Part shown: one piece after another, positions 1-41,445 of the stretch | Layout: every line of letters begins with the position of its first letter | Position numbering within the stretch: position 1 is the stretch's first letter | From: a virus | Direction: 5' to 3' (one strand) | Length of the DNA stretch: 41,445 nt | Virus record (IMG/VR): IMGVR_UViG_3300020021_000024 | Span: 1-41,445 of that record | Notes under the pieces: model-generated | The model's database searches: none | The model's input: the letters and a program-made list of their open reading frames with translations, nothing else | Told to the model about the DNA's origin: nothing | Translations under genes and position numbers: made by a program

Positions 1-129
1 TTAGCCAGGCCGTAGGTTTACCTTGGATACATACACCGGGGCTTCGATATTGTTCGGTGGACGTTCTAAGACATATGGTAAACGCATGCCCCTATTTACC
101 AAAGCCCGATCAAGTATTAATTAATTTAT
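1..129. repeat. Terminal redundancy, left copy
   Basis: Bases 4-129 are identical to 41320-41445. Bases 1-3 also match 41317-41319 except for base 3 (A here, G there). The repeat lies inside one open reading frame that stays in phase across the join, so the contig closes into a circle. A repeat of this size is typical of assembly overlap for a circular or circularly permuted genome; a true short terminal repeat is possible but would be odd in the middle of a gene. The single mismatch changes Gly to Ser in the encoded protein. Confidence 0.9.
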
Positions 130-242
130 TACCTGCGGAAATAAATCCCGAATTATTGTATGACGATACCCTTTTATATAAACCCCCGTTTAACCAGTTT
201 TGCCGATGGAGTTTAGATACCGGTCTTGTAATTAGTGGATAA
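3..242 (+). CDS. Permuted papain-like (YiiX/C92-type) hydrolase, C-terminal part
   Basis: This is the 3' part of the gene that starts at 40968 and crosses the contig join; the joined protein has 196 residues. This part carries the likely nucleophile in the motif RYCSVDVLR (Cys134 of the joined protein) and the downstream YLPKPDQ...PAEINPELLYDD stretch. In permuted papain-fold amidases of the YaeF/YiiX type the His comes first and the Cys near the C-terminus, as here. It ends at TAA 242 and is followed by a promoter. The family call rests on motif order, not on a search. Confidence 0.65.
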   Translation, partial: SQAVGLPWIHTPGLRYCSVDVLRHMVNACPYLPKPDQVLINLLPAEINPELLYDDTLLYKPPFNQFCRWSLDTGLVISG

Positions 243-269
243 AAGTCAGAAAATAGTACCTTGGTATCA

Positions 270-298
270 TTGACTTAATTTGACACTTTCGTTATTAT
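270..298 (+). promoter_or_regulatory. Sigma70-type promoter
   Basis: TTGACT at 270-275 and TATTAT at 293-298 with a 17-base spacer, one mismatch to consensus in each box. It lies in the gap after the papain-like gene and just ahead of the small ORF at 318, so it would drive the small membrane protein cluster. Confidence 0.5.
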
Positions 299-317
299 TC
301 AATAAGGAGGTGAAAAT

Positions 318-380
318 ATGAAACCTTTTGATTTTGAAGATAGTGGAGAAGATGCTTTTAATTTTGGAAAAGGAGAATAA
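318..380 (+). CDS. 20-residue acidic peptide, leader-like
   Basis: A very short ORF begins MKPFDFEDSG and has an excellent Shine-Dalgarno site (AAGGAGGTG, 302-311) seven bases before ATG. Its own 3' end (AAAAGGAGAATAA) supplies the Shine-Dalgarno for the next gene at 383, so the two are probably translationally coupled. It is acidic and rich in Asp, Glu and Phe, with no hydrophobic segment. The function is unknown; it may act only as a leader peptide that sets expression of the downstream membrane protein. Confidence 0.5.
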   Translation: MKPFDFEDSGEDAFNFGKGE

Positions 381-382
381 AA

Positions 383-583
383 ATGCAAATATTTTATGCG
401 TTAATGGTAATTGTAGGGATGGGGTTTCTGGTGTGGTTGGCCGAAACGTATATTCCAATGGACGCCGGTTTGAAACAGTTGCTTCGAATTGTCGCAGTAA
501 TCTTGATCATACTTTGGCTTTTACAATCCTTCGGGGTACTAGGGAATGTAGGCGGACATATTAATGGTCCGCGTGTTTCATAA
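383..583 (+). CDS. Small two-helix membrane protein, holin candidate
   Basis: A 66-residue protein with two hydrophobic segments, roughly residues 4-20 and 33-52, separated by a short polar turn (AETYIPMDAG). The start is fixed by AAAAGGAG in the end of the preceding 20-codon ORF. It resembles the small two-TM 'Thivi_2564-like' membrane proteins common in bacteria and phages. Two-TM topology and closeness to a hydrolase and a lipoprotein make it one of several candidates for the holin. The residues after about 55 (HINGPRVS) are polar. The holin role is inferred from topology and place only. Confidence 0.7.
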   Translation: MQIFYALMVIVGMGFLVWLAETYIPMDAGLKQLLRIVAVILIILWLLQSFGVLGNVGGHINGPRVS

Positions 584-596
584 AGGGAGGTCAATT

Positions 597-926
597 ATGT
601 GGCCTTGGGAATTAAGAAATCAACTAAACCGAATCGAAAAGAAAATCGATTTACTAACAAAGGAGATCAAAATGGCAGACGTAAACATCGATCAATTATT
701 AGCGGATGCAACAAATGAAACAACAGTCATCGGTAGTATTCAATCTGCCGTCGCTGCTTTGCAAGTGGAATTAGCAAAAGCGTTATCCGGTGTATCGATT
801 CCACCTGATGTACAAGTCAAAATGAACAGTCTTTTTGACACAATGACATCCAATGATACAGCATTGGCTAATGCTTTGGCATCTGGCACACCTGTTACAC
901 CTGCACAACTCACCGCATCAAAATAA
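597..926 (+). CDS. Small coiled-coil protein with two start sites
   Basis: The longest well-supported form starts at 597 (MWPWELRNQ) behind AAAGGGAGG and has 109 residues. A second start at 672 (MADVNIDQLL), in frame, has an equally strong site (AAAGGAGATC) and gives an 84-residue form lacking the basic-aromatic head. The first part (WELRNQLNRIEKKIDLLTKEIK) is a probable amphipathic coiled coil; the rest is a low-complexity Ala/Thr-rich helical region with a Pro-rich end (SGTPVTPAQL). Similar small proteins with this head-plus-coil layout are frequent near phage structural genes; the function is unknown. It is followed by a terminator. Confidence 0.75.
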   Translation: MWPWELRNQLNRIEKKIDLLTKEIKMADVNIDQLLADATNETTVIGSIQSAVAALQVELAKALSGVSIPPDVQVKMNSLFDTMTSNDTALANALASGTPVTPAQLTASK

Positions 927-927
927 A

Positions 928-968
928 TTTTTTTAGAGGGGCTGTCGAAAGGCAGCCTCTCTAAAAAA
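928..968 (+). terminator. Symmetric terminator hairpin
   Basis: AGAGGGGCTG (935-944) pairs with CAGCCTCTCT (953-962) over ten bases with one G-U pair and an 8-base loop. The stem is lengthened by a T run (928-934) and an A run (963-968), so it reads as a terminator on either strand. It sits directly after the stop at 926. Confidence 0.75.
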
Positions 969-981
969 TATAATAATTACG

Positions 982-1009
982 TTGACAATACTCTGTGAGG
1001 TTTTAGAAT
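982..1009 (+). promoter_or_regulatory. Sigma70-type promoter
   Basis: A perfect TTGACA (982-987), a 16-base spacer and TAGAAT (1004-1009). It follows a terminator and precedes the secreted protein gene at 1048, which therefore looks like a separately transcribed unit. Confidence 0.6.
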
Positions 1010-1047
1010 AAAGGTAATGATTTGAATTTAACTTATAGGAGCCATCC

Positions 1048-1620
1048 ATGAAAAAATTTCTCACAGCGTTAATGTTTCTTGCTTTGACCTCACAGGCTTT
1101 CGCAGATATTGGTTGTAAAGTCAATGGTGATTCTACAAAATGCGGCCCATTTACAAATATAGATTTTAAAGCTCAAACCGGATCAGACATCAGCACTATC
1201 ACTGGAATGACTAGGGCTATACCTGTTGTCGGTTCAACTATGTTCGCAACAGGTGTTGCCAATGGTGGGGCAACATCAATGGCGTCCACAACCAATGCTA
1301 TTCCGGTTGGTTTTGATTTTGTTCGGATGACAATTCCTTTAGTCGCAGATCCACTTTATGCGGCTAAAACTATAGCTAATGGTGTGCCGGGGCAAATATT
1401 GACTTTATACGTTAGCCAGGTTGGGCCTCTATCATCCACAGCATCCGGTGGTTCAGCAACTATCACACCCACTACTTCAACAGGATTTGCTAGTATTAAA
1501 TTGTCCGCGGTCAAAGATATAGTTGTGTTACATTATGTTGATAGTGTAGTTGGTTGGGTTATTCTTTCTTATGACAATGGTGCTGCGAGTTCAATTACCA
1601 TTACTCAATCTGCAAGTTAA
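1048..1620 (+). CDS. Exported beta-rich phage protein
   Basis: A 190-residue protein with a clear Sec signal peptide (MKKFLTALMFLALTSQAFA, cleavage likely after residue 19 or so). Two Cys (GCKVNGDSTKCG) follow just behind and could form a disulfide. The rest is Gly/Ser/Thr-rich and strand-like, with a late segment VKDIVVLHYVD..VGWVILSYD that resembles the ends of beta-sandwich modules seen in phage decoration and fibre proteins. The start is supported by AGGAG seven bases upstream. It has its own promoter and terminator. Export by the host Sec system suggests a role at the cell envelope, not inside the capsid; the function is not recognised. Confidence 0.8.
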   Translation: MKKFLTALMFLALTSQAFADIGCKVNGDSTKCGPFTNIDFKAQTGSDISTITGMTRAIPVVGSTMFATGVANGGATSMASTTNAIPVGFDFVRMTIPLVADPLYAAKTIANGVPGQILTLYVSQVGPLSSTASGGSATITPTTSTGFASIKLSAVKDIVVLHYVDSVVGWVILSYDNGAASSITITQSAS

Positions 1621-1627
1621 AACAGGT

Positions 1628-1639
1628 ATCAACTGGAAT
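1628..1639 (+). repeat. 12-base pre-terminator motif, copy 1
   Basis: ATCAACTGGAAT begins 7 bases after the stop codon and ends 2 bases before the terminator stem. The same 12 bases occur at 26706-26717 with exactly the same distances to stop codon and stem. Confidence 0.6.
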
Positions 1640-1641
1640 AG

Positions 1642-1675
1642 ATGGGGATGAGTCGTAAGACTTGTCCCCATTTTT
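1642..1675 (+). terminator. Strong intrinsic terminator
   Basis: ATGGGGATGAGTC (1642-1654) pairs with GACTTGTCCCCAT (1659-1671) through a 13-bp stem with two G-U pairs, closed by a GTAA loop and followed by a T-rich tract. The next gene starts only four bases after the T run, so read-through must feed it unless it has another promoter. Confidence 0.85.
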
Positions 1676-1678
1676 ATT

Positions 1679-2764
1679 ATGAAAAAGATAACCCCATATT
1701 TAGTGTTCCCTTTTCTAATCTTTTTAGCTTTAATCCCACCAATCAATTTCTTTTTAGCCCGACCTGAAAATGACGCATGGTATTTGATTGTTTTGATCAC
1801 AGGATTCGCGGGGTTCTACACCATCTTTATTAAAACTGAATGGTTTGTAAAAGTAATTGCTTTATGGTCTTTCGCACTTTGTTTTCTTTGCGGATCCCCA
1901 TTGATCGCATTTACTTCCTATTTTTCGATAGTTGTTTGTTGCTATCTGTATATACTATGTACGCATATTGAAGATTGGTCGGTTATATTTAAAGCGTTCC
2001 AAACCCTATTGTTTTTAAATGTGATCGTTGTTGGTATGCAGATGATAGGTCGGGACAGCTTGTTAAATTTTGGCCTTGGATCTAATTTGAATACCTATGG
2101 TATTATAGGGCCTCATATGCAGATGGGTAGTATGAGTATTGTCTTGAGTGCAGTCTTATTACCATTCTCTTTGTGCAACTTAATATTTCCGTTTGTCATT
2201 GCTTTCTTTTGTAACTCGTCGTGGACACTGTTGACGGCGGCTATTGGTGTTTTTATGATATTAAATTCAAGATATAAAACACTGGCGGGAATATTTTTAA
2301 TTTGCGGAATTATTATTGTATCCGTTTATGCTTTAACTACACATAAGATTTCGGCTAATACCATGGCCCCTGATGGCCGGTGGACTATTTGGATGCAATC
2401 ACTTAAGTGGGCAAACTATCATCCGTGGGTAGGGTGGGGGGCAGGGACGTACAAGTTATTATTCTCTTCGTTTTACCATCCTCTATATTATGATACCCCA
2501 TATCGAACGGCTCATAATTGGCTAATACAGATTGTATTCGAAATGGGGTATCCTTTTGCCTTATTTCTGCTGATGTTGGTGGTGGGCCTTGCCTATAGAC
2601 TGTGGAGGGCACGCGAAATAGTTTGTCTAACCGGACTGGCCATGATTCTAATTGATATGGAGGTGCATTTTCCTGAGAGAATGTTACAAACAATTGGAAT
2701 TTTAATTTGTTTTTTCGCATATTGTCAGGTAAAATTAAGAAAGGGTCAAAGCATAATCGAGTAA
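1679..2764 (+). CDS. O-antigen ligase/polymerase-like membrane protein (Wzy_C type)
   Basis: A 361-residue protein with about ten hydrophobic segments and a periplasmic-type loop holding the signature of O-antigen ligase/polymerase proteins: GRWTIWMQSL (Arg234), then WVGWGAGTY, then the TAHNWLIQIVFEMG motif (His279-Asn280). In WaaL/Wzy relatives the conserved Arg and His of these motifs handle the lipid-linked glycan. In phages such proteins can change the host surface polysaccharide and block superinfection. No Shine-Dalgarno site is visible at ATG 1679, which lies right behind a terminator hairpin. The end overlaps the convergent resolvase gene by 30 bases. No other sugar gene is nearby, so ligase versus polymerase cannot be decided. 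Confidence 0.75.
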   Translation: MKKITPYLVFPFLIFLALIPPINFFLARPENDAWYLIVLITGFAGFYTIFIKTEWFVKVIALWSFALCFLCGSPLIAFTSYFSIVVCCYLYILCTHIEDWSVIFKAFQTLLFLNVIVVGMQMIGRDSLLNFGLGSNLNTYGIIGPHMQMGSMSIVLSAVLLPFSLCNLIFPFVIAFFCNSSWTLLTAAIGVFMILNSRYKTLAGIFLICGIIIVSVYALTTHKISANTMAPDGRWTIWMQSLKWANYHPWVGWGAGTYKLLFSSFYHPLYYDTPYRTAHNWLIQIVFEMGYPFALFLLMLVVGLAYRLWRAREIVCLTGLAMILIDMEVHFPERMLQTIGILICFFAYCQVKLRKGQSIIE

Positions 2765-3187
2765 CCATAAAGCATCAGCGTGGTTATCGTCGATAATATT
2801 AATATTTTTAAACTGCTTAATTGCCGCATCAACCATCTGTTGTTTATCCGCGTTTCCCTTACCCGTTGCGTGCTTCTTGATTGTCTGTACGGGCACGCCC
2901 TCATACGGAATACCATTATCCAAGCAAACTGATTGAACAATAGCTACATAGCCCCCATAGGCATGGGCTGCATCTGTACCGATATGTTTACGTACAGATT
3001 CGAAAAAAATTTTATCAACACTACCTATAACGATTTCAAATTCAAGATGGCGTTTGAAGGTTAGAAACCGTACCCCATGGCTATCAAACCTGGTTGGTTT
3101 TAGCGACCAAACACCACTTTGTATTTTACCCACAACAGACATGGCCCATCCGCAATTTTGTCCTAAATCAAGTGCGAGAATGTTCAT
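2735..3187 (-). CDS. RuvC-like Holliday junction resolvase
   Basis: A 150-residue RNase H-fold protein. It starts with the hallmark LALDLGQNCGWA (Asp7), has the second acid in FFESV (Glu63), the basic stretch TIKKHATGKGNADKQQM (residues 102-118) and the last motif DDNHADALWLLDYAL (Asp134, Asp138). These match RuvC/phage crossover-junction endonucleases, which cut branched DNA to clear replication and recombination intermediates before packaging. The length is typical of phage members. The start has AGAGG upstream and overlaps the stop of the preceding gene (ATGA). It is the last gene of the leftward module and converges on the O-antigen ligase-like gene with a 30-base overlap. Confidence 0.88.
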   Translation of the reverse strand: MNILALDLGQNCGWAMSVVGKIQSGVWSLKPTRFDSHGVRFLTFKRHLEFEIVIGSVDKIFFESVRKHIGTDAAHAYGGYVAIVQSVCLDNGIPYEGVPVQTIKKHATGKGNADKQQMVDAAIKQFKNINIIDDNHADALWLLDYALTLS

Positions 3188-3387
3188 TTGGTTAACCTCT
3201 TGATTAATGCTATGACACGTTTGAGTGTTCGGATTTCGCGGTTCATTTGTAAAAGGTCTTGATATAAAACTATTGCGACTCTTTTACCTACCCATTTTCT
3301 ATTCAGGTAGATGTTACCTTTAACTCTGCGGTTTTTCTTTTGGTATCCTGTCATTCTTGCTCGACGAACGGTTGTACGTTTTATCAT
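3184..3387 (-). CDS. Small basic protein, DUF2080-like
   Basis: A 67-residue, very Arg/Lys-rich protein (MIKRTTVRRARMTGYQKKNRR at the head). The middle KGNIYLNRKWVGKRVAIVL resembles the short beta motif of DUF2080 'transposase-associated' and similar small nucleic-acid-binding proteins (consensus roughly YLPKEWIGKKV), followed by a helical tail. The start is set by GGAG inside the end of the upstream zinc-ribbon gene and its ATG overlaps that gene's TGA; its own end overlaps the resolvase start. The tight coupling suggests a shared DNA-processing role. The family link is tentative and function is unknown. Confidence 0.65.
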   Translation of the reverse strand: MIKRTTVRRARMTGYQKKNRRVKGNIYLNRKWVGKRVAIVLYQDLLQMNREIRTLKRVIALIKRLTK

Positions 3388-3536
3388 ATTTTAGTCTCCG
3401 CAGTCGCTTTTCTTAGTGATTTACACCCACAATTATTACAGTATTCCTGACCGACTTCGGTCCCAAAAACAATAACGCGATCTTCAAAGACCCCACAATT
3501 ACAACATCTGACCCTGATCATATAATTGGCTGCCAT
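3384..3536 (-). CDS. 50-residue zinc-ribbon protein
   Basis: A short ORF starting MAANYMIRVRCCNCG and containing two Cys pairs, RCCNCG (around residues 11-14) and YCNNCGCK (around 33-38), spaced as in a zinc ribbon. An AAAGGA site lies upstream of ATG 3536, and the stop TGA overlaps the ATG of the next gene. It fills the gap between the DNA polymerase gene and the small basic protein. Such mini zinc ribbons commonly bind DNA, RNA or partner proteins; no specific function can be assigned. Confidence 0.65.
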   Translation of the reverse strand: MAANYMIRVRCCNCGVFEDRVIVFGTEVGQEYCNNCGCKSLRKATAETKI

Positions 3537-3540
3537 ACTT

Positions 3541-5505
3541 TCAGTCCTTTCTATACCTTTTAGTTATGAAACCTTTAGCTGTGATGGGACAATCTTTAGC
3601 CCACACTGGCAAAGTACATAGTATTTTTTCGAATTCACTAATAGAACCAAATCCATCCGGCACTTCGGACACAATCTCGTCGTGGACTGAGAAAGCAACC
3701 GGATACCCACTTTTTTCAGCCTTAAACATTGCATACGCCATAATGTCTCGGGCGACTGCTTGTGTAATGTTTTCAACAATTTTACCGCCATAGGTATGTT
3801 CCCTTTCCCATTTTTTTGTGACCCCATTAACACCCATAAAATGTAATGCCAGTTTACTCTCACCCCATGGTGTTTTAACGTATTCTAAGGTAGGAGAATT
3901 ATATACAAGAGAACGTCCACTGGGTAATCTACATAAGAGAGCATCACCAGATGATTGCCATTGTACGCGTCCGCAATCAACACTTTCGGAAGTTTGCACG
4001 GCCCGAATAGCGGCTGCTTCCTGTGCAAACCAAGAAGTTCGTACGCGCGGATATATACTTCGATAAGTCTCAACAGCTTTTTTCGCGAGGTCGGCAGGGA
4101 TTGGTATACCCCATGCATGGCAAGTGCTAAGGAACTTAACATCTCCCATTCCGAAACCACAACCAAGGATCGCGGTTTTTCCCAATTGGCGTTCGGTTCC
4201 CTTCTTGGGAATATCAACCCTGTTATATATATTTTGTGCCATGATAATATAGGGTTCTTCTCCAATTCCGGCGTCGAACTCTCTGAATTGTTTGAGTCCA
4301 TATTGTTCCTCGGCGAGCCACATGACAACCCGCGCTTCAATTGCCGCATAATCAGCCACCATCAGTTGATGGCCGGGGGCGGCAATGATCATACCCCGGA
4401 TACAACTTGATAGAGCATCCATCACATTAGGGTAAAAGATCTCAAATTCCGCTGGTGTTGACTGTTTCATAATTTGAATAGCTGTGTCGGTATCTTTAAC
4501 CGATCCTTTAGGCAAATTCTGGATCTGAATTAATTTCCCAGCCCATCTCCCTGTGGATGCTCCGTGGTATATGAATAAGTCCCTAATACGGTTGTCTTCG
4601 GAGCAACTGTCGATCATGGTTTGGTATTTAGTAACGCTTGTTTTCCCAAGTTGGAGTTTGGCTTCGAGCACGGTTCTGACAGCTTCGGGGAGGTTTAGGT
4701 CTTCGAGTGTGATCTTGACGTCTGATTTAGTATATCCATTGATAGCGACACCCTGATTACGGCACCATTCCAACACTGCCATTCGTCTTGAGACTCCGTC
4801 CAATTTACCTGCTGATACATCTTCCACAATGGTCTTGACACTTTTAGCATAAGACTCAGATATGCTAATAGCCTTTTGAATCGCATCTGTATCGACATAG
4901 ATACCTCTCATATTAATCAACTGATCAAGAAACCAGATATTCTGTTCAGTTGGGGTTAGATCAGGCAACATCTGGTCAATACAGCGTTCGGCTTCAACGT
5001 CTTGGATACAGTAATCATAAAGCTTGAGCATGTCCTCTTCCGATTCATACCAGCTACCATCAGGCTTTGGTTTACAAAGCTTGATCATTGTACGGTAGCC
5101 TTCATCGCTTTTGAGAATAGGCGCATTAAGTGCCCGGCCAACGTCTTTTAATGACCTAGGGAGGCTTCTGGCGAGTGCTTTAGCCATCGTACATCTGAAA
5201 CGATTGATGGGGACCCGGGGAAACCCGTACACGGGGACAAGAATGTTACGCCAAATGCTTTGCTCAAATAACGCATTATGGGCACATAAAAGCGATCCGT
5301 CTTGGATGGCTTGTATCAAGTCTTGGCAGGGAATCCCAAAATGAATAATATTAATAAATTGATCGCGTGTCACGATCTGAACGGGTCCTTCATCTATTGC
5401 ATAAGCAAGACATAAAATTTCTGTTGTCGGATGTTGAGAATATACCCATGCACCTGATGACCAGATGTCACAGTGACTGCGGGATTCAAAATCTAAATGT
5501 ATCAT
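3541..5505 (-). CDS. Family A DNA polymerase with 3'-5' exonuclease
   Basis: A 654-residue replicative polymerase of the phage family A type, lacking a 5'-3' exonuclease. The exonuclease domain (about 1-180) shows the DEDDy set: Asp5/Glu7 in LDFES, CAHNALFEQ (74-82) and Tyr165-x3-Asp169. The polymerase domain has motif A ADYAAIEAR (Asp385), motif B RQLGKTAILGCGFG (Arg439, Lys443) and motif C SVHDE (Asp609). The residue matching E. coli Phe762 is Leu447 and that matching Tyr766 is Phe451. Leu762 has been linked by others to slower or temperate-type replication. Its upstream spacer holds possible alternative hairpins. It works with the nearby DUF2815 protein and the primase-helicase. Confidence 0.95.
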   Translation of the reverse strand: MIHLDFESRSHCDIWSSGAWVYSQHPTTEILCLAYAIDEGPVQIVTRDQFINIIHFGIPCQDLIQAIQDGSLLCAHNALFEQSIWRNILVPVYGFPRVPINRFRCTMAKALARSLPRSLKDVGRALNAPILKSDEGYRTMIKLCKPKPDGSWYESEEDMLKLYDYCIQDVEAERCIDQMLPDLTPTEQNIWFLDQLINMRGIYVDTDAIQKAISISESYAKSVKTIVEDVSAGKLDGVSRRMAVLEWCRNQGVAINGYTKSDVKITLEDLNLPEAVRTVLEAKLQLGKTSVTKYQTMIDSCSEDNRIRDLFIYHGASTGRWAGKLIQIQNLPKGSVKDTDTAIQIMKQSTPAEFEIFYPNVMDALSSCIRGMIIAAPGHQLMVADYAAIEARVVMWLAEEQYGLKQFREFDAGIGEEPYIIMAQNIYNRVDIPKKGTERQLGKTAILGCGFGMGDVKFLSTCHAWGIPIPADLAKKAVETYRSIYPRVRTSWFAQEAAAIRAVQTSESVDCGRVQWQSSGDALLCRLPSGRSLVYNSPTLEYVKTPWGESKLALHFMGVNGVTKKWEREHTYGGKIVENITQAVARDIMAYAMFKAEKSGYPVAFSVHDEIVSEVPDGFGSISEFEKILCTLPVWAKDCPITAKGFITKRYRKD

Positions 5506-5529
5506 TGGTTATGCCTCTCAAAAAGGGCG

Positions 5530-5591
5530 CTAGACGCTGCACCCTAGACGCGCATGAAGTGAGTAACCCCACGTTACCCCACACCGTCTAG
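5530..5591 (-). promoter_or_regulatory. Repeat-based leader before the DNA polymerase gene
   Basis: Read on the minus strand, CTAGACG (5591-5585) can pair with either of two downstream CGTCTAG copies (5550-5544 and 5536-5530). A small GTAAC/GTTAC hairpin (5563-5577) lies between. The two pairings exclude each other, which would suit an attenuator or protein-binding leader. It fills the only sizeable gap (97 bases) around the polymerase gene. No known riboswitch is recognised. Confidence 0.35.
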
Positions 5592-5602
5592 CTTACCCTG
5601 AT

Positions 5603-5851
5603 TTAACGACTTACGTCTTTAACAGAACCCCGCGGACTGATACCAAAGATCCGACAAAATGACGGATCTAATGAAGGATCAGCATTTAAGAGTTCAAGAA
5701 TCCGAGTACAATCTTTCATAACTAATTTATTATTAGCAATGATTTCAATCATACGTTCCCGAGCCAACGTAGTCATCGGGGCCTCTTGTTCAGCGACAGA
5801 TTCACCAATACCTTGTGTTGGTACTACTAAAGGATATTCAATTTCGTCCAT
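5603..5851 (-). CDS. Unknown 82-residue protein upstream of the polymerase
   Basis: The start at 5851 (MDEIEYPLVVPTQG) is chosen because AGGGAGGG lies just upstream; the frame is open further, but that would overlap the previous gene. The acidic N-terminal part looks unstructured. The C-terminal half (REMIEIIANNKLVMKDC-like helices, then LLNADPSLDPSFCRIFGISPRG) is helical with a basic end. There are no catalytic motifs. Its place between the ssDNA-binding protein and the polymerase suggests a replication accessory role, which is inference only. Confidence 0.7.
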   Translation of the reverse strand: MDEIEYPLVVPTQGIGESVAEQEAPMTTLARERMIEIIANNKLVMKDCTRILELLNADPSLDPSFCRIFGISPRGSVKDVSR

Positions 5852-5907
5852 ACAAAACCCTCCCTTTATTGTTTTATAAAATTCAATATCTACTCTACCT
5901 TTTAGTT

Positions 5908-6519
5908 TCACGAACTAAACATACCGTTATCATCTTGCACATCTTCGGCAGCACTTTCACCGCCGCTGATTGGTGCAAAGGCGTCCTCCGGTCGTGTACG
6001 TGACCCAAACGGATCACCGTCTTTGATTTTCTGCACATGCAAAAGACCAAATGTAACACCACGATTGCCGCCGGTTTCGTAGGCATAACAGTTAAGCTGG
6101 GCTTTACAATAACAACCGCCGTAAACTTCATCGTGGTCTAGAATAATCTGGTTCTTTTGACTCACTACACCAGGTTGATTCTTAGACCATGAACTCAAAA
6201 CCATCATACCTTCATAGCTTGGGTTCTTGTCTTTGATCAATTCACCCGCTTGGTTAACGGCTGTATCACCATCCTTGAATGGATTTTTTAAGCTCTTGGT
6301 GTTGGCACCAAAACGGAATTTAGCAACTTGGGCCATCAGATCATACATATCTTTCAGTTCAGCTTTGTTCTTCTTATCGAATAACATAACAAGATCGTAC
6401 TGATCCCGTTTGCCTAATTCGTTGTAATGCGTTTCGAACAAGTGTGGGTAACTTAAACGAAATGTTGGTGTGATAATTCTTGTTTCAAAATCAGGTCTTG
6501 GTGCTTTTGGTTGTGCCAT
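5908..6519 (-). CDS. DUF2815 single-stranded DNA-binding protein
   Basis: A 203-residue protein (start MAQPKAPRPDF at 6519, with GGAGG upstream). It matches the DUF2815 pattern: RLSYPHLFETHYNELGK (21-37), then SLKNPFKDGDTA (77-88), SYEGMMVLSSWSK (101-113), VYGGCYCKAQLNCYAYETGGNRGVT... (132-156) and a late QKIKDGDPFG. This family has a T7 gp2.5-like OB fold and coats single strands during phage replication. The end is acidic with a terminal aromatic (EDVQDDNGMFSS), like the protein-interaction tail of SSBs. It sits beside DUF2800 and the polymerase, an arrangement seen in many phages. Confidence 0.88.
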   Translation of the reverse strand: MAQPKAPRPDFETRIITPTFRLSYPHLFETHYNELGKRDQYDLVMLFDKKNKAELKDMYDLMAQVAKFRFGANTKSLKNPFKDGDTAVNQAGELIKDKNPSYEGMMVLSSWSKNQPGVVSQKNQIILDHDEVYGGCYCKAQLNCYAYETGGNRGVTFGLLHVQKIKDGDPFGSRTRPEDAFAPISGGESAAEDVQDDNGMFSS

Positions 6520-6544
6520 CGTATGCCTCCGTAATTTGTCGTAT

Positions 6545-7810
6545 TTAATTAAAAATATCTTGCTCTGGTTCAATGAATACTTGTGTGGCGTTAGGTTGCA
6601 CCCCCTCTCTCGGATCGCTCTCTGGTACCATGATAATTTTACCTTCAGAGCGTGTGGTTAATGATTCTACAATTTTTTTACCTTCTTTACCTAAAGCTTT
6701 TTCCGCTTTGGCCGGAGAAAGTAAGTTTTGTTCCATTACTTTATCCCAAGGTAATGTGGCTTTAGCGGCTTCTTCATCAACCCACTTGCGGTTTCCCTCG
6801 CGACCTTGAACCAATTTATAGCCTAAAATAATTTCGCCATTATTGGCTTTAGTTTCAGCGTAAGCCCATACTGCACTGAGCCACGCTTCAGCCATTGGCA
6901 TACCATCGAGAATACGTTTAAGCATTTCTGGACTTAAACTCTCTGGTTTGTGTAAGCTGGTCACTGGTTTATCAAACACAAGAGTTGCTTCCGTTGCTAC
7001 TTGGCCCCGGATTGCGGGGCATGTTGCCATGGCTGGACAGAAGGTCTTTTTACACCAGGGGCCAGCGTTTAACTCTGCGTCTGGCGACCTAGTGATTGCA
7101 ATTCGTTCTCTAAGTTCGGTTCCAAAGTCATTAAGATCACGAACTGAAAGCGTCCATCGCCTAATTGGACCATCTTTATGGACGGCTCGGGGCTGCACAA
7201 TGACCACTTCAATGGTATCGTAGTCTCCGAGTTCCATAGCTCCAAGAGCATAGTACATGAGTTGCTTATTTTCTTCTGCATCAACTGCAACACCCTGCCC
7301 GTGTTTGTAGTCATATACAATCACCTTATCTAAGAACACCGGTAAGTTGCAATCATTTGTACCATAAGCGTCTTGATCAATATGGGTCAAATGAAACCGG
7401 TGTTCAATTTTGATCTCGTCTACGCCGAGATTATATTTTGCCATATCAAACCTTATGGTATCAAGGTACATCTGTACGGCTTCTGCCATTTCATCGGTGA
7501 CTTCAATTACATTACTGGTTAATTGAGCACCTTTGAAAAGATGGATGTCCTCTTTAAATTCGAACCGCCATTGACTTTCTTTAGTGATAATCTGTACCGC
7601 ACGACGGCCAACAAATTCAGCCGCATCCCGCCCGGTACGTAGGCACCATTCACCAATTAAATGGGCAACGGTACCTTCATCGGCATATTTCGATGGTGGC
7701 TGTGGCGGGCATTGTGCAACCAGCGCTACGCTGCCGGGGCAGTTCCACCAGCGTTCGCACGTTGAAGCCCCTATATGACTGTGCTGTGGTGCGATAGAAG
7801 TTTTTCTCAT
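6545..7810 (-). CDS. DUF2800 Cas4-like PD-(D/E)XK nuclease
   Basis: A 421-residue protein. The N-terminus HSHIGASTCERWWNCPGS with EGTVAH (45-50), the core GTNDCNLPVFLDKVIVYDYKHG (Asp153, Asp167-x-Lys169) and NKQLMYYALGA (Gln183) follow the RecB/Cas4-type nuclease pattern. A late PWCKKTFCPAMATCPA cluster (Cys253, 258, 264) plus an N-terminal Cys may hold an iron-sulfur cluster as in Cas4/AddB. DUF2800 members accompany DUF2815 and family A polymerase in phage replication blocks and probably trim DNA ends for recombination. An AAAGGA site precedes ATG 7810. The nuclease residues look intact. Confidence 0.88.
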   Translation of the reverse strand: MRKTSIAPQHSHIGASTCERWWNCPGSVALVAQCPPQPPSKYADEGTVAHLIGEWCLRTGRDAAEFVGRRAVQIITKESQWRFEFKEDIHLFKGAQLTSNVIEVTDEMAEAVQMYLDTIRFDMAKYNLGVDEIKIEHRFHLTHIDQDAYGTNDCNLPVFLDKVIVYDYKHGQGVAVDAEENKQLMYYALGAMELGDYDTIEVVIVQPRAVHKDGPIRRWTLSVRDLNDFGTELRERIAITRSPDAELNAGPWCKKTFCPAMATCPAIRGQVATEATLVFDKPVTSLHKPESLSPEMLKRILDGMPMAEAWLSAVWAYAETKANNGEIILGYKLVQGREGNRKWVDEEAAKATLPWDKVMEQNLLSPAKAEKALGKEGKKIVESLTTRSEGKIIMVPESDPREGVQPNATQVFIEPEQDIFN

Positions 7811-7942
7811 AATATCCTTTCAATTAAAAATGGCCGGGCCTTCTTATTTCAACCATTTCGTTTCCGGTCGGCCTTTCGGAACGTTATTTCACCTATCTCT
7901 ACTCTTGCCAATTCGATTTAGGCTTTGGATTTCTAAAATATT

Positions 7943-8353
7943 TTATTTTTTACCTTCCACTTTTTTAAGATCAGCACTAGCCTCTTCAAAGCAAGTTTTG
8001 AAATTAGCTTCAGGTATGGTGTTCATCTTTGGTGTGGTACGATCAGCACCGTGTTTGATAATCAAGGCCACTGTCACCTTGGTACCTAATTTCTTGGCGT
8101 GCAGTTTTAACAGATCCGTTAAACTTTCGAAGTTCACTATGGGTTCAGCCGCATCTGTTGTTTGAGAAAATGGATCAACTTCTGGTTCAGCCACTGGTGC
8201 TGGTGTTTCTTTGGCTGCTTTGGTAGTTTTTGGTGTAGCAACTGGTGGTAATGGATTACCAGTATTACCTGTAAACATACCACCACCTTTACCAATTTTA
8301 ACAATTTCTTCTAATGCTGTTGCAATGCGGTTTAAATCTACGTCTATACTCAT
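7943..8353 (-). CDS. Unknown 136-residue replication-module protein
   Basis: It starts with a short helix (VDLNRIATALEEIVKI), runs through a Gly/Pro/Thr-rich linker (about 22-72), and ends in a compact helical domain (residues 76-128: LTDLLKLHAKKLG...IIKHGA...IPEANFKTCFEEASADL). This last domain looks like the small helical modules found in many phage proteins next to DUF2815 genes, with an 'xxLLxKxGA...IPxxxY' feel. GGAGG lies eight bases before ATG. It probably binds a replication partner; no catalytic motif is seen. Confidence 0.75.
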   Translation of the reverse strand: MSIDVDLNRIATALEEIVKIGKGGGMFTGNTGNPLPPVATPKTTKAAKETPAPVAEPEVDPFSQTTDAAEPIVNFESLTDLLKLHAKKLGTKVTVALIIKHGADRTTPKMNTIPEANFKTCFEEASADLKKVEGKK

Positions 8354-8378
8354 GGTGTTACCTCCGTTTTGTGCTGAA

Positions 8379-8810
8379 CTATTTCAGCGGTTTATAATAA
8401 AAAGTGCCATTACATATTTTTACTAATGCAAACCCACTTGGTTGACCATACTGCATTACATCAACGGTACTTCGCCATTCATTAGCACCTGATAAGGGGT
8501 CCCACTCATTAAGTGAATCAAACCATGCTAAAGATGCGTTTTCCCAAACTATTTTAGATTCTGACTTAACGTGTTTAGCATAAAAACCATTAACACCTTT
8601 AAGGGTTTTTCTATTGCGGATAGCGTGTGCCAGTAATTTCATACCATAATAATCATCTTCAGCGGCGTACTCTCCGACAATGGCCTGGATACAATTTTCA
8701 TCAGTAAATGGTGGAACCTTATTTTTCTTAATGATTTGTCTGCCTAAAATTACAGAACATAACATAAAGAATGATACGATAAATACTGTATACGCAATAA
8801 CTGGTTTCAT
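8379..8810 (-). CDS. Membrane-anchored SleB-like cell-wall hydrolase
   Basis: A 143-residue protein with one N-terminal hydrophobic segment (residues 5-22) followed by RQIIKKNK, so it is a signal-anchor or uncleaved export signal. The outer part reads AIVGEYAAEDDYYGMKLLAHAIRNRKTL (Glu47 in GEY as likely acid) and later WFDSL..WDPLSGANEW, the pattern of Hydrolase_2/SleB cell-wall hydrolases (GE..GE...A..ilNR ... DP..GA). This points to a lytic glycosylase acting in the periplasm. It has an AAGGAG site and a 4-base overlap with the preceding gene. It is unusual to find it in the early replication module and not with lysis genes. Confidence 0.65.
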   Translation of the reverse strand: MKPVIAYTVFIVSFFMLCSVILGRQIIKKNKVPPFTDENCIQAIVGEYAAEDDYYGMKLLAHAIRNRKTLKGVNGFYAKHVKSESKIVWENASLAWFDSLNEWDPLSGANEWRSTVDVMQYGQPSGFALVKICNGTFYYKPLK

Positions 8811-9466
8811 TTTACACTCCTTATTGGATATGAACCTGCATAAATACTACTCCCAACCATAGATTGATCCCCTTTAATGCCTTTTTTCTTAAAATTTATC
8901 ATAATACGCACTGCGATATCCACATACTTCCATTGCTCGTAGTAAATATTACCTATGGGGGATTGGTGCTTAAGTAACCAACCTACGCTTGGATCATCAG
9001 AATTAATCCGCAACATGTCTCTGTGGGCTATCATCTGCTGTAAGAGAGGCTCAATCCACTTAGCCTTGGTAGCATATCGGATAGCGTCATCTTCTGATTT
9101 GAATGCAGGGATTACGTAAATCATGGCTGCATCTGGATTATCTTTATAGTATTCAAGCAGACCTAGAACGAGTGAAACGTAATAAAGCTGTCTCTTTGTA
9201 AACTCAGAGTCTCTGCTTTTTAGTAATAATCTTAAGGCATTGATACGACCATGTACCTTGCTAATAGCTTTCTCTTTATCTGTAATGCTTAGACTTCTAA
9301 CCCAATCTACACCATGTTGTATTGAATAGAAGACAGGTACTCTTTCATTCCAGTGTGAGTCCATTGAGAAGTCATATTGACCGTATCCTACCATTCCGGC
9401 CATTGAAGCTATAGAGACGTAAAAGATTGATAATGCGAGTAGGGGGAGTAGGAGTTTAAGGTTCAT
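8807..9466 (-). CDS. Unknown exported or membrane-anchored protein
   Basis: 219 residues with an N-terminal hydrophobic segment (about 3-25, LKLLLPLLALSIFYVSIASM) that could be a signal peptide or anchor. The rest is soluble, mixed helical, with basic patches and no cysteines near the N-terminus. Overlaps of four bases with both neighbours suggest coupled translation with the SleB-like hydrolase. It may be its partner or inhibitor in the periplasm; that is inference from coupling only. Confidence 0.72.
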   Translation of the reverse strand: MNLKLLLPLLALSIFYVSIASMAGMVGYGQYDFSMDSHWNERVPVFYSIQHGVDWVRSLSITDKEKAISKVHGRINALRLLLKSRDSEFTKRQLYYVSLVLGLLEYYKDNPDAAMIYVIPAFKSEDDAIRYATKAKWIEPLLQQMIAHRDMLRINSDDPSVGWLLKHQSPIGNIYYEQWKYVDIAVRIMINFKKKGIKGDQSMVGSSIYAGSYPIRSVK

Positions 9467-9672
9467 TTAATTACCTGTGTTTTAACCACTTCATTAGCTT
9501 TAATAGGGACATGGATAACCAGGAAGTTGTGCCTTACAGGATCTTCGATTAACATTCCCCCACCGCGCTCTTTAATAAAATCAACCGCTTCTTGACGTGT
9601 TTTAAAGGTTTTAAAATGGTCATAGGTACGGGCTGGATCAACAATATAAATGGGAGGTATATTACTCTGCAT
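9463..9672 (-). CDS. Unknown 69-residue protein
   Basis: It starts MQSNIPPIYIVDPART behind AAAGGAA. The sequence contains a short alpha/beta pattern (FKTFKTRQEAVDFIKERGGG, then NFLVIHVPI) like the small 'DUF1508/YegP-like' query-repeat proteins, but too short to assign. There is no membrane segment or Cys pair. It overlaps the next gene by four bases. Confidence 0.65.
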   Translation of the reverse strand: MQSNIPPIYIVDPARTYDHFKTFKTRQEAVDFIKERGGGMLIEDPVRHNFLVIHVPIKANEVVKTQVIK

Positions 9673-9674
9673 AG

Positions 9675-9773
9675 TTATATTCCTTTCATCACAATTATCA
9701 TCAACAATATGAATACGATTGCTATGATGGAGATTTTTATTATTTGTTTGAGGGCGTGAGTTAGGTCTTGCAT
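9675..9773 (-). CDS. 32-residue single-TM peptide
   Basis: An ORF from ATG 9773 encodes a short polar head (MQDLTHALKQ) and one hydrophobic helix (IIKISIIAIVFILLMIIVM). Its ATG lies one base after the stop of the 50-residue protein upstream, which suggests coupling; a longer frame from TTG 9866 is open but overlaps that gene. The Shine-Dalgarno site is weak. It may be a small membrane regulator; function unknown. Confidence 0.45.
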   Translation of the reverse strand: MQDLTHALKQIIKISIIAIVFILLMIIVMKGI

Positions 9774-9774
9774 A

Positions 9775-9927
9775 TTAATCGCCGTAATCCCTTCTATCCC
9801 CACATTGAAGACAACTTCTCGTTGGTTTAAATCTCTTTTCAGCCTCTTCCCTGCCATATTTGTCAACTAATCCAGCCCATCCTAAATGCCATTCATCTGT
9901 ACATGGTTTCATTTCTTCTGCGCTCAT
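9775..9927 (-). CDS. 50-residue Cys-pair protein
   Basis: An ORF starting MSAEEMKPCTDEWHLGW with a good site (AGAGGAGAAA) upstream and a CLQCGD motif near the end. A Cys at residue 9 plus the CxxC pair could bind zinc. It is distinct in frame from the overlapping longer frame and has a better start. Such short phage zinc proteins are common in early regions; role unknown. Confidence 0.6.
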   Translation of the reverse strand: MSAEEMKPCTDEWHLGWAGLVDKYGREEAEKRFKPTRSCLQCGDRRDYGD

Positions 9928-9975
9928 TTCATTTTTCTCCTCTCTTCTCCCCATCCTGATTAGGCGGTGGGCTAA

Positions 9976-10524
9976 TTATAAAATAATATCACTATCGACC
10001 TCGTTGCCCCATACATCCCATCCTTCAAACTTATCAAACAATAAATCATCTTTACGAGCAAATAATTCAATACGTGGCTTATCTCCACAGAATCCTTTAA
10101 TTATTTCACGAAATAATGATGGCTTAACACTATGACCTAATGGTTTATGCTCAAAACAAGTCTTAAACTTTCCTACTCCTGGCTGTCTAACCCATTTGTT
10201 TTTTAGCTGTCCATAAAGCAAAAACTCGGTTGACCACATAAAACTAAAAGGTGTAAACCCATAGGTTTTATTCCAAGTAATTGTGCAGTTATACGAAAAT
10301 CCCCATCGATCCATAACTTCAAATGCTTTTGGTAGATATTTATGCGTTGTCCATAAAAATAAGGAACATTCTTTTTCATCAACTATTGATTGAATTGACA
10401 AATTGCAAATATCTTCTAAGCTCATAATTTTATACGGCATATCAAGTTGTTTTGGTCTAACCTGTCTTGGAATAATCTTTATAGGCCAGGGAGGGTCAGC
10501 ATAAATGATCTTATATTTCTTCAT
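9976..10524 (-). CDS. MT-A70 family N6-adenine DNA methyltransferase
   Basis: A 182-residue protein with catalytic DPPW at residues 10-13 (IIYADPPWP), LFLWTTHKYL (55-64), and the AdoMet-side motif HSVKPSLFREIIKGF (131-145) followed by RIELFARKD and GWDVWGNEV. This is the small MT-A70/MunI-like methyltransferase common in phages, which modifies adenine in a short target site, often to evade host restriction. There is no matching restriction enzyme nearby, so it is an orphan. The start overlaps the previous gene's stop (ATGA) and has GGGGAAAAG upstream. Confidence 0.9.
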   Translation of the reverse strand: MKKYKIIYADPPWPIKIIPRQVRPKQLDMPYKIMSLEDICNLSIQSIVDEKECSLFLWTTHKYLPKAFEVMDRWGFSYNCTITWNKTYGFTPFSFMWSTEFLLYGQLKNKWVRQPGVGKFKTCFEHKPLGHSVKPSLFREIIKGFCGDKPRIELFARKDDLLFDKFEGWDVWGNEVDSDIIL

Positions 10525-10682
10525 TTCTTTTCCCCTTTCGTGGAGAGTAAACGGTGGATGGCAGTCGCTGATCTTAAATTACGACCCTCATATGATGGGT
10601 ATGAACTATTATGATAATAATTTTCATCTATAATTTTTATAATATCCTCCACGCTAACCTTTGTCTTTTTAGACTTATTCAT
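10521..10682 (-). CDS. Unknown 53-residue basic protein
   Basis: An ORF from ATG 10682 (MNKSKKTKVSVEDIIKIID) to TGA 10521, whose stop overlaps the methyltransferase start by four bases. It overlaps the upstream gene's end by eight bases. The composition is polar and basic with a helical N-terminal half (VEDIIKIIDENYY) and SATAIHRLL near the end. The close coupling at both ends supports it as a gene; no family is recognised. Confidence 0.55.
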   Translation of the reverse strand: MNKSKKTKVSVEDIIKIIDENYYHNSSYPSYEGRNLRSATAIHRLLSTKGEKK

Positions 10683-10917
10683 GCCCCCCAAATTTATTAC
10701 AAAAATAAATCAAATTATCATTTAAACCACAGGTGCAAGTATTTGTATATTTTTTATTATAATTGCAGTCTGGATGATGAAATTCTATGAAGAATCCTAT
10801 GCTTTCTTTTTTCATGGTTTTATTATCCAACTCGCTAACCTCTGGATTTGGATAACTAAGTTTAGAGCATATTTCAATGCTTATTTCATGCAACAGTTTC
10901 TCATCTGATCCATACAA
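10675..10917 (-). CDS. Unknown 80-residue Cys-rich protein
   Basis: It starts MYGSDEKLLHEISIEIC. The second half has four Cys and several His (EFHHPDCNYNKKYTNTCTCG, then FCNKFGGHE) that could bind zinc. No good Shine-Dalgarno site is seen at ATG 10917; it overlaps the end of the previous gene by 37 bases and may be translated by coupling. The frame could start earlier without an ATG. Function unknown. Confidence 0.5.
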   Translation of the reverse strand: MYGSDEKLLHEISIEICSKLSYPNPEVSELDNKTMKKESIGFFIEFHHPDCNYNKKYTNTCTCGLNDNLIYFCNKFGGHE

Positions 10918-11105
10918 CGCCAGCCATTTACCTTCTGGTCAACTATTCCTTTTTTGTCACATACTTGGCATTTGTGACTAATTTCTGGCTGGTACTTGCG
11001 GTAGCCTTTATTAATAACCATTTTAGACATTGAAAGAAATTCACGTTTTGTTATTTCTGATGCTTTATCCCAATTTAAACAACCCTTAATAGGAGGTACT
11101 ACCAT
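10881..11105 (-). CDS. Small zinc-finger-like protein, start uncertain
   Basis: This frame encodes KGCLNWDKASEITKREFL, then HKCQVCDKKG and GWRC, a likely Cys4 zinc site. The first ATG (11105) lies in the palindrome CCATGG shared with the divergent plus-strand gene at 11104. It has no Shine-Dalgarno site. A later ATG at 11030 would give 49 residues but cuts into the conserved-looking part. It may be read from transcripts coming from the helicase side. Confidence 0.45.
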   Translation of the reverse strand: MVVPPIKGCLNWDKASEITKREFLSMSKMVINKGYRKYQPEISHKCQVCDKKGIVDQKVNGWRCMDQMRNCCMK

Positions 11106-11499
11106 GGACAATTCAAATCGTAATAGACCTGTAGTTAAATGGGGTAATCAACCAATTAACAATGATTCTAACGTTAACCGGGCCTACGCTGGTAATCAGC
11201 CATTAGTTTATGATGGCAATCGCCCAGCTGTTAAACAAGGTGCTGACGGCGAACAGATTCACGGTTATATGGATCGTGATAACATTTTTCACCCATACGA
11301 TGAATCAAATGAACATTACAATGAACAGAATAAAACAACTTTTGATCGTAATCGTTTCGGTAATGCACGTAACGTGGTTCAAAATGTCAATGATTTACGC
11401 ACCATTGTGGCTCAATTGAAAAGTGCTATAGCTAACAGAAACTATCAGTTGACCCATAATATTATTGACGCTTTGGAAAAAAAGATCAACGAACTGTAA
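11104..11499 (+). CDS. Isolated plus-strand Asn-rich protein
   Basis: A 131-residue protein with a strong AGGAGGT site before ATG 11104. It is Asn/Arg/Gln-rich for the first 90 residues (many NRP, NQP and DGN turns, little predicted core) and ends in a helix hairpin (LRTIVAQLKSAIANRNYQ..NIIDALEKKINEL). It is the only rightward gene in a 14-kb leftward block and has its own terminator at 11505. No clear promoter is visible upstream. No family is recognised; an extended, helix-tipped protein of this kind could be a regulator or a late structural gene. Confidence 0.75.
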   Translation: MDNSNRNRPVVKWGNQPINNDSNVNRAYAGNQPLVYDGNRPAVKQGADGEQIHGYMDRDNIFHPYDESNEHYNEQNKTTFDRNRFGNARNVVQNVNDLRTIVAQLKSAIANRNYQLTHNIIDALEKKINEL

Positions 11500-11504
11500 A
11501 TATG

Positions 11505-11534
11505 GTGGGGGTCGCAAGACCTCCACTTTATTTT
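11505..11534 (+). terminator. Terminator of the isolated plus-strand gene
   Basis: GTGGGGGTC (11505-11513) pairs with GACCTCCAC (11518-11526) with one G-U pair and a GCAA tetraloop, followed by a T-rich run to 11534. It separates the gene from the opposing helicase gene, whose stop is at 11528. Confidence 0.8.
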
Positions 11535-12859
11535 AAAATCTCACGAATTACTTTTACTTTATCCAACGCAACCCGCATCATATGCTCTTCTATACTGTCT
11601 GCCCAAACTAAAAATCGAAATAGACATGGCTTTGTTTGACCGATTCTATGCAACCGTTTACATGCTTGTTCTATACTGCCTGGCACCCACGACCATTCGA
11701 CAAACAAGACGTTATTGCAAGCTTCTTGTAGTCCGTCGATACCTTCGCCGGCGGCGTCGATTTGTCCAATAAAGACTCTTTTATTTTTATCAGTTTTGAA
11801 CGTCTCGATAAGTTCCTGTCTTTTAATATTGGGAGTATTGCCAGTAAGGGTGATGGTCCCCATTTCTCCGAGGGCTTCTTCGAGCTTTTTGATGACACTG
11901 TGGTGGTAGGCAAATATGACAAGTTTGTCGCATGACTCAACGTACTCTTTGATCGTTTCAATCGTCTGTTGGACTTTACTTTCAGCAATTTCCCGACGTA
12001 ACGTTGCAAGCCCTCCGCCGTCAAGTTCAAGGCTTTGATGTTTAAAGTCTTGGCGAGTTGCACGATCAAGTGTGCGTAATTTGGTTTGGACGCCGGGGTC
12101 ACTGTCAATAAAAACCATCTCGTATCGCTTTTTGGGTAATTGGACTTCCACTTCATGGGTGAGCCTCCTAATCATGTAATGTTCACGTAACTTTTTATTT
12201 AATTCCGCTGTGTTTGATGCCCCACTGACATTAAAACTAAAACCATCTTGATACCCATCACAATATCGTTTACCAAACTTCCAGTAATCAGAGTACGGTG
12301 CTATCACTATTGGTGCCAAAACTTTCAGCATTGGATAAAGTTCTATCGGGCGATTGAGAATGGGCGTTCCAGTCATCATAAGAGAACGCGATGCACATCT
12401 CACTAAACCGTTCTTTGAGAGCACGGCCGCTGTACGTTTTGCCGTCATATTTTTTAGAGCGTGGGCTTCGTCTGCCACTATTAAATTCCATTTTATACCT
12501 CGCAATTGTTGATGTAAGTAGCTATGGCTAACAATATCGTAATTCACAATCACAATTTCAGCTAAATCTGTCACAAAATCTGTTTTCTTATCAATAATCT
12601 GAATTACCCGTTTAGAATATTGCCAGTTTTCGATATGTTTTAAAAAACCTATTTTTAATGATGCTTTGGTTATGACTAAAATTTTTCTTAATCCTAATAC
12701 TTCCCATAAAGCTATAGCTTGGAGACTTTTGCCTAAACCCGGCTCGTCAGCAAGAAGATTATGTTTGCGTGTTAACATCTTCTTAACCGAATCCTTTTGA
12801 AATTGCATCATCGGTTCACCATTAAGATTTCTGATTTTATCAAGTATCGAGAGATCCAT
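11528..12859 (-). CDS. SNF2-type (SF2) DNA helicase/translocase
   Basis: A 443-residue protein with all SF2/SNF2 motifs. They are the Q-like segment MQFQKDSV, motif I ADEPGLGKS (37-45, a Pro in place of the usual Met), DEAH (130-133), TGTP (163-166), motif V DAAGEGIDGLQ (368-378) and motif VI QACKRLHRIGQT (398-409). This is the small SMARCAL1-like form without extra domains, common in phage replication blocks. It likely remodels or anneals branched DNA at the fork using ATP. It overlaps the zinc-ribbon gene by one base, so the two are coupled. Confidence 0.93.
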   Translation of the reverse strand: MDLSILDKIRNLNGEPMMQFQKDSVKKMLTRKHNLLADEPGLGKSLQAIALWEVLGLRKILVITKASLKIGFLKHIENWQYSKRVIQIIDKKTDFVTDLAEIVIVNYDIVSHSYLHQQLRGIKWNLIVADEAHALKNMTAKRTAAVLSKNGLVRCASRSLMMTGTPILNRPIELYPMLKVLAPIVIAPYSDYWKFGKRYCDGYQDGFSFNVSGASNTAELNKKLREHYMIRRLTHEVEVQLPKKRYEMVFIDSDPGVQTKLRTLDRATRQDFKHQSLELDGGGLATLRREIAESKVQQTIETIKEYVESCDKLVIFAYHHSVIKKLEEALGEMGTITLTGNTPNIKRQELIETFKTDKNKRVFIGQIDAAGEGIDGLQEACNNVLFVEWSWVPGSIEQACKRLHRIGQTKPCLFRFLVWADSIEEHMMRVALDKVKVIREILK

Positions 12860-13266
12860 TATTGACTCGGTTCCGCTGGTGGTAATGGTTTAAACATCTT
12901 ACGCTGACCTTTTTCTTCTTCTGCTTTCATCAGCGCCGCGTGCTTATCATTGTCTACGTTCTCTACAGTGCAACCACACTTAGCACATTGCATCTTAATA
13001 TATTCATCAGACCTAAAAAACAACCGCATCTTTGGCTCGCTACAAACCGGACATTTCTCTGATTCGACAATACCCCAACGGCCAAGCATCGGGTCCCGCA
13101 CCCAAATTGAAATCATACATTTAGGTTTAACACAGCAAAAATAAACCCGTCCGTCCCGTCCGGGTTCTTCATACATGGTAAATTTACCCAAGCACAACGG
13201 ACAATGGTTCATATCTGCTTTACTCGGAACAAAACTATCAATTTTTGGTATTTTTGGGAGATCCAT
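12859..13266 (-). CDS. Double zinc-ribbon protein
   Basis: 135 residues with two probable zinc ribbons: HCPLCLG (Cys22, Cys25) with FCCVKPKC (44-50), and KCPVCSEP (Cys72, Cys75) with QCAKCGC (94-99). The tail is charged and Pro-rich. Lar-like restriction alleviation and phage replication zinc proteins share this layout, but no specific match is certain. It stands between the primase-helicase and SNF2 genes and is coupled to the latter, so a nucleic-acid role in replication is likely. Confidence 0.75.
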   Translation of the reverse strand: MDLPKIPKIDSFVPSKADMNHCPLCLGKFTMYEEPGRDGRVYFCCVKPKCMISIWVRDPMLGRWGIVESEKCPVCSEPKMRLFFRSDEYIKMQCAKCGCTVENVDNDKHAALMKAEEEKGQRKMFKPLPPAEPSQ

Positions 13267-13269
13267 ATA

Positions 13270-13554
13270 TCACCAATTGTACCCTTCGGCCCTTTTTACA
13301 AGTTGAACAACTTTTTTTAACCAATACGCATTAAAATAACCGTGCATACGTTGAACCATCAGTGACCCCATTGGTAAGACTTCACCCATGGCTTCAGCCG
13401 CAATTTCTTTATCGGTTTTTTTACGTATTACCGTCAAAAGTTTCTTTGCTTCTTCAATATCTTTAGCTTGATCGGAGTAGTACAAACGATCACCAGCTTC
13501 GTTCCAGATGCTAATTGCTTTAAAATCTCTACGGATTATCAGTTTAACTATCAT
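13270..13554 (-). CDS. Unknown 94-residue protein
   Basis: It starts MIVKLIIRRDFKAISIW behind GGAGGT and overlaps the primase-helicase end by four bases. The first 30 residues look like a beta meander (AISIWNEAGDRLYYSD), followed by helices (IEEAKKLLTVIRKKTDKEIAAEAMGE). No catalytic or metal motif is visible. Its position suggests a replication accessory protein. Confidence 0.7.
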   Translation of the reverse strand: MIVKLIIRRDFKAISIWNEAGDRLYYSDQAKDIEEAKKLLTVIRKKTDKEIAAEAMGEVLPMGSLMVQRMHGYFNAYWLKKVVQLVKRAEGYNW

Positions 13555-15623
13555 TCTCTAACCTCCAACATTGGCCTTCTATACCCATTGGCATTTACTT
13601 TACGCGTAGGGTGATAGTGATTACCTTTACGCCAGCCTAAATTCTGCATAATATAACTAATGCGGGCCATTTCAATGCGTTTATATCCGGTTAGATTACC
13701 ACCTAAACAGTTACGAAAAATCTCATCACCCGTAAAAATAATAGTATCAATATTGTGCGGTGCATTGACCCAACTTTCGATTGCGTCTTGCCACGCATCA
13801 CGACCAACACGCATGGCTTGTTCTTCTTTAGCTTGTTGAATGACTTTAGCATCTTCAAAATAAATAGGTGTGCCCGCATCATACAACGCTTTAGATTCGG
13901 CCCATATTTGATCACGCACTTGTTCTAATTTATCATTACGAATTTCTCCGGCTACTGATGTGCTAACGACCCAATACCTGCGGTTACCGGTGGTATCATG
14001 CAGCCACCCGATATCCCGATCCGCTTCAGGGTTAAATGTTCCTACAAATATACCTTGACGTGGTATTGGCTGCACTGTTCTATTATAAGGTAGCCTTACA
14101 GTATCGGTATCCGAACTAAGAAAGGCTTTCATAGCCTGGGTACCGCTTTTGCGGTATGTTTCCATTTCAGCCCATTCATACATGATTTTACCGAATGTTT
14201 TCATAATTGACCATTCTTTAGAGATATCAATCGGGGTGTCCCCAAACCACTGTTTAGATGCCAATATACGCCATGCGGTAGACTTGCCTGTGTCCTGATT
14301 ACCTTCAAGCACAGTAATGTAATCAAATTTACATCCTGGCTCATATATCCGTTTAACACACGCTACAAGGGTCTTTAAACCGACCGCTCTGGTATATTGG
14401 TCATCCACAGCCCCTAAATACGTGTGCATCCAATTATGAACCCGTTTATGACCGTCCCAAACAAGACTTTCAAAATACTGTTTGACCGGGTGAAACTGGT
14501 ATTCATAACCCGCCACAACGGCTGCATCGTGCATCATTTGCTTTTTCGGTTCATATTTCTTATTTGTTGAAAGCCATTGAATACATAGCGTTGCATCTTC
14601 ATCAGACCAATTTTTAATCTCATTGGTTTTGTGCCAGGGCGCTTTACGTGTAAAAGTAATATTGTGACTAAATAAATCCGTTGCAAGTAAACCTTCAAGT
14701 GGAAACGTAGGAGCAAACATCAAAGCCGTATTATGCTGATCCAATTTTATTTTTCCACCTTCTGTTTTATGGAAGTATTTATCATGTTCTTCTGACCAGA
14801 TTTCAAAAGGTTCTTTAGGGAACGCGATGGCCGGACTTTGACTTCCGATTGGGCCTGACGCGTACTTATAGACATTATCGACTTTAAGTTTGAGTTGATC
14901 TTCAGCCCAAGGCGGTTGGCAATTAGCATTGTAAAATCGGCATAAGAGGTCAAATGTGGTATCTGGACTGAGACTAAAGTCCCGTCCGCAAGCCGCAACG
15001 CTAAATGTTGTGGCATCGCCAGCTTCACCTTCAATAGCGATAGGGGCAGTTTTGAGGTAACTAATAAATCTTTCTTGGGTTTGTTTATCGTTGACATAGT
15101 AACCAGAGCCTTTCTTTAATACTATTTCTTGTTTTTCAATTAATTCTAAAAGTTGTTTTGGCGCTTTAGTTATAGCTGCTGGTGAAAACAAATACTCTTT
15201 GTGTGTTTCAGGGTGTATGCTTGCGGCCCCAACCACATAACCACCTTCACTAATAAAGTCGATACCCTTATACTGTTTTAAATTCTTACGAATTTTAATA
15301 TCGGCCGGTTTTTTGAAATAATAATGTTGACCACCGGAGCCGGTTATAACATTGAATGTTTCAAAATTTTCACCTAAATTCAAACACAAATCAATAAATG
15401 ATTCATTGCCACCATTGCGCGGATCAACGTCAATAACTAAGTCCGTTTCTGACAATTGCACGCCAATGTTTCGACCAGCTTTTAATTCAAAAAAAGGGTC
15501 AAATTCGGCTTGGCGCCAGTGAAAATCTTTTGGCGGCACTTTACCATTTAAATTAAATAAAGTATAACCGCATTCGATATAAAACTCGATTGCGGTTATC
15601 TTATTCAAGGTCGATATTGTCAT
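13551..15623 (-). CDS. Primase-polymerase / VirE-type helicase
   Basis: A 690-residue two-domain protein. The N-terminal part (about 10-165) is an archaeo-eukaryotic type prim-pol: VIDVDPRNGG (Asp65, Asp67), TGSGGQHYYF (Ser96, His100) and GIDFISEGGYVVG (Asp122). After a linker, the C-terminal part (about 370-600) is a VirE/virulence-associated E ATPase with Walker A EGNQDTGKST (440-449), YEWAEME (482-488) and the arginine motif TGNRRYW (545-551). It would synthesise primers and unwind DNA at the fork. The start lies inside the HTH gene upstream (23-base overlap) with no clear Shine-Dalgarno, so coupled translation is likely. Confidence 0.92.
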   Translation of the reverse strand: MTISTLNKITAIEFYIECGYTLFNLNGKVPPKDFHWRQAEFDPFFELKAGRNIGVQLSETDLVIDVDPRNGGNESFIDLCLNLGENFETFNVITGSGGQHYYFKKPADIKIRKNLKQYKGIDFISEGGYVVGAASIHPETHKEYLFSPAAITKAPKQLLELIEKQEIVLKKGSGYYVNDKQTQERFISYLKTAPIAIEGEAGDATTFSVAACGRDFSLSPDTTFDLLCRFYNANCQPPWAEDQLKLKVDNVYKYASGPIGSQSPAIAFPKEPFEIWSEEHDKYFHKTEGGKIKLDQHNTALMFAPTFPLEGLLATDLFSHNITFTRKAPWHKTNEIKNWSDEDATLCIQWLSTNKKYEPKKQMMHDAAVVAGYEYQFHPVKQYFESLVWDGHKRVHNWMHTYLGAVDDQYTRAVGLKTLVACVKRIYEPGCKFDYITVLEGNQDTGKSTAWRILASKQWFGDTPIDISKEWSIMKTFGKIMYEWAEMETYRKSGTQAMKAFLSSDTDTVRLPYNRTVQPIPRQGIFVGTFNPEADRDIGWLHDTTGNRRYWVVSTSVAGEIRNDKLEQVRDQIWAESKALYDAGTPIYFEDAKVIQQAKEEQAMRVGRDAWQDAIESWVNAPHNIDTIIFTGDEIFRNCLGGNLTGYKRIEMARISYIMQNLGWRKGNHYHPTRKVNANGYRRPMLEVRE

Positions 15624-15795
15624 TGTTGTGGGGTTCTACCTTTTTTACAAGGTTTAAAACATCTTGGCGATTGAAAGTATAACGATTACCAATTGCTATA
15701 TAAGCTAGTTTGCCTTGTTGTTTACTCTTTCGAATAAACGAAACAGAGCAACCGATTAGTTGTGCTGCTTCTGGTGCTGTTAATTGTTCAGACAT
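15601..15795 (-). CDS. Excisionase-type HTH DNA-binding protein
   Basis: 64 residues matching the small winged-helix 'helix_turn_helix_17'/MerR-like family: LTAPEAAQLIGCSVSFIRKSKQQGKL then a wing AYIAIGNRYTFNRQDVLNLVKK. Such proteins bind DNA as excisionases or as small regulators. No integrase is visible in the genome, so a regulatory or origin-binding role is more likely here. It overlaps the primase-helicase gene. Confidence 0.8.
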   Translation of the reverse strand: MSEQLTAPEAAQLIGCSVSFIRKSKQQGKLAYIAIGNRYTFNRQDVLNLVKKVEPHNNDNIDLE

Positions 15796-15796
15796 A

Positions 15797-16393
15797 TTAA
15801 CTCTCTTTCTCTAATAAAGAAATACCGTACTCTAATATTTTAATTTGCATTTTCTTACGGGCGGCGGCGTCGACGGCGTCGGCGGCGTAGGCGTCGACGG
15901 CGTAGGCGGCGGCGTAGGCGGCGGCGGCGGCGTCGGCGGCGGCGTCGGCGGCGTAGGCGGCGGCGTAGGCGGCGGCGGCGTCGGCGGCGGCGTCGGCGGC
16001 GTAGGCGGCGGCGGCGGCGTAGGCGGCGGCGGCGGCGTAGGCGGCGGCGGCGGCGTAGGCGGCCTTACGTTTGACCAAAGCAATATCACGATTAACTTGT
16101 GTATCATCTAATAAAACCGCTTTAGCCGCTTCTATTGCTTCTCTTGGTGCTTTATTGTTCGGATATCTTTTTTCGTAAATATCTATAACTTGCTCTGCTG
16201 AAAAAATTGCAAATTGCAGATATTGCGGGCGTGTCATTATTCTAACAATAGTCCAATGGGCCCATACGTATTTATTTTCTTTCATTAAGGCTTTTAAAAC
16301 CTTAATAGAGTCCGTTTCTTTTTGATCTAAAAACCAATTAAGGCCTTCTAAACAAGCTGATTTTTCTTGAAGCCATTTTTTTGTGATTTTCAT
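15797..16393 (-). CDS. Imm5-like protein with alanine-repeat domain
   Basis: 198 residues. The N-terminal part (about 5-100) reads CLEGLNWF..., YVWAHWTIVRIM (43-53), FAIFSAEQVIDIYEKRYPNN (61-80) and KAPREAIEAAKAVL (81-94), the pattern of the 'putative immunity protein' Imm5-like domain. Residues 111-178 are almost only Ala with Tyr, Asp or Val every three to six positions, then a short helical tail. The DNA there is nearly pure GCC/GCG/TAC-type codons. A promoter lies 30 bases upstream and GAGG precedes ATG. In other genomes relatives occur beside toxins, but also alone in phages; the role here is unknown. Confidence 0.75.
   Translation of the reverse strand: MKITKKWLQEKSACLEGLNWFLDQKETDSIKVLKALMKENKYVWAHWTIVRIMTRPQYLQFAIFSAEQVIDIYEKRYPNNKAPREAIEAAKAVLLDDTQVNRDIALVKRKAAYAAAAAYAAAAAYAAAAAYAADAAADAAAAYAAAYAADAAADAAAAAYAAAYAVDAYAADAVDAAARKKMQIKILEYGISLLEKES
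15858..16063. repeat. GC-rich trinucleotide tract encoding poly-Ala
   Basis: About 200 bases made almost wholly of GGC, GTA, GTC units on the plus strand, including three near-perfect 18-base repeats at the right end (16010-16063). It stands out sharply from the AT-rich genome. All frames on both strands stay open through it, which gives false Gly/Val-rich and Pro/Thr-rich ORFs. Confidence 0.85.
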
Positions 16394-16423
16394 GGGGTTA
16401 TCGCCTCTTTTTGATTGTACGTT

Positions 16424-16451
16424 ATAGTATCATACTTTTTTTATTTGTCAA
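16424..16451 (-). promoter_or_regulatory. Leftward promoter of the Imm5-like gene
   Basis: On the minus strand TTGACA (16451-16446), 16-base spacer, TACTAT (16429-16424) with a TG just upstream. The stretch is very like the leftward promoter at 17519-17546: both start ACTTGACA, have an A-rich spacer and then ATG(G/A)TA. Confidence 0.65.
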
Positions 16452-16503
16452 GTCTCCGTCGGTAATTCTATTAATATGGATGTAAAGTCCGTATTAATAT
16501 ATT

Positions 16504-16593
16504 TTATCTAATAGACCGCTTCACATCTTTGAATAAGAAATAACAGGTTAAAGTGTCAATATCCCATGGTTTTAGTGGTTGAATGTCTGACAT
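16504..16593 (-). CDS. 29-residue peptide
   Basis: An ORF starting MSDIQPLKPWDIDTL with a strong GGGAGG site upstream and ending TAA 16504. The good site and position upstream of the Imm5-like gene promoter support it. No hydrophobic segment is present. Unknown function; it could be a regulator of the downstream genes. Confidence 0.45.
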   Translation of the reverse strand: MSDIQPLKPWDIDTLTCYFLFKDVKRSIR

Positions 16594-16594
16594 T

Positions 16595-16681
16595 TTAAAA
16601 CCTCCCGCTTTGTTTAACTTGTTGTGCTTCGGTTAATGGTTTTTTAATTTTGATGCGCTTGTACAATGTTGGCAATTTCAT
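16595..16681 (-). CDS. 28-residue basic peptide, doubtful
   Basis: An ORF starting MKLPTLYKRIKIKKPL, Lys/Gln-rich, ending one base before the next ORF's start codon, whose Shine-Dalgarno lies in its last codons. It has no clear Shine-Dalgarno site of its own. A second frame across the same bases (from about 16731 to 16644) also looks protein-like. Confidence 0.3.
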   Translation of the reverse strand: MKLPTLYKRIKIKKPLTEAQQVKQSGRF

Positions 16682-16728
16682 TTTTTAGCCCATGAATACT
16701 TTTGGCAGTCCAGTATTTCCATCTCTTC

Positions 16729-17160
16729 TCATATAATCGAAATTACATGATCCAAAGAAATACTTTGACCGGTCGTTTCACGGCCCCAATAGTAATTGTT
16801 GCCCCATTCGAGGCCAGCTTGACCATAGGCAATCAATTTCTTATAAAGAAATTCAGTGACTATCCACCATTCGTAAATTTCTTTTGGCTGTTGTTCTATA
16901 TCTTTATCTAATATTTCAGAGTTGCATACCGGGCAGTTGCCTTGACCTTCATAATTTATAATTTCGTTGCAATTAGGACAAACTTTGTCATAACCGTTGT
17001 TAATATCATCATAATTGGGTACATTTTTTAAAGCGTGTTCTTGCGATTGACTTAAAATGCGGTCCATCTCATAACTAAAACAAGTCAAAACTTCTCTTTC
17101 TACAAACTTTTCCTTTATTTTTTGGTTAGTTGTACTATTATAACCCATTTTTGTTTTCAT
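16729..17160 (-). CDS. Zinc-ribbon phage protein
   Basis: 143 residues. A helical N-terminal half is followed by a zinc ribbon VCPNCNE (Cys61, Cys64) and NCPVCNS (Cys76, Cys79), then EIYEWWIVTEFLYKKLI..GN.YYWGRETTGQSISLDHVI. The last part matches a small family widespread in phage and plasmid early regions (EWW.VS..L...G..V....  WWGR..SGQ.I..D.VI). Function in that family is not established. Directly after its stop the next frame continues with KRWKYWTAKSIHGLKNEI, which could be a lost C-terminal extension. Confidence 0.75.
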   Translation of the reverse strand: MKTKMGYNSTTNQKIKEKFVEREVLTCFSYEMDRILSQSQEHALKNVPNYDDINNGYDKVCPNCNEIINYEGQGNCPVCNSEILDKDIEQQPKEIYEWWIVTEFLYKKLIAYGQAGLEWGNNYYWGRETTGQSISLDHVISII

Positions 17161-17183
17161 AAAAACCGCCTTTCTTTGATGAC

Positions 17184-17366
17184 CTATTTAATTAACTGAT
17201 GAACCGCAACAATAACCAGACAAATACCGTGAACAATTAAAGCAAACGTTGCGGAGCCTACTATAATAAAGAGCCCCGCTATAATCCAATGACTATTGCT
17301 TGTGCTTTGTTTTTGAGCTTGTCTGATTGCTTTGTACTCGGTTCTAAGCGTTTTATTGTTTATCAT
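17184..17366 (-). CDS. 60-residue membrane protein
   Basis: A polar basic head (MINNKTLRTEYKAIRQAQKQ) is followed by two closely spaced hydrophobic stretches (WIIAGLFIIVGSATFALIV and GICLVIVAVHQLI), either one long or two short TM helices. The ATG overlaps the stop of the preceding 41-codon gene. It belongs to the early operon; it may act at the host membrane. Confidence 0.6.
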   Translation of the reverse strand: MINNKTLRTEYKAIRQAQKQSTSNSHWIIAGLFIIVGSATFALIVHGICLVIVAVHQLIK

Positions 17367-17488
17367 TTTTGTACCCTCGCTTTCTTTAATATTTGCATTA
17401 ATGACCTTGTGTATCTGATGATTTTAGCCTGGTTTTTACGGGCTTTTTTGTCCAATCTTTTTAGCACTCTGTTACGTAATCCAGTCAT
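17363..17488 (-). CDS. 41-residue Lys/Arg-rich peptide
   Basis: An ORF starting MTGLRNRVLKRLDKKARKN behind AAAGGTGG; about one third of residues are Lys or Arg. Its stop overlaps the next gene's ATG (ATGA). It is the first gene after the leftward promoter at 17519. Very basic early phage peptides may bind nucleic acid or host RNA polymerase; nothing specific can be said here. Confidence 0.6.
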   Translation of the reverse strand: MTGLRNRVLKRLDKKARKNQAKIIRYTRSLMQILKKARVQK

Positions 17489-17518
17489 ATTTTACCACCT
17501 TTCTCAACTTTCAATTAT

Positions 17519-17546
17519 ATTATACCATGTGTATTTTATATGTCAA
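17519..17546 (-). promoter_or_regulatory. Main leftward early promoter
   Basis: On the minus strand a perfect TTGACA (17546-17541), a 16-base spacer and a perfect TATAAT (17524-17519) preceded by TGG (extended -10). It is the best sigma70 promoter in the window. It lies 30 bases upstream of the first leftward gene, so host RNA polymerase alone could start early transcription. Confidence 0.85.
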
Positions 17547-17917
17547 GTATATTTATTATGTTTTTAATGTTGTTGTCGACGGGCTTTTGGTGTGTTTAAT
17601 ATATTTTTAATATTTATTGAATTGTAGTTCATCATATATTGTGATACGGCTCGACGCTGTTATGTTGTGATAGCGACGGGCGGAATGTGGTCAATGATCT
17701 ATGATGTGAAAGTTTAATTCTTTTTTAAAGTATGTGCAGTATTATAAATCCAATGATGGCACTGTTTTTATTGTTTAATTTTATTTTATCAAATATTATA
17801 GGAAGTTGTATTTATAACATGCTTATATTAAATAAGTTATGTACTTACAATGTTGTTATTTTACTACTCTTTGCTGATGGTCATTTGTTGTAACTTATGC
17901 TGCTGATGGGTTTATAT

Positions 17918-17970
17918 CATTTTCATCATTTATACGTTATGTTAAGTACGTTGAAAATGTATAATGATGA
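17918..17970. repeat. Interlaced inverted repeats
   Basis: CATTTTCA (17918-17925) pairs with TGAAAATG (17952-17959), while TCATCATTTATAC (17923-17935) pairs with GTATAATGATGA (17959-17970) with one bulge. The order A-B-A'-B' means the two helices form a pseudoknot or exclude each other. Confidence 0.45.
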
Positions 17971-17994
17971 CCCATGATGCGGGAATCGCCGTTT

Positions 17995-18014
17995 GCTACT
18001 ACATATATAGTAGC
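17995..18014. repeat. Inverted repeat
   Basis: GCTACTA (17995-18001) and TAGTAGC (18008-18014) form a perfect 7-bp stem around a 6-base centre. Confidence 0.5.
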
Positions 18015-18032
18015 TGATCAAACCTTATACAT

Positions 18033-18061
18033 TATACTATTATTATTATTATTATAGTATA
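18033..18061. repeat. Inverted repeat with ATT triplet loop
   Basis: TATACTAT (18033-18040) pairs with ATAGTATA (18054-18061) around a run of TAT/ATT triplets. An easily melted element of this kind would suit an origin. Confidence 0.5.
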
Positions 18062-18249
18062 GTAATATATACAGAGAGAGTTTACAAGTGTTGAAAACTA
18101 TGTGTGATGTATGAGGTGCCCCCCCGTGGCCCTTCATCTGCATTATATTGTTTGTGCGCTTTGTACTGTCTATGCTGGCCCCCGCGTTATACATCGTGCC
18201 CATCATATACCAAATTGCTATAGTTTATTCCACTGGTTTTTTGTTTCAA

Positions 18250-18282
18250 ATGTTTTAGCAATAGGCCGGTGGCTAAAAACAT
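18250..18282. repeat. Long imperfect hairpin
   Basis: ATGTTTTAGC (18250-18259) pairs with GCTAAAAACAT (18272-18282), ten base pairs with one bulged A, around a 12-base loop. It may be an operator or a terminator; no T run follows on the plus strand. Confidence 0.45.
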
Positions 18283-18384
18283 TTCTTCGATGACGGGTAT
18301 ACCCCGCGTATATACAGCCACGTGGTTATGGAGGATTCTTTTAAAGGTGTCTCTTTACGACAGAGGACCCCCCACCAGCGAAAA

Positions 18385-18520
18385 ATAAACACAGCAGAAA
18401 AAATAAACACAGCAGAAAAAATAAACACAGCAGAAAAAATAAACACAGAAGAAAAAATAAACACAGCAGAAAAAATAAACACAGAAGAAAAAATAAACAC
18501 AGCAGAAAAAATAAACACAG
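18385..18520. repeat. 18-base tandem repeat array, iteron-like
   Basis: Seven full copies of ATAAACACAGCAGAAAAA (18385-18510) and a partial eighth copy (18511-18520). Copies 4 and 6 carry C-to-A (AGAAG in place of AGCAG); the others are identical. It ends 40 bases before the rightward promoter at 18561. Strict 18-base spacing without unique spacers rules out CRISPR and fits binding sites for a replication or regulatory protein. The repeat also keeps a frame open (INTAEK repeats from GTG 18322), but there is no Shine-Dalgarno site. Confidence 0.85.
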
Positions 18521-18560
18521 TGGCCGGCGTAGGTGGAGACAAAAAAATTTTAAAATTTAT

Positions 18561-18589
18561 TTGACATATAGGATTTTTATAATTATATT
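18561..18589 (+). promoter_or_regulatory. Main rightward (late) promoter
   Basis: TTGACA (18561-18566), 17-base spacer, TATATT (18584-18589). It lies between the 18-base repeat array and the first late gene at 18641. The bases after the -35 box (TATA) match those of the leftward early promoter. Confidence 0.65.
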
Positions 18590-18640
18590 AAAGCCAGATC
18601 ATTATTTAAACCACAACAGAAAATATCAAGGAGCATCCCA

Positions 18641-19300
18641 ATGAGCACACAACAGAAAAGTTTTCAAGTAACCGTCCGTGGACAGTACCAGGCTCTAAAT
18701 GATCACGGTGGGGCACCATCATTAAAAGGTTATGAAGAAACTTTTCTATTGCCGTCTCAAGAAGCTGCCCTGTCAAATATCTGCAAGCATCTTTTATCAC
18801 CCCGGCTCAAAAAGAAATACGCTGATTATATTCGTTTTAGGACCCATGAATTGGTTGGTATTAAACTGGTAGGATACACCCCAAATCGTGAAGTGCTTCA
18901 AATGGGCATCGAAGAGATGAATCTGTTGGAACTTCACGACTTTTGTATTCTCCGCCAGTTGATGATTGATCCATACAAGCATGGCTCTAAAGATATATTT
19001 GCAATTCGCAACATGGTACAAACAGCGTACACTGAAAAACGTTTGGCTGAAAAAGAAGCAACCTCGTCAAAAGAAGGTATCGCCACCAAAGAAGCCGATG
19101 TCCTGCGCTTGGCCAATGATCTGCCTCCAACAGCGTCGGACCCGGTAATAGATATCAACGCTCATAAAGCAACACAGCAAGTCCAACCCAAAGTGGAAAA
19201 ACCTATATCAGAACAACCAACATTGGTTCCAGCAGCGTCGGAAATTCTAAGTGATGAACCATTACCGGAGTTTGTCAATGACAACCCCGTGCTTGAGTAA
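18641..19300 (+). CDS. Conserved-looking protein before the terminase
   Basis: 219 residues, first gene of the late operon, with AAGGAG before ATG. The first two thirds look folded (FQVTVRGQYQAL, ...FLLPSQEAALSNICKHLLSPRLKKKYADYIRFRTHELVGI..., MNLLELHDFCILRQL, DIFAIRNMVQTAY). The last 70 residues are a Pro/Glu-rich unstructured tail. The gene overlaps the next one by 23 bases. The position before the small terminase is typical of proteins that act in packaging or capsid assembly, but no family is recognised. Confidence 0.8.
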   Translation: MSTQQKSFQVTVRGQYQALNDHGGAPSLKGYEETFLLPSQEAALSNICKHLLSPRLKKKYADYIRFRTHELVGIKLVGYTPNREVLQMGIEEMNLLELHDFCILRQLMIDPYKHGSKDIFAIRNMVQTAYTEKRLAEKEATSSKEGIATKEADVLRLANDLPPTASDPVIDINAHKATQQVQPKVEKPISEQPTLVPAASEILSDEPLPEFVNDNPVLE

Positions 19301-19661
19301 ACAGCGTCTGGCCGTTCATCCAGCCCAATACTTAGCATCTTTAAAAAAAGAAGATGTTAAAGGTAATTTTAAAGCCCTATGGTGTTTGGCATACGACGCT
19401 GATCCGATTTTAGAACCAGAGTATGTCGGTTTAACTTATGGGCAGGTGGCCATCATGCAACAGATGAAACAAGCAGCAAAAGGCGACGGGGGTGCAATGG
19501 ACCGCGTTCTGGATCGCACGGTGGGGAAAGCGGAACAGGTCAATAAAAATCTTAATGTGCAAGGTACTTACGCCGAGTTTATGGAAATGGTCGCACGTGC
19601 GGAGGGCGGTATAATCGATGTTGACCCAACAGCAGCAACTTCAAATCAATCAGAGATTTGA
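19278..19661 (+). CDS. terS: Small terminase subunit
   Basis: 127 residues from ATG 19278 (GGAG seven bases upstream). The segment GDGGAMDRVLDRTVGKAEQVNKN (about residues 73-95) is the hallmark of many phage small terminases (AILDRTxGKPxQ), and the preceding part (QYLASLKKEDVKGNFKALW..) is helical and could bind DNA. It immediately precedes and overlaps the large terminase by 44 bases. The small subunit recognises the phage DNA and stimulates the large subunit's ATPase. A pac or cos site cannot be told from the sequence. Confidence 0.72.
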   Translation: MTTPCLSKQRLAVHPAQYLASLKKEDVKGNFKALWCLAYDADPILEPEYVGLTYGQVAIMQQMKQAAKGDGGAMDRVLDRTVGKAEQVNKNLNVQGTYAEFMEMVARAEGGIIDVDPTAATSNQSEI

Positions 19662-21213
19662 TCAGGATTTCCCATTTTATAGTAAATATCATCTGAAGAT
19701 CCGTACCAAAGCCGGTGAAATTAGCCCGCTTATTTTAAATTACTCTCAAGAGAAACTTCATGCCAGAATCGAACGCCAGCGAATTGAAATCGGAAAAGTA
19801 CGGATGCTCATACTTAAAGCCCGACAACAAGGTTTCAGTACATACGTCGGCGGAAGATTTTATCATCATACTACTCGTTTTAGTGGCAAAGCAACTTTCA
19901 TCCTTTCTCACGAAGCCGACACTACCGAAAAACTTTTCCAAATTGTTGAACGTTATCACAAGAACTGCCCGGATGCAGCAAAGATGCAGACAGATGTTGC
20001 CAACCGTCGAAGAATGGTATTCTCGGGTATCAACTCAGAATATTTTGTGGGGACTGCGGGTAACGAAAATGTCGGACGTGGGGGTACCATACAGTACCTT
20101 CATGCTTCCGAAGCGGCGTTTTACCCCGACGGGGATGGTTTCTCAAAAGGGCTTTTACAATCGGTACCTGATTTGCCCGGTACCGAAGTTATAATTGAAT
20201 CGACAGCCAACGGAATGGACGATTTGTTTTACCGTATGTGCATGGATGCACAAAATGGCCGCGGCGATTTTGAATTATTTTTCAGCCCATGGTTTTGGCA
20301 AGTAGAATATCGTAAAGAGGTCCCTAATGATTTTGTTCCGACAGTTGAAGAAGATAACCTGGCCCGTGTATATGGACTTGAGTGGACCCAAATCTACTGG
20401 CGTAGAAACAAAATTGAAGGCGCTTTCAAAGGCGATGTCAAAAGCTTCATGCAAGAATACCCCGCCAACATTGAAGAAGCTTTCATTTCGTCAGGCGATT
20501 CTTTGGTCAGTAGTTTTGCATTTATGGCTGCTCGTAAGTCTGTCATTACTGATCCCGGGGCGCCACTGGTTATCGGTATCGATACCAACGAAGCGGCCAA
20601 GCGTACAGGTGTTTGTTTCAGACGCGGACGGGTGATTGAAAAAGCTTACGCAATAACAGGTAAAAAACCAATGGAGCTTGTCGGCACAATTGCTGACATG
20701 ATAAATCATAATGAGCCGACAAAAGTTTTCATGGACATTGGCAATGGATATGGTGTTATTGATCGGCTTGTTGAACTTGGGTACGGGGATGTTGTGCTTG
20801 GTGTTGATTTTAATGATGGCCCGATAGAAGATACTGTTTACCTAAACAAACGTGCTGAGATGGATGACACATATGCAAAATGGGTGAACGGTGGGGATGT
20901 ACGCGTACCGGACGATGATGTCTTTCATAAAGAGTCTGTGGCAACCCCGGTTCAAGTTAAAACGTCATCGGGGCTTCGAAAGTCAATACCAAAAGAACAA
21001 ATTGAAACGGACAAGAAAACTAAGATCGATATCAAAGATGCAGCTATCCTGACGTTTGCTTATCCTGTTCGGCGTGATTTGGAGAACCGGCGTAAACGTG
21101 TGAAAATCATAAATGGTAATGAACATTCTAAAGTCAAAAGTATTCAACGCCGCGAGAAGTTAGGTAATACAGCGTCAAAATCGGCATCGGTGAAAATGGG
21201 ATGGGTGAATTAA
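19618..21213 (+). CDS. terL: Large terminase subunit
   Basis: 531 residues. The ATPase domain has a variant Walker A LKARQQGFST (66-75), Walker B IQYLHASEAA (158-167) and coupling motif IESTANG (193-199). The RNase H-like nuclease domain carries VIGIDTN (Asp322), VFMDIGNGYG (Asp373) and DIKDAAI (Asp474). It pumps DNA through the portal and cuts it. The Gln-Gln-Gly-Phe-Ser Walker A is found in a known branch of phage terminases. The start is inside the small-subunit gene with GGAGG about 12 bases upstream. The C-terminal tail is basic. Confidence 0.94.
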   Translation: MLTQQQQLQINQRFDQDFPFYSKYHLKIRTKAGEISPLILNYSQEKLHARIERQRIEIGKVRMLILKARQQGFSTYVGGRFYHHTTRFSGKATFILSHEADTTEKLFQIVERYHKNCPDAAKMQTDVANRRRMVFSGINSEYFVGTAGNENVGRGGTIQYLHASEAAFYPDGDGFSKGLLQSVPDLPGTEVIIESTANGMDDLFYRMCMDAQNGRGDFELFFSPWFWQVEYRKEVPNDFVPTVEEDNLARVYGLEWTQIYWRRNKIEGAFKGDVKSFMQEYPANIEEAFISSGDSLVSSFAFMAARKSVITDPGAPLVIGIDTNEAAKRTGVCFRRGRVIEKAYAITGKKPMELVGTIADMINHNEPTKVFMDIGNGYGVIDRLVELGYGDVVLGVDFNDGPIEDTVYLNKRAEMDDTYAKWVNGGDVRVPDDDVFHKESVATPVQVKTSSGLRKSIPKEQIETDKKTKIDIKDAAILTFAYPVRRDLENRRKRVKIINGNEHSKVKSIQRREKLGNTASKSASVKMGWVN

Positions 21214-21644
21214 TACGGCGGGCTATACCTGCTGACATACCGCGGCTGGTGGAATTAGGTGAAGAATTTGCTAATTTAAGTCAGCTGTATCATAAGTTTT
21301 CGGTTTCACGTGAAATGATTATCTGGTCAACCAACCAGATGGTACAGAATAACGATGTGGTTGTTTTGGTGTTAGAAGTCGATGGTGTGATACAAGGTGT
21401 GATTGCAGGTGTGCTTCAAAAAATCTTTTTCAGTGAAGATGTTGCATTACAGGAATTGGTATGGTATGTTAAAAATGGATTTAAGGGCACCGAACTTTTA
21501 AAAGCGTTTGAAGTAATTGCCATTGGAATCGGTTGCCAGGCTTTAATTGTCGGAAATAAACCAGCTTATTGCGATCTTGGAAAATACTACGAACGACAAG
21601 GTTTTACTTTTTTAGAAAATCAATACACCAAAAGGCTTGTTTAA
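21201..21644 (+). CDS. GNAT-type N-acetyltransferase
   Basis: 147 residues with the GNAT outline: IRRAIPADIPRLVELGEEFA (strand-helix start), VVVLVLEVDGVIQGVIAGVL (beta sheet), ELVWYVKNGFKGTELLKAFE (an LxV-x-P-like pyrophosphate turn is degenerate: KNGFKGTELL) and a C-terminal YYERQGFTFLENQYTK typical of the last GNAT motif. It overlaps the large terminase by 13 bases. GNAT genes in phage head operons are seen in several podoviruses; the target may be a virion protein, as it is made with the late genes. Confidence 0.8.
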   Translation: MGELIRRAIPADIPRLVELGEEFANLSQLYHKFSVSREMIIWSTNQMVQNNDVVVLVLEVDGVIQGVIAGVLQKIFFSEDVALQELVWYVKNGFKGTELLKAFEVIAIGIGCQALIVGNKPAYCDLGKYYERQGFTFLENQYTKRLV

Positions 21645-21997
21645 TGCCAGTGTTTGCAGCTATACCCGCAATCTTAGGTTCTATCGGTGCCGCCGCTGGT
21701 GTGACGGGTGCTGGTATTACAGCAGGTATGTCTATTGCCGCAGGGGCCGCCATTGCAGGTGGTGTGACGGCTGGTGTAGTAGGTGCTGTTAGTTCTGCTC
21801 AACAAGCTGCCGCCGCAAAGAAAGCCGCCGCCAATAATAGTTCTAGTGTGACCCCGGACGCAAGTCAAACTGTTGGGGATCCAACTATCAATAATTCATC
21901 TAATCAATTAGGTCGTGCGGCATTGATCTCAACAAGCCCGTCCGGAGTGCAAGGTATTGACCCAACCGGCAGAAGGAAATTAATCGGCAATGATTAG
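21644..21997 (+). CDS. Gly/Ala-rich hydrophobic protein in head operon
   Basis: 117 residues from ATG 21644, whose A overlaps the previous TAA. Residues 1-55 are an almost unbroken run of Ala, Gly, Ile and Val (many GAG and GVTAG steps), likely membrane-active. Then comes a helical Ala/Lys stretch and a Ser/Asn/Pro-rich tail ending in DPTGRRKLIGND. Similar small proteins with a glycine-zipper head are found before the portal in T7-like phages and may be minor virion or ejection proteins. It overlaps the portal start by eight bases. Confidence 0.72.
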   Translation: MPVFAAIPAILGSIGAAAGVTGAGITAGMSIAAGAAIAGGVTAGVVGAVSSAQQAAAAKKAAANNSSSVTPDASQTVGDPTINNSSNQLGRAALISTSPSGVQGIDPTGRRKLIGND

Positions 21998-23771
21998 ACC
22001 AGATAATCAAACTAAAGCTAAAACGACCGTTGATCGTTATAATCAAAACAAACAAGATCGTTATAATTTCTTAATTCACTTTCAGGTTGTGGCCGAATAC
22101 TTCATGACCCGCAAGGCTGATTATACGGTGAATTTTAGCCCCGGTGTTTTTCTTAATCGGGATCTTTATGATTCGACGGGCCCCAAGGCAGGTAACGTGG
22201 CTGCCGGGGCTTTGTTGGGTATGTTGTGGCCCGAAGAGTCACAGAATTTTGAAATTGTTAAAGCCCGTAATATTCCCGATACTAAAGTTAACAGAGATTT
22301 CTTTAACGAAATTTCTTATCGTACCAATAAAGCCATGACGCATGTGGAGTGCGGGTTGTCTTTATGTTTGGGCGAGTATATGCGAGATGAAGTATTTTTT
22401 GGTACTTGTGGGGTGGGTGCTTTTGAACCAACAGATCCCAACGTATCAGACGACTGTAAGTTTCTGTTTCAGCCGTGGGACATCAAACGGATGGTAATTG
22501 ACGAGGGGCCAAATGGCTTTGTGAATCGGGTATTTTATGAACGTGAAGAGACAATCGAAAATGCCGCTTTAGAATTTGGAATTGAGAATTTATCCCGCAA
22601 ATCCCAGGATGCTTTTAATAATGGGGCCCAAGGTAAACTTACTAAAATTATTGTTCTTCATGCGATTGAACCGCGTTATACCAGGGACCCTGATGGATAT
22701 AGTGTTTTTGATTTACCGGTCAGTTCGACATATATTGAACTCGGGGAAATTCATTTAATACGGGAGTCAGGATACTCACGTATGCCGGTATTTGTTGGCC
22801 GTCTTATGAAAAACATAAGGGAGAAATATGGACGATCATTTGCCATGGACGCTCTACCGGATGTACTCGAACTTAACGCCATCCGAGAAATGGAAATTAT
22901 CGCTACTGAAAAGTTATTGGACCCTCCATTGGGGGTTTTGGATGATGGTCGTCTTGGTGCTAACACTATCGATACTTCCGCTGGTGCTATTACTGTCTTT
23001 AACATCAGTGGCCGTATCGGTAATCAACCGCCGGTATTTCCGTTAAATACTGTTGGGGACATGAAGCCAACAAAAGATCGTATTGAAGAATTAAAGCAAT
23101 CGGTGGCTGATCATTTTATGATTGACCGTTTGCTTGATTTAAATAACGAAACAGAGATGACAGCGTTTGAAGTAAACGAACGTCAGAAATTACGGGCTTA
23201 TGTTTTGAACTCTCTGTTCGCGCGCCAGATTAACGAAGTGTTTAGCCCGCTCATTCATTATTGTTTTAACAGTTTACTGGAACGCGGTTATCTTGGGGTT
23301 ATGCCTTTTAGCGAAGAGCACCAGCGTTCTGTTTTATTTGGTGAACCTGTTTTAGTGATCCCACCTGATATAGCTGCGGCAATGTTACGTGGTGAACAGG
23401 TTTATGACATTAAATATTTGACACCTGCCGCGAGAATGATGAAGGCCCAACTTGCGTCTGGCATCATAACAACGTGGAAGTTTCTTAATGATGTGGCCCA
23501 GGCGCAACCTGAAATTTATGATGTTGTTGATGAAGATATGTCGGCCAAATTAATTGCTGAATATTCCGGGGCACCAAGTGATATTATCCGGTCGGATGAA
23601 TTTACTCAACAGATTCGCAGTGCCCGTGCTAAACAACAGCAGCAAGATAAGCAGTTCCAACAGCAGATGGAAATGGCCAAAGCAGCGGGCCATCTAAAAG
23701 GTTTAGCGCCACAGCCGGGAGCACCAGGCGTTCAAAGTGGGTCTATGTCTCAACCGTTACAGGTTGGATAA
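21990..23771 (+). CDS. Portal (head-tail connector) protein
   Basis: 593 residues with the features of T7-type head-tail connectors. The helical N-terminus includes RPDNQTKAKTTVDRYNQNKQDRYNF, then the segment DSTGPKAGNVAAGALLGMLWPEES (the usual 'AA..lA..l...LfP' motif). Then come FFGTCGVGAFE, YGRSFAMDALPDVLELN(A)IREME (about 280-301) and a Gln-rich C-terminal tail (KQQQQDKQFQQQMEM). Twelve copies would form the ring through which DNA is packaged and to which the tail adaptor binds. Position between terminase and scaffold fits. Confidence 0.93.
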   Translation: MIRPDNQTKAKTTVDRYNQNKQDRYNFLIHFQVVAEYFMTRKADYTVNFSPGVFLNRDLYDSTGPKAGNVAAGALLGMLWPEESQNFEIVKARNIPDTKVNRDFFNEISYRTNKAMTHVECGLSLCLGEYMRDEVFFGTCGVGAFEPTDPNVSDDCKFLFQPWDIKRMVIDEGPNGFVNRVFYEREETIENAALEFGIENLSRKSQDAFNNGAQGKLTKIIVLHAIEPRYTRDPDGYSVFDLPVSSTYIELGEIHLIRESGYSRMPVFVGRLMKNIREKYGRSFAMDALPDVLELNAIREMEIIATEKLLDPPLGVLDDGRLGANTIDTSAGAITVFNISGRIGNQPPVFPLNTVGDMKPTKDRIEELKQSVADHFMIDRLLDLNNETEMTAFEVNERQKLRAYVLNSLFARQINEVFSPLIHYCFNSLLERGYLGVMPFSEEHQRSVLFGEPVLVIPPDIAAAMLRGEQVYDIKYLTPAARMMKAQLASGIITTWKFLNDVAQAQPEIYDVVDEDMSAKLIAEYSGAPSDIIRSDEFTQQIRSARAKQQQQDKQFQQQMEMAKAAGHLKGLAPQPGAPGVQSGSMSQPLQVG

Positions 23772-23774
23772 TTT

Positions 23775-24128
23775 ATGGCGAAACAAGAATCAGAAGAGAA
23801 TAAGCATGTTCCGACTCATACGCAAAGAAGCCCATCAGTTGATCGTGAGAAACAGACTAAAGAACTTGAACGACGGACCAAGCAGTTAAGATTTGATTTT
23901 GCGATTACGTTCGGAACACCTGAAGGTAAAAGAGTTCTTCAGTGGTTGATCAAAGAATCAGGTTATCAAAAAAGTCAAGTGGGTGGAAACCCTCAACTTG
24001 GTATGGACGTACTTCAAGGCACGTTATATAATTCCGCTCGATTATCAATATATTTAGAAATGCGTCAGTTAATCCCTGAAGAAACATTAAAAGGAGTAGA
24101 GTATGCAGACATTGATTCGTCTTTATAG
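23775..24128 (+). CDS. Bbp19-like small structural-module protein
   Basis: 117 residues: charged N-terminal third, then RFDFAITFGTPEGKRVLQWLIKESGY (residues 39-64), a match to the Bbp19 pattern (F...F.TPEGR.VL..L), and LQGTLYNSARLSIYLEMRQLI near the end. Bbp19-like genes stand between portal and scaffold/capsid genes in many podoviruses. The role is not established. It overlaps the scaffold gene by 26 bases and carries that gene's Shine-Dalgarno site (AAAGGAG). Confidence 0.78.
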   Translation: MAKQESEENKHVPTHTQRSPSVDREKQTKELERRTKQLRFDFAITFGTPEGKRVLQWLIKESGYQKSQVGGNPQLGMDVLQGTLYNSARLSIYLEMRQLIPEETLKGVEYADIDSSL

Positions 24129-25014
24129 AGATCCCGCGGTTGTTGGAACACCTGCGGCAGCGGTTATTCCCGAACAGTCACCAGTGCAAATACCGGATGC
24201 TGCGGAGCCCGTGGATCTAGCACCTAAGACTGTATCAACAACTCTGGATATTAATACTCCCGCACCAGCGAAAACAGAACCTTTCATTTTACCTGAAGCT
24301 TATAAGGATAAACCTTATCTTAAGGGGATTGATTCTCAAGAAAAACTTTTGAAAATGCTAGATGGTGCTCAAGAGTTGATCGGTAAGAAAGGTCCTACAG
24401 TTCCTAAAGATGACGCACCCCAGGCCGAGAAGGATGCGTATTACGAATCAATAGGTCGTCCAAAGACCCCAGGTGAATACACATTTCAGGGCGCTGATAA
24501 AACGGATGCTAAATTTTTACCTAAAGTTCAAGCGGCTATGCACGAAGCGGGTTTGACATCAAAACAAGCAAGTATTGTCTGGGATAAAGTGACGGTGGCT
24601 ATGAGTGAGTTGGCAACAGATAAAGGTCTGGCCGATGCTCAAGCAGATGTTGATTTTGATAAATTGGCAGCTAATACTTTCGGGGCAGATCGTGATAGAG
24701 TTTTAGCTCGCGGTAAAGAATTGGTTGATGCGAATATTTCTCCAGCGATGAAAGAAGCAGCTAAGAAATTGGATAATAATTCTTATGTTGTGTTGGCTGA
24801 TATTCTTCGTAACATTGATCGAAAATATATTTCACCAGATGGTGCGCCAGTTAAAGGCCCTACGGCTGTAGGTCTGACACCGGCGGATTTAAGTAATAAG
24901 GCCCGTAATTTAATGGTCGAGCAATCTAAATTTACTCCAATGTCACAGGAGTTTAATAATCTTCAGAAACAAATCGATGAGTGCTACGATACCATGCGTA
25001 GGGGTACCAGATAA
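24103..25014 (+). CDS. Capsid scaffold protein
   Basis: 303 residues, acidic and Ala/Pro-rich in the first 75 positions (many PAA, PVQIP). Then comes a helical core (YLKGIDSQEKLLKMLDGAQELIGKKG; KDAYYESIGRPKTPGEYTF), and a helical basic end (FNNLQKQIDECYDTMRRGTR). The segment 'YYE.IGRP.TPGEYTF' is common to phage scaffold proteins. Position directly before the capsid gene and the low-complexity, coil-rich make-up support the role of guiding capsid assembly. Confidence 0.83.
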   Translation: MQTLIRLYRDPAVVGTPAAAVIPEQSPVQIPDAAEPVDLAPKTVSTTLDINTPAPAKTEPFILPEAYKDKPYLKGIDSQEKLLKMLDGAQELIGKKGPTVPKDDAPQAEKDAYYESIGRPKTPGEYTFQGADKTDAKFLPKVQAAMHEAGLTSKQASIVWDKVTVAMSELATDKGLADAQADVDFDKLAANTFGADRDRVLARGKELVDANISPAMKEAAKKLDNNSYVVLADILRNIDRKYISPDGAPVKGPTAVGLTPADLSNKARNLMVEQSKFTPMSQEFNNLQKQIDECYDTMRRGTR

Positions 25015-25032
25015 AAATAGTTTTGAAAATGG

Positions 25033-25061
25033 TTGACATGAAGTTAATGTTAAAATAATAT
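25033..25061 (+). promoter_or_regulatory. Promoter of the capsid gene
   Basis: A perfect TTGACA (25033-25038), 17-base spacer and TAATAT (25056-25061, four of six). It lies in the 225-base gap between scaffold and capsid genes and would give the capsid gene an extra transcript with a roughly 170-base leader. Confidence 0.5.
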
Positions 25062-25067
25062 TAGATT

Positions 25068-25239
25068 GTCTGAAAGAGATGGGTAGCGCGAAAGCGTCCA
25101 TCTATGACGTAATAACGTCTAGTTAGGCTGCGATAGTGCTTAGATTGACTTCCGTTGTATGTAAGACGGGGATAGTTAAATCGACTGAGGTAAAATCTTA
25201 ATCGTTTAACTTTCTGTTTTAACATACAAGGAGTCAGTC
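25068..25239 (+). ncRNA. Structured leader of the major capsid gene
   Basis: A gene-free stretch with several hairpins. H1: GATGG...GCGC-GAAA-GCGT-CCATC (25078-25102), a 9-bp stem with a GTA bulge and GNRA loop. H2: GACGT-AATA-ACGTC (25106-25119). H3: TTCCGT/ACGGGG (25050s-25071) around ten bases. H4: AGTTAAA (25174-25180) with TTTAACT (25205-25211), enclosing a small TGAGGT/ATCTTA hairpin. It ends in AAGGAG before the capsid ATG. It may stabilise the mRNA or regulate translation. It does not match any riboswitch I can recall. Confidence 0.5.
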
Positions 25240-26127
25240 ATGGCTAATGAAATCGATTCAGCACTTATTACTCAATTCTCTGACATGGTGCACGTTCGTG
25301 CCCAACAGATGAAAAGTCGTTTACGTCAGTATTTTTCAATCCGCAAAATGTCGGGCGATGTTTGGGCTTATGACGGTTTAGGCATTGTCGAAGCAACTGA
25401 ACAGAATACCCGTATTGCGCCTGTCGTTTTTAATTCCATTGAACATAATCGTCGTAAAATCTCTCGTAGACGATTCGTCGTTACGTTGCCACTTGATAGT
25501 TCTGACGTCCGGGCGGTTTTGACTAACCCTCAAAACGATTATGCTGGTGCTTGTACCCGCGCTATTGAACGTGTTTATGATCGTGTTTGTATCGAATGTG
25601 CGTTTGCCGCTGTCTTAACAGGCCGCGATATGACCACATCTGTTACTGCTGCGACTGATGGTGTTATCACTATCGATGCAACAGCGGGGTTGACATATGA
25701 AAAACTGTTGGAAATTCGTCGTCGGTTTCATAACAATGAAGTCGGAAACGATATGCCTGAAAGGTTTGTGTTATTGTGCACCGCTGACGAAGAGGCAGCG
25801 ATGATGCAAGAAACGGCCTTGATTAATACCTTGTATACACAGCAATTTGTGGTGGATAAAGGCGAGATCACAAAGGCTGTCGGATTTGATATAATCAAGT
25901 ATGGCGCTTCTGTCACGAACCCAATGTTCGCGGCCAGCGGTACCCGTACATGTATCGCGGCGTCCGAACGCGGTATCGCAGTCGGTATGTCTTTGGACTT
26001 GTCTTTGAAGGTTCAAGAACGTACTGATTATGTGGAAACGACCCAGGTCCAAGCTATCATCCAGTTGGGGGCCGTGCGTACCGAAGGTGTCTTGGTTCAA
26101 AAAGTAAATACCACAGCTTTGTCATAA
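25240..26127 (+). CDS. Major capsid protein
   Basis: 295 residues with the outline of phage capsid proteins of the T7/podovirus 'Phage_capsid_2-like' kind: N-terminal helix (ALITQFSDMVHVRAQQMKSRLRQYF), RRFVVTLPLDSSDVRAVLTNPQNDYAGACTRAIERVYDRV (spine-helix region, 77-117), FVLLCTADEEAAMM (about 175-188) and a final beta strand part (VQAIIQLGAVRTEGVLVQKV). Its place after the scaffold, own promoter, long leader and strong AAGGAG site all suit the most abundant virion protein. Several hundred copies form the icosahedral shell. Confidence 0.9.
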   Translation: MANEIDSALITQFSDMVHVRAQQMKSRLRQYFSIRKMSGDVWAYDGLGIVEATEQNTRIAPVVFNSIEHNRRKISRRRFVVTLPLDSSDVRAVLTNPQNDYAGACTRAIERVYDRVCIECAFAAVLTGRDMTTSVTAATDGVITIDATAGLTYEKLLEIRRRFHNNEVGNDMPERFVLLCTADEEAAMMQETALINTLYTQQFVVDKGEITKAVGFDIIKYGASVTNPMFAASGTRTCIAASERGIAVGMSLDLSLKVQERTDYVETTQVQAIIQLGAVRTEGVLVQKVNTTALS

Positions 26128-26157
26128 TAGATAAAGGCTGTTTGATTTTAATTTTTT

Positions 26158-26173
26158 AAAAACGGAGGTTTTT
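26158..26173 (+). promoter_or_regulatory. Hairpin presenting the Shine-Dalgarno site
   Basis: AAAAAC (26158-26163) and GTTTTT (26168-26173) form a 6-bp stem with the loop GGAG, directly before ATG 26174. The ribosome site thus lies in the loop and stem base. The stem is weak (five A-T pairs and one C-G). Confidence 0.45.
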
Positions 26174-26698
26174 ATGGCAATAGTTAATGCTTACATCGAT
26201 GCAAACATTGGAGCCACGAACCAGAAATTAGGTAACAACATTGGGTCTGGTAACGGTGGTATTGTTAAAAAGATGATTAATTGTTTTGTGGTCGGGTCGT
26301 CTGATGCTGCGGGTTCTATTTATCGTGTGTTTAAAGGTGTTAGTCCAGATGCAGTTATTCTGAATGTTCGTTTATATAATGATGCTTTAACTGGTGCTAC
26401 CAGTGTTAATTGCGGGTTATATGGTGTTTTGGATTTTGATAATATTGGTGCCATTGTTGGAACAGGTGATCAGTTTGCCAGTGCAGTTAATATCGCATCG
26501 GGAAACCCTGTTACTTCGACACCTTTAGTTTTCGATAAGGCTTTGTCGATTGCCAACCGTAACCAGCCTTTGTTTGTTGTGGCAGGGCATACAGTGATCA
26601 CTAAGCTTCCAGCTTATGATATCTGTTTGACAATGACCGCAATGACCACAGGGGCCACCGGTAACGTGTGTGTGATGATTGAATTTGTGCAGTTATAA
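26174..26698 (+). CDS. Decoration or minor capsid protein candidate
   Basis: 174 residues, no signal peptide, beta-rich and Gly/Asn/Val-rich (GNNIGSGNGGIVKKMINCFVVGSSDAAGSIYRVFKGVSPDAVILNVRLYND...), with alternating strand-like segments through to the end. The place between capsid and tail adaptor and the terminator after it (so high expression with the capsid gene) suggest a capsid-surface or stabilising protein. No specific family is recognised. Confidence 0.75.
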   Translation: MAIVNAYIDANIGATNQKLGNNIGSGNGGIVKKMINCFVVGSSDAAGSIYRVFKGVSPDAVILNVRLYNDALTGATSVNCGLYGVLDFDNIGAIVGTGDQFASAVNIASGNPVTSTPLVFDKALSIANRNQPLFVVAGHTVITKLPAYDICLTMTAMTTGATGNVCVMIEFVQL

Positions 26699-26705
26699 GG
26701 CGCAG

Positions 26706-26717
26706 ATCAACTGGAAT
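26706..26717 (+). repeat. 12-base pre-terminator motif, copy 2
   Basis: ATCAACTGGAAT starts 7 bases after the stop at 26698 and ends 2 bases before the terminator stem, the same geometry as the copy at 1628-1639. Confidence 0.6.
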
Positions 26718-26719
26718 CT

Positions 26720-26758
26720 AAAGCGCCGCGGGCTTAACACCCGTGGCGCTTTGGTTTA
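26720..26758 (+). terminator. Intrinsic terminator after the capsid unit
   Basis: AAAGCGCCGCGGG (26720-26732) pairs with CCCGTGGCGCTTT (26740-26752), 13 bp with one G-U pair and a 7-base loop, followed by a T-rich stretch (TTGGTTT). It would limit read-through from the very strongly expressed capsid genes into the tail genes. Confidence 0.8.
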
Positions 26759-26772
26759 AAAGGGAGTCTCTT

Positions 26773-27429
26773 ATGTCTGCACCATCAGCCCCTGAAGATA
26801 TTTGTAATTTAGCTTTGGATGATTTAAAACAATTACCTATCAAAAGCATTACAACACCTAATTCAAATACCGAGCAAATTTGTGCCCGTAATTATGATGC
26901 TACTCGCCGCGAGTGTCTTTTTGCACACCCATGGAAGTTTGCTATAAAACGAGACCAATGGACACCTAATCTTTCAACCACACCTTTGTTTGGTTATCTG
27001 TATGCCTATGATGTCCCTAATGATTATATTCGATTGATCACTGTCGGAGATGATTATATTGGGGATTTAAGGCAACAGTATGAAATTGAAAATAACCAAT
27101 TATTAGCTGTATCAGGGGATGTAATTTTTGATGGTACGACTAAAGATATTCGGTATATGCGGGATGTTACAGATGTAACAAAGTTTTCTCCCGGGTTTAT
27201 TGTTTACTTCAGATTGAAATTAGCTATCCGAATGAGTAATAAATTTAATGTTTCGACACAAATTAAAGCAGGTTTAAAAGAAGATTTTAAAGATGCTGAA
27301 ACGGAAGCACGGGCAGTTAACGGTCAAGAAAGCAGAATCAAACGGATTCAGTTTAGTCGTACATTATCTAAACGCCGAGGTTTACCCGGCGGTATTTATG
27401 CCAGTAAGTATACCGTATTTGAGAGTTAA
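26773..27429 (+). CDS. Tail adaptor (tubular protein A, T7 gp11-like)
   Basis: 218 residues from ATG 26773, behind AAAGGGAG. It starts SAPEDICNLALDDLKQLPI and goes on with ARNYDATRRECLFAHPWKFAIKR (48-70), YLYAYDVPNDYIRL (88-101) and DFKDAETEARAVNGQESR (about 178-195). This is the pattern of podovirus tail tubular protein A: an alpha-helical ring that joins portal to nozzle ('CN.AL..lG...I', 'R..Y...R...L..hPW.FA', 'Y.Y.lP.Dyir'). It overlaps the next gene by one base. Confidence 0.9.
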   Translation: MSAPSAPEDICNLALDDLKQLPIKSITTPNSNTEQICARNYDATRRECLFAHPWKFAIKRDQWTPNLSTTPLFGYLYAYDVPNDYIRLITVGDDYIGDLRQQYEIENNQLLAVSGDVIFDGTTKDIRYMRDVTDVTKFSPGFIVYFRLKLAIRMSNKFNVSTQIKAGLKEDFKDAETEARAVNGQESRIKRIQFSRTLSKRRGLPGGIYASKYTVFES

Positions 27430-30041
27430 TGGAAACGTCTATATCTCAACAGAATTGGGTTGGTGGAGAACTTAGCCAGAATATGCGGGGCCGGTTTGAT
27501 TTACCGGTATACGCTAATGGGGCGGAGAAGTTAGTTAATTTTATTTCCGAAACGTCGGGACCTGCGCGATTCCGTTCAGGTACCCAATTTGTTAATCCTA
27601 CTCGTCGTAATCAAGTCGGTTGTTTGATCCCTTTCCAGTTTAATTCAACAGGTACCCAATCTTATCTTTTAGAATTTACTCAAGGCTATATTCGTTTTTA
27701 TCAGAATGATGTGATCTTAACATCATCAACAGTTAATATTAGTAATGCCACAACAGCGAGCCCTGTTGTAATTACCTCCGTCGGTCATGGGTTTAGTAAT
27801 GGAGATGAAGTTATTATTGATAATGTTGTTGGTATGACGAGTCTTAATAATCGAAATTTTGTTGTTCAAAATGTAACAGTAAATACTTTTCAATTATACG
27901 ATGTGTTGGGAACTACACCTATTGATGGTACTACCTTCGGTTTCTATATTTCAGGTGGAACAGCGAGTAAAATCTACGAGATATCAACCCCGTATCAATT
28001 AGCGGATTTATTCGCATTGAAATATGGTCAAAATGCGGATGTGTTGTATATTGTTCATCCTAATTATGAGCCAATGAAATTAACTCGGATGGGGAGTACG
28101 TCATGGATATTAGCCAAATTTGATAGAACAGGCGATCCTTTTTTAAGTAAGAAAGTTATTACGGGTATTTCTCAAGCAAATCCGGCTAACGTATTATCTG
28201 TAGGTCACGGGTATTCAACAGGAGATATTGTTATCATTAATGCTGTTGTTGGAATGACTCAAGTTAATAATTCTTTACAGGGCACGCAATATACAATTAC
28301 TAAAGTCGATGCAGATAATTTTACTTTAAACGGAATAGACTCGACGGGATACATCGCGTGGAGTTCTGCGGGGTATGCTTCTCTTCAAAATCTGTTACCT
28401 GGGGCGATTGCGTTTTATCAGGGTCGTTTGGTTTACGGTTATTCAGGGGCATTTCCTGAAAGTATTTGGGGATCGAAACCTTTGGATGCGAGTGGGAACC
28501 CTCAATACGATGATTTGACTTTAGGCGGTACAGCGACGGATGGTTATAAATTTACCTTATCGCCTATTACCGGAAAAGTTGACCGTATCGAATCATTGGT
28601 TCCTACTTTGAATTTCTTAGCTATTTGTACTTTTGAAGGTATTTCTAAGTGCGATGGGGGTACCGCAGGGGACCCAATTTCACCCGTTAATATTAATATT
28701 ACACCGGCGGTGACTCAAGGTGTGCTTCAACAGATTAGCCCCATGTTACTCGGAATCAGTCTGATATTTTTCCATCGTAGTGGTTTGATTATGTACAGTA
28801 TGGAGTTTGATATTTTTTATAGCGCGTACAATGCTATTGATCAGAATTTAGGTAACGAGCACATTACCCAATCAGGTGTCACCCAAATGGTTTATAGAAA
28901 TGGGCGGCCCCCTATGTTTTTATATACTCGTAACGATGGGGTATTGATCGCTAATACTTTTAAATCTGGGGGACGTAGTAATGCGGATATTAACGGAACA
29001 TCCCGTTTAATCATGGGTGGAAAATCATCAAAGGTTTTGAGTGTGGGGAATATGCCCAGGACAACCGCGTTTGATCAAACATGGGTTATTGTTGAACGGG
29101 TTATCAATAGTCAGACGGTTAGGTATGTAGAGTTTATGAATGATGAAGTTATTATTCCCGAACGCGATGATTATTTTAATGTAAATGGTGCGGCAGGTAT
29201 TGAAGATATTGGCGAAGGGATTGACGAAACAGATGATGATACAGCGTGGCGTAATGCAGCTTTTGAAGCCCAAAAACAGTATGTATTTACTGATTCGAAT
29301 TTAACTTATGATGGCAGTGATTATGCGACAGTTACAATGACACCTGGGGCGATCACTGGATCAGGTATTACTTTTACAGCGGGTGGAAGTGTTTTTACAG
29401 CGGCCATGGTAGGTCAAGAAATTTGGAAAAAATCGGTAAATGGGGTCGGAACGGGTCGGGCTGTGATTACAGGGTATACTTCGGCAACAGTTGTAACGTG
29501 TAATATTGAATCCGATTTTGATACAGTGACAGCGATACCCATTGGTGGATGGTATTTAACAACTAATATAGTTTTAGGCGCATGGCATTTAGAAGGGGAG
29601 ACAGTAGGGGTTTTAACTGACGGCGGTGAACATGCTGAACAGACAGTCGTTAATGGATCTATTACTTTACAATATCAGGCAAGCATAGTTCATGTAGGTA
29701 AAGAATATTTAGGGTTAATTAAATCAATGAGTGTTGAAGGTGGGGCTCAACCTGGATCAGGTCCGTCTCAAGGCAAGACCAAAATTATTAATCGCATTGA
29801 TATTCATTTTTTGAATACTCTTGGTGCAAAGTACGGAAGCTCACTGTATACTCTACAGGATACAGAGTTTCGGTCTGATCAAGATTCGACAGGTCGCCCA
29901 TCACCACCGTTTACAGGTATTAAAAATTTATTTTTTGAGGATACGAGTGAGTCAGAGAAGCATGTTTATATAGTTCAAGATTCACCTTTACCATGTACAG
30001 TTCTTTGTGTTATTCCTTTTGTAGAAGTTTCCGACGATTGA
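27429..30041 (+). CDS. Tail nozzle (tubular protein B-like)
   Basis: 870 residues. The start QQNWVGGELSQNMRGRFDLPVYANGAEKLVNFISETSGPARFRSGTQFV is typical of podovirus nozzle proteins (tail tubular protein B type). Two copies of an E1_FCCH-like beta module, about 105-177 and 246-315, contain the echo SVGHGFSNGDEVIIDNVVGM / SVGHGYSTGDIVIINAVVGM. Later segments (GAIAFYQGRLVYGYSG, FPESIWGSKP, FFHRSGLIMYSMEFD) fit the nozzle core. It would close the short tail and hold the DNA until infection. The ATG overlaps the adaptor stop. Confidence 0.87.
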   Translation: METSISQQNWVGGELSQNMRGRFDLPVYANGAEKLVNFISETSGPARFRSGTQFVNPTRRNQVGCLIPFQFNSTGTQSYLLEFTQGYIRFYQNDVILTSSTVNISNATTASPVVITSVGHGFSNGDEVIIDNVVGMTSLNNRNFVVQNVTVNTFQLYDVLGTTPIDGTTFGFYISGGTASKIYEISTPYQLADLFALKYGQNADVLYIVHPNYEPMKLTRMGSTSWILAKFDRTGDPFLSKKVITGISQANPANVLSVGHGYSTGDIVIINAVVGMTQVNNSLQGTQYTITKVDADNFTLNGIDSTGYIAWSSAGYASLQNLLPGAIAFYQGRLVYGYSGAFPESIWGSKPLDASGNPQYDDLTLGGTATDGYKFTLSPITGKVDRIESLVPTLNFLAICTFEGISKCDGGTAGDPISPVNINITPAVTQGVLQQISPMLLGISLIFFHRSGLIMYSMEFDIFYSAYNAIDQNLGNEHITQSGVTQMVYRNGRPPMFLYTRNDGVLIANTFKSGGRSNADINGTSRLIMGGKSSKVLSVGNMPRTTAFDQTWVIVERVINSQTVRYVEFMNDEVIIPERDDYFNVNGAAGIEDIGEGIDETDDDTAWRNAAFEAQKQYVFTDSNLTYDGSDYATVTMTPGAITGSGITFTAGGSVFTAAMVGQEIWKKSVNGVGTGRAVITGYTSATVVTCNIESDFDTVTAIPIGGWYLTTNIVLGAWHLEGETVGVLTDGGEHAEQTVVNGSITLQYQASIVHVGKEYLGLIKSMSVEGGAQPGSGPSQGKTKIINRIDIHFLNTLGAKYGSSLYTLQDTEFRSDQDSTGRPSPPFTGIKNLFFEDTSESEKHVYIVQDSPLPCTVLCVIPFVEVSDD

Positions 30042-30052
30042 AAGGGTGATTT

Positions 30053-30526
30053 ATGCCAGCAGCATTAGCAGCAGCCACAGCGTTTAGTGCAATTTCGTCG
30101 ATTACAGGCGGTATCAATGCCCAATCGGCGGCCAATCAAAATGCCAAGTTACAAGAACAACAAGGTGGTATTGCTCTTGACGAAGCAAAAACTAATGCAA
30201 CAAATACCGCGTATAACTTAAATCAAGAAATTGGCAAGCAGAGATTAGCTTATCTTGCTAATGGTGTTTCTTTAGAGGGTTCTCCCGCTTTAGTTCAAAA
30301 TGAAGCAACGAAATATGGGCAGACTCAAGTCGATGCGATTTTAAAACAGGGTGCGGCTCAATATAATCTTGCTCAAGCAAATGCAGCGGTAACGAAAAAT
30401 CAAGGTCGTGCCGCATTGATTGCGGGTATTGGTCAGAGTATAGGAACTACTGCTTCAGGTGTTGGTACTATGTATAAGGCAGGGATATTCGATCCACCTA
30501 AATCGACAACGAAAGTGAAAGTTTAA
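30053..30526 (+). CDS. Internal virion / ejection protein A
   Basis: 157 residues, rich in Ala, Gln, Gly and Asn, with a hydrophobic head (MPAALAAATAFSAISSITGGINAQ), long polar helices and a glycine-rich IAGIGQSIGTTASGVGTMYKAG near the end. Size, composition and order (directly before two large internal proteins) match the T7 gp14-type protein that forms the outer-membrane pore during DNA ejection, although sequence similarity cannot be tested here. GAAAGGGTG lies upstream. Confidence 0.75.
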   Translation: MPAALAAATAFSAISSITGGINAQSAANQNAKLQEQQGGIALDEAKTNATNTAYNLNQEIGKQRLAYLANGVSLEGSPALVQNEATKYGQTQVDAILKQGAAQYNLAQANAAVTKNQGRAALIAGIGQSIGTTASGVGTMYKAGIFDPPKSTTKVKV

Positions 30527-32157
30527 TGGTTCAGATTCCTCAAATTACAAGAGATCGTTTAGCATCTTCTGTTGTCGGTACCCCTGAATTGGATACCAGT
30601 GGACAGAAGATCGGCCAGTCGATGGCGGCTATGGGCGAACAGATTGGTCAGGCTGCGGGGGAGTACGCTATTCAAAGACAGACTTTACTTGATCAAGCTG
30701 AATCTAATCGCCTTATTGTTAGTAAGAATATGGCTGATATCCAGGCTTTTGAACAAGCCAAGAATACATTTGCTAGTGAACCAGAAAAGGCATTACCATT
30801 TGTTCAAGATCAAATGGAAAAGAATTTAACTTCAGTTCAACAGCAAGCATCTAATCCAAGGGTTTCATTAATGATTGGGGCTAACAATTCTTATTTTCCA
30901 AGTAAATTAGGACTCGATGTTTTACAGTGGGGTCAACTTCAGCGAGTAGCTGTAGATAAAGCTCATGTGATAAATCAAGGGAATCAGTTGATAAGTCAGA
31001 CAAGCGATCTCATTGATGGTAAAAAAAGTTTAACAGAAAACATGAGTACTTTTACTTTACAAGCGGCTCAAGCAGGTCACATATCCGCGGGAGCTTTTGC
31101 TGCGGCGAGTCCGGCGTCAGCCGCTCAATTGAAGATGAAGATGCTCCCTTCATTGGCAACACATTCGACTTATAAATTGATGCAAGATAATCCTATTCAA
31201 GCCAGAGAATTTCTTGAACAACCTAGTATCAAAGAGTTATATAAACCCAATCCTAAAGAGTGGGATACTTTACATCAACATGTTTTACAAAGGGAAAAGG
31301 ATTTAGGCATATATACTCAAAGTGCAGAGGCAATGAAACCTTTGATAGATAGTCCTCAAATTGTTGGTCAAATAGTTTCCCCTGATAACGCAGCTAATCA
31401 TATTGATTTAAATGCTATATCGGCTATGCCTTCGGGGCCAATGCGCGATGCTCTGTATAAATTGGCTTTGCACAGTCATTCTCAATTGAATCAGGGTGAA
31501 CAAGCAGCGCGTGTTGTTAAGTTTGCTGATGATGCAAAAAATATCGGTGTTGATATAGGTAAAGTAGGTCAAGATAAATCAGTATCTGATTTGGTAAAGT
31601 TTCATTCAGAATTAATAGACGCTCATGCTGACGGGCTTATTAATAAACAGACTTTCACTAAGTTTTATGGAAATCTAGCAATACCTCTTCGAGATGCTGT
31701 TTTAAAAGCACACGATTCAGCTATGTTAAAACAGGTACAAAATCCTAATCCAGTAATGGGTTTTATTCAGAATTTCTTCTCACCCCACCCACAACCGGAT
31801 CAAGTGATTGACAAGTATGTTGGAGGGTATGATGTTATTAATAATTGGGCCAAAACACTGCACCAAGAGGGTAATGATGAGTATAAAGCTCAAGCTATTA
31901 AAAAATATATGGATGTATCTGATAGTCGTCAGCCCGGTGCAGTAGATCCTTTGGGTCGGCCTTGGACCCCCGCGACTAATGCTCGTGATGTGATGGGTAT
32001 TTTAGAAGGGCGTGATAGTATTCAGACGCCTATTGGGTCTCGTAAGATTGCGGGATATAATAACACAACTCAAAAACCTACTGTTGATTTTTCTCCCCAG
32101 GATCAAGAAAAATTGAATCATCTTAAAGCCCTTCAAAAAGCTATGACCGGAGCCTAA
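30526..32157 (+). CDS. Internal virion / ejection protein B
   Basis: 543 residues, almost wholly helical, Gln/Ala-rich with no membrane segment or enzymatic motif (QIPQITRDRLASSVVGTPELDTSGQKIGQSMAAMGEQIGQAAGEYA at the start, many AxxA helices, a VDPLGRPWTP turn late). It sits in the place of T7 gp15 between the small and the giant internal proteins and overlaps the previous gene by one base. It probably forms the periplasmic part of the DNA-ejection conduit. Confidence 0.78.
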   Translation: MVQIPQITRDRLASSVVGTPELDTSGQKIGQSMAAMGEQIGQAAGEYAIQRQTLLDQAESNRLIVSKNMADIQAFEQAKNTFASEPEKALPFVQDQMEKNLTSVQQQASNPRVSLMIGANNSYFPSKLGLDVLQWGQLQRVAVDKAHVINQGNQLISQTSDLIDGKKSLTENMSTFTLQAAQAGHISAGAFAAASPASAAQLKMKMLPSLATHSTYKLMQDNPIQAREFLEQPSIKELYKPNPKEWDTLHQHVLQREKDLGIYTQSAEAMKPLIDSPQIVGQIVSPDNAANHIDLNAISAMPSGPMRDALYKLALHSHSQLNQGEQAARVVKFADDAKNIGVDIGKVGQDKSVSDLVKFHSELIDAHADGLINKQTFTKFYGNLAIPLRDAVLKAHDSAMLKQVQNPNPVMGFIQNFFSPHPQPDQVIDKYVGGYDVINNWAKTLHQEGNDEYKAQAIKKYMDVSDSRQPGAVDPLGRPWTPATNARDVMGILEGRDSIQTPIGSRKIAGYNNTTQKPTVDFSPQDQEKLNHLKALQKAMTGA

Positions 32158-32159
32158 TT

Positions 32160-35100
32160 ATGGGTCAACAAGATTATGATGGTGGAGCAGATACTGCAAC
32201 ACCAACCCAACCTCAACAGGCCGCAGCTATTCCTACGTCAATGGATGTGAATGATGTTAATAAGTTAGGAATGGGTAGTGAGATTCAATACACCCAACCC
32301 AAACCCCCACCAGAACCTAATTTAGGTGAGCGTTTAACTGAAGATATTGAAAAACCAATTATCCAAAATGTTCACACTATTGGGGCTGGTGTATCTTGGT
32401 TAGGCGATTTTGTAAAAGACAATACACCCTTTGGGGGATTAGGTGATCGCATATCGAAAATGGGGCTTGTAACAACTGAACGAACTCAAAAAGCGCTATC
32501 TGAAAAGTTTTCGAATTTTACTCCTAATATGTGGGATAACATGGTAGGTGCTGTTCCTACTATTGCGGGTATACTTGGTACAGGAGTAGTAGTAGGTCTA
32601 GCGTCCGGTCCTACAGCGGCTGCGGGGATTACAACCGCTATGGTGGCAACTGCGGGAGGTTTAGGGATAGGTGCTGAAGAGTATCAGAAGTTTAAACAAC
32701 AGGGTTTAACAACTGATCAGTCAACAGCTTTGGCAGCAGCTATAGGGGTTCCAGCGGGTGGCACAATGGCATTAGGTTTTGGGGTTGTTGGTAAATTAGT
32801 TAACCCTTGGTTTGGGAATATGTTGAAAGCTAGTATAGGGAAAATTGTTGGGGATAGAATTACAAAGTTAGCTGCGCAAAGTGCAACTAATGCGGTTGCA
32901 GCAGGGGCCGCAGGTCTTGCTTTTGGGGCTGTTAAAAATACCGGTGATTTTATGACAGGTGTAGCCCCGGGTAATGAAAAGGAAACAGCCTTAAATGCTT
33001 TAACTGATACAGCACAAAACGGATTAATGGGGCTTGTTTTAGGCGGCGGTTTAGGTTTGCATTATGGTATTGCACAGCATAATAGGTTAATTGATTCTTT
33101 TCAAAAGATGGGGATGGACCCGAAAGAAGCACAACAAACCGCAACGGATGTTATGGGACAAGGTGCACATGTTTTAATGGACGCTGTAGAAAAACATTTG
33201 AAGTATACGGCTGATGAAAATGCCCGTATTCAGGCACCTCCGGCTAAAGGACAGGTGAGACCTAATGTTTTGGAACGTACAGGTATTCCGCCAGAGTTAG
33301 CTAATGAGTTTCCTTCAATTGATCAAACCCCTGATATATCGGAGTTATCAGGTGAAGATGTTGTACGGTTATCTAAAAATTTTCAGTATGTAAAAATGCA
33401 GTCTTTGAATATTTTAGCACCTGTTGGAAAACATGCGACAGGTAATGAGATTTTAAGAAAATTTGTTGGGGGTCGTGATGTTCAAAAGCTTCGTAATAGT
33501 AATTTACACGATGATTTAATTAAGAAAATTGCTCAAGAGAAAGAATTGCCAAGTGATCCTGTTTACGATGATTTAAGAAAAATGCAGCCTAATGATATCG
33601 CTGAATTAAAACAGCAAGCTATTTTTAGAAGTGATATTGATTCCGAGTTTGCGAAGTTAGCATTAGAAAATCCCGAATTAGCTGCTGATCAATTACATGA
33701 TCAGTTAAGAGATTTATCTGGTCGTAAGATGGATGCTACTGATGAAGAGGTAAAAGATACGTCAGATAAAATAAAAAAAATGGCACCCGTTTTAAAACTT
33801 ATTTTAAACCCAACCCCGGCCATGAAAGAAGTTATATATGAGGGTCAACGATATTATGATGAACAAGGTATTGTTTCTAAAGCGATGCAAACAATTGATG
33901 AGATCAAAGAAAATTATCATTCGTCCAGACTTTATAAATCGTCGCCTTTAGCGGATTATGTTAAAAATTTAAAATCAGTTCTAAAAAAGTTCTCGGCACA
34001 TTCTTTACAGAGGTATTACCCTAATAGTTGGTTAGCCATGGCTGATGGTAAAGAGTTTAAGACAGAGAATTTTGCTGATGCGTTATATGAACATGCCGAA
34101 GAGATGACTGCTGTAAATTACTCTCGTCAAATGCAAAATGCTTTAGTCGAGCCAATACCGGTTCCTTTAGCTGCGTGGGTTCGCGAAGGTGTAAATCCAC
34201 CCGGTTGGCAGCAAATCGGTACTTCTCGTAAATTAGTTTTCCAACGTGATCAGAAAACAGGGGAGTTACAGTTAGATGATAACAAAAATCCCAAACATCA
34301 TTTTGTCGTATTTATGGCCCCTAAAGGTATTGCTGATGCAATGAAACCTTTGACAGATCCGAATTATTTAAAATTAGTCCCCGGTTATCAAACACTAGAT
34401 AAATTTCAAGGGATGGCAAAAACAGGTTTATTAAGTGCGTCATTTTTTCATCATTTAACTTTTACGACTCAAACAGCAGCTTCTTATGATGGGTATAAGA
34501 CTCTTGCTAATATTCCATTGGCTTTAAAAAATGACATAATGAGTGAACCGGGTTTTAGGGATTTAGAAGAGAGGTTTGTAAGATATACAGGTACTACCCA
34601 GGCTACTCACGCGATTCAAGATGTTTGGCAAGATATGAATAAAGGGGATGACCGTTTTTCTAAGGTTTTGCAGACACCTGTTATCAAACAAGTTGTTGAT
34701 GTTTTGGATGCGAATACTGATCTTCTTTTTAAAGGTATGCAACGATACGAAAAGACGATGACGTTTTCAGCGAATATGGCGAAATGGGAAGGTGAACATC
34801 CAGGCGCGACTCAACAACAAGTTGATGAAGCAGGGTATGGTTATGCGAAAGCAACTAATGCAACATTTGGTGGTTTAAATTGGGAAGCATTAGGGGTTAA
34901 TCGTACGCACGTTGCTTTGATGAGGTTAGGATTATTAGCCCCTGATTGGGTTGTTTCGGCACTTTTGTCAGCTAAATATGCAGCTACCGAGAAATTCGGG
35001 TCAACAGCAGGTTCTCAAGCCCGATGGACTTTAGGATCGGCTATTATCGGTGGGTTTGTTTTAAATAATTTTTTAAATGGCTTGAGAACCGGTCATTCTA

Positions 35101-35525
35101 CTCTTGGGAATAAAAAAGGTCACGAGTGGGAAATCGAAACTCAACCAGATACATACACTAATCTTATTCGTGGTGGTCCAGGTGAAGTTTTAAAAATGAT
35201 GTCTGATGTTTACGAATCTGAAGGTGGTCAAGGTTTTGCTCGTTATGCCGAAGGAAAACAATCCCCATTGGCATCGGCATATACTCGATTTACGAGTGGG
35301 GTTAATTACTCGGGGGCAAATATTTGGAAAGGTAAATCAATATTAGAAAAGAATGTAAATGGTTTTTGGAATATTGCGGCACCGATGGTCGGTATACCTA
35401 TCGGAGCGACAAGCATGGTTGATTATGCACAGAGAGAGCCTAATAAGACTTTATTAGGTTTTGGGCTTGTTGGGACTGGTTTAAGCAGGTTTTCTTTACC
35501 TCATAGCAAACGTAAAAATAAGTGA
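32160..35525 (+). CDS. Giant internal virion / ejection protein C
   Basis: 1121 residues, the longest protein of the genome. The first 60 residues are Pro/Gln-rich. Residues 130-310 hold several Ala/Gly-rich hydrophobic segments (VPTIAGILGTGVVVGLASG, AALAAAIGVPAGGTMALGF, GLMGLVLGGGLGLHYG) that could cross the inner membrane. The rest is long helical parts and a late hydrophobic WTLGSAIIGGFVLNNFL. It has the size and place of T7 gp16. No lytic transglycosylase motif is visible at the N-terminus, so wall digestion must come from another protein. Confidence 0.8.
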   Translation: MGQQDYDGGADTATPTQPQQAAAIPTSMDVNDVNKLGMGSEIQYTQPKPPPEPNLGERLTEDIEKPIIQNVHTIGAGVSWLGDFVKDNTPFGGLGDRISKMGLVTTERTQKALSEKFSNFTPNMWDNMVGAVPTIAGILGTGVVVGLASGPTAAAGITTAMVATAGGLGIGAEEYQKFKQQGLTTDQSTALAAAIGVPAGGTMALGFGVVGKLVNPWFGNMLKASIGKIVGDRITKLAAQSATNAVAAGAAGLAFGAVKNTGDFMTGVAPGNEKETALNALTDTAQNGLMGLVLGGGLGLHYGIAQHNRLIDSFQKMGMDPKEAQQTATDVMGQGAHVLMDAVEKHLKYTADENARIQAPPAKGQVRPNVLERTGIPPELANEFPSIDQTPDISELSGEDVVRLSKNFQYVKMQSLNILAPVGKHATGNEILRKFVGGRDVQKLRNSNLHDDLIKKIAQEKELPSDPVYDDLRKMQPNDIAELKQQAIFRSDIDSEFAKLALENPELAADQLHDQLRDLSGRKMDATDEEVKDTSDKIKKMAPVLKLILNPTPAMKEVIYEGQRYYDEQGIVSKAMQTIDEIKENYHSSRLYKSSPLADYVKNLKSVLKKFSAHSLQRYYPNSWLAMADGKEFKTENFADALYEHAEEMTAVNYSRQMQNALVEPIPVPLAAWVREGVNPPGWQQIGTSRKLVFQRDQKTGELQLDDNKNPKHHFVVFMAPKGIADAMKPLTDPNYLKLVPGYQTLDKFQGMAKTGLLSASFFHHLTFTTQTAASYDGYKTLANIPLALKNDIMSEPGFRDLEERFVRYTGTTQATHAIQDVWQDMNKGDDRFSKVLQTPVIKQVVDVLDANTDLLFKGMQRYEKTMTFSANMAKWEGEHPGATQQQVDEAGYGYAKATNATFGGLNWEALGVNRTHVALMRLGLLAPDWVVSALLSAKYAATEKFGSTAGSQARWTLGSAIIGGFVLNNFLNGLRTGHSTLGNKKGHEWEIETQPDTYTNLIRGGPGEVLKMMSDVYESEGGQGFARYAEGKQSPLASAYTRFTSGVNYSGANIWKGKSILEKNVNGFWNIAAPMVGIPIGATSMVDYAQREPNKTLLGFGLVGTGLSRFSLPHSKRKNK

Positions 35526-35553
35526 AAAACTCTACCAACGGTTTAGTAAGTAG

Positions 35554-35562
35554 TGTTAGAAT
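35554..35562 (+). promoter_or_regulatory. Possible extended -10 promoter of the tail fibre gene
   Basis: TGT-TAGAAT (35554-35562) lies 20 bases before the tail fibre ATG; there is no good -35 box. The same TAGAAT is used in the promoter at 982. This is weak evidence on its own. Confidence 0.3.
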
Positions 35563-35582
35563 GACCACAGGGAGAATACTAA

Positions 35583-36887
35583 ATGTCAGTCACTAATCAA
35601 ACAGATAGAACATACGGTTCCGGTAATTCAGTTACTACGGCTTTCTCTTTTTTATTCAAAATTTTTGACGCTACTGAACTTTTAGTTTATTTGCTTAATA
35701 CCTCGACCAATGCGCTAACAGGTCCCTTAACTTTAAATACCGATTATAGTGTCAGTATTAATACCGTTACTGAAGGCGGGACAGTTAATTTTACTGTTGC
35801 CCCCGCGACTGGATATCAATATATTATTAAGAGATCAGTCCCGTATACCCAAACAGCTGTTATTCCATCAGAAGGGACTTTTCCAGGTAAGCAATTTGAA
35901 AATCAGTTAGACCTTATGACTATGATGATTATTCAAAATAATAGTCTAATTTCTAATATGATTCAAATGCCATCGACTTATTTAGGATCAGCGTTAACTT
36001 TCCCTTTACCGTCAGCTAATACGGTTATTGGGTGGGACCCGACAGGAGAATTTTTAGTTAATTTAGTCGTTGGGGGTCAAGGGCCTACAGGTCCCCAGGG
36101 GCCTAAAGGTGATACTGGTGCTTCAGGAAGTGGAACAGTTACCACTATTTCTTCGGCTAATTCAGATATTTCAGTCGCGAATCCTACGACGACACCGGTA
36201 TTAACTCTTAATTCAGGTACTGGTGCTAATAAAATAGTAAAGTTAGATAGTTCAGGAAAATTACCAGCCGTTGACGGAAGTCAATTAACAAATTTACCGA
36301 TAGCAAATTCTTTTTTTGTACCTAATAATATTCAAGTTTTTACGTCTACAGGGACATGGACAAAGCCGGCAGGGGTTACAAAGGTTTATGTTAAAGCCTG
36401 GGGTGCAGGTGGTGGGGGTGCTGGTGCAGGTGGTTCTCCCGCGACCGGAGGCGGGGGTGGTGGTGGCGGATATTCAGAAGGTTTTACTACAGTGTCCGGA
36501 AATGTCGCGGTCACAGTCGGAACAGGCGGTACTGCGGGTGCATCAGATCCTACCAATGGTGGAACCGGTGGAACAAGTTCTTTTGCGGGGGCAGCGACTA
36601 TCCAAGGGACAGGCGGAAATGGTGGCGCAACTACTGCCGCCGGATTAGGTGGCACAGGTGGCACAGGTAGTGGTGGACAAATTAATATTTCTGGTACTAA
36701 AGGAGGCAACGGATCTTCCGCAGCAGCTAACGGATTACCCATCGGTTACGGTGGAGCCGCTTTTGCAGGGATCGCGACCGCCCTTAATTCAGTCAATGGT
36801 GTAACTTACGGAAGTGGTGGATCAGCCGCTACCACCAATGTAAGTGGGGGAGCCGGGCATGATGGTTTGGTTATCGTGTACTACTAA
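35583..36887 (+). CDS. Tail fibre with collagen-like linker and Gly-rich tip
   Basis: 434 residues. The N-terminal 130 residues (SVTNQTDRTYGSGNSVTTAFSFLFKIFDATELLVYL..., DYSVSIN, IIKRSVPYTQTAVIPSEGTFPGKQFENQLDLMTMMI) match the tail-attachment domain of T7-like fibres and tailspikes. A collagen-like stretch GPTGPQGPKGDTGASG lies near 167-182. From about 250 on comes a 'W(T/K)KPAGVTKVYVKAWGAGGGG' glycine-rich domain (about 180 residues, many GG pairs), a type found at tips of phage adhesins. This is the likely receptor-binding protein. AGGGAGA precedes ATG. Confidence 0.87.
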   Translation: MSVTNQTDRTYGSGNSVTTAFSFLFKIFDATELLVYLLNTSTNALTGPLTLNTDYSVSINTVTEGGTVNFTVAPATGYQYIIKRSVPYTQTAVIPSEGTFPGKQFENQLDLMTMMIIQNNSLISNMIQMPSTYLGSALTFPLPSANTVIGWDPTGEFLVNLVVGGQGPTGPQGPKGDTGASGSGTVTTISSANSDISVANPTTTPVLTLNSGTGANKIVKLDSSGKLPAVDGSQLTNLPIANSFFVPNNIQVFTSTGTWTKPAGVTKVYVKAWGAGGGGAGAGGSPATGGGGGGGGYSEGFTTVSGNVAVTVGTGGTAGASDPTNGGTGGTSSFAGAATIQGTGGNGGATTAAGLGGTGGTGSGGQINISGTKGGNGSSAAANGLPIGYGGAAFAGIATALNSVNGVTYGSGGSAATTNVSGGAGHDGLVIVYY

Positions 36888-36902
36888 ATAAGGAGAAATT
36901 TT

Positions 36903-37202
36903 ATGAAAAACAAAAAAGGTCATGTGCTTTTAGGGGTAGCGTATACTCATTTGGGGGGAACTGTTTTAACCTTAACAATTGTCAAGGCCATCGGTATGGC
37001 ATTAGTTGCAGCTTGCGTATGGCATATCCCTGCGTGGGAACAGGCAAAAGCTAACGGAACCGAGGCCGCCTATCAAGCACAGCAAATGTGGCCGCAACAA
37101 TTATTCGCAAAATTACCCGGTGGAAATGCCCCAACAAAAACTGTAGTTGTTGAACCAAGAGGCGGATATTGGGAAGGTAAAGTAATAGCTAAAAATAAAT
37201 AA
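36903..37202 (+). CDS. Unknown 99-residue membrane protein
   Basis: It starts MKNKKGHVLLGVAYTHLGG and has one hydrophobic segment (about 18-40, GGTVLTLTIVKAIGMALVAACVW), then a polar Ala/Gln-rich part and a basic end. AAGGAG lies before ATG. It sits in the tail gene region; it may be a small virion or membrane protein. There is no recognised family. Confidence 0.65.
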   Translation: MKNKKGHVLLGVAYTHLGGTVLTLTIVKAIGMALVAACVWHIPAWEQAKANGTEAAYQAQQMWPQQLFAKLPGGNAPTKTVVVEPRGGYWEGKVIAKNK

Positions 37203-37223
37203 GTTTTATTAAAGGAGATCAAT

Positions 37224-37661
37224 ATGGCTGGTGAAATGTTACCTGGTTTTTTATTAGATATTTTAGCATTTGGTGGACAGAATAATTTAGCTCGCGCAAT
37301 TGCAGTCCCGTTAGCTGATGGTACTACGGCAGTATATTCTAATTCTTTTCCTCTTCGTCGGGGTTTAACTTATTCTTTTGAAGTTAAATTAGGTGGTACC
37401 GGGACCAAGGCAGTTAAAGTCGAATTAGAACAAGCAAACGTTAGACCAGCTACAGAAGGTTCGGCAGATAATGCTTGGGTCATTCCGGATAATAAAACAG
37501 GTACCCCTGTATTTTCGAGTATTGCTGATACGAACACTCATATCGTGGCGTATGCACCTGATGCAACAGCTTTTGGTCGATTAAAAGTAACGGGGTTGGC
37601 GGGTAATGACGCTAGTACAGTGTTTTCTGTTGCCCGCGCGTACGGAATTAAAACAGTTTAA
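37224..37661 (+). CDS. Unknown structural-type 145-residue protein
   Basis: Beta-rich with even spacing of strands (ARAIAVPLADGTTAVYSNSFPLRRGLTYSFEVKLGGTGTKAVKVELEQ..., HIVAYAPDATAFGRLKVTGLAGND) and no signal peptide. The layout resembles a single beta-sandwich virion module. The Shine-Dalgarno site AAAGGAGATC is strong. It lies between fibre and S74 genes, so a tail or decoration role is likely but not shown. Confidence 0.7.
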   Translation: MAGEMLPGFLLDILAFGGQNNLARAIAVPLADGTTAVYSNSFPLRRGLTYSFEVKLGGTGTKAVKVELEQANVRPATEGSADNAWVIPDNKTGTPVFSSIADTNTHIVAYAPDATAFGRLKVTGLAGNDASTVFSVARAYGIKTV

Positions 37662-37674
37662 ACAAAGGAAATTT

Positions 37675-40146
37675 ATGAAAAAACTTTTTTTATTTTTATT
37701 ATTTTTGTTTCTAACCACACCTATTTTTGCCCAAGGTTTTGCCAACGGTAACGGTTATGATAATGGGTTGGGTCATCCGGGCGGATCATCTTCATCTTCT
37801 TCGGGCGGTACTTCTGGTTCTGTCCAATACAATAATGGCGGAAATTTCGCTGGCGGGAGTATGTTTTTAACCGACGGCAATAATTTCTCAACTGCTGCAT
37901 GGCTGGATTGTCGAGTTACTCCGGCCTCAAATGGTTCAATATGTGCTGGTACGAATACATTAAGTTCTGGATCGGTTATTGCTGACACGACAGGTTCTAT
38001 AAACACTGGATCTAATTCATTGGTTGTAGCCTCTGCTTCTGGATGGAAAGTAGGCATGGGTATTTCTGTGGCACAAGCTGGTAATTCAGGTGGTACTTTA
38101 GAATTGATAACATATATTACCGCGATCAGTGGCACTACCTTTACTTTAAATAACGTCTCTGCTAATTCTGGAAATCTAAGTGGAGTTAATATTTTCCACG
38201 ACGATACTAGAGCTTTAATTGCTGCTGTTAATTCCGGTATTAATGTTCATATTAGTTTAGGTAATTATAACGTCACTAGTGAGATTAAACATTTAACTAC
38301 ATCCCATGCTGCTATGATTTGGGGTGATGGTTCTGTAAATAACCAAACTTTATCTAATCCTTTACCAACTGTTGTTGGAGGTACGGTTATATGGAATAGA
38401 GGGTCGACAAATAATATAATTAATCTTACCGTGTCTTATGATGATGCGGCATATTTTACAATTGTGCAAGATTCTTCAGTTACACCTTCTGCGGGATATG
38501 CTTTTTTAATAAGTGATGATAGTACAGGAATCCATTTAAGAAAACCTACAATCCATGATGTAAGTTTTTTTGGGGTTTACAACGGATTTTCTTTATCTGG
38601 AACAGTAGTCCAACCTTGGATATATAATATATTTGGAAATGTAATTAATATTGCAACACTTATAAATATGGCCAATGGGTATGGAGTTAACTTTACTAAT
38701 GTAAATTTAAATCCTACTTCATTTGGGAATGGCACAGGTTTAAAAATTATATCTGCTGACGAAAGTGAATATAATAACATTACGTATACTGGATTTGATA
38801 ATGATGTACTTATTAATGATACTGGCGGAGCCGGTGGTTCGATTACATCTCAACGTTTTTTAGGTGGTTCTTTTGAAAATGGCAATGGTGTTGATCCTCT
38901 TGTATCCATATCTCCATCAACCACCACAGCCGTTTCAGGAATAAAATTTGTAGGAGTTGAATTTGGCGTTAATAACGGTGCTGCTGGATTATTATTGGAT
39001 ACTAATGCCACTCTAGTAAGTATCGTAGGATGCCATTTTCAAACGATGTTGCAAGGTATAGACAATGAATCTACCATAGGATTTAATACTATTAATGATA
39101 ATACGTTTAAGACATTAACTACCGCCGTATCTTTTGGAATAGGAACGCCATCTAGGGCACCTGGACTTCAAATGACAGGAAACATTGGAGATTCAAGTGT
39201 ACAATTCTCTAATCAGCTTAATCTTACATCTTATTCAGGTAATCCTAATATTTTTAGGATTAAAACAAACACTACTGATTCATCAACCAGTGGATCTTTT
39301 ATAATTATAAGTCAAGATGGTAATACAATTACACCTATAGGGACTAGATTAGGTGGCATACAATGGCAGGGAAGTATAGGGATTGGGACTTTCAATGTTG
39401 GCTCAAGCATAGAATCATTTACGGATGCTGCTTGGGGCGCATCAAGTGCACCTACTAATTTACGTTTTACCACATCTCCTTCAGGATCTTTAGCTCGTGT
39501 TGAAAGGGTTAGAATTGATTCAAGTGGTAATATTGGTATAGGGACTACGACCCCCGCACAAAGACTAGAAGTCAACGGCACACTTAATCCATTTGTAGTC
39601 ACTTCCACAGGTAATGTCGGAGTTAATTTATTAACTCCTGGTATGGCGCTAGATGTTCAGGGTACTGTCAGATCTTCAAGTACATTCATAGCCACTGGCA
39701 TAGCAAGTGATGCAGGGACAACGGATGCTACAGTTTGCAATGACACAACCAATCACAAATTTTCTTCAGGATCTGGAACATTGGGTATTTGTTTAGGAAC
39801 GTCTACAATGATCGCTAAACAGAATATCATCCCAATAGGTGAGGGGTTGCCTCAGCTAATGGCCCTTAAGCCTGTCAGTTTCAACTATAAGCCAGGTTGG
39901 GGTTATGACCCTAAGAAGCCTTACTACGGCTTTATCGCGGAACAGGTCGAACCTGTACTTCCTCGTCTTGTAGGTAAAGATGCTAAAGGAACGGTCAAGA
40001 ACGCTGATTATGTTGGCATGATACCTGTCATGGTAAAGGCCATTCAACAACAAGAACAGGAACATCAAAAACAAAATATAGTTAATATTTCTATTCTAAC
40101 TTTATTAGCTATGTTAACTGGTTTTGCGTTTCGTAAATTAAAATAA
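37675..40146 (+). CDS. Exported beta-helix protein with S74 chaperone domain
   Basis: 823 residues from ATG 37675 (AAGGAAA upstream). It has a Sec signal peptide (MKKLFLFLLFLFLTTPIFAQG), a Ser/Gly-rich linker and a long region of short repeating strands and Asn turns typical of a pectate-lyase-like beta-helix (about 100-500). A Gly/Ser-rich stem (NIGIGTTTPAQRLEVNG, NVGVNLLTPGMALDVQG) and a C-terminal S74 chaperone domain follow: S710-T-M-I-A-K715-QNII, ALKPVSFNY, YYGFIAEQVEPVLP, ADYVGMIPVMVKAIQQQ. The Ser and Lys of the S74 cleavage motif are kept but its Asp and Arg are replaced. A last hydrophobic helix (802-819) with FRKLK ends it. It looks made for the cell envelope. Confidence 0.85.
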   Translation: MKKLFLFLLFLFLTTPIFAQGFANGNGYDNGLGHPGGSSSSSSGGTSGSVQYNNGGNFAGGSMFLTDGNNFSTAAWLDCRVTPASNGSICAGTNTLSSGSVIADTTGSINTGSNSLVVASASGWKVGMGISVAQAGNSGGTLELITYITAISGTTFTLNNVSANSGNLSGVNIFHDDTRALIAAVNSGINVHISLGNYNVTSEIKHLTTSHAAMIWGDGSVNNQTLSNPLPTVVGGTVIWNRGSTNNIINLTVSYDDAAYFTIVQDSSVTPSAGYAFLISDDSTGIHLRKPTIHDVSFFGVYNGFSLSGTVVQPWIYNIFGNVINIATLINMANGYGVNFTNVNLNPTSFGNGTGLKIISADESEYNNITYTGFDNDVLINDTGGAGGSITSQRFLGGSFENGNGVDPLVSISPSTTTAVSGIKFVGVEFGVNNGAAGLLLDTNATLVSIVGCHFQTMLQGIDNESTIGFNTINDNTFKTLTTAVSFGIGTPSRAPGLQMTGNIGDSSVQFSNQLNLTSYSGNPNIFRIKTNTTDSSTSGSFIIISQDGNTITPIGTRLGGIQWQGSIGIGTFNVGSSIESFTDAAWGASSAPTNLRFTTSPSGSLARVERVRIDSSGNIGIGTTTPAQRLEVNGTLNPFVVTSTGNVGVNLLTPGMALDVQGTVRSSSTFIATGIASDAGTTDATVCNDTTNHKFSSGSGTLGICLGTSTMIAKQNIIPIGEGLPQLMALKPVSFNYKPGWGYDPKKPYYGFIAEQVEPVLPRLVGKDAKGTVKNADYVGMIPVMVKAIQQQEQEHQKQNIVNISILTLLAMLTGFAFRKLK

Positions 40147-40161
40147 TTTCCGAAGGACACA

Positions 40162-40485
40162 ATGGAAGATTTTCTTAAACTTGCTGTAAACTACGGTCTT
40201 GGGATGTTCTTCGCTATAGGTATTTCAATAACCTTTTTTCTATACGCGAGAGAAAAAGACAAACAAAGTTATGCCCGTGAATTAGCCTTAATGCACTTTA
40301 TGGAAGAACACTCTTTAAAGACGCAGAAAATGGTAGAGGATAATATTAATCGTCAAATGGAAGTTGCTAAGTTTCAAAAACAAGAGCATGAATCAATTAT
40401 GGCAGGCCTTGCTTTAATAAACACTGCGATAGGCACCTATAATAATAATTTAATTAGTTTCCAAAAACATCAAATAAATAACTAA
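40162..40485 (+). CDS. TM-coiled-coil protein (i-spanin-like)
   Basis: 107 residues with one N-terminal TM helix (about 9-28) and a charged helical rest (YAREKDKQSYARELALMHFMEEHSLKTQKMV...) that reads as a coiled coil. The orientation would place the coil in the periplasm or cytoplasm. In order it precedes a TM protein, a lipoprotein and a hydrolase, so it could be an Rz-type inner spanin or a holin/antiholin. The choice is open. Confidence 0.7.
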   Translation: MEDFLKLAVNYGLGMFFAIGISITFFLYAREKDKQSYARELALMHFMEEHSLKTQKMVEDNINRQMEVAKFQKQEHESIMAGLALINTAIGTYNNNLISFQKHQINN

Positions 40486-40487
40486 TT

Positions 40488-40745
40488 ATGGAACAACACC
40501 ATTACACCTTCTGGCAATGGCTTAATCATCATTGGGCAGTTATTTCTTTAGTCTGGTTTCCCGCTTTCTTAGGGTATCTTAACGCGCTTGTTGCATCTTT
40601 TAAAGTCATGGGGTGGACAAGGTTAGCTGATTTTTTAGGTAGGTTAGAAGATGCTCTGGCAGTCTTTGTTAACACAGTCAGAAGTCAGAAACAGAATGAT
40701 ATACCACCTACGGAGAAACCAAATGAAAAAACTATTGTTACTTAG
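40488..40745 (+). CDS. Small single-TM protein, holin candidate
   Basis: 85 residues with one clear hydrophobic segment (about 16-38, AVISLVWFPAFLGYLNALVASF), an aromatic/His-rich head and an amphipathic stretch (WTRLADFLGRLEDALAVFVNTV), ending in a polar tail. The gene starts two bases after the previous stop and overlaps the following lipoprotein gene by 23 bases in another frame. Position and topology suit a holin or an Rz-like component. Confidence 0.7.
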   Translation: MEQHHYTFWQWLNHHWAVISLVWFPAFLGYLNALVASFKVMGWTRLADFLGRLEDALAVFVNTVRSQKQNDIPPTEKPNEKTIVT

Positions 40746-40971
40746 TTTATTAATCCCCCTAACAGGTTGCGCCCACGCCATCAACCTAGATATCAAAGGC
40801 CATAATCTTGAAACCCCCTACGGCAAAGTTGAAGATGGGGAAATCCATATCCATACGATGTGGGGTAGTAAATCTCAATCAGTTGTGATCCCGACCGCAC
40901 CAAGTACAGAAAGTGCAACATCAACTACGACGTCTATTCCTGTAACCGTGACAGTTACGCCTAGCAAATGA
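40723..40971 (+). CDS. Lipoprotein (outer spanin-like)
   Basis: 82 residues from ATG 40723 (GGAGAAACC upstream). It begins MKKLLLLSLLIPLTGCAHAIN, with lipobox LTGC (Cys16), so it is a lipoprotein. The rest is short and Thr/Ser/Pro-rich at the end. Partial overlap in a different frame with the preceding TM gene recalls nested Rz1 genes, though Rz1 proteins are usually more Pro-rich. It may be the outer spanin needed to fuse the membranes in a Gram-negative host. It overlaps the hydrolase start by four bases. Confidence 0.7.
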   Translation: MKKLLLLSLLIPLTGCAHAINLDIKGHNLETPYGKVEDGEIHIHTMWGSKSQSVVIPTAPSTESATSTTTSIPVTVTVTPSK

Positions 40972-41445
40972 ATCTCACCGAAATCCCTCAAGAGATGATG
41001 CCAATAGCCTGGTTTTGGAATCAACCAGGAAACCCTTTCTCCGATATAACCGATTTTAAAACCAATATTAAAGGCATTGCACCACAATCACATGCAATGC
41101 TGTCTATTAACCAGGGGAAGTTTGTAACTCAAAGAAGCACTATATTTAATGCTTACGTTGAAATACCAATGGAGCATTATATGATTAAAGGCGGCGTTTT
41201 AACTGGTGTAACTTTTACCAATAATAGTCCAGAATTTGCGGCGGCTTTTGCTAAGTCAGTACAGAAGAGATTGACTGCTCGCTGGTATGTCACTCAATAT
41301 GATTTTTTAGGGATATTTGGCCAGGCCGTAGGTTTACCTTGGATACATACACCGGGGCTTCGATATTGTTCGGTGGACGTTCTAAGACATATGGTAAACG
41401 CATGCCCCTATTTACCAAAGCCCGATCAAGTATTAATTAATTTAT
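40968..41445 (+). CDS. Permuted papain-like (YiiX/C92-type) hydrolase, N-terminal part
   Basis: The 5' part of a 196-residue protein that continues at base 130 of the window (40968-41445 joined to 130-242; the phase matches). QSHAMLSIN (His42), YDFLGIFGQ (111-119) and RYCSVDVLR (Cys134) follow the order His...Cys of circularly permuted papain-fold hydrolases such as YaeF/YiiX. These cut amide or thioester bonds. No other soluble endolysin stands in the late cluster, so this is the best endolysin candidate, although it lacks a signal peptide. It overlaps the lipoprotein gene by four bases (ATGA). Confidence 0.65.
   Translation, partial: MNLTEIPQEMMPIAWFWNQPGNPFSDITDFKTNIKGIAPQSHAMLSINQGKFVTQRSTIFNAYVEIPMEHYMIKGGVLTGVTFTNNSPEFAAAFAKSVQKRLTARWYVTQYDFLGIFGQAVGLPWIHTPGLRYCSVDVLRHMVNACPYLPKPDQVLINL
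41317..41445. repeat. Terminal redundancy, right copy
   Basis: Repeats bases 1-129 with one mismatch (G at 41319 against A at 3). See the left copy. Confidence 0.9.

Follow-up and report, generated by a model that had tools for sequence, protein, structure and literature searches.

The window analysed here comprises the whole of IMG/VR record IMGVR_UViG_3300020021_000024 (positions 1 to 41,445; 41,445 nt) and belongs to a podovirus encoding a family A DNA polymerase, an SNF2-type helicase, a VapE-type primase, a terminase and a portal, together with a scaffold-like protein, a Phage_capsid_2 major capsid protein (MCP) and T7-like tail tube proteins. The scaffold-like open reading frame lies at positions 24103-25014 and the MCP gene (PF19821 Phage_capsid_2, phrog_3437) at 25240-26127 on the plus strand, with a gap of 225 nt between them (25015-25239). 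A first-pass annotation had placed a structured 170-base leader in this gap, and both the predicted fold (z = -6.5) and covariation in relatives bear it out. A Shine-Dalgarno (SD) sequence, AAGGAG (25228-25233), lies 6 nt before the ATG of the MCP gene.

A sigma70-type promoter-like site (25033-25061, plus strand, score 10/12) is formed by TTGACA (25033-25038) and TAATAT (25056-25061) with a 17-nt spacer. The region contains 29 promoter-like sites compared with 32.2 in shuffles, i.e. no excess, and since shuffles hold as many such sites the promoter that had been annotated is weak when taken alone. It is rescued by comparative data, as the arrangement recurs in relatives: across 45 leaders the mean score of the best promoter pair is 8.6/12, compared with 7.2 after shuffling, and 22 of the 35 leaders scoring 8 or more have a -10 box whose end is 6-9 nt upstream of the first hairpin, P1. 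With that spacing in most relatives, the transcript should begin with the RNA element. The window's own -10 box ends 17 nt before P1, and its transcript probably starts near 25068, about 10 nt upstream of P1, which gives a leader of about 172 nt to the ATG, in line with the length first proposed.

The leader (25066-25245) has a predicted folding energy of -66.5 kcal/mol compared with -40.8 kcal/mol for dinucleotide shuffles (z = -6.5, 0/200). The reverse strand also folds strongly (z = -4.9), as expected of long inverted repeats, and energy alone therefore cannot fix strand or function. All parts of the fold lie on the plus strand. P1 (25078-25102) has the form GAUGG[GUAG]CGC-GAAA-GCG[U]CCAUC and carries the first copy (A) of a bulge motif; it is the GNRA-capped stem with a GTA bulge of the first-pass annotation, here resolved as a GAAA cap and a GTA(G) bulge, and its helices 1 and 2 are 96.5% and 100% paired over 40 distinct sequences. 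P2 (25103-25142) is a variable insert whose length differs widely among phages, and in the window it holds a hairpin GACGU/ACGUC (25106-25119) and a second hairpin near GGCUGCGAUAGUGCUU. P3 (25143-25182), GAU-U-GACU[U]CCGU...ACGG[GGAU]AGUU-AA-AUC, carries motif copy B, and its helices 4-6 are 89.8-97.3% paired with compensatory changes. It is followed flush by P4 (25183-25203), a weak A/U-rich hairpin with less support than P1 and P3; a hairpin opens at this position in about 22 of 33 leaders, with a mean z of about -1.1. Short forms of the leader have GAY, RUC, GAY and RUC segments around P1, P2 and P3 that admit two pairings, and there is good support also for the alternative in which the middle two (RUC, GAY) pair. 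In long forms (the window at 25103-25142, L036, L040, L048, L058 and L003) the second P2 hairpin has a recurring loop resembling GCGAUA(A), often with UUAGG or a variant next to it.

Relatives were gathered via the MCP and comprised about 80 IMG/VR contigs and several phage records; a DNA similarity search of phage records with the window gave nothing meaningful. Where the upstream gene is readable, the scaffold-MCP gap of these relatives is typically 120-290 nt, and their leaders have a recognisable pattern in common, though sequence identity is low. A covariance model, R1, was built from a MAFFT alignment of 11 short-form leaders, with the structure read by hand and the window left out, and was searched against both strands of 71 sources (513 kb) with E up to 1. 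It returned 44 hits, every one on the coding strand of the scaffold-MCP gap and none elsewhere in the 513 kb. One is the window itself (25074-25190), at a moderate 22 bits (E = 0.0017 against its own 41 kb), and the other 43 sites lie in the same gap. With filters off, seven more divergent leaders were the top hits at the expected place (E 0.005-1.1). Among 34 whole records, R1 occurs once per genome where found, bar one marginal extra hit, a weak second match on the minus strand of L263 (G016; 22569-22665, 16.6 bits, E = 0.026) that lies away from the MCP and is probably due to chance. Motif patterns independent of the MCP occur in at least 147 stretches of IMG/VR, at least 11 of them with R1 hits, and among the matches listed the R1-positive stretches are known contigs or have the hit directly before this MCP. 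No MCP relatives were found in GTDB genome contigs, and as R1 supports none of the seven matches to the leader motif pattern there, no cellular counterpart was found. A tRNA gene suspected next to the leader of L055 was looked for and not found.

The R1 alignment comprises 40 distinct sequences. Standard pairs fill 95.8% of its pair cells compared with 76.5% in shuffles, 18 of the 21 pairs have changes on both sides, there are 163 double-change cells compared with 41 shuffled, and pairing falls to 20-51% when partners are slid by 1-3 columns. This alignment leans towards the structure because it was fitted to it; a structure-blind MAFFT alignment (A3) gives the same covariation picture with fewer changes. 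Covariation in relatives, the lack of which had been named beforehand as speaking against the leader, is thus found. The MAFFT alignment of long forms was too poor for a second model, so the window's clade rests on R1 and on hand mapping, in which the position of the window's P3 was assigned manually using R1 and the four closest relatives. The comparisons identify a structured RNA with a conserved P1-P2-P3 fold at the 5' leader of the MCP gene.

The core of this RNA is one asymmetric bulge motif, GG[RUAS]C/G[Y]CC, present in both P1 and P3. The P1 copy has its 4-nt side on the 5' strand, and the P3 copy is a circular permutation in which the hairpin is closed at the other end and the 4-nt side is on the 3' strand. 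Of 40 rows, 38 for copy A and 37 for copy B combine R and Y as G-U or A-C; the remaining rows include one mixed G-C (L058). G-U and A-C are isosteric wobble pairs, and the permuted twin motif with its isosteric G-U/A-C exchange is an unusual RNA architecture. The four-base bulge is identical in the two copies in 27 of 40 leaders, compared with 8.6 when shuffled (maximum 18). The bulge type switches at least five times on the MCP tree, six switches being counted, and the copies switch together in 3-4 of 5 independent pairs with none opposed, a number at which a sign test cannot reach significance. The clearest case is L015 with L063, in which both bulges differ in type and the SD region is unchanged; portal, MCP and tail proteins of these phages are 90-96% identical (MCP 96%) and the scaffold 84%. 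Should P1 and P3 stack coaxially, the pair count would put the bulges about 11 bp apart (12 in the window), in the same orientation and at roughly one turn of an A-form helix.

The minimum-energy fold of the window does not contain P3. Instead, the 5' strand and loop of P3 pair with ACAUACAAGGAGUCAGUC and the SD is buried, in an alternative hairpin (25143-25239) that joins 25143-25162 to 25222-25239 and continues inwards with the P3 loop and 3' strand paired to 25205-25220; the predicted unpaired probability of the SD core in the free RNA is 0.00-0.05. The enclosing AGTTAAA/TTTAACT helix noted earlier (25174-25180 with 25205-25211) exists only within this SD-blocked fold and is outside the conserved consensus; there, AGTT (25174-25177) has GACT (25147-25150) as its partner inside P3. 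That this helix is an alternative fold, the permuted twin motif and the proposed P3/SD switch all go beyond the first-pass annotation. The SD is likewise predicted to pair with the P3 region in the four closest relatives, and across the family its most frequent predicted partner is the P3 strands. When P3 of each phage was paired with the SD region of each phage, the own combinations averaged -12.95 kcal/mol compared with -8.6 kcal/mol for permuted ones (z = -11, 0/20,000), and the matching persisted among 15 phages with less than 62% MCP identity (z = -6.3). No such excess appeared in ten other segment pairs, which involved among others P1, P2, the stretch following P3 and the start of the coding sequence; P1 and P3 gave no positive signal of complementarity to each other, and P3-SD complementarity is absent from L018, L020, L053, L006 and L079. 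The pairing usually covers the P3 loop and at least one strand of the stem, which rules out simultaneous formation of P3 with motif B; P3 and the SD-blocking pairing are, by comparative sequence and predicted folding, mutually exclusive, as in a translational switch.

These observations lead us to read the leader as a cis-acting element that forms the 5' end of the MCP mRNA and would act as a translational switch, to which we give a probability of about 0.6. With P3 formed, the SD would be free and translation ON; with the SD paired to the P3 strands, translation would be blocked (OFF). Folding energy would favour OFF in the free RNA, the window being predicted at about -48 kcal/mol with P3 enforced and about -67 kcal/mol in the minimum-energy fold. 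As the ON fold is not the minimum-energy one in the window, it must be stabilised or kinetic. ON could arise from a trans-acting factor gripping the twin bulges, which we prefer, or from kinetic trapping of P3, which would be made before the SD is transcribed. The conserved bulges would serve as a recognition or docking surface favouring ON.

The trapping route could also operate without any ligand, as a timer in which early P3 lets ribosomes load and later refolds into the SD-blocking hairpin, so that only new mRNA is translated; folding of the MS2 maturation-gene leader is a comparable kinetic timer. Transcription of P3 before the SD, its nesting within a more stable alternative and the family-wide exclusivity of P3 and SD all suit such a timer. 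However, a timer has no need of conserved twin bulges that switch together, which look like a surface for binding or tertiary contacts, and we consider this explanation rather improbable. Another possibility is that the 5' structure chiefly affects mRNA stability, P1 being a 5'-terminal stabiliser that protects the capsid mRNA, or that the SD-blocking hairpin is a processing signal cut by RNase III. The -10 box 6-9 nt before P1 in most relatives would put the 5' end within the stem, and the alternative hairpin of the window is long and nearly perfect. Yet about 10 nt ahead of P1 are unpaired in the window, and neither version explains the P3-SD matching or the permuted twin motif, so that stabilisation or processing appears unlikely. 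The earlier suggestion of a separate small RNA is so far not supported: no intrinsic terminator-like site was called in 25015-25239, and the SD region is part of the structure.

An antiterminator RNA acting on the host RNA polymerase was also considered, as the element places two bulged hairpins right after a promoter and ahead of a long late operon. In phage HK022, putL is located just downstream of PL and forms two stem-loops with bulges (PMC9378689). The resemblance is in layout only: the hallmark of putRNA is suppression of pausing and termination through the zinc-binding domain of RNA polymerase, whereas the SD of the capsid leader is matched to P3, which points to translation, and the element is found once per genome and only before the MCP gene. 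A search of the HK022 genome with R1, allowing E up to 1, found nothing. Motif-like matches in HK022 were rejected as homologues, being within coding sequence or attributable to chance. We regard antitermination as very improbable.

The preferred reading, a switch set by a factor that grips the bulges, leaves several candidates for the partner. The capsid gene context suggests that there is no metabolite ligand. A gene-content comparison with 13 other genomes found no early genes common to the leader-bearing phages, and what all ten leader-bearing genomes tested have is the portal, the MCP, a 174-aa gene, the tail tube genes and an internal virion protein, with scaffold and tail fibre matched in most of the ten. 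The common proteins belong to the structural module only, and none was recognised as RNA-binding. Since early genes differ among leader-bearing phages, a phage-encoded partner is likely to come from the structural (head/tail) module; otherwise the partner would be a host factor or the switch purely kinetic. The 174-aa gene (26174-26698) directly follows the MCP gene; it has no PHROGs match and was not detected in the ZP6, APEC or MD-2021a phages. The occurrence of both bulge types in nearly identical phages argues against a partner that strictly reads those bases, and their occurrence with 96% identical MCPs weighs against the MCP itself as such a reader. We tentatively offer, as a possibility with the odds against it, that a structural-module protein (the scaffold, the 174-aa neighbour or another) grips both bulges, which would lie on the same side of coaxially stacked P1 and P3 with about one turn of helix between them; the ribosome site of the capsid gene would thereby be freed and translation coupled to head assembly. 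Controlling how much capsid protein is made is a central part of phage assembly.

Among known systems, the T7 gene 10 leader likewise has its own promoter and a 5' hairpin directly before a podovirus capsid gene, with a U/A-rich stretch before the SD, all of which the element appears to share; to our knowledge, it has no conserved twin-bulge element or SD-blocking alternative fold. Translational riboswitches that sequester the SD similarly combine a 5' leader, a conserved receptor-like fold and an alternative pairing that hides the SD. The present leader has a conserved structured domain with covariation and, by sequence and predicted pairing only, a domain that excludes SD pairing, but its bulge core varies in type between close relatives where theirs is invariant. 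In phage Mu, structure in the mom mRNA blocks the initiation region, and binding of Com destabilises it and activates translation (PMC6483171). The capsid leader is also a phage mRNA with a structure-blocked initiation region, and differs in that its receptor, located upstream of the SD, is 100+ nt long and contains two permuted bulge motifs. It may work like a translational riboswitch or like Com/mom. As the first-pass annotation had remarked, it resembles no recognised riboswitch or ribozyme: scanning against Rfam 15 (4227 families) gave no match at the curated gathering cut-off and chance hits only at an E-value threshold. The best sub-threshold match, mir-759 (28.7 bits against a cut-off of 100), was dismissed as a generic long-hairpin match by chance. 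No such RNA element for tailed-phage capsid genes was found in the literature covered, which excludes most subscription journals. The leader has the appearance of a hitherto undescribed on/off switch governing capsid production. The phages that carry it have MCPs as little as about 50% identical and replication genes that are unrelated, and as a defined RNA that can fold in two alternative ways, occurs in natural double-switch variants and has look-alikes in cultured phages, it is directly testable.

Two distant MCP relatives, Escherichia phage vB_EcoM_APEC (L100) and Acinetobacter phage MD-2021a (L101), have only a 14-nt gap before the MCP gene and no leader, and are natural absence cases. 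R1 gave no significant score for the three sets of divergent leaders described here, except that it weakly recovered L046 from the first. This is a GC-rich variant (L021, L022, L024, L025 and L046) in which P1 reads GAGG[GCNC]..CUCGAAAGAG..[U]CCUC. The cultured Alteromonas phage ZP6 (L099) has TTGACA/TATAAT followed by two tandem hairpins before the MCP gene (about 2400-2480), GG[GUAG]CCAUAGG[GU]CC and AG[GUAG]CCACUAGG[U]CU, with both copies in the same, unpermuted orientation. In the pelagiphages (L016 and L093-L097), the last 110 nt before the MCP gene contain a P3-like hairpin (e.g. GAGAUGCCUACGCAGGUGGAUAACUUCUC). The P3-SD specificity test was uninformative for these six phages because their sequences are too similar. 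The elements in ZP6 and the pelagiphages may be related to the leader, and those of the pelagiphages are possibly a distant version of the same switch; the pelagiphage leaders also contain stretches complementary to the SD (GUCUCU with GGAGAC).
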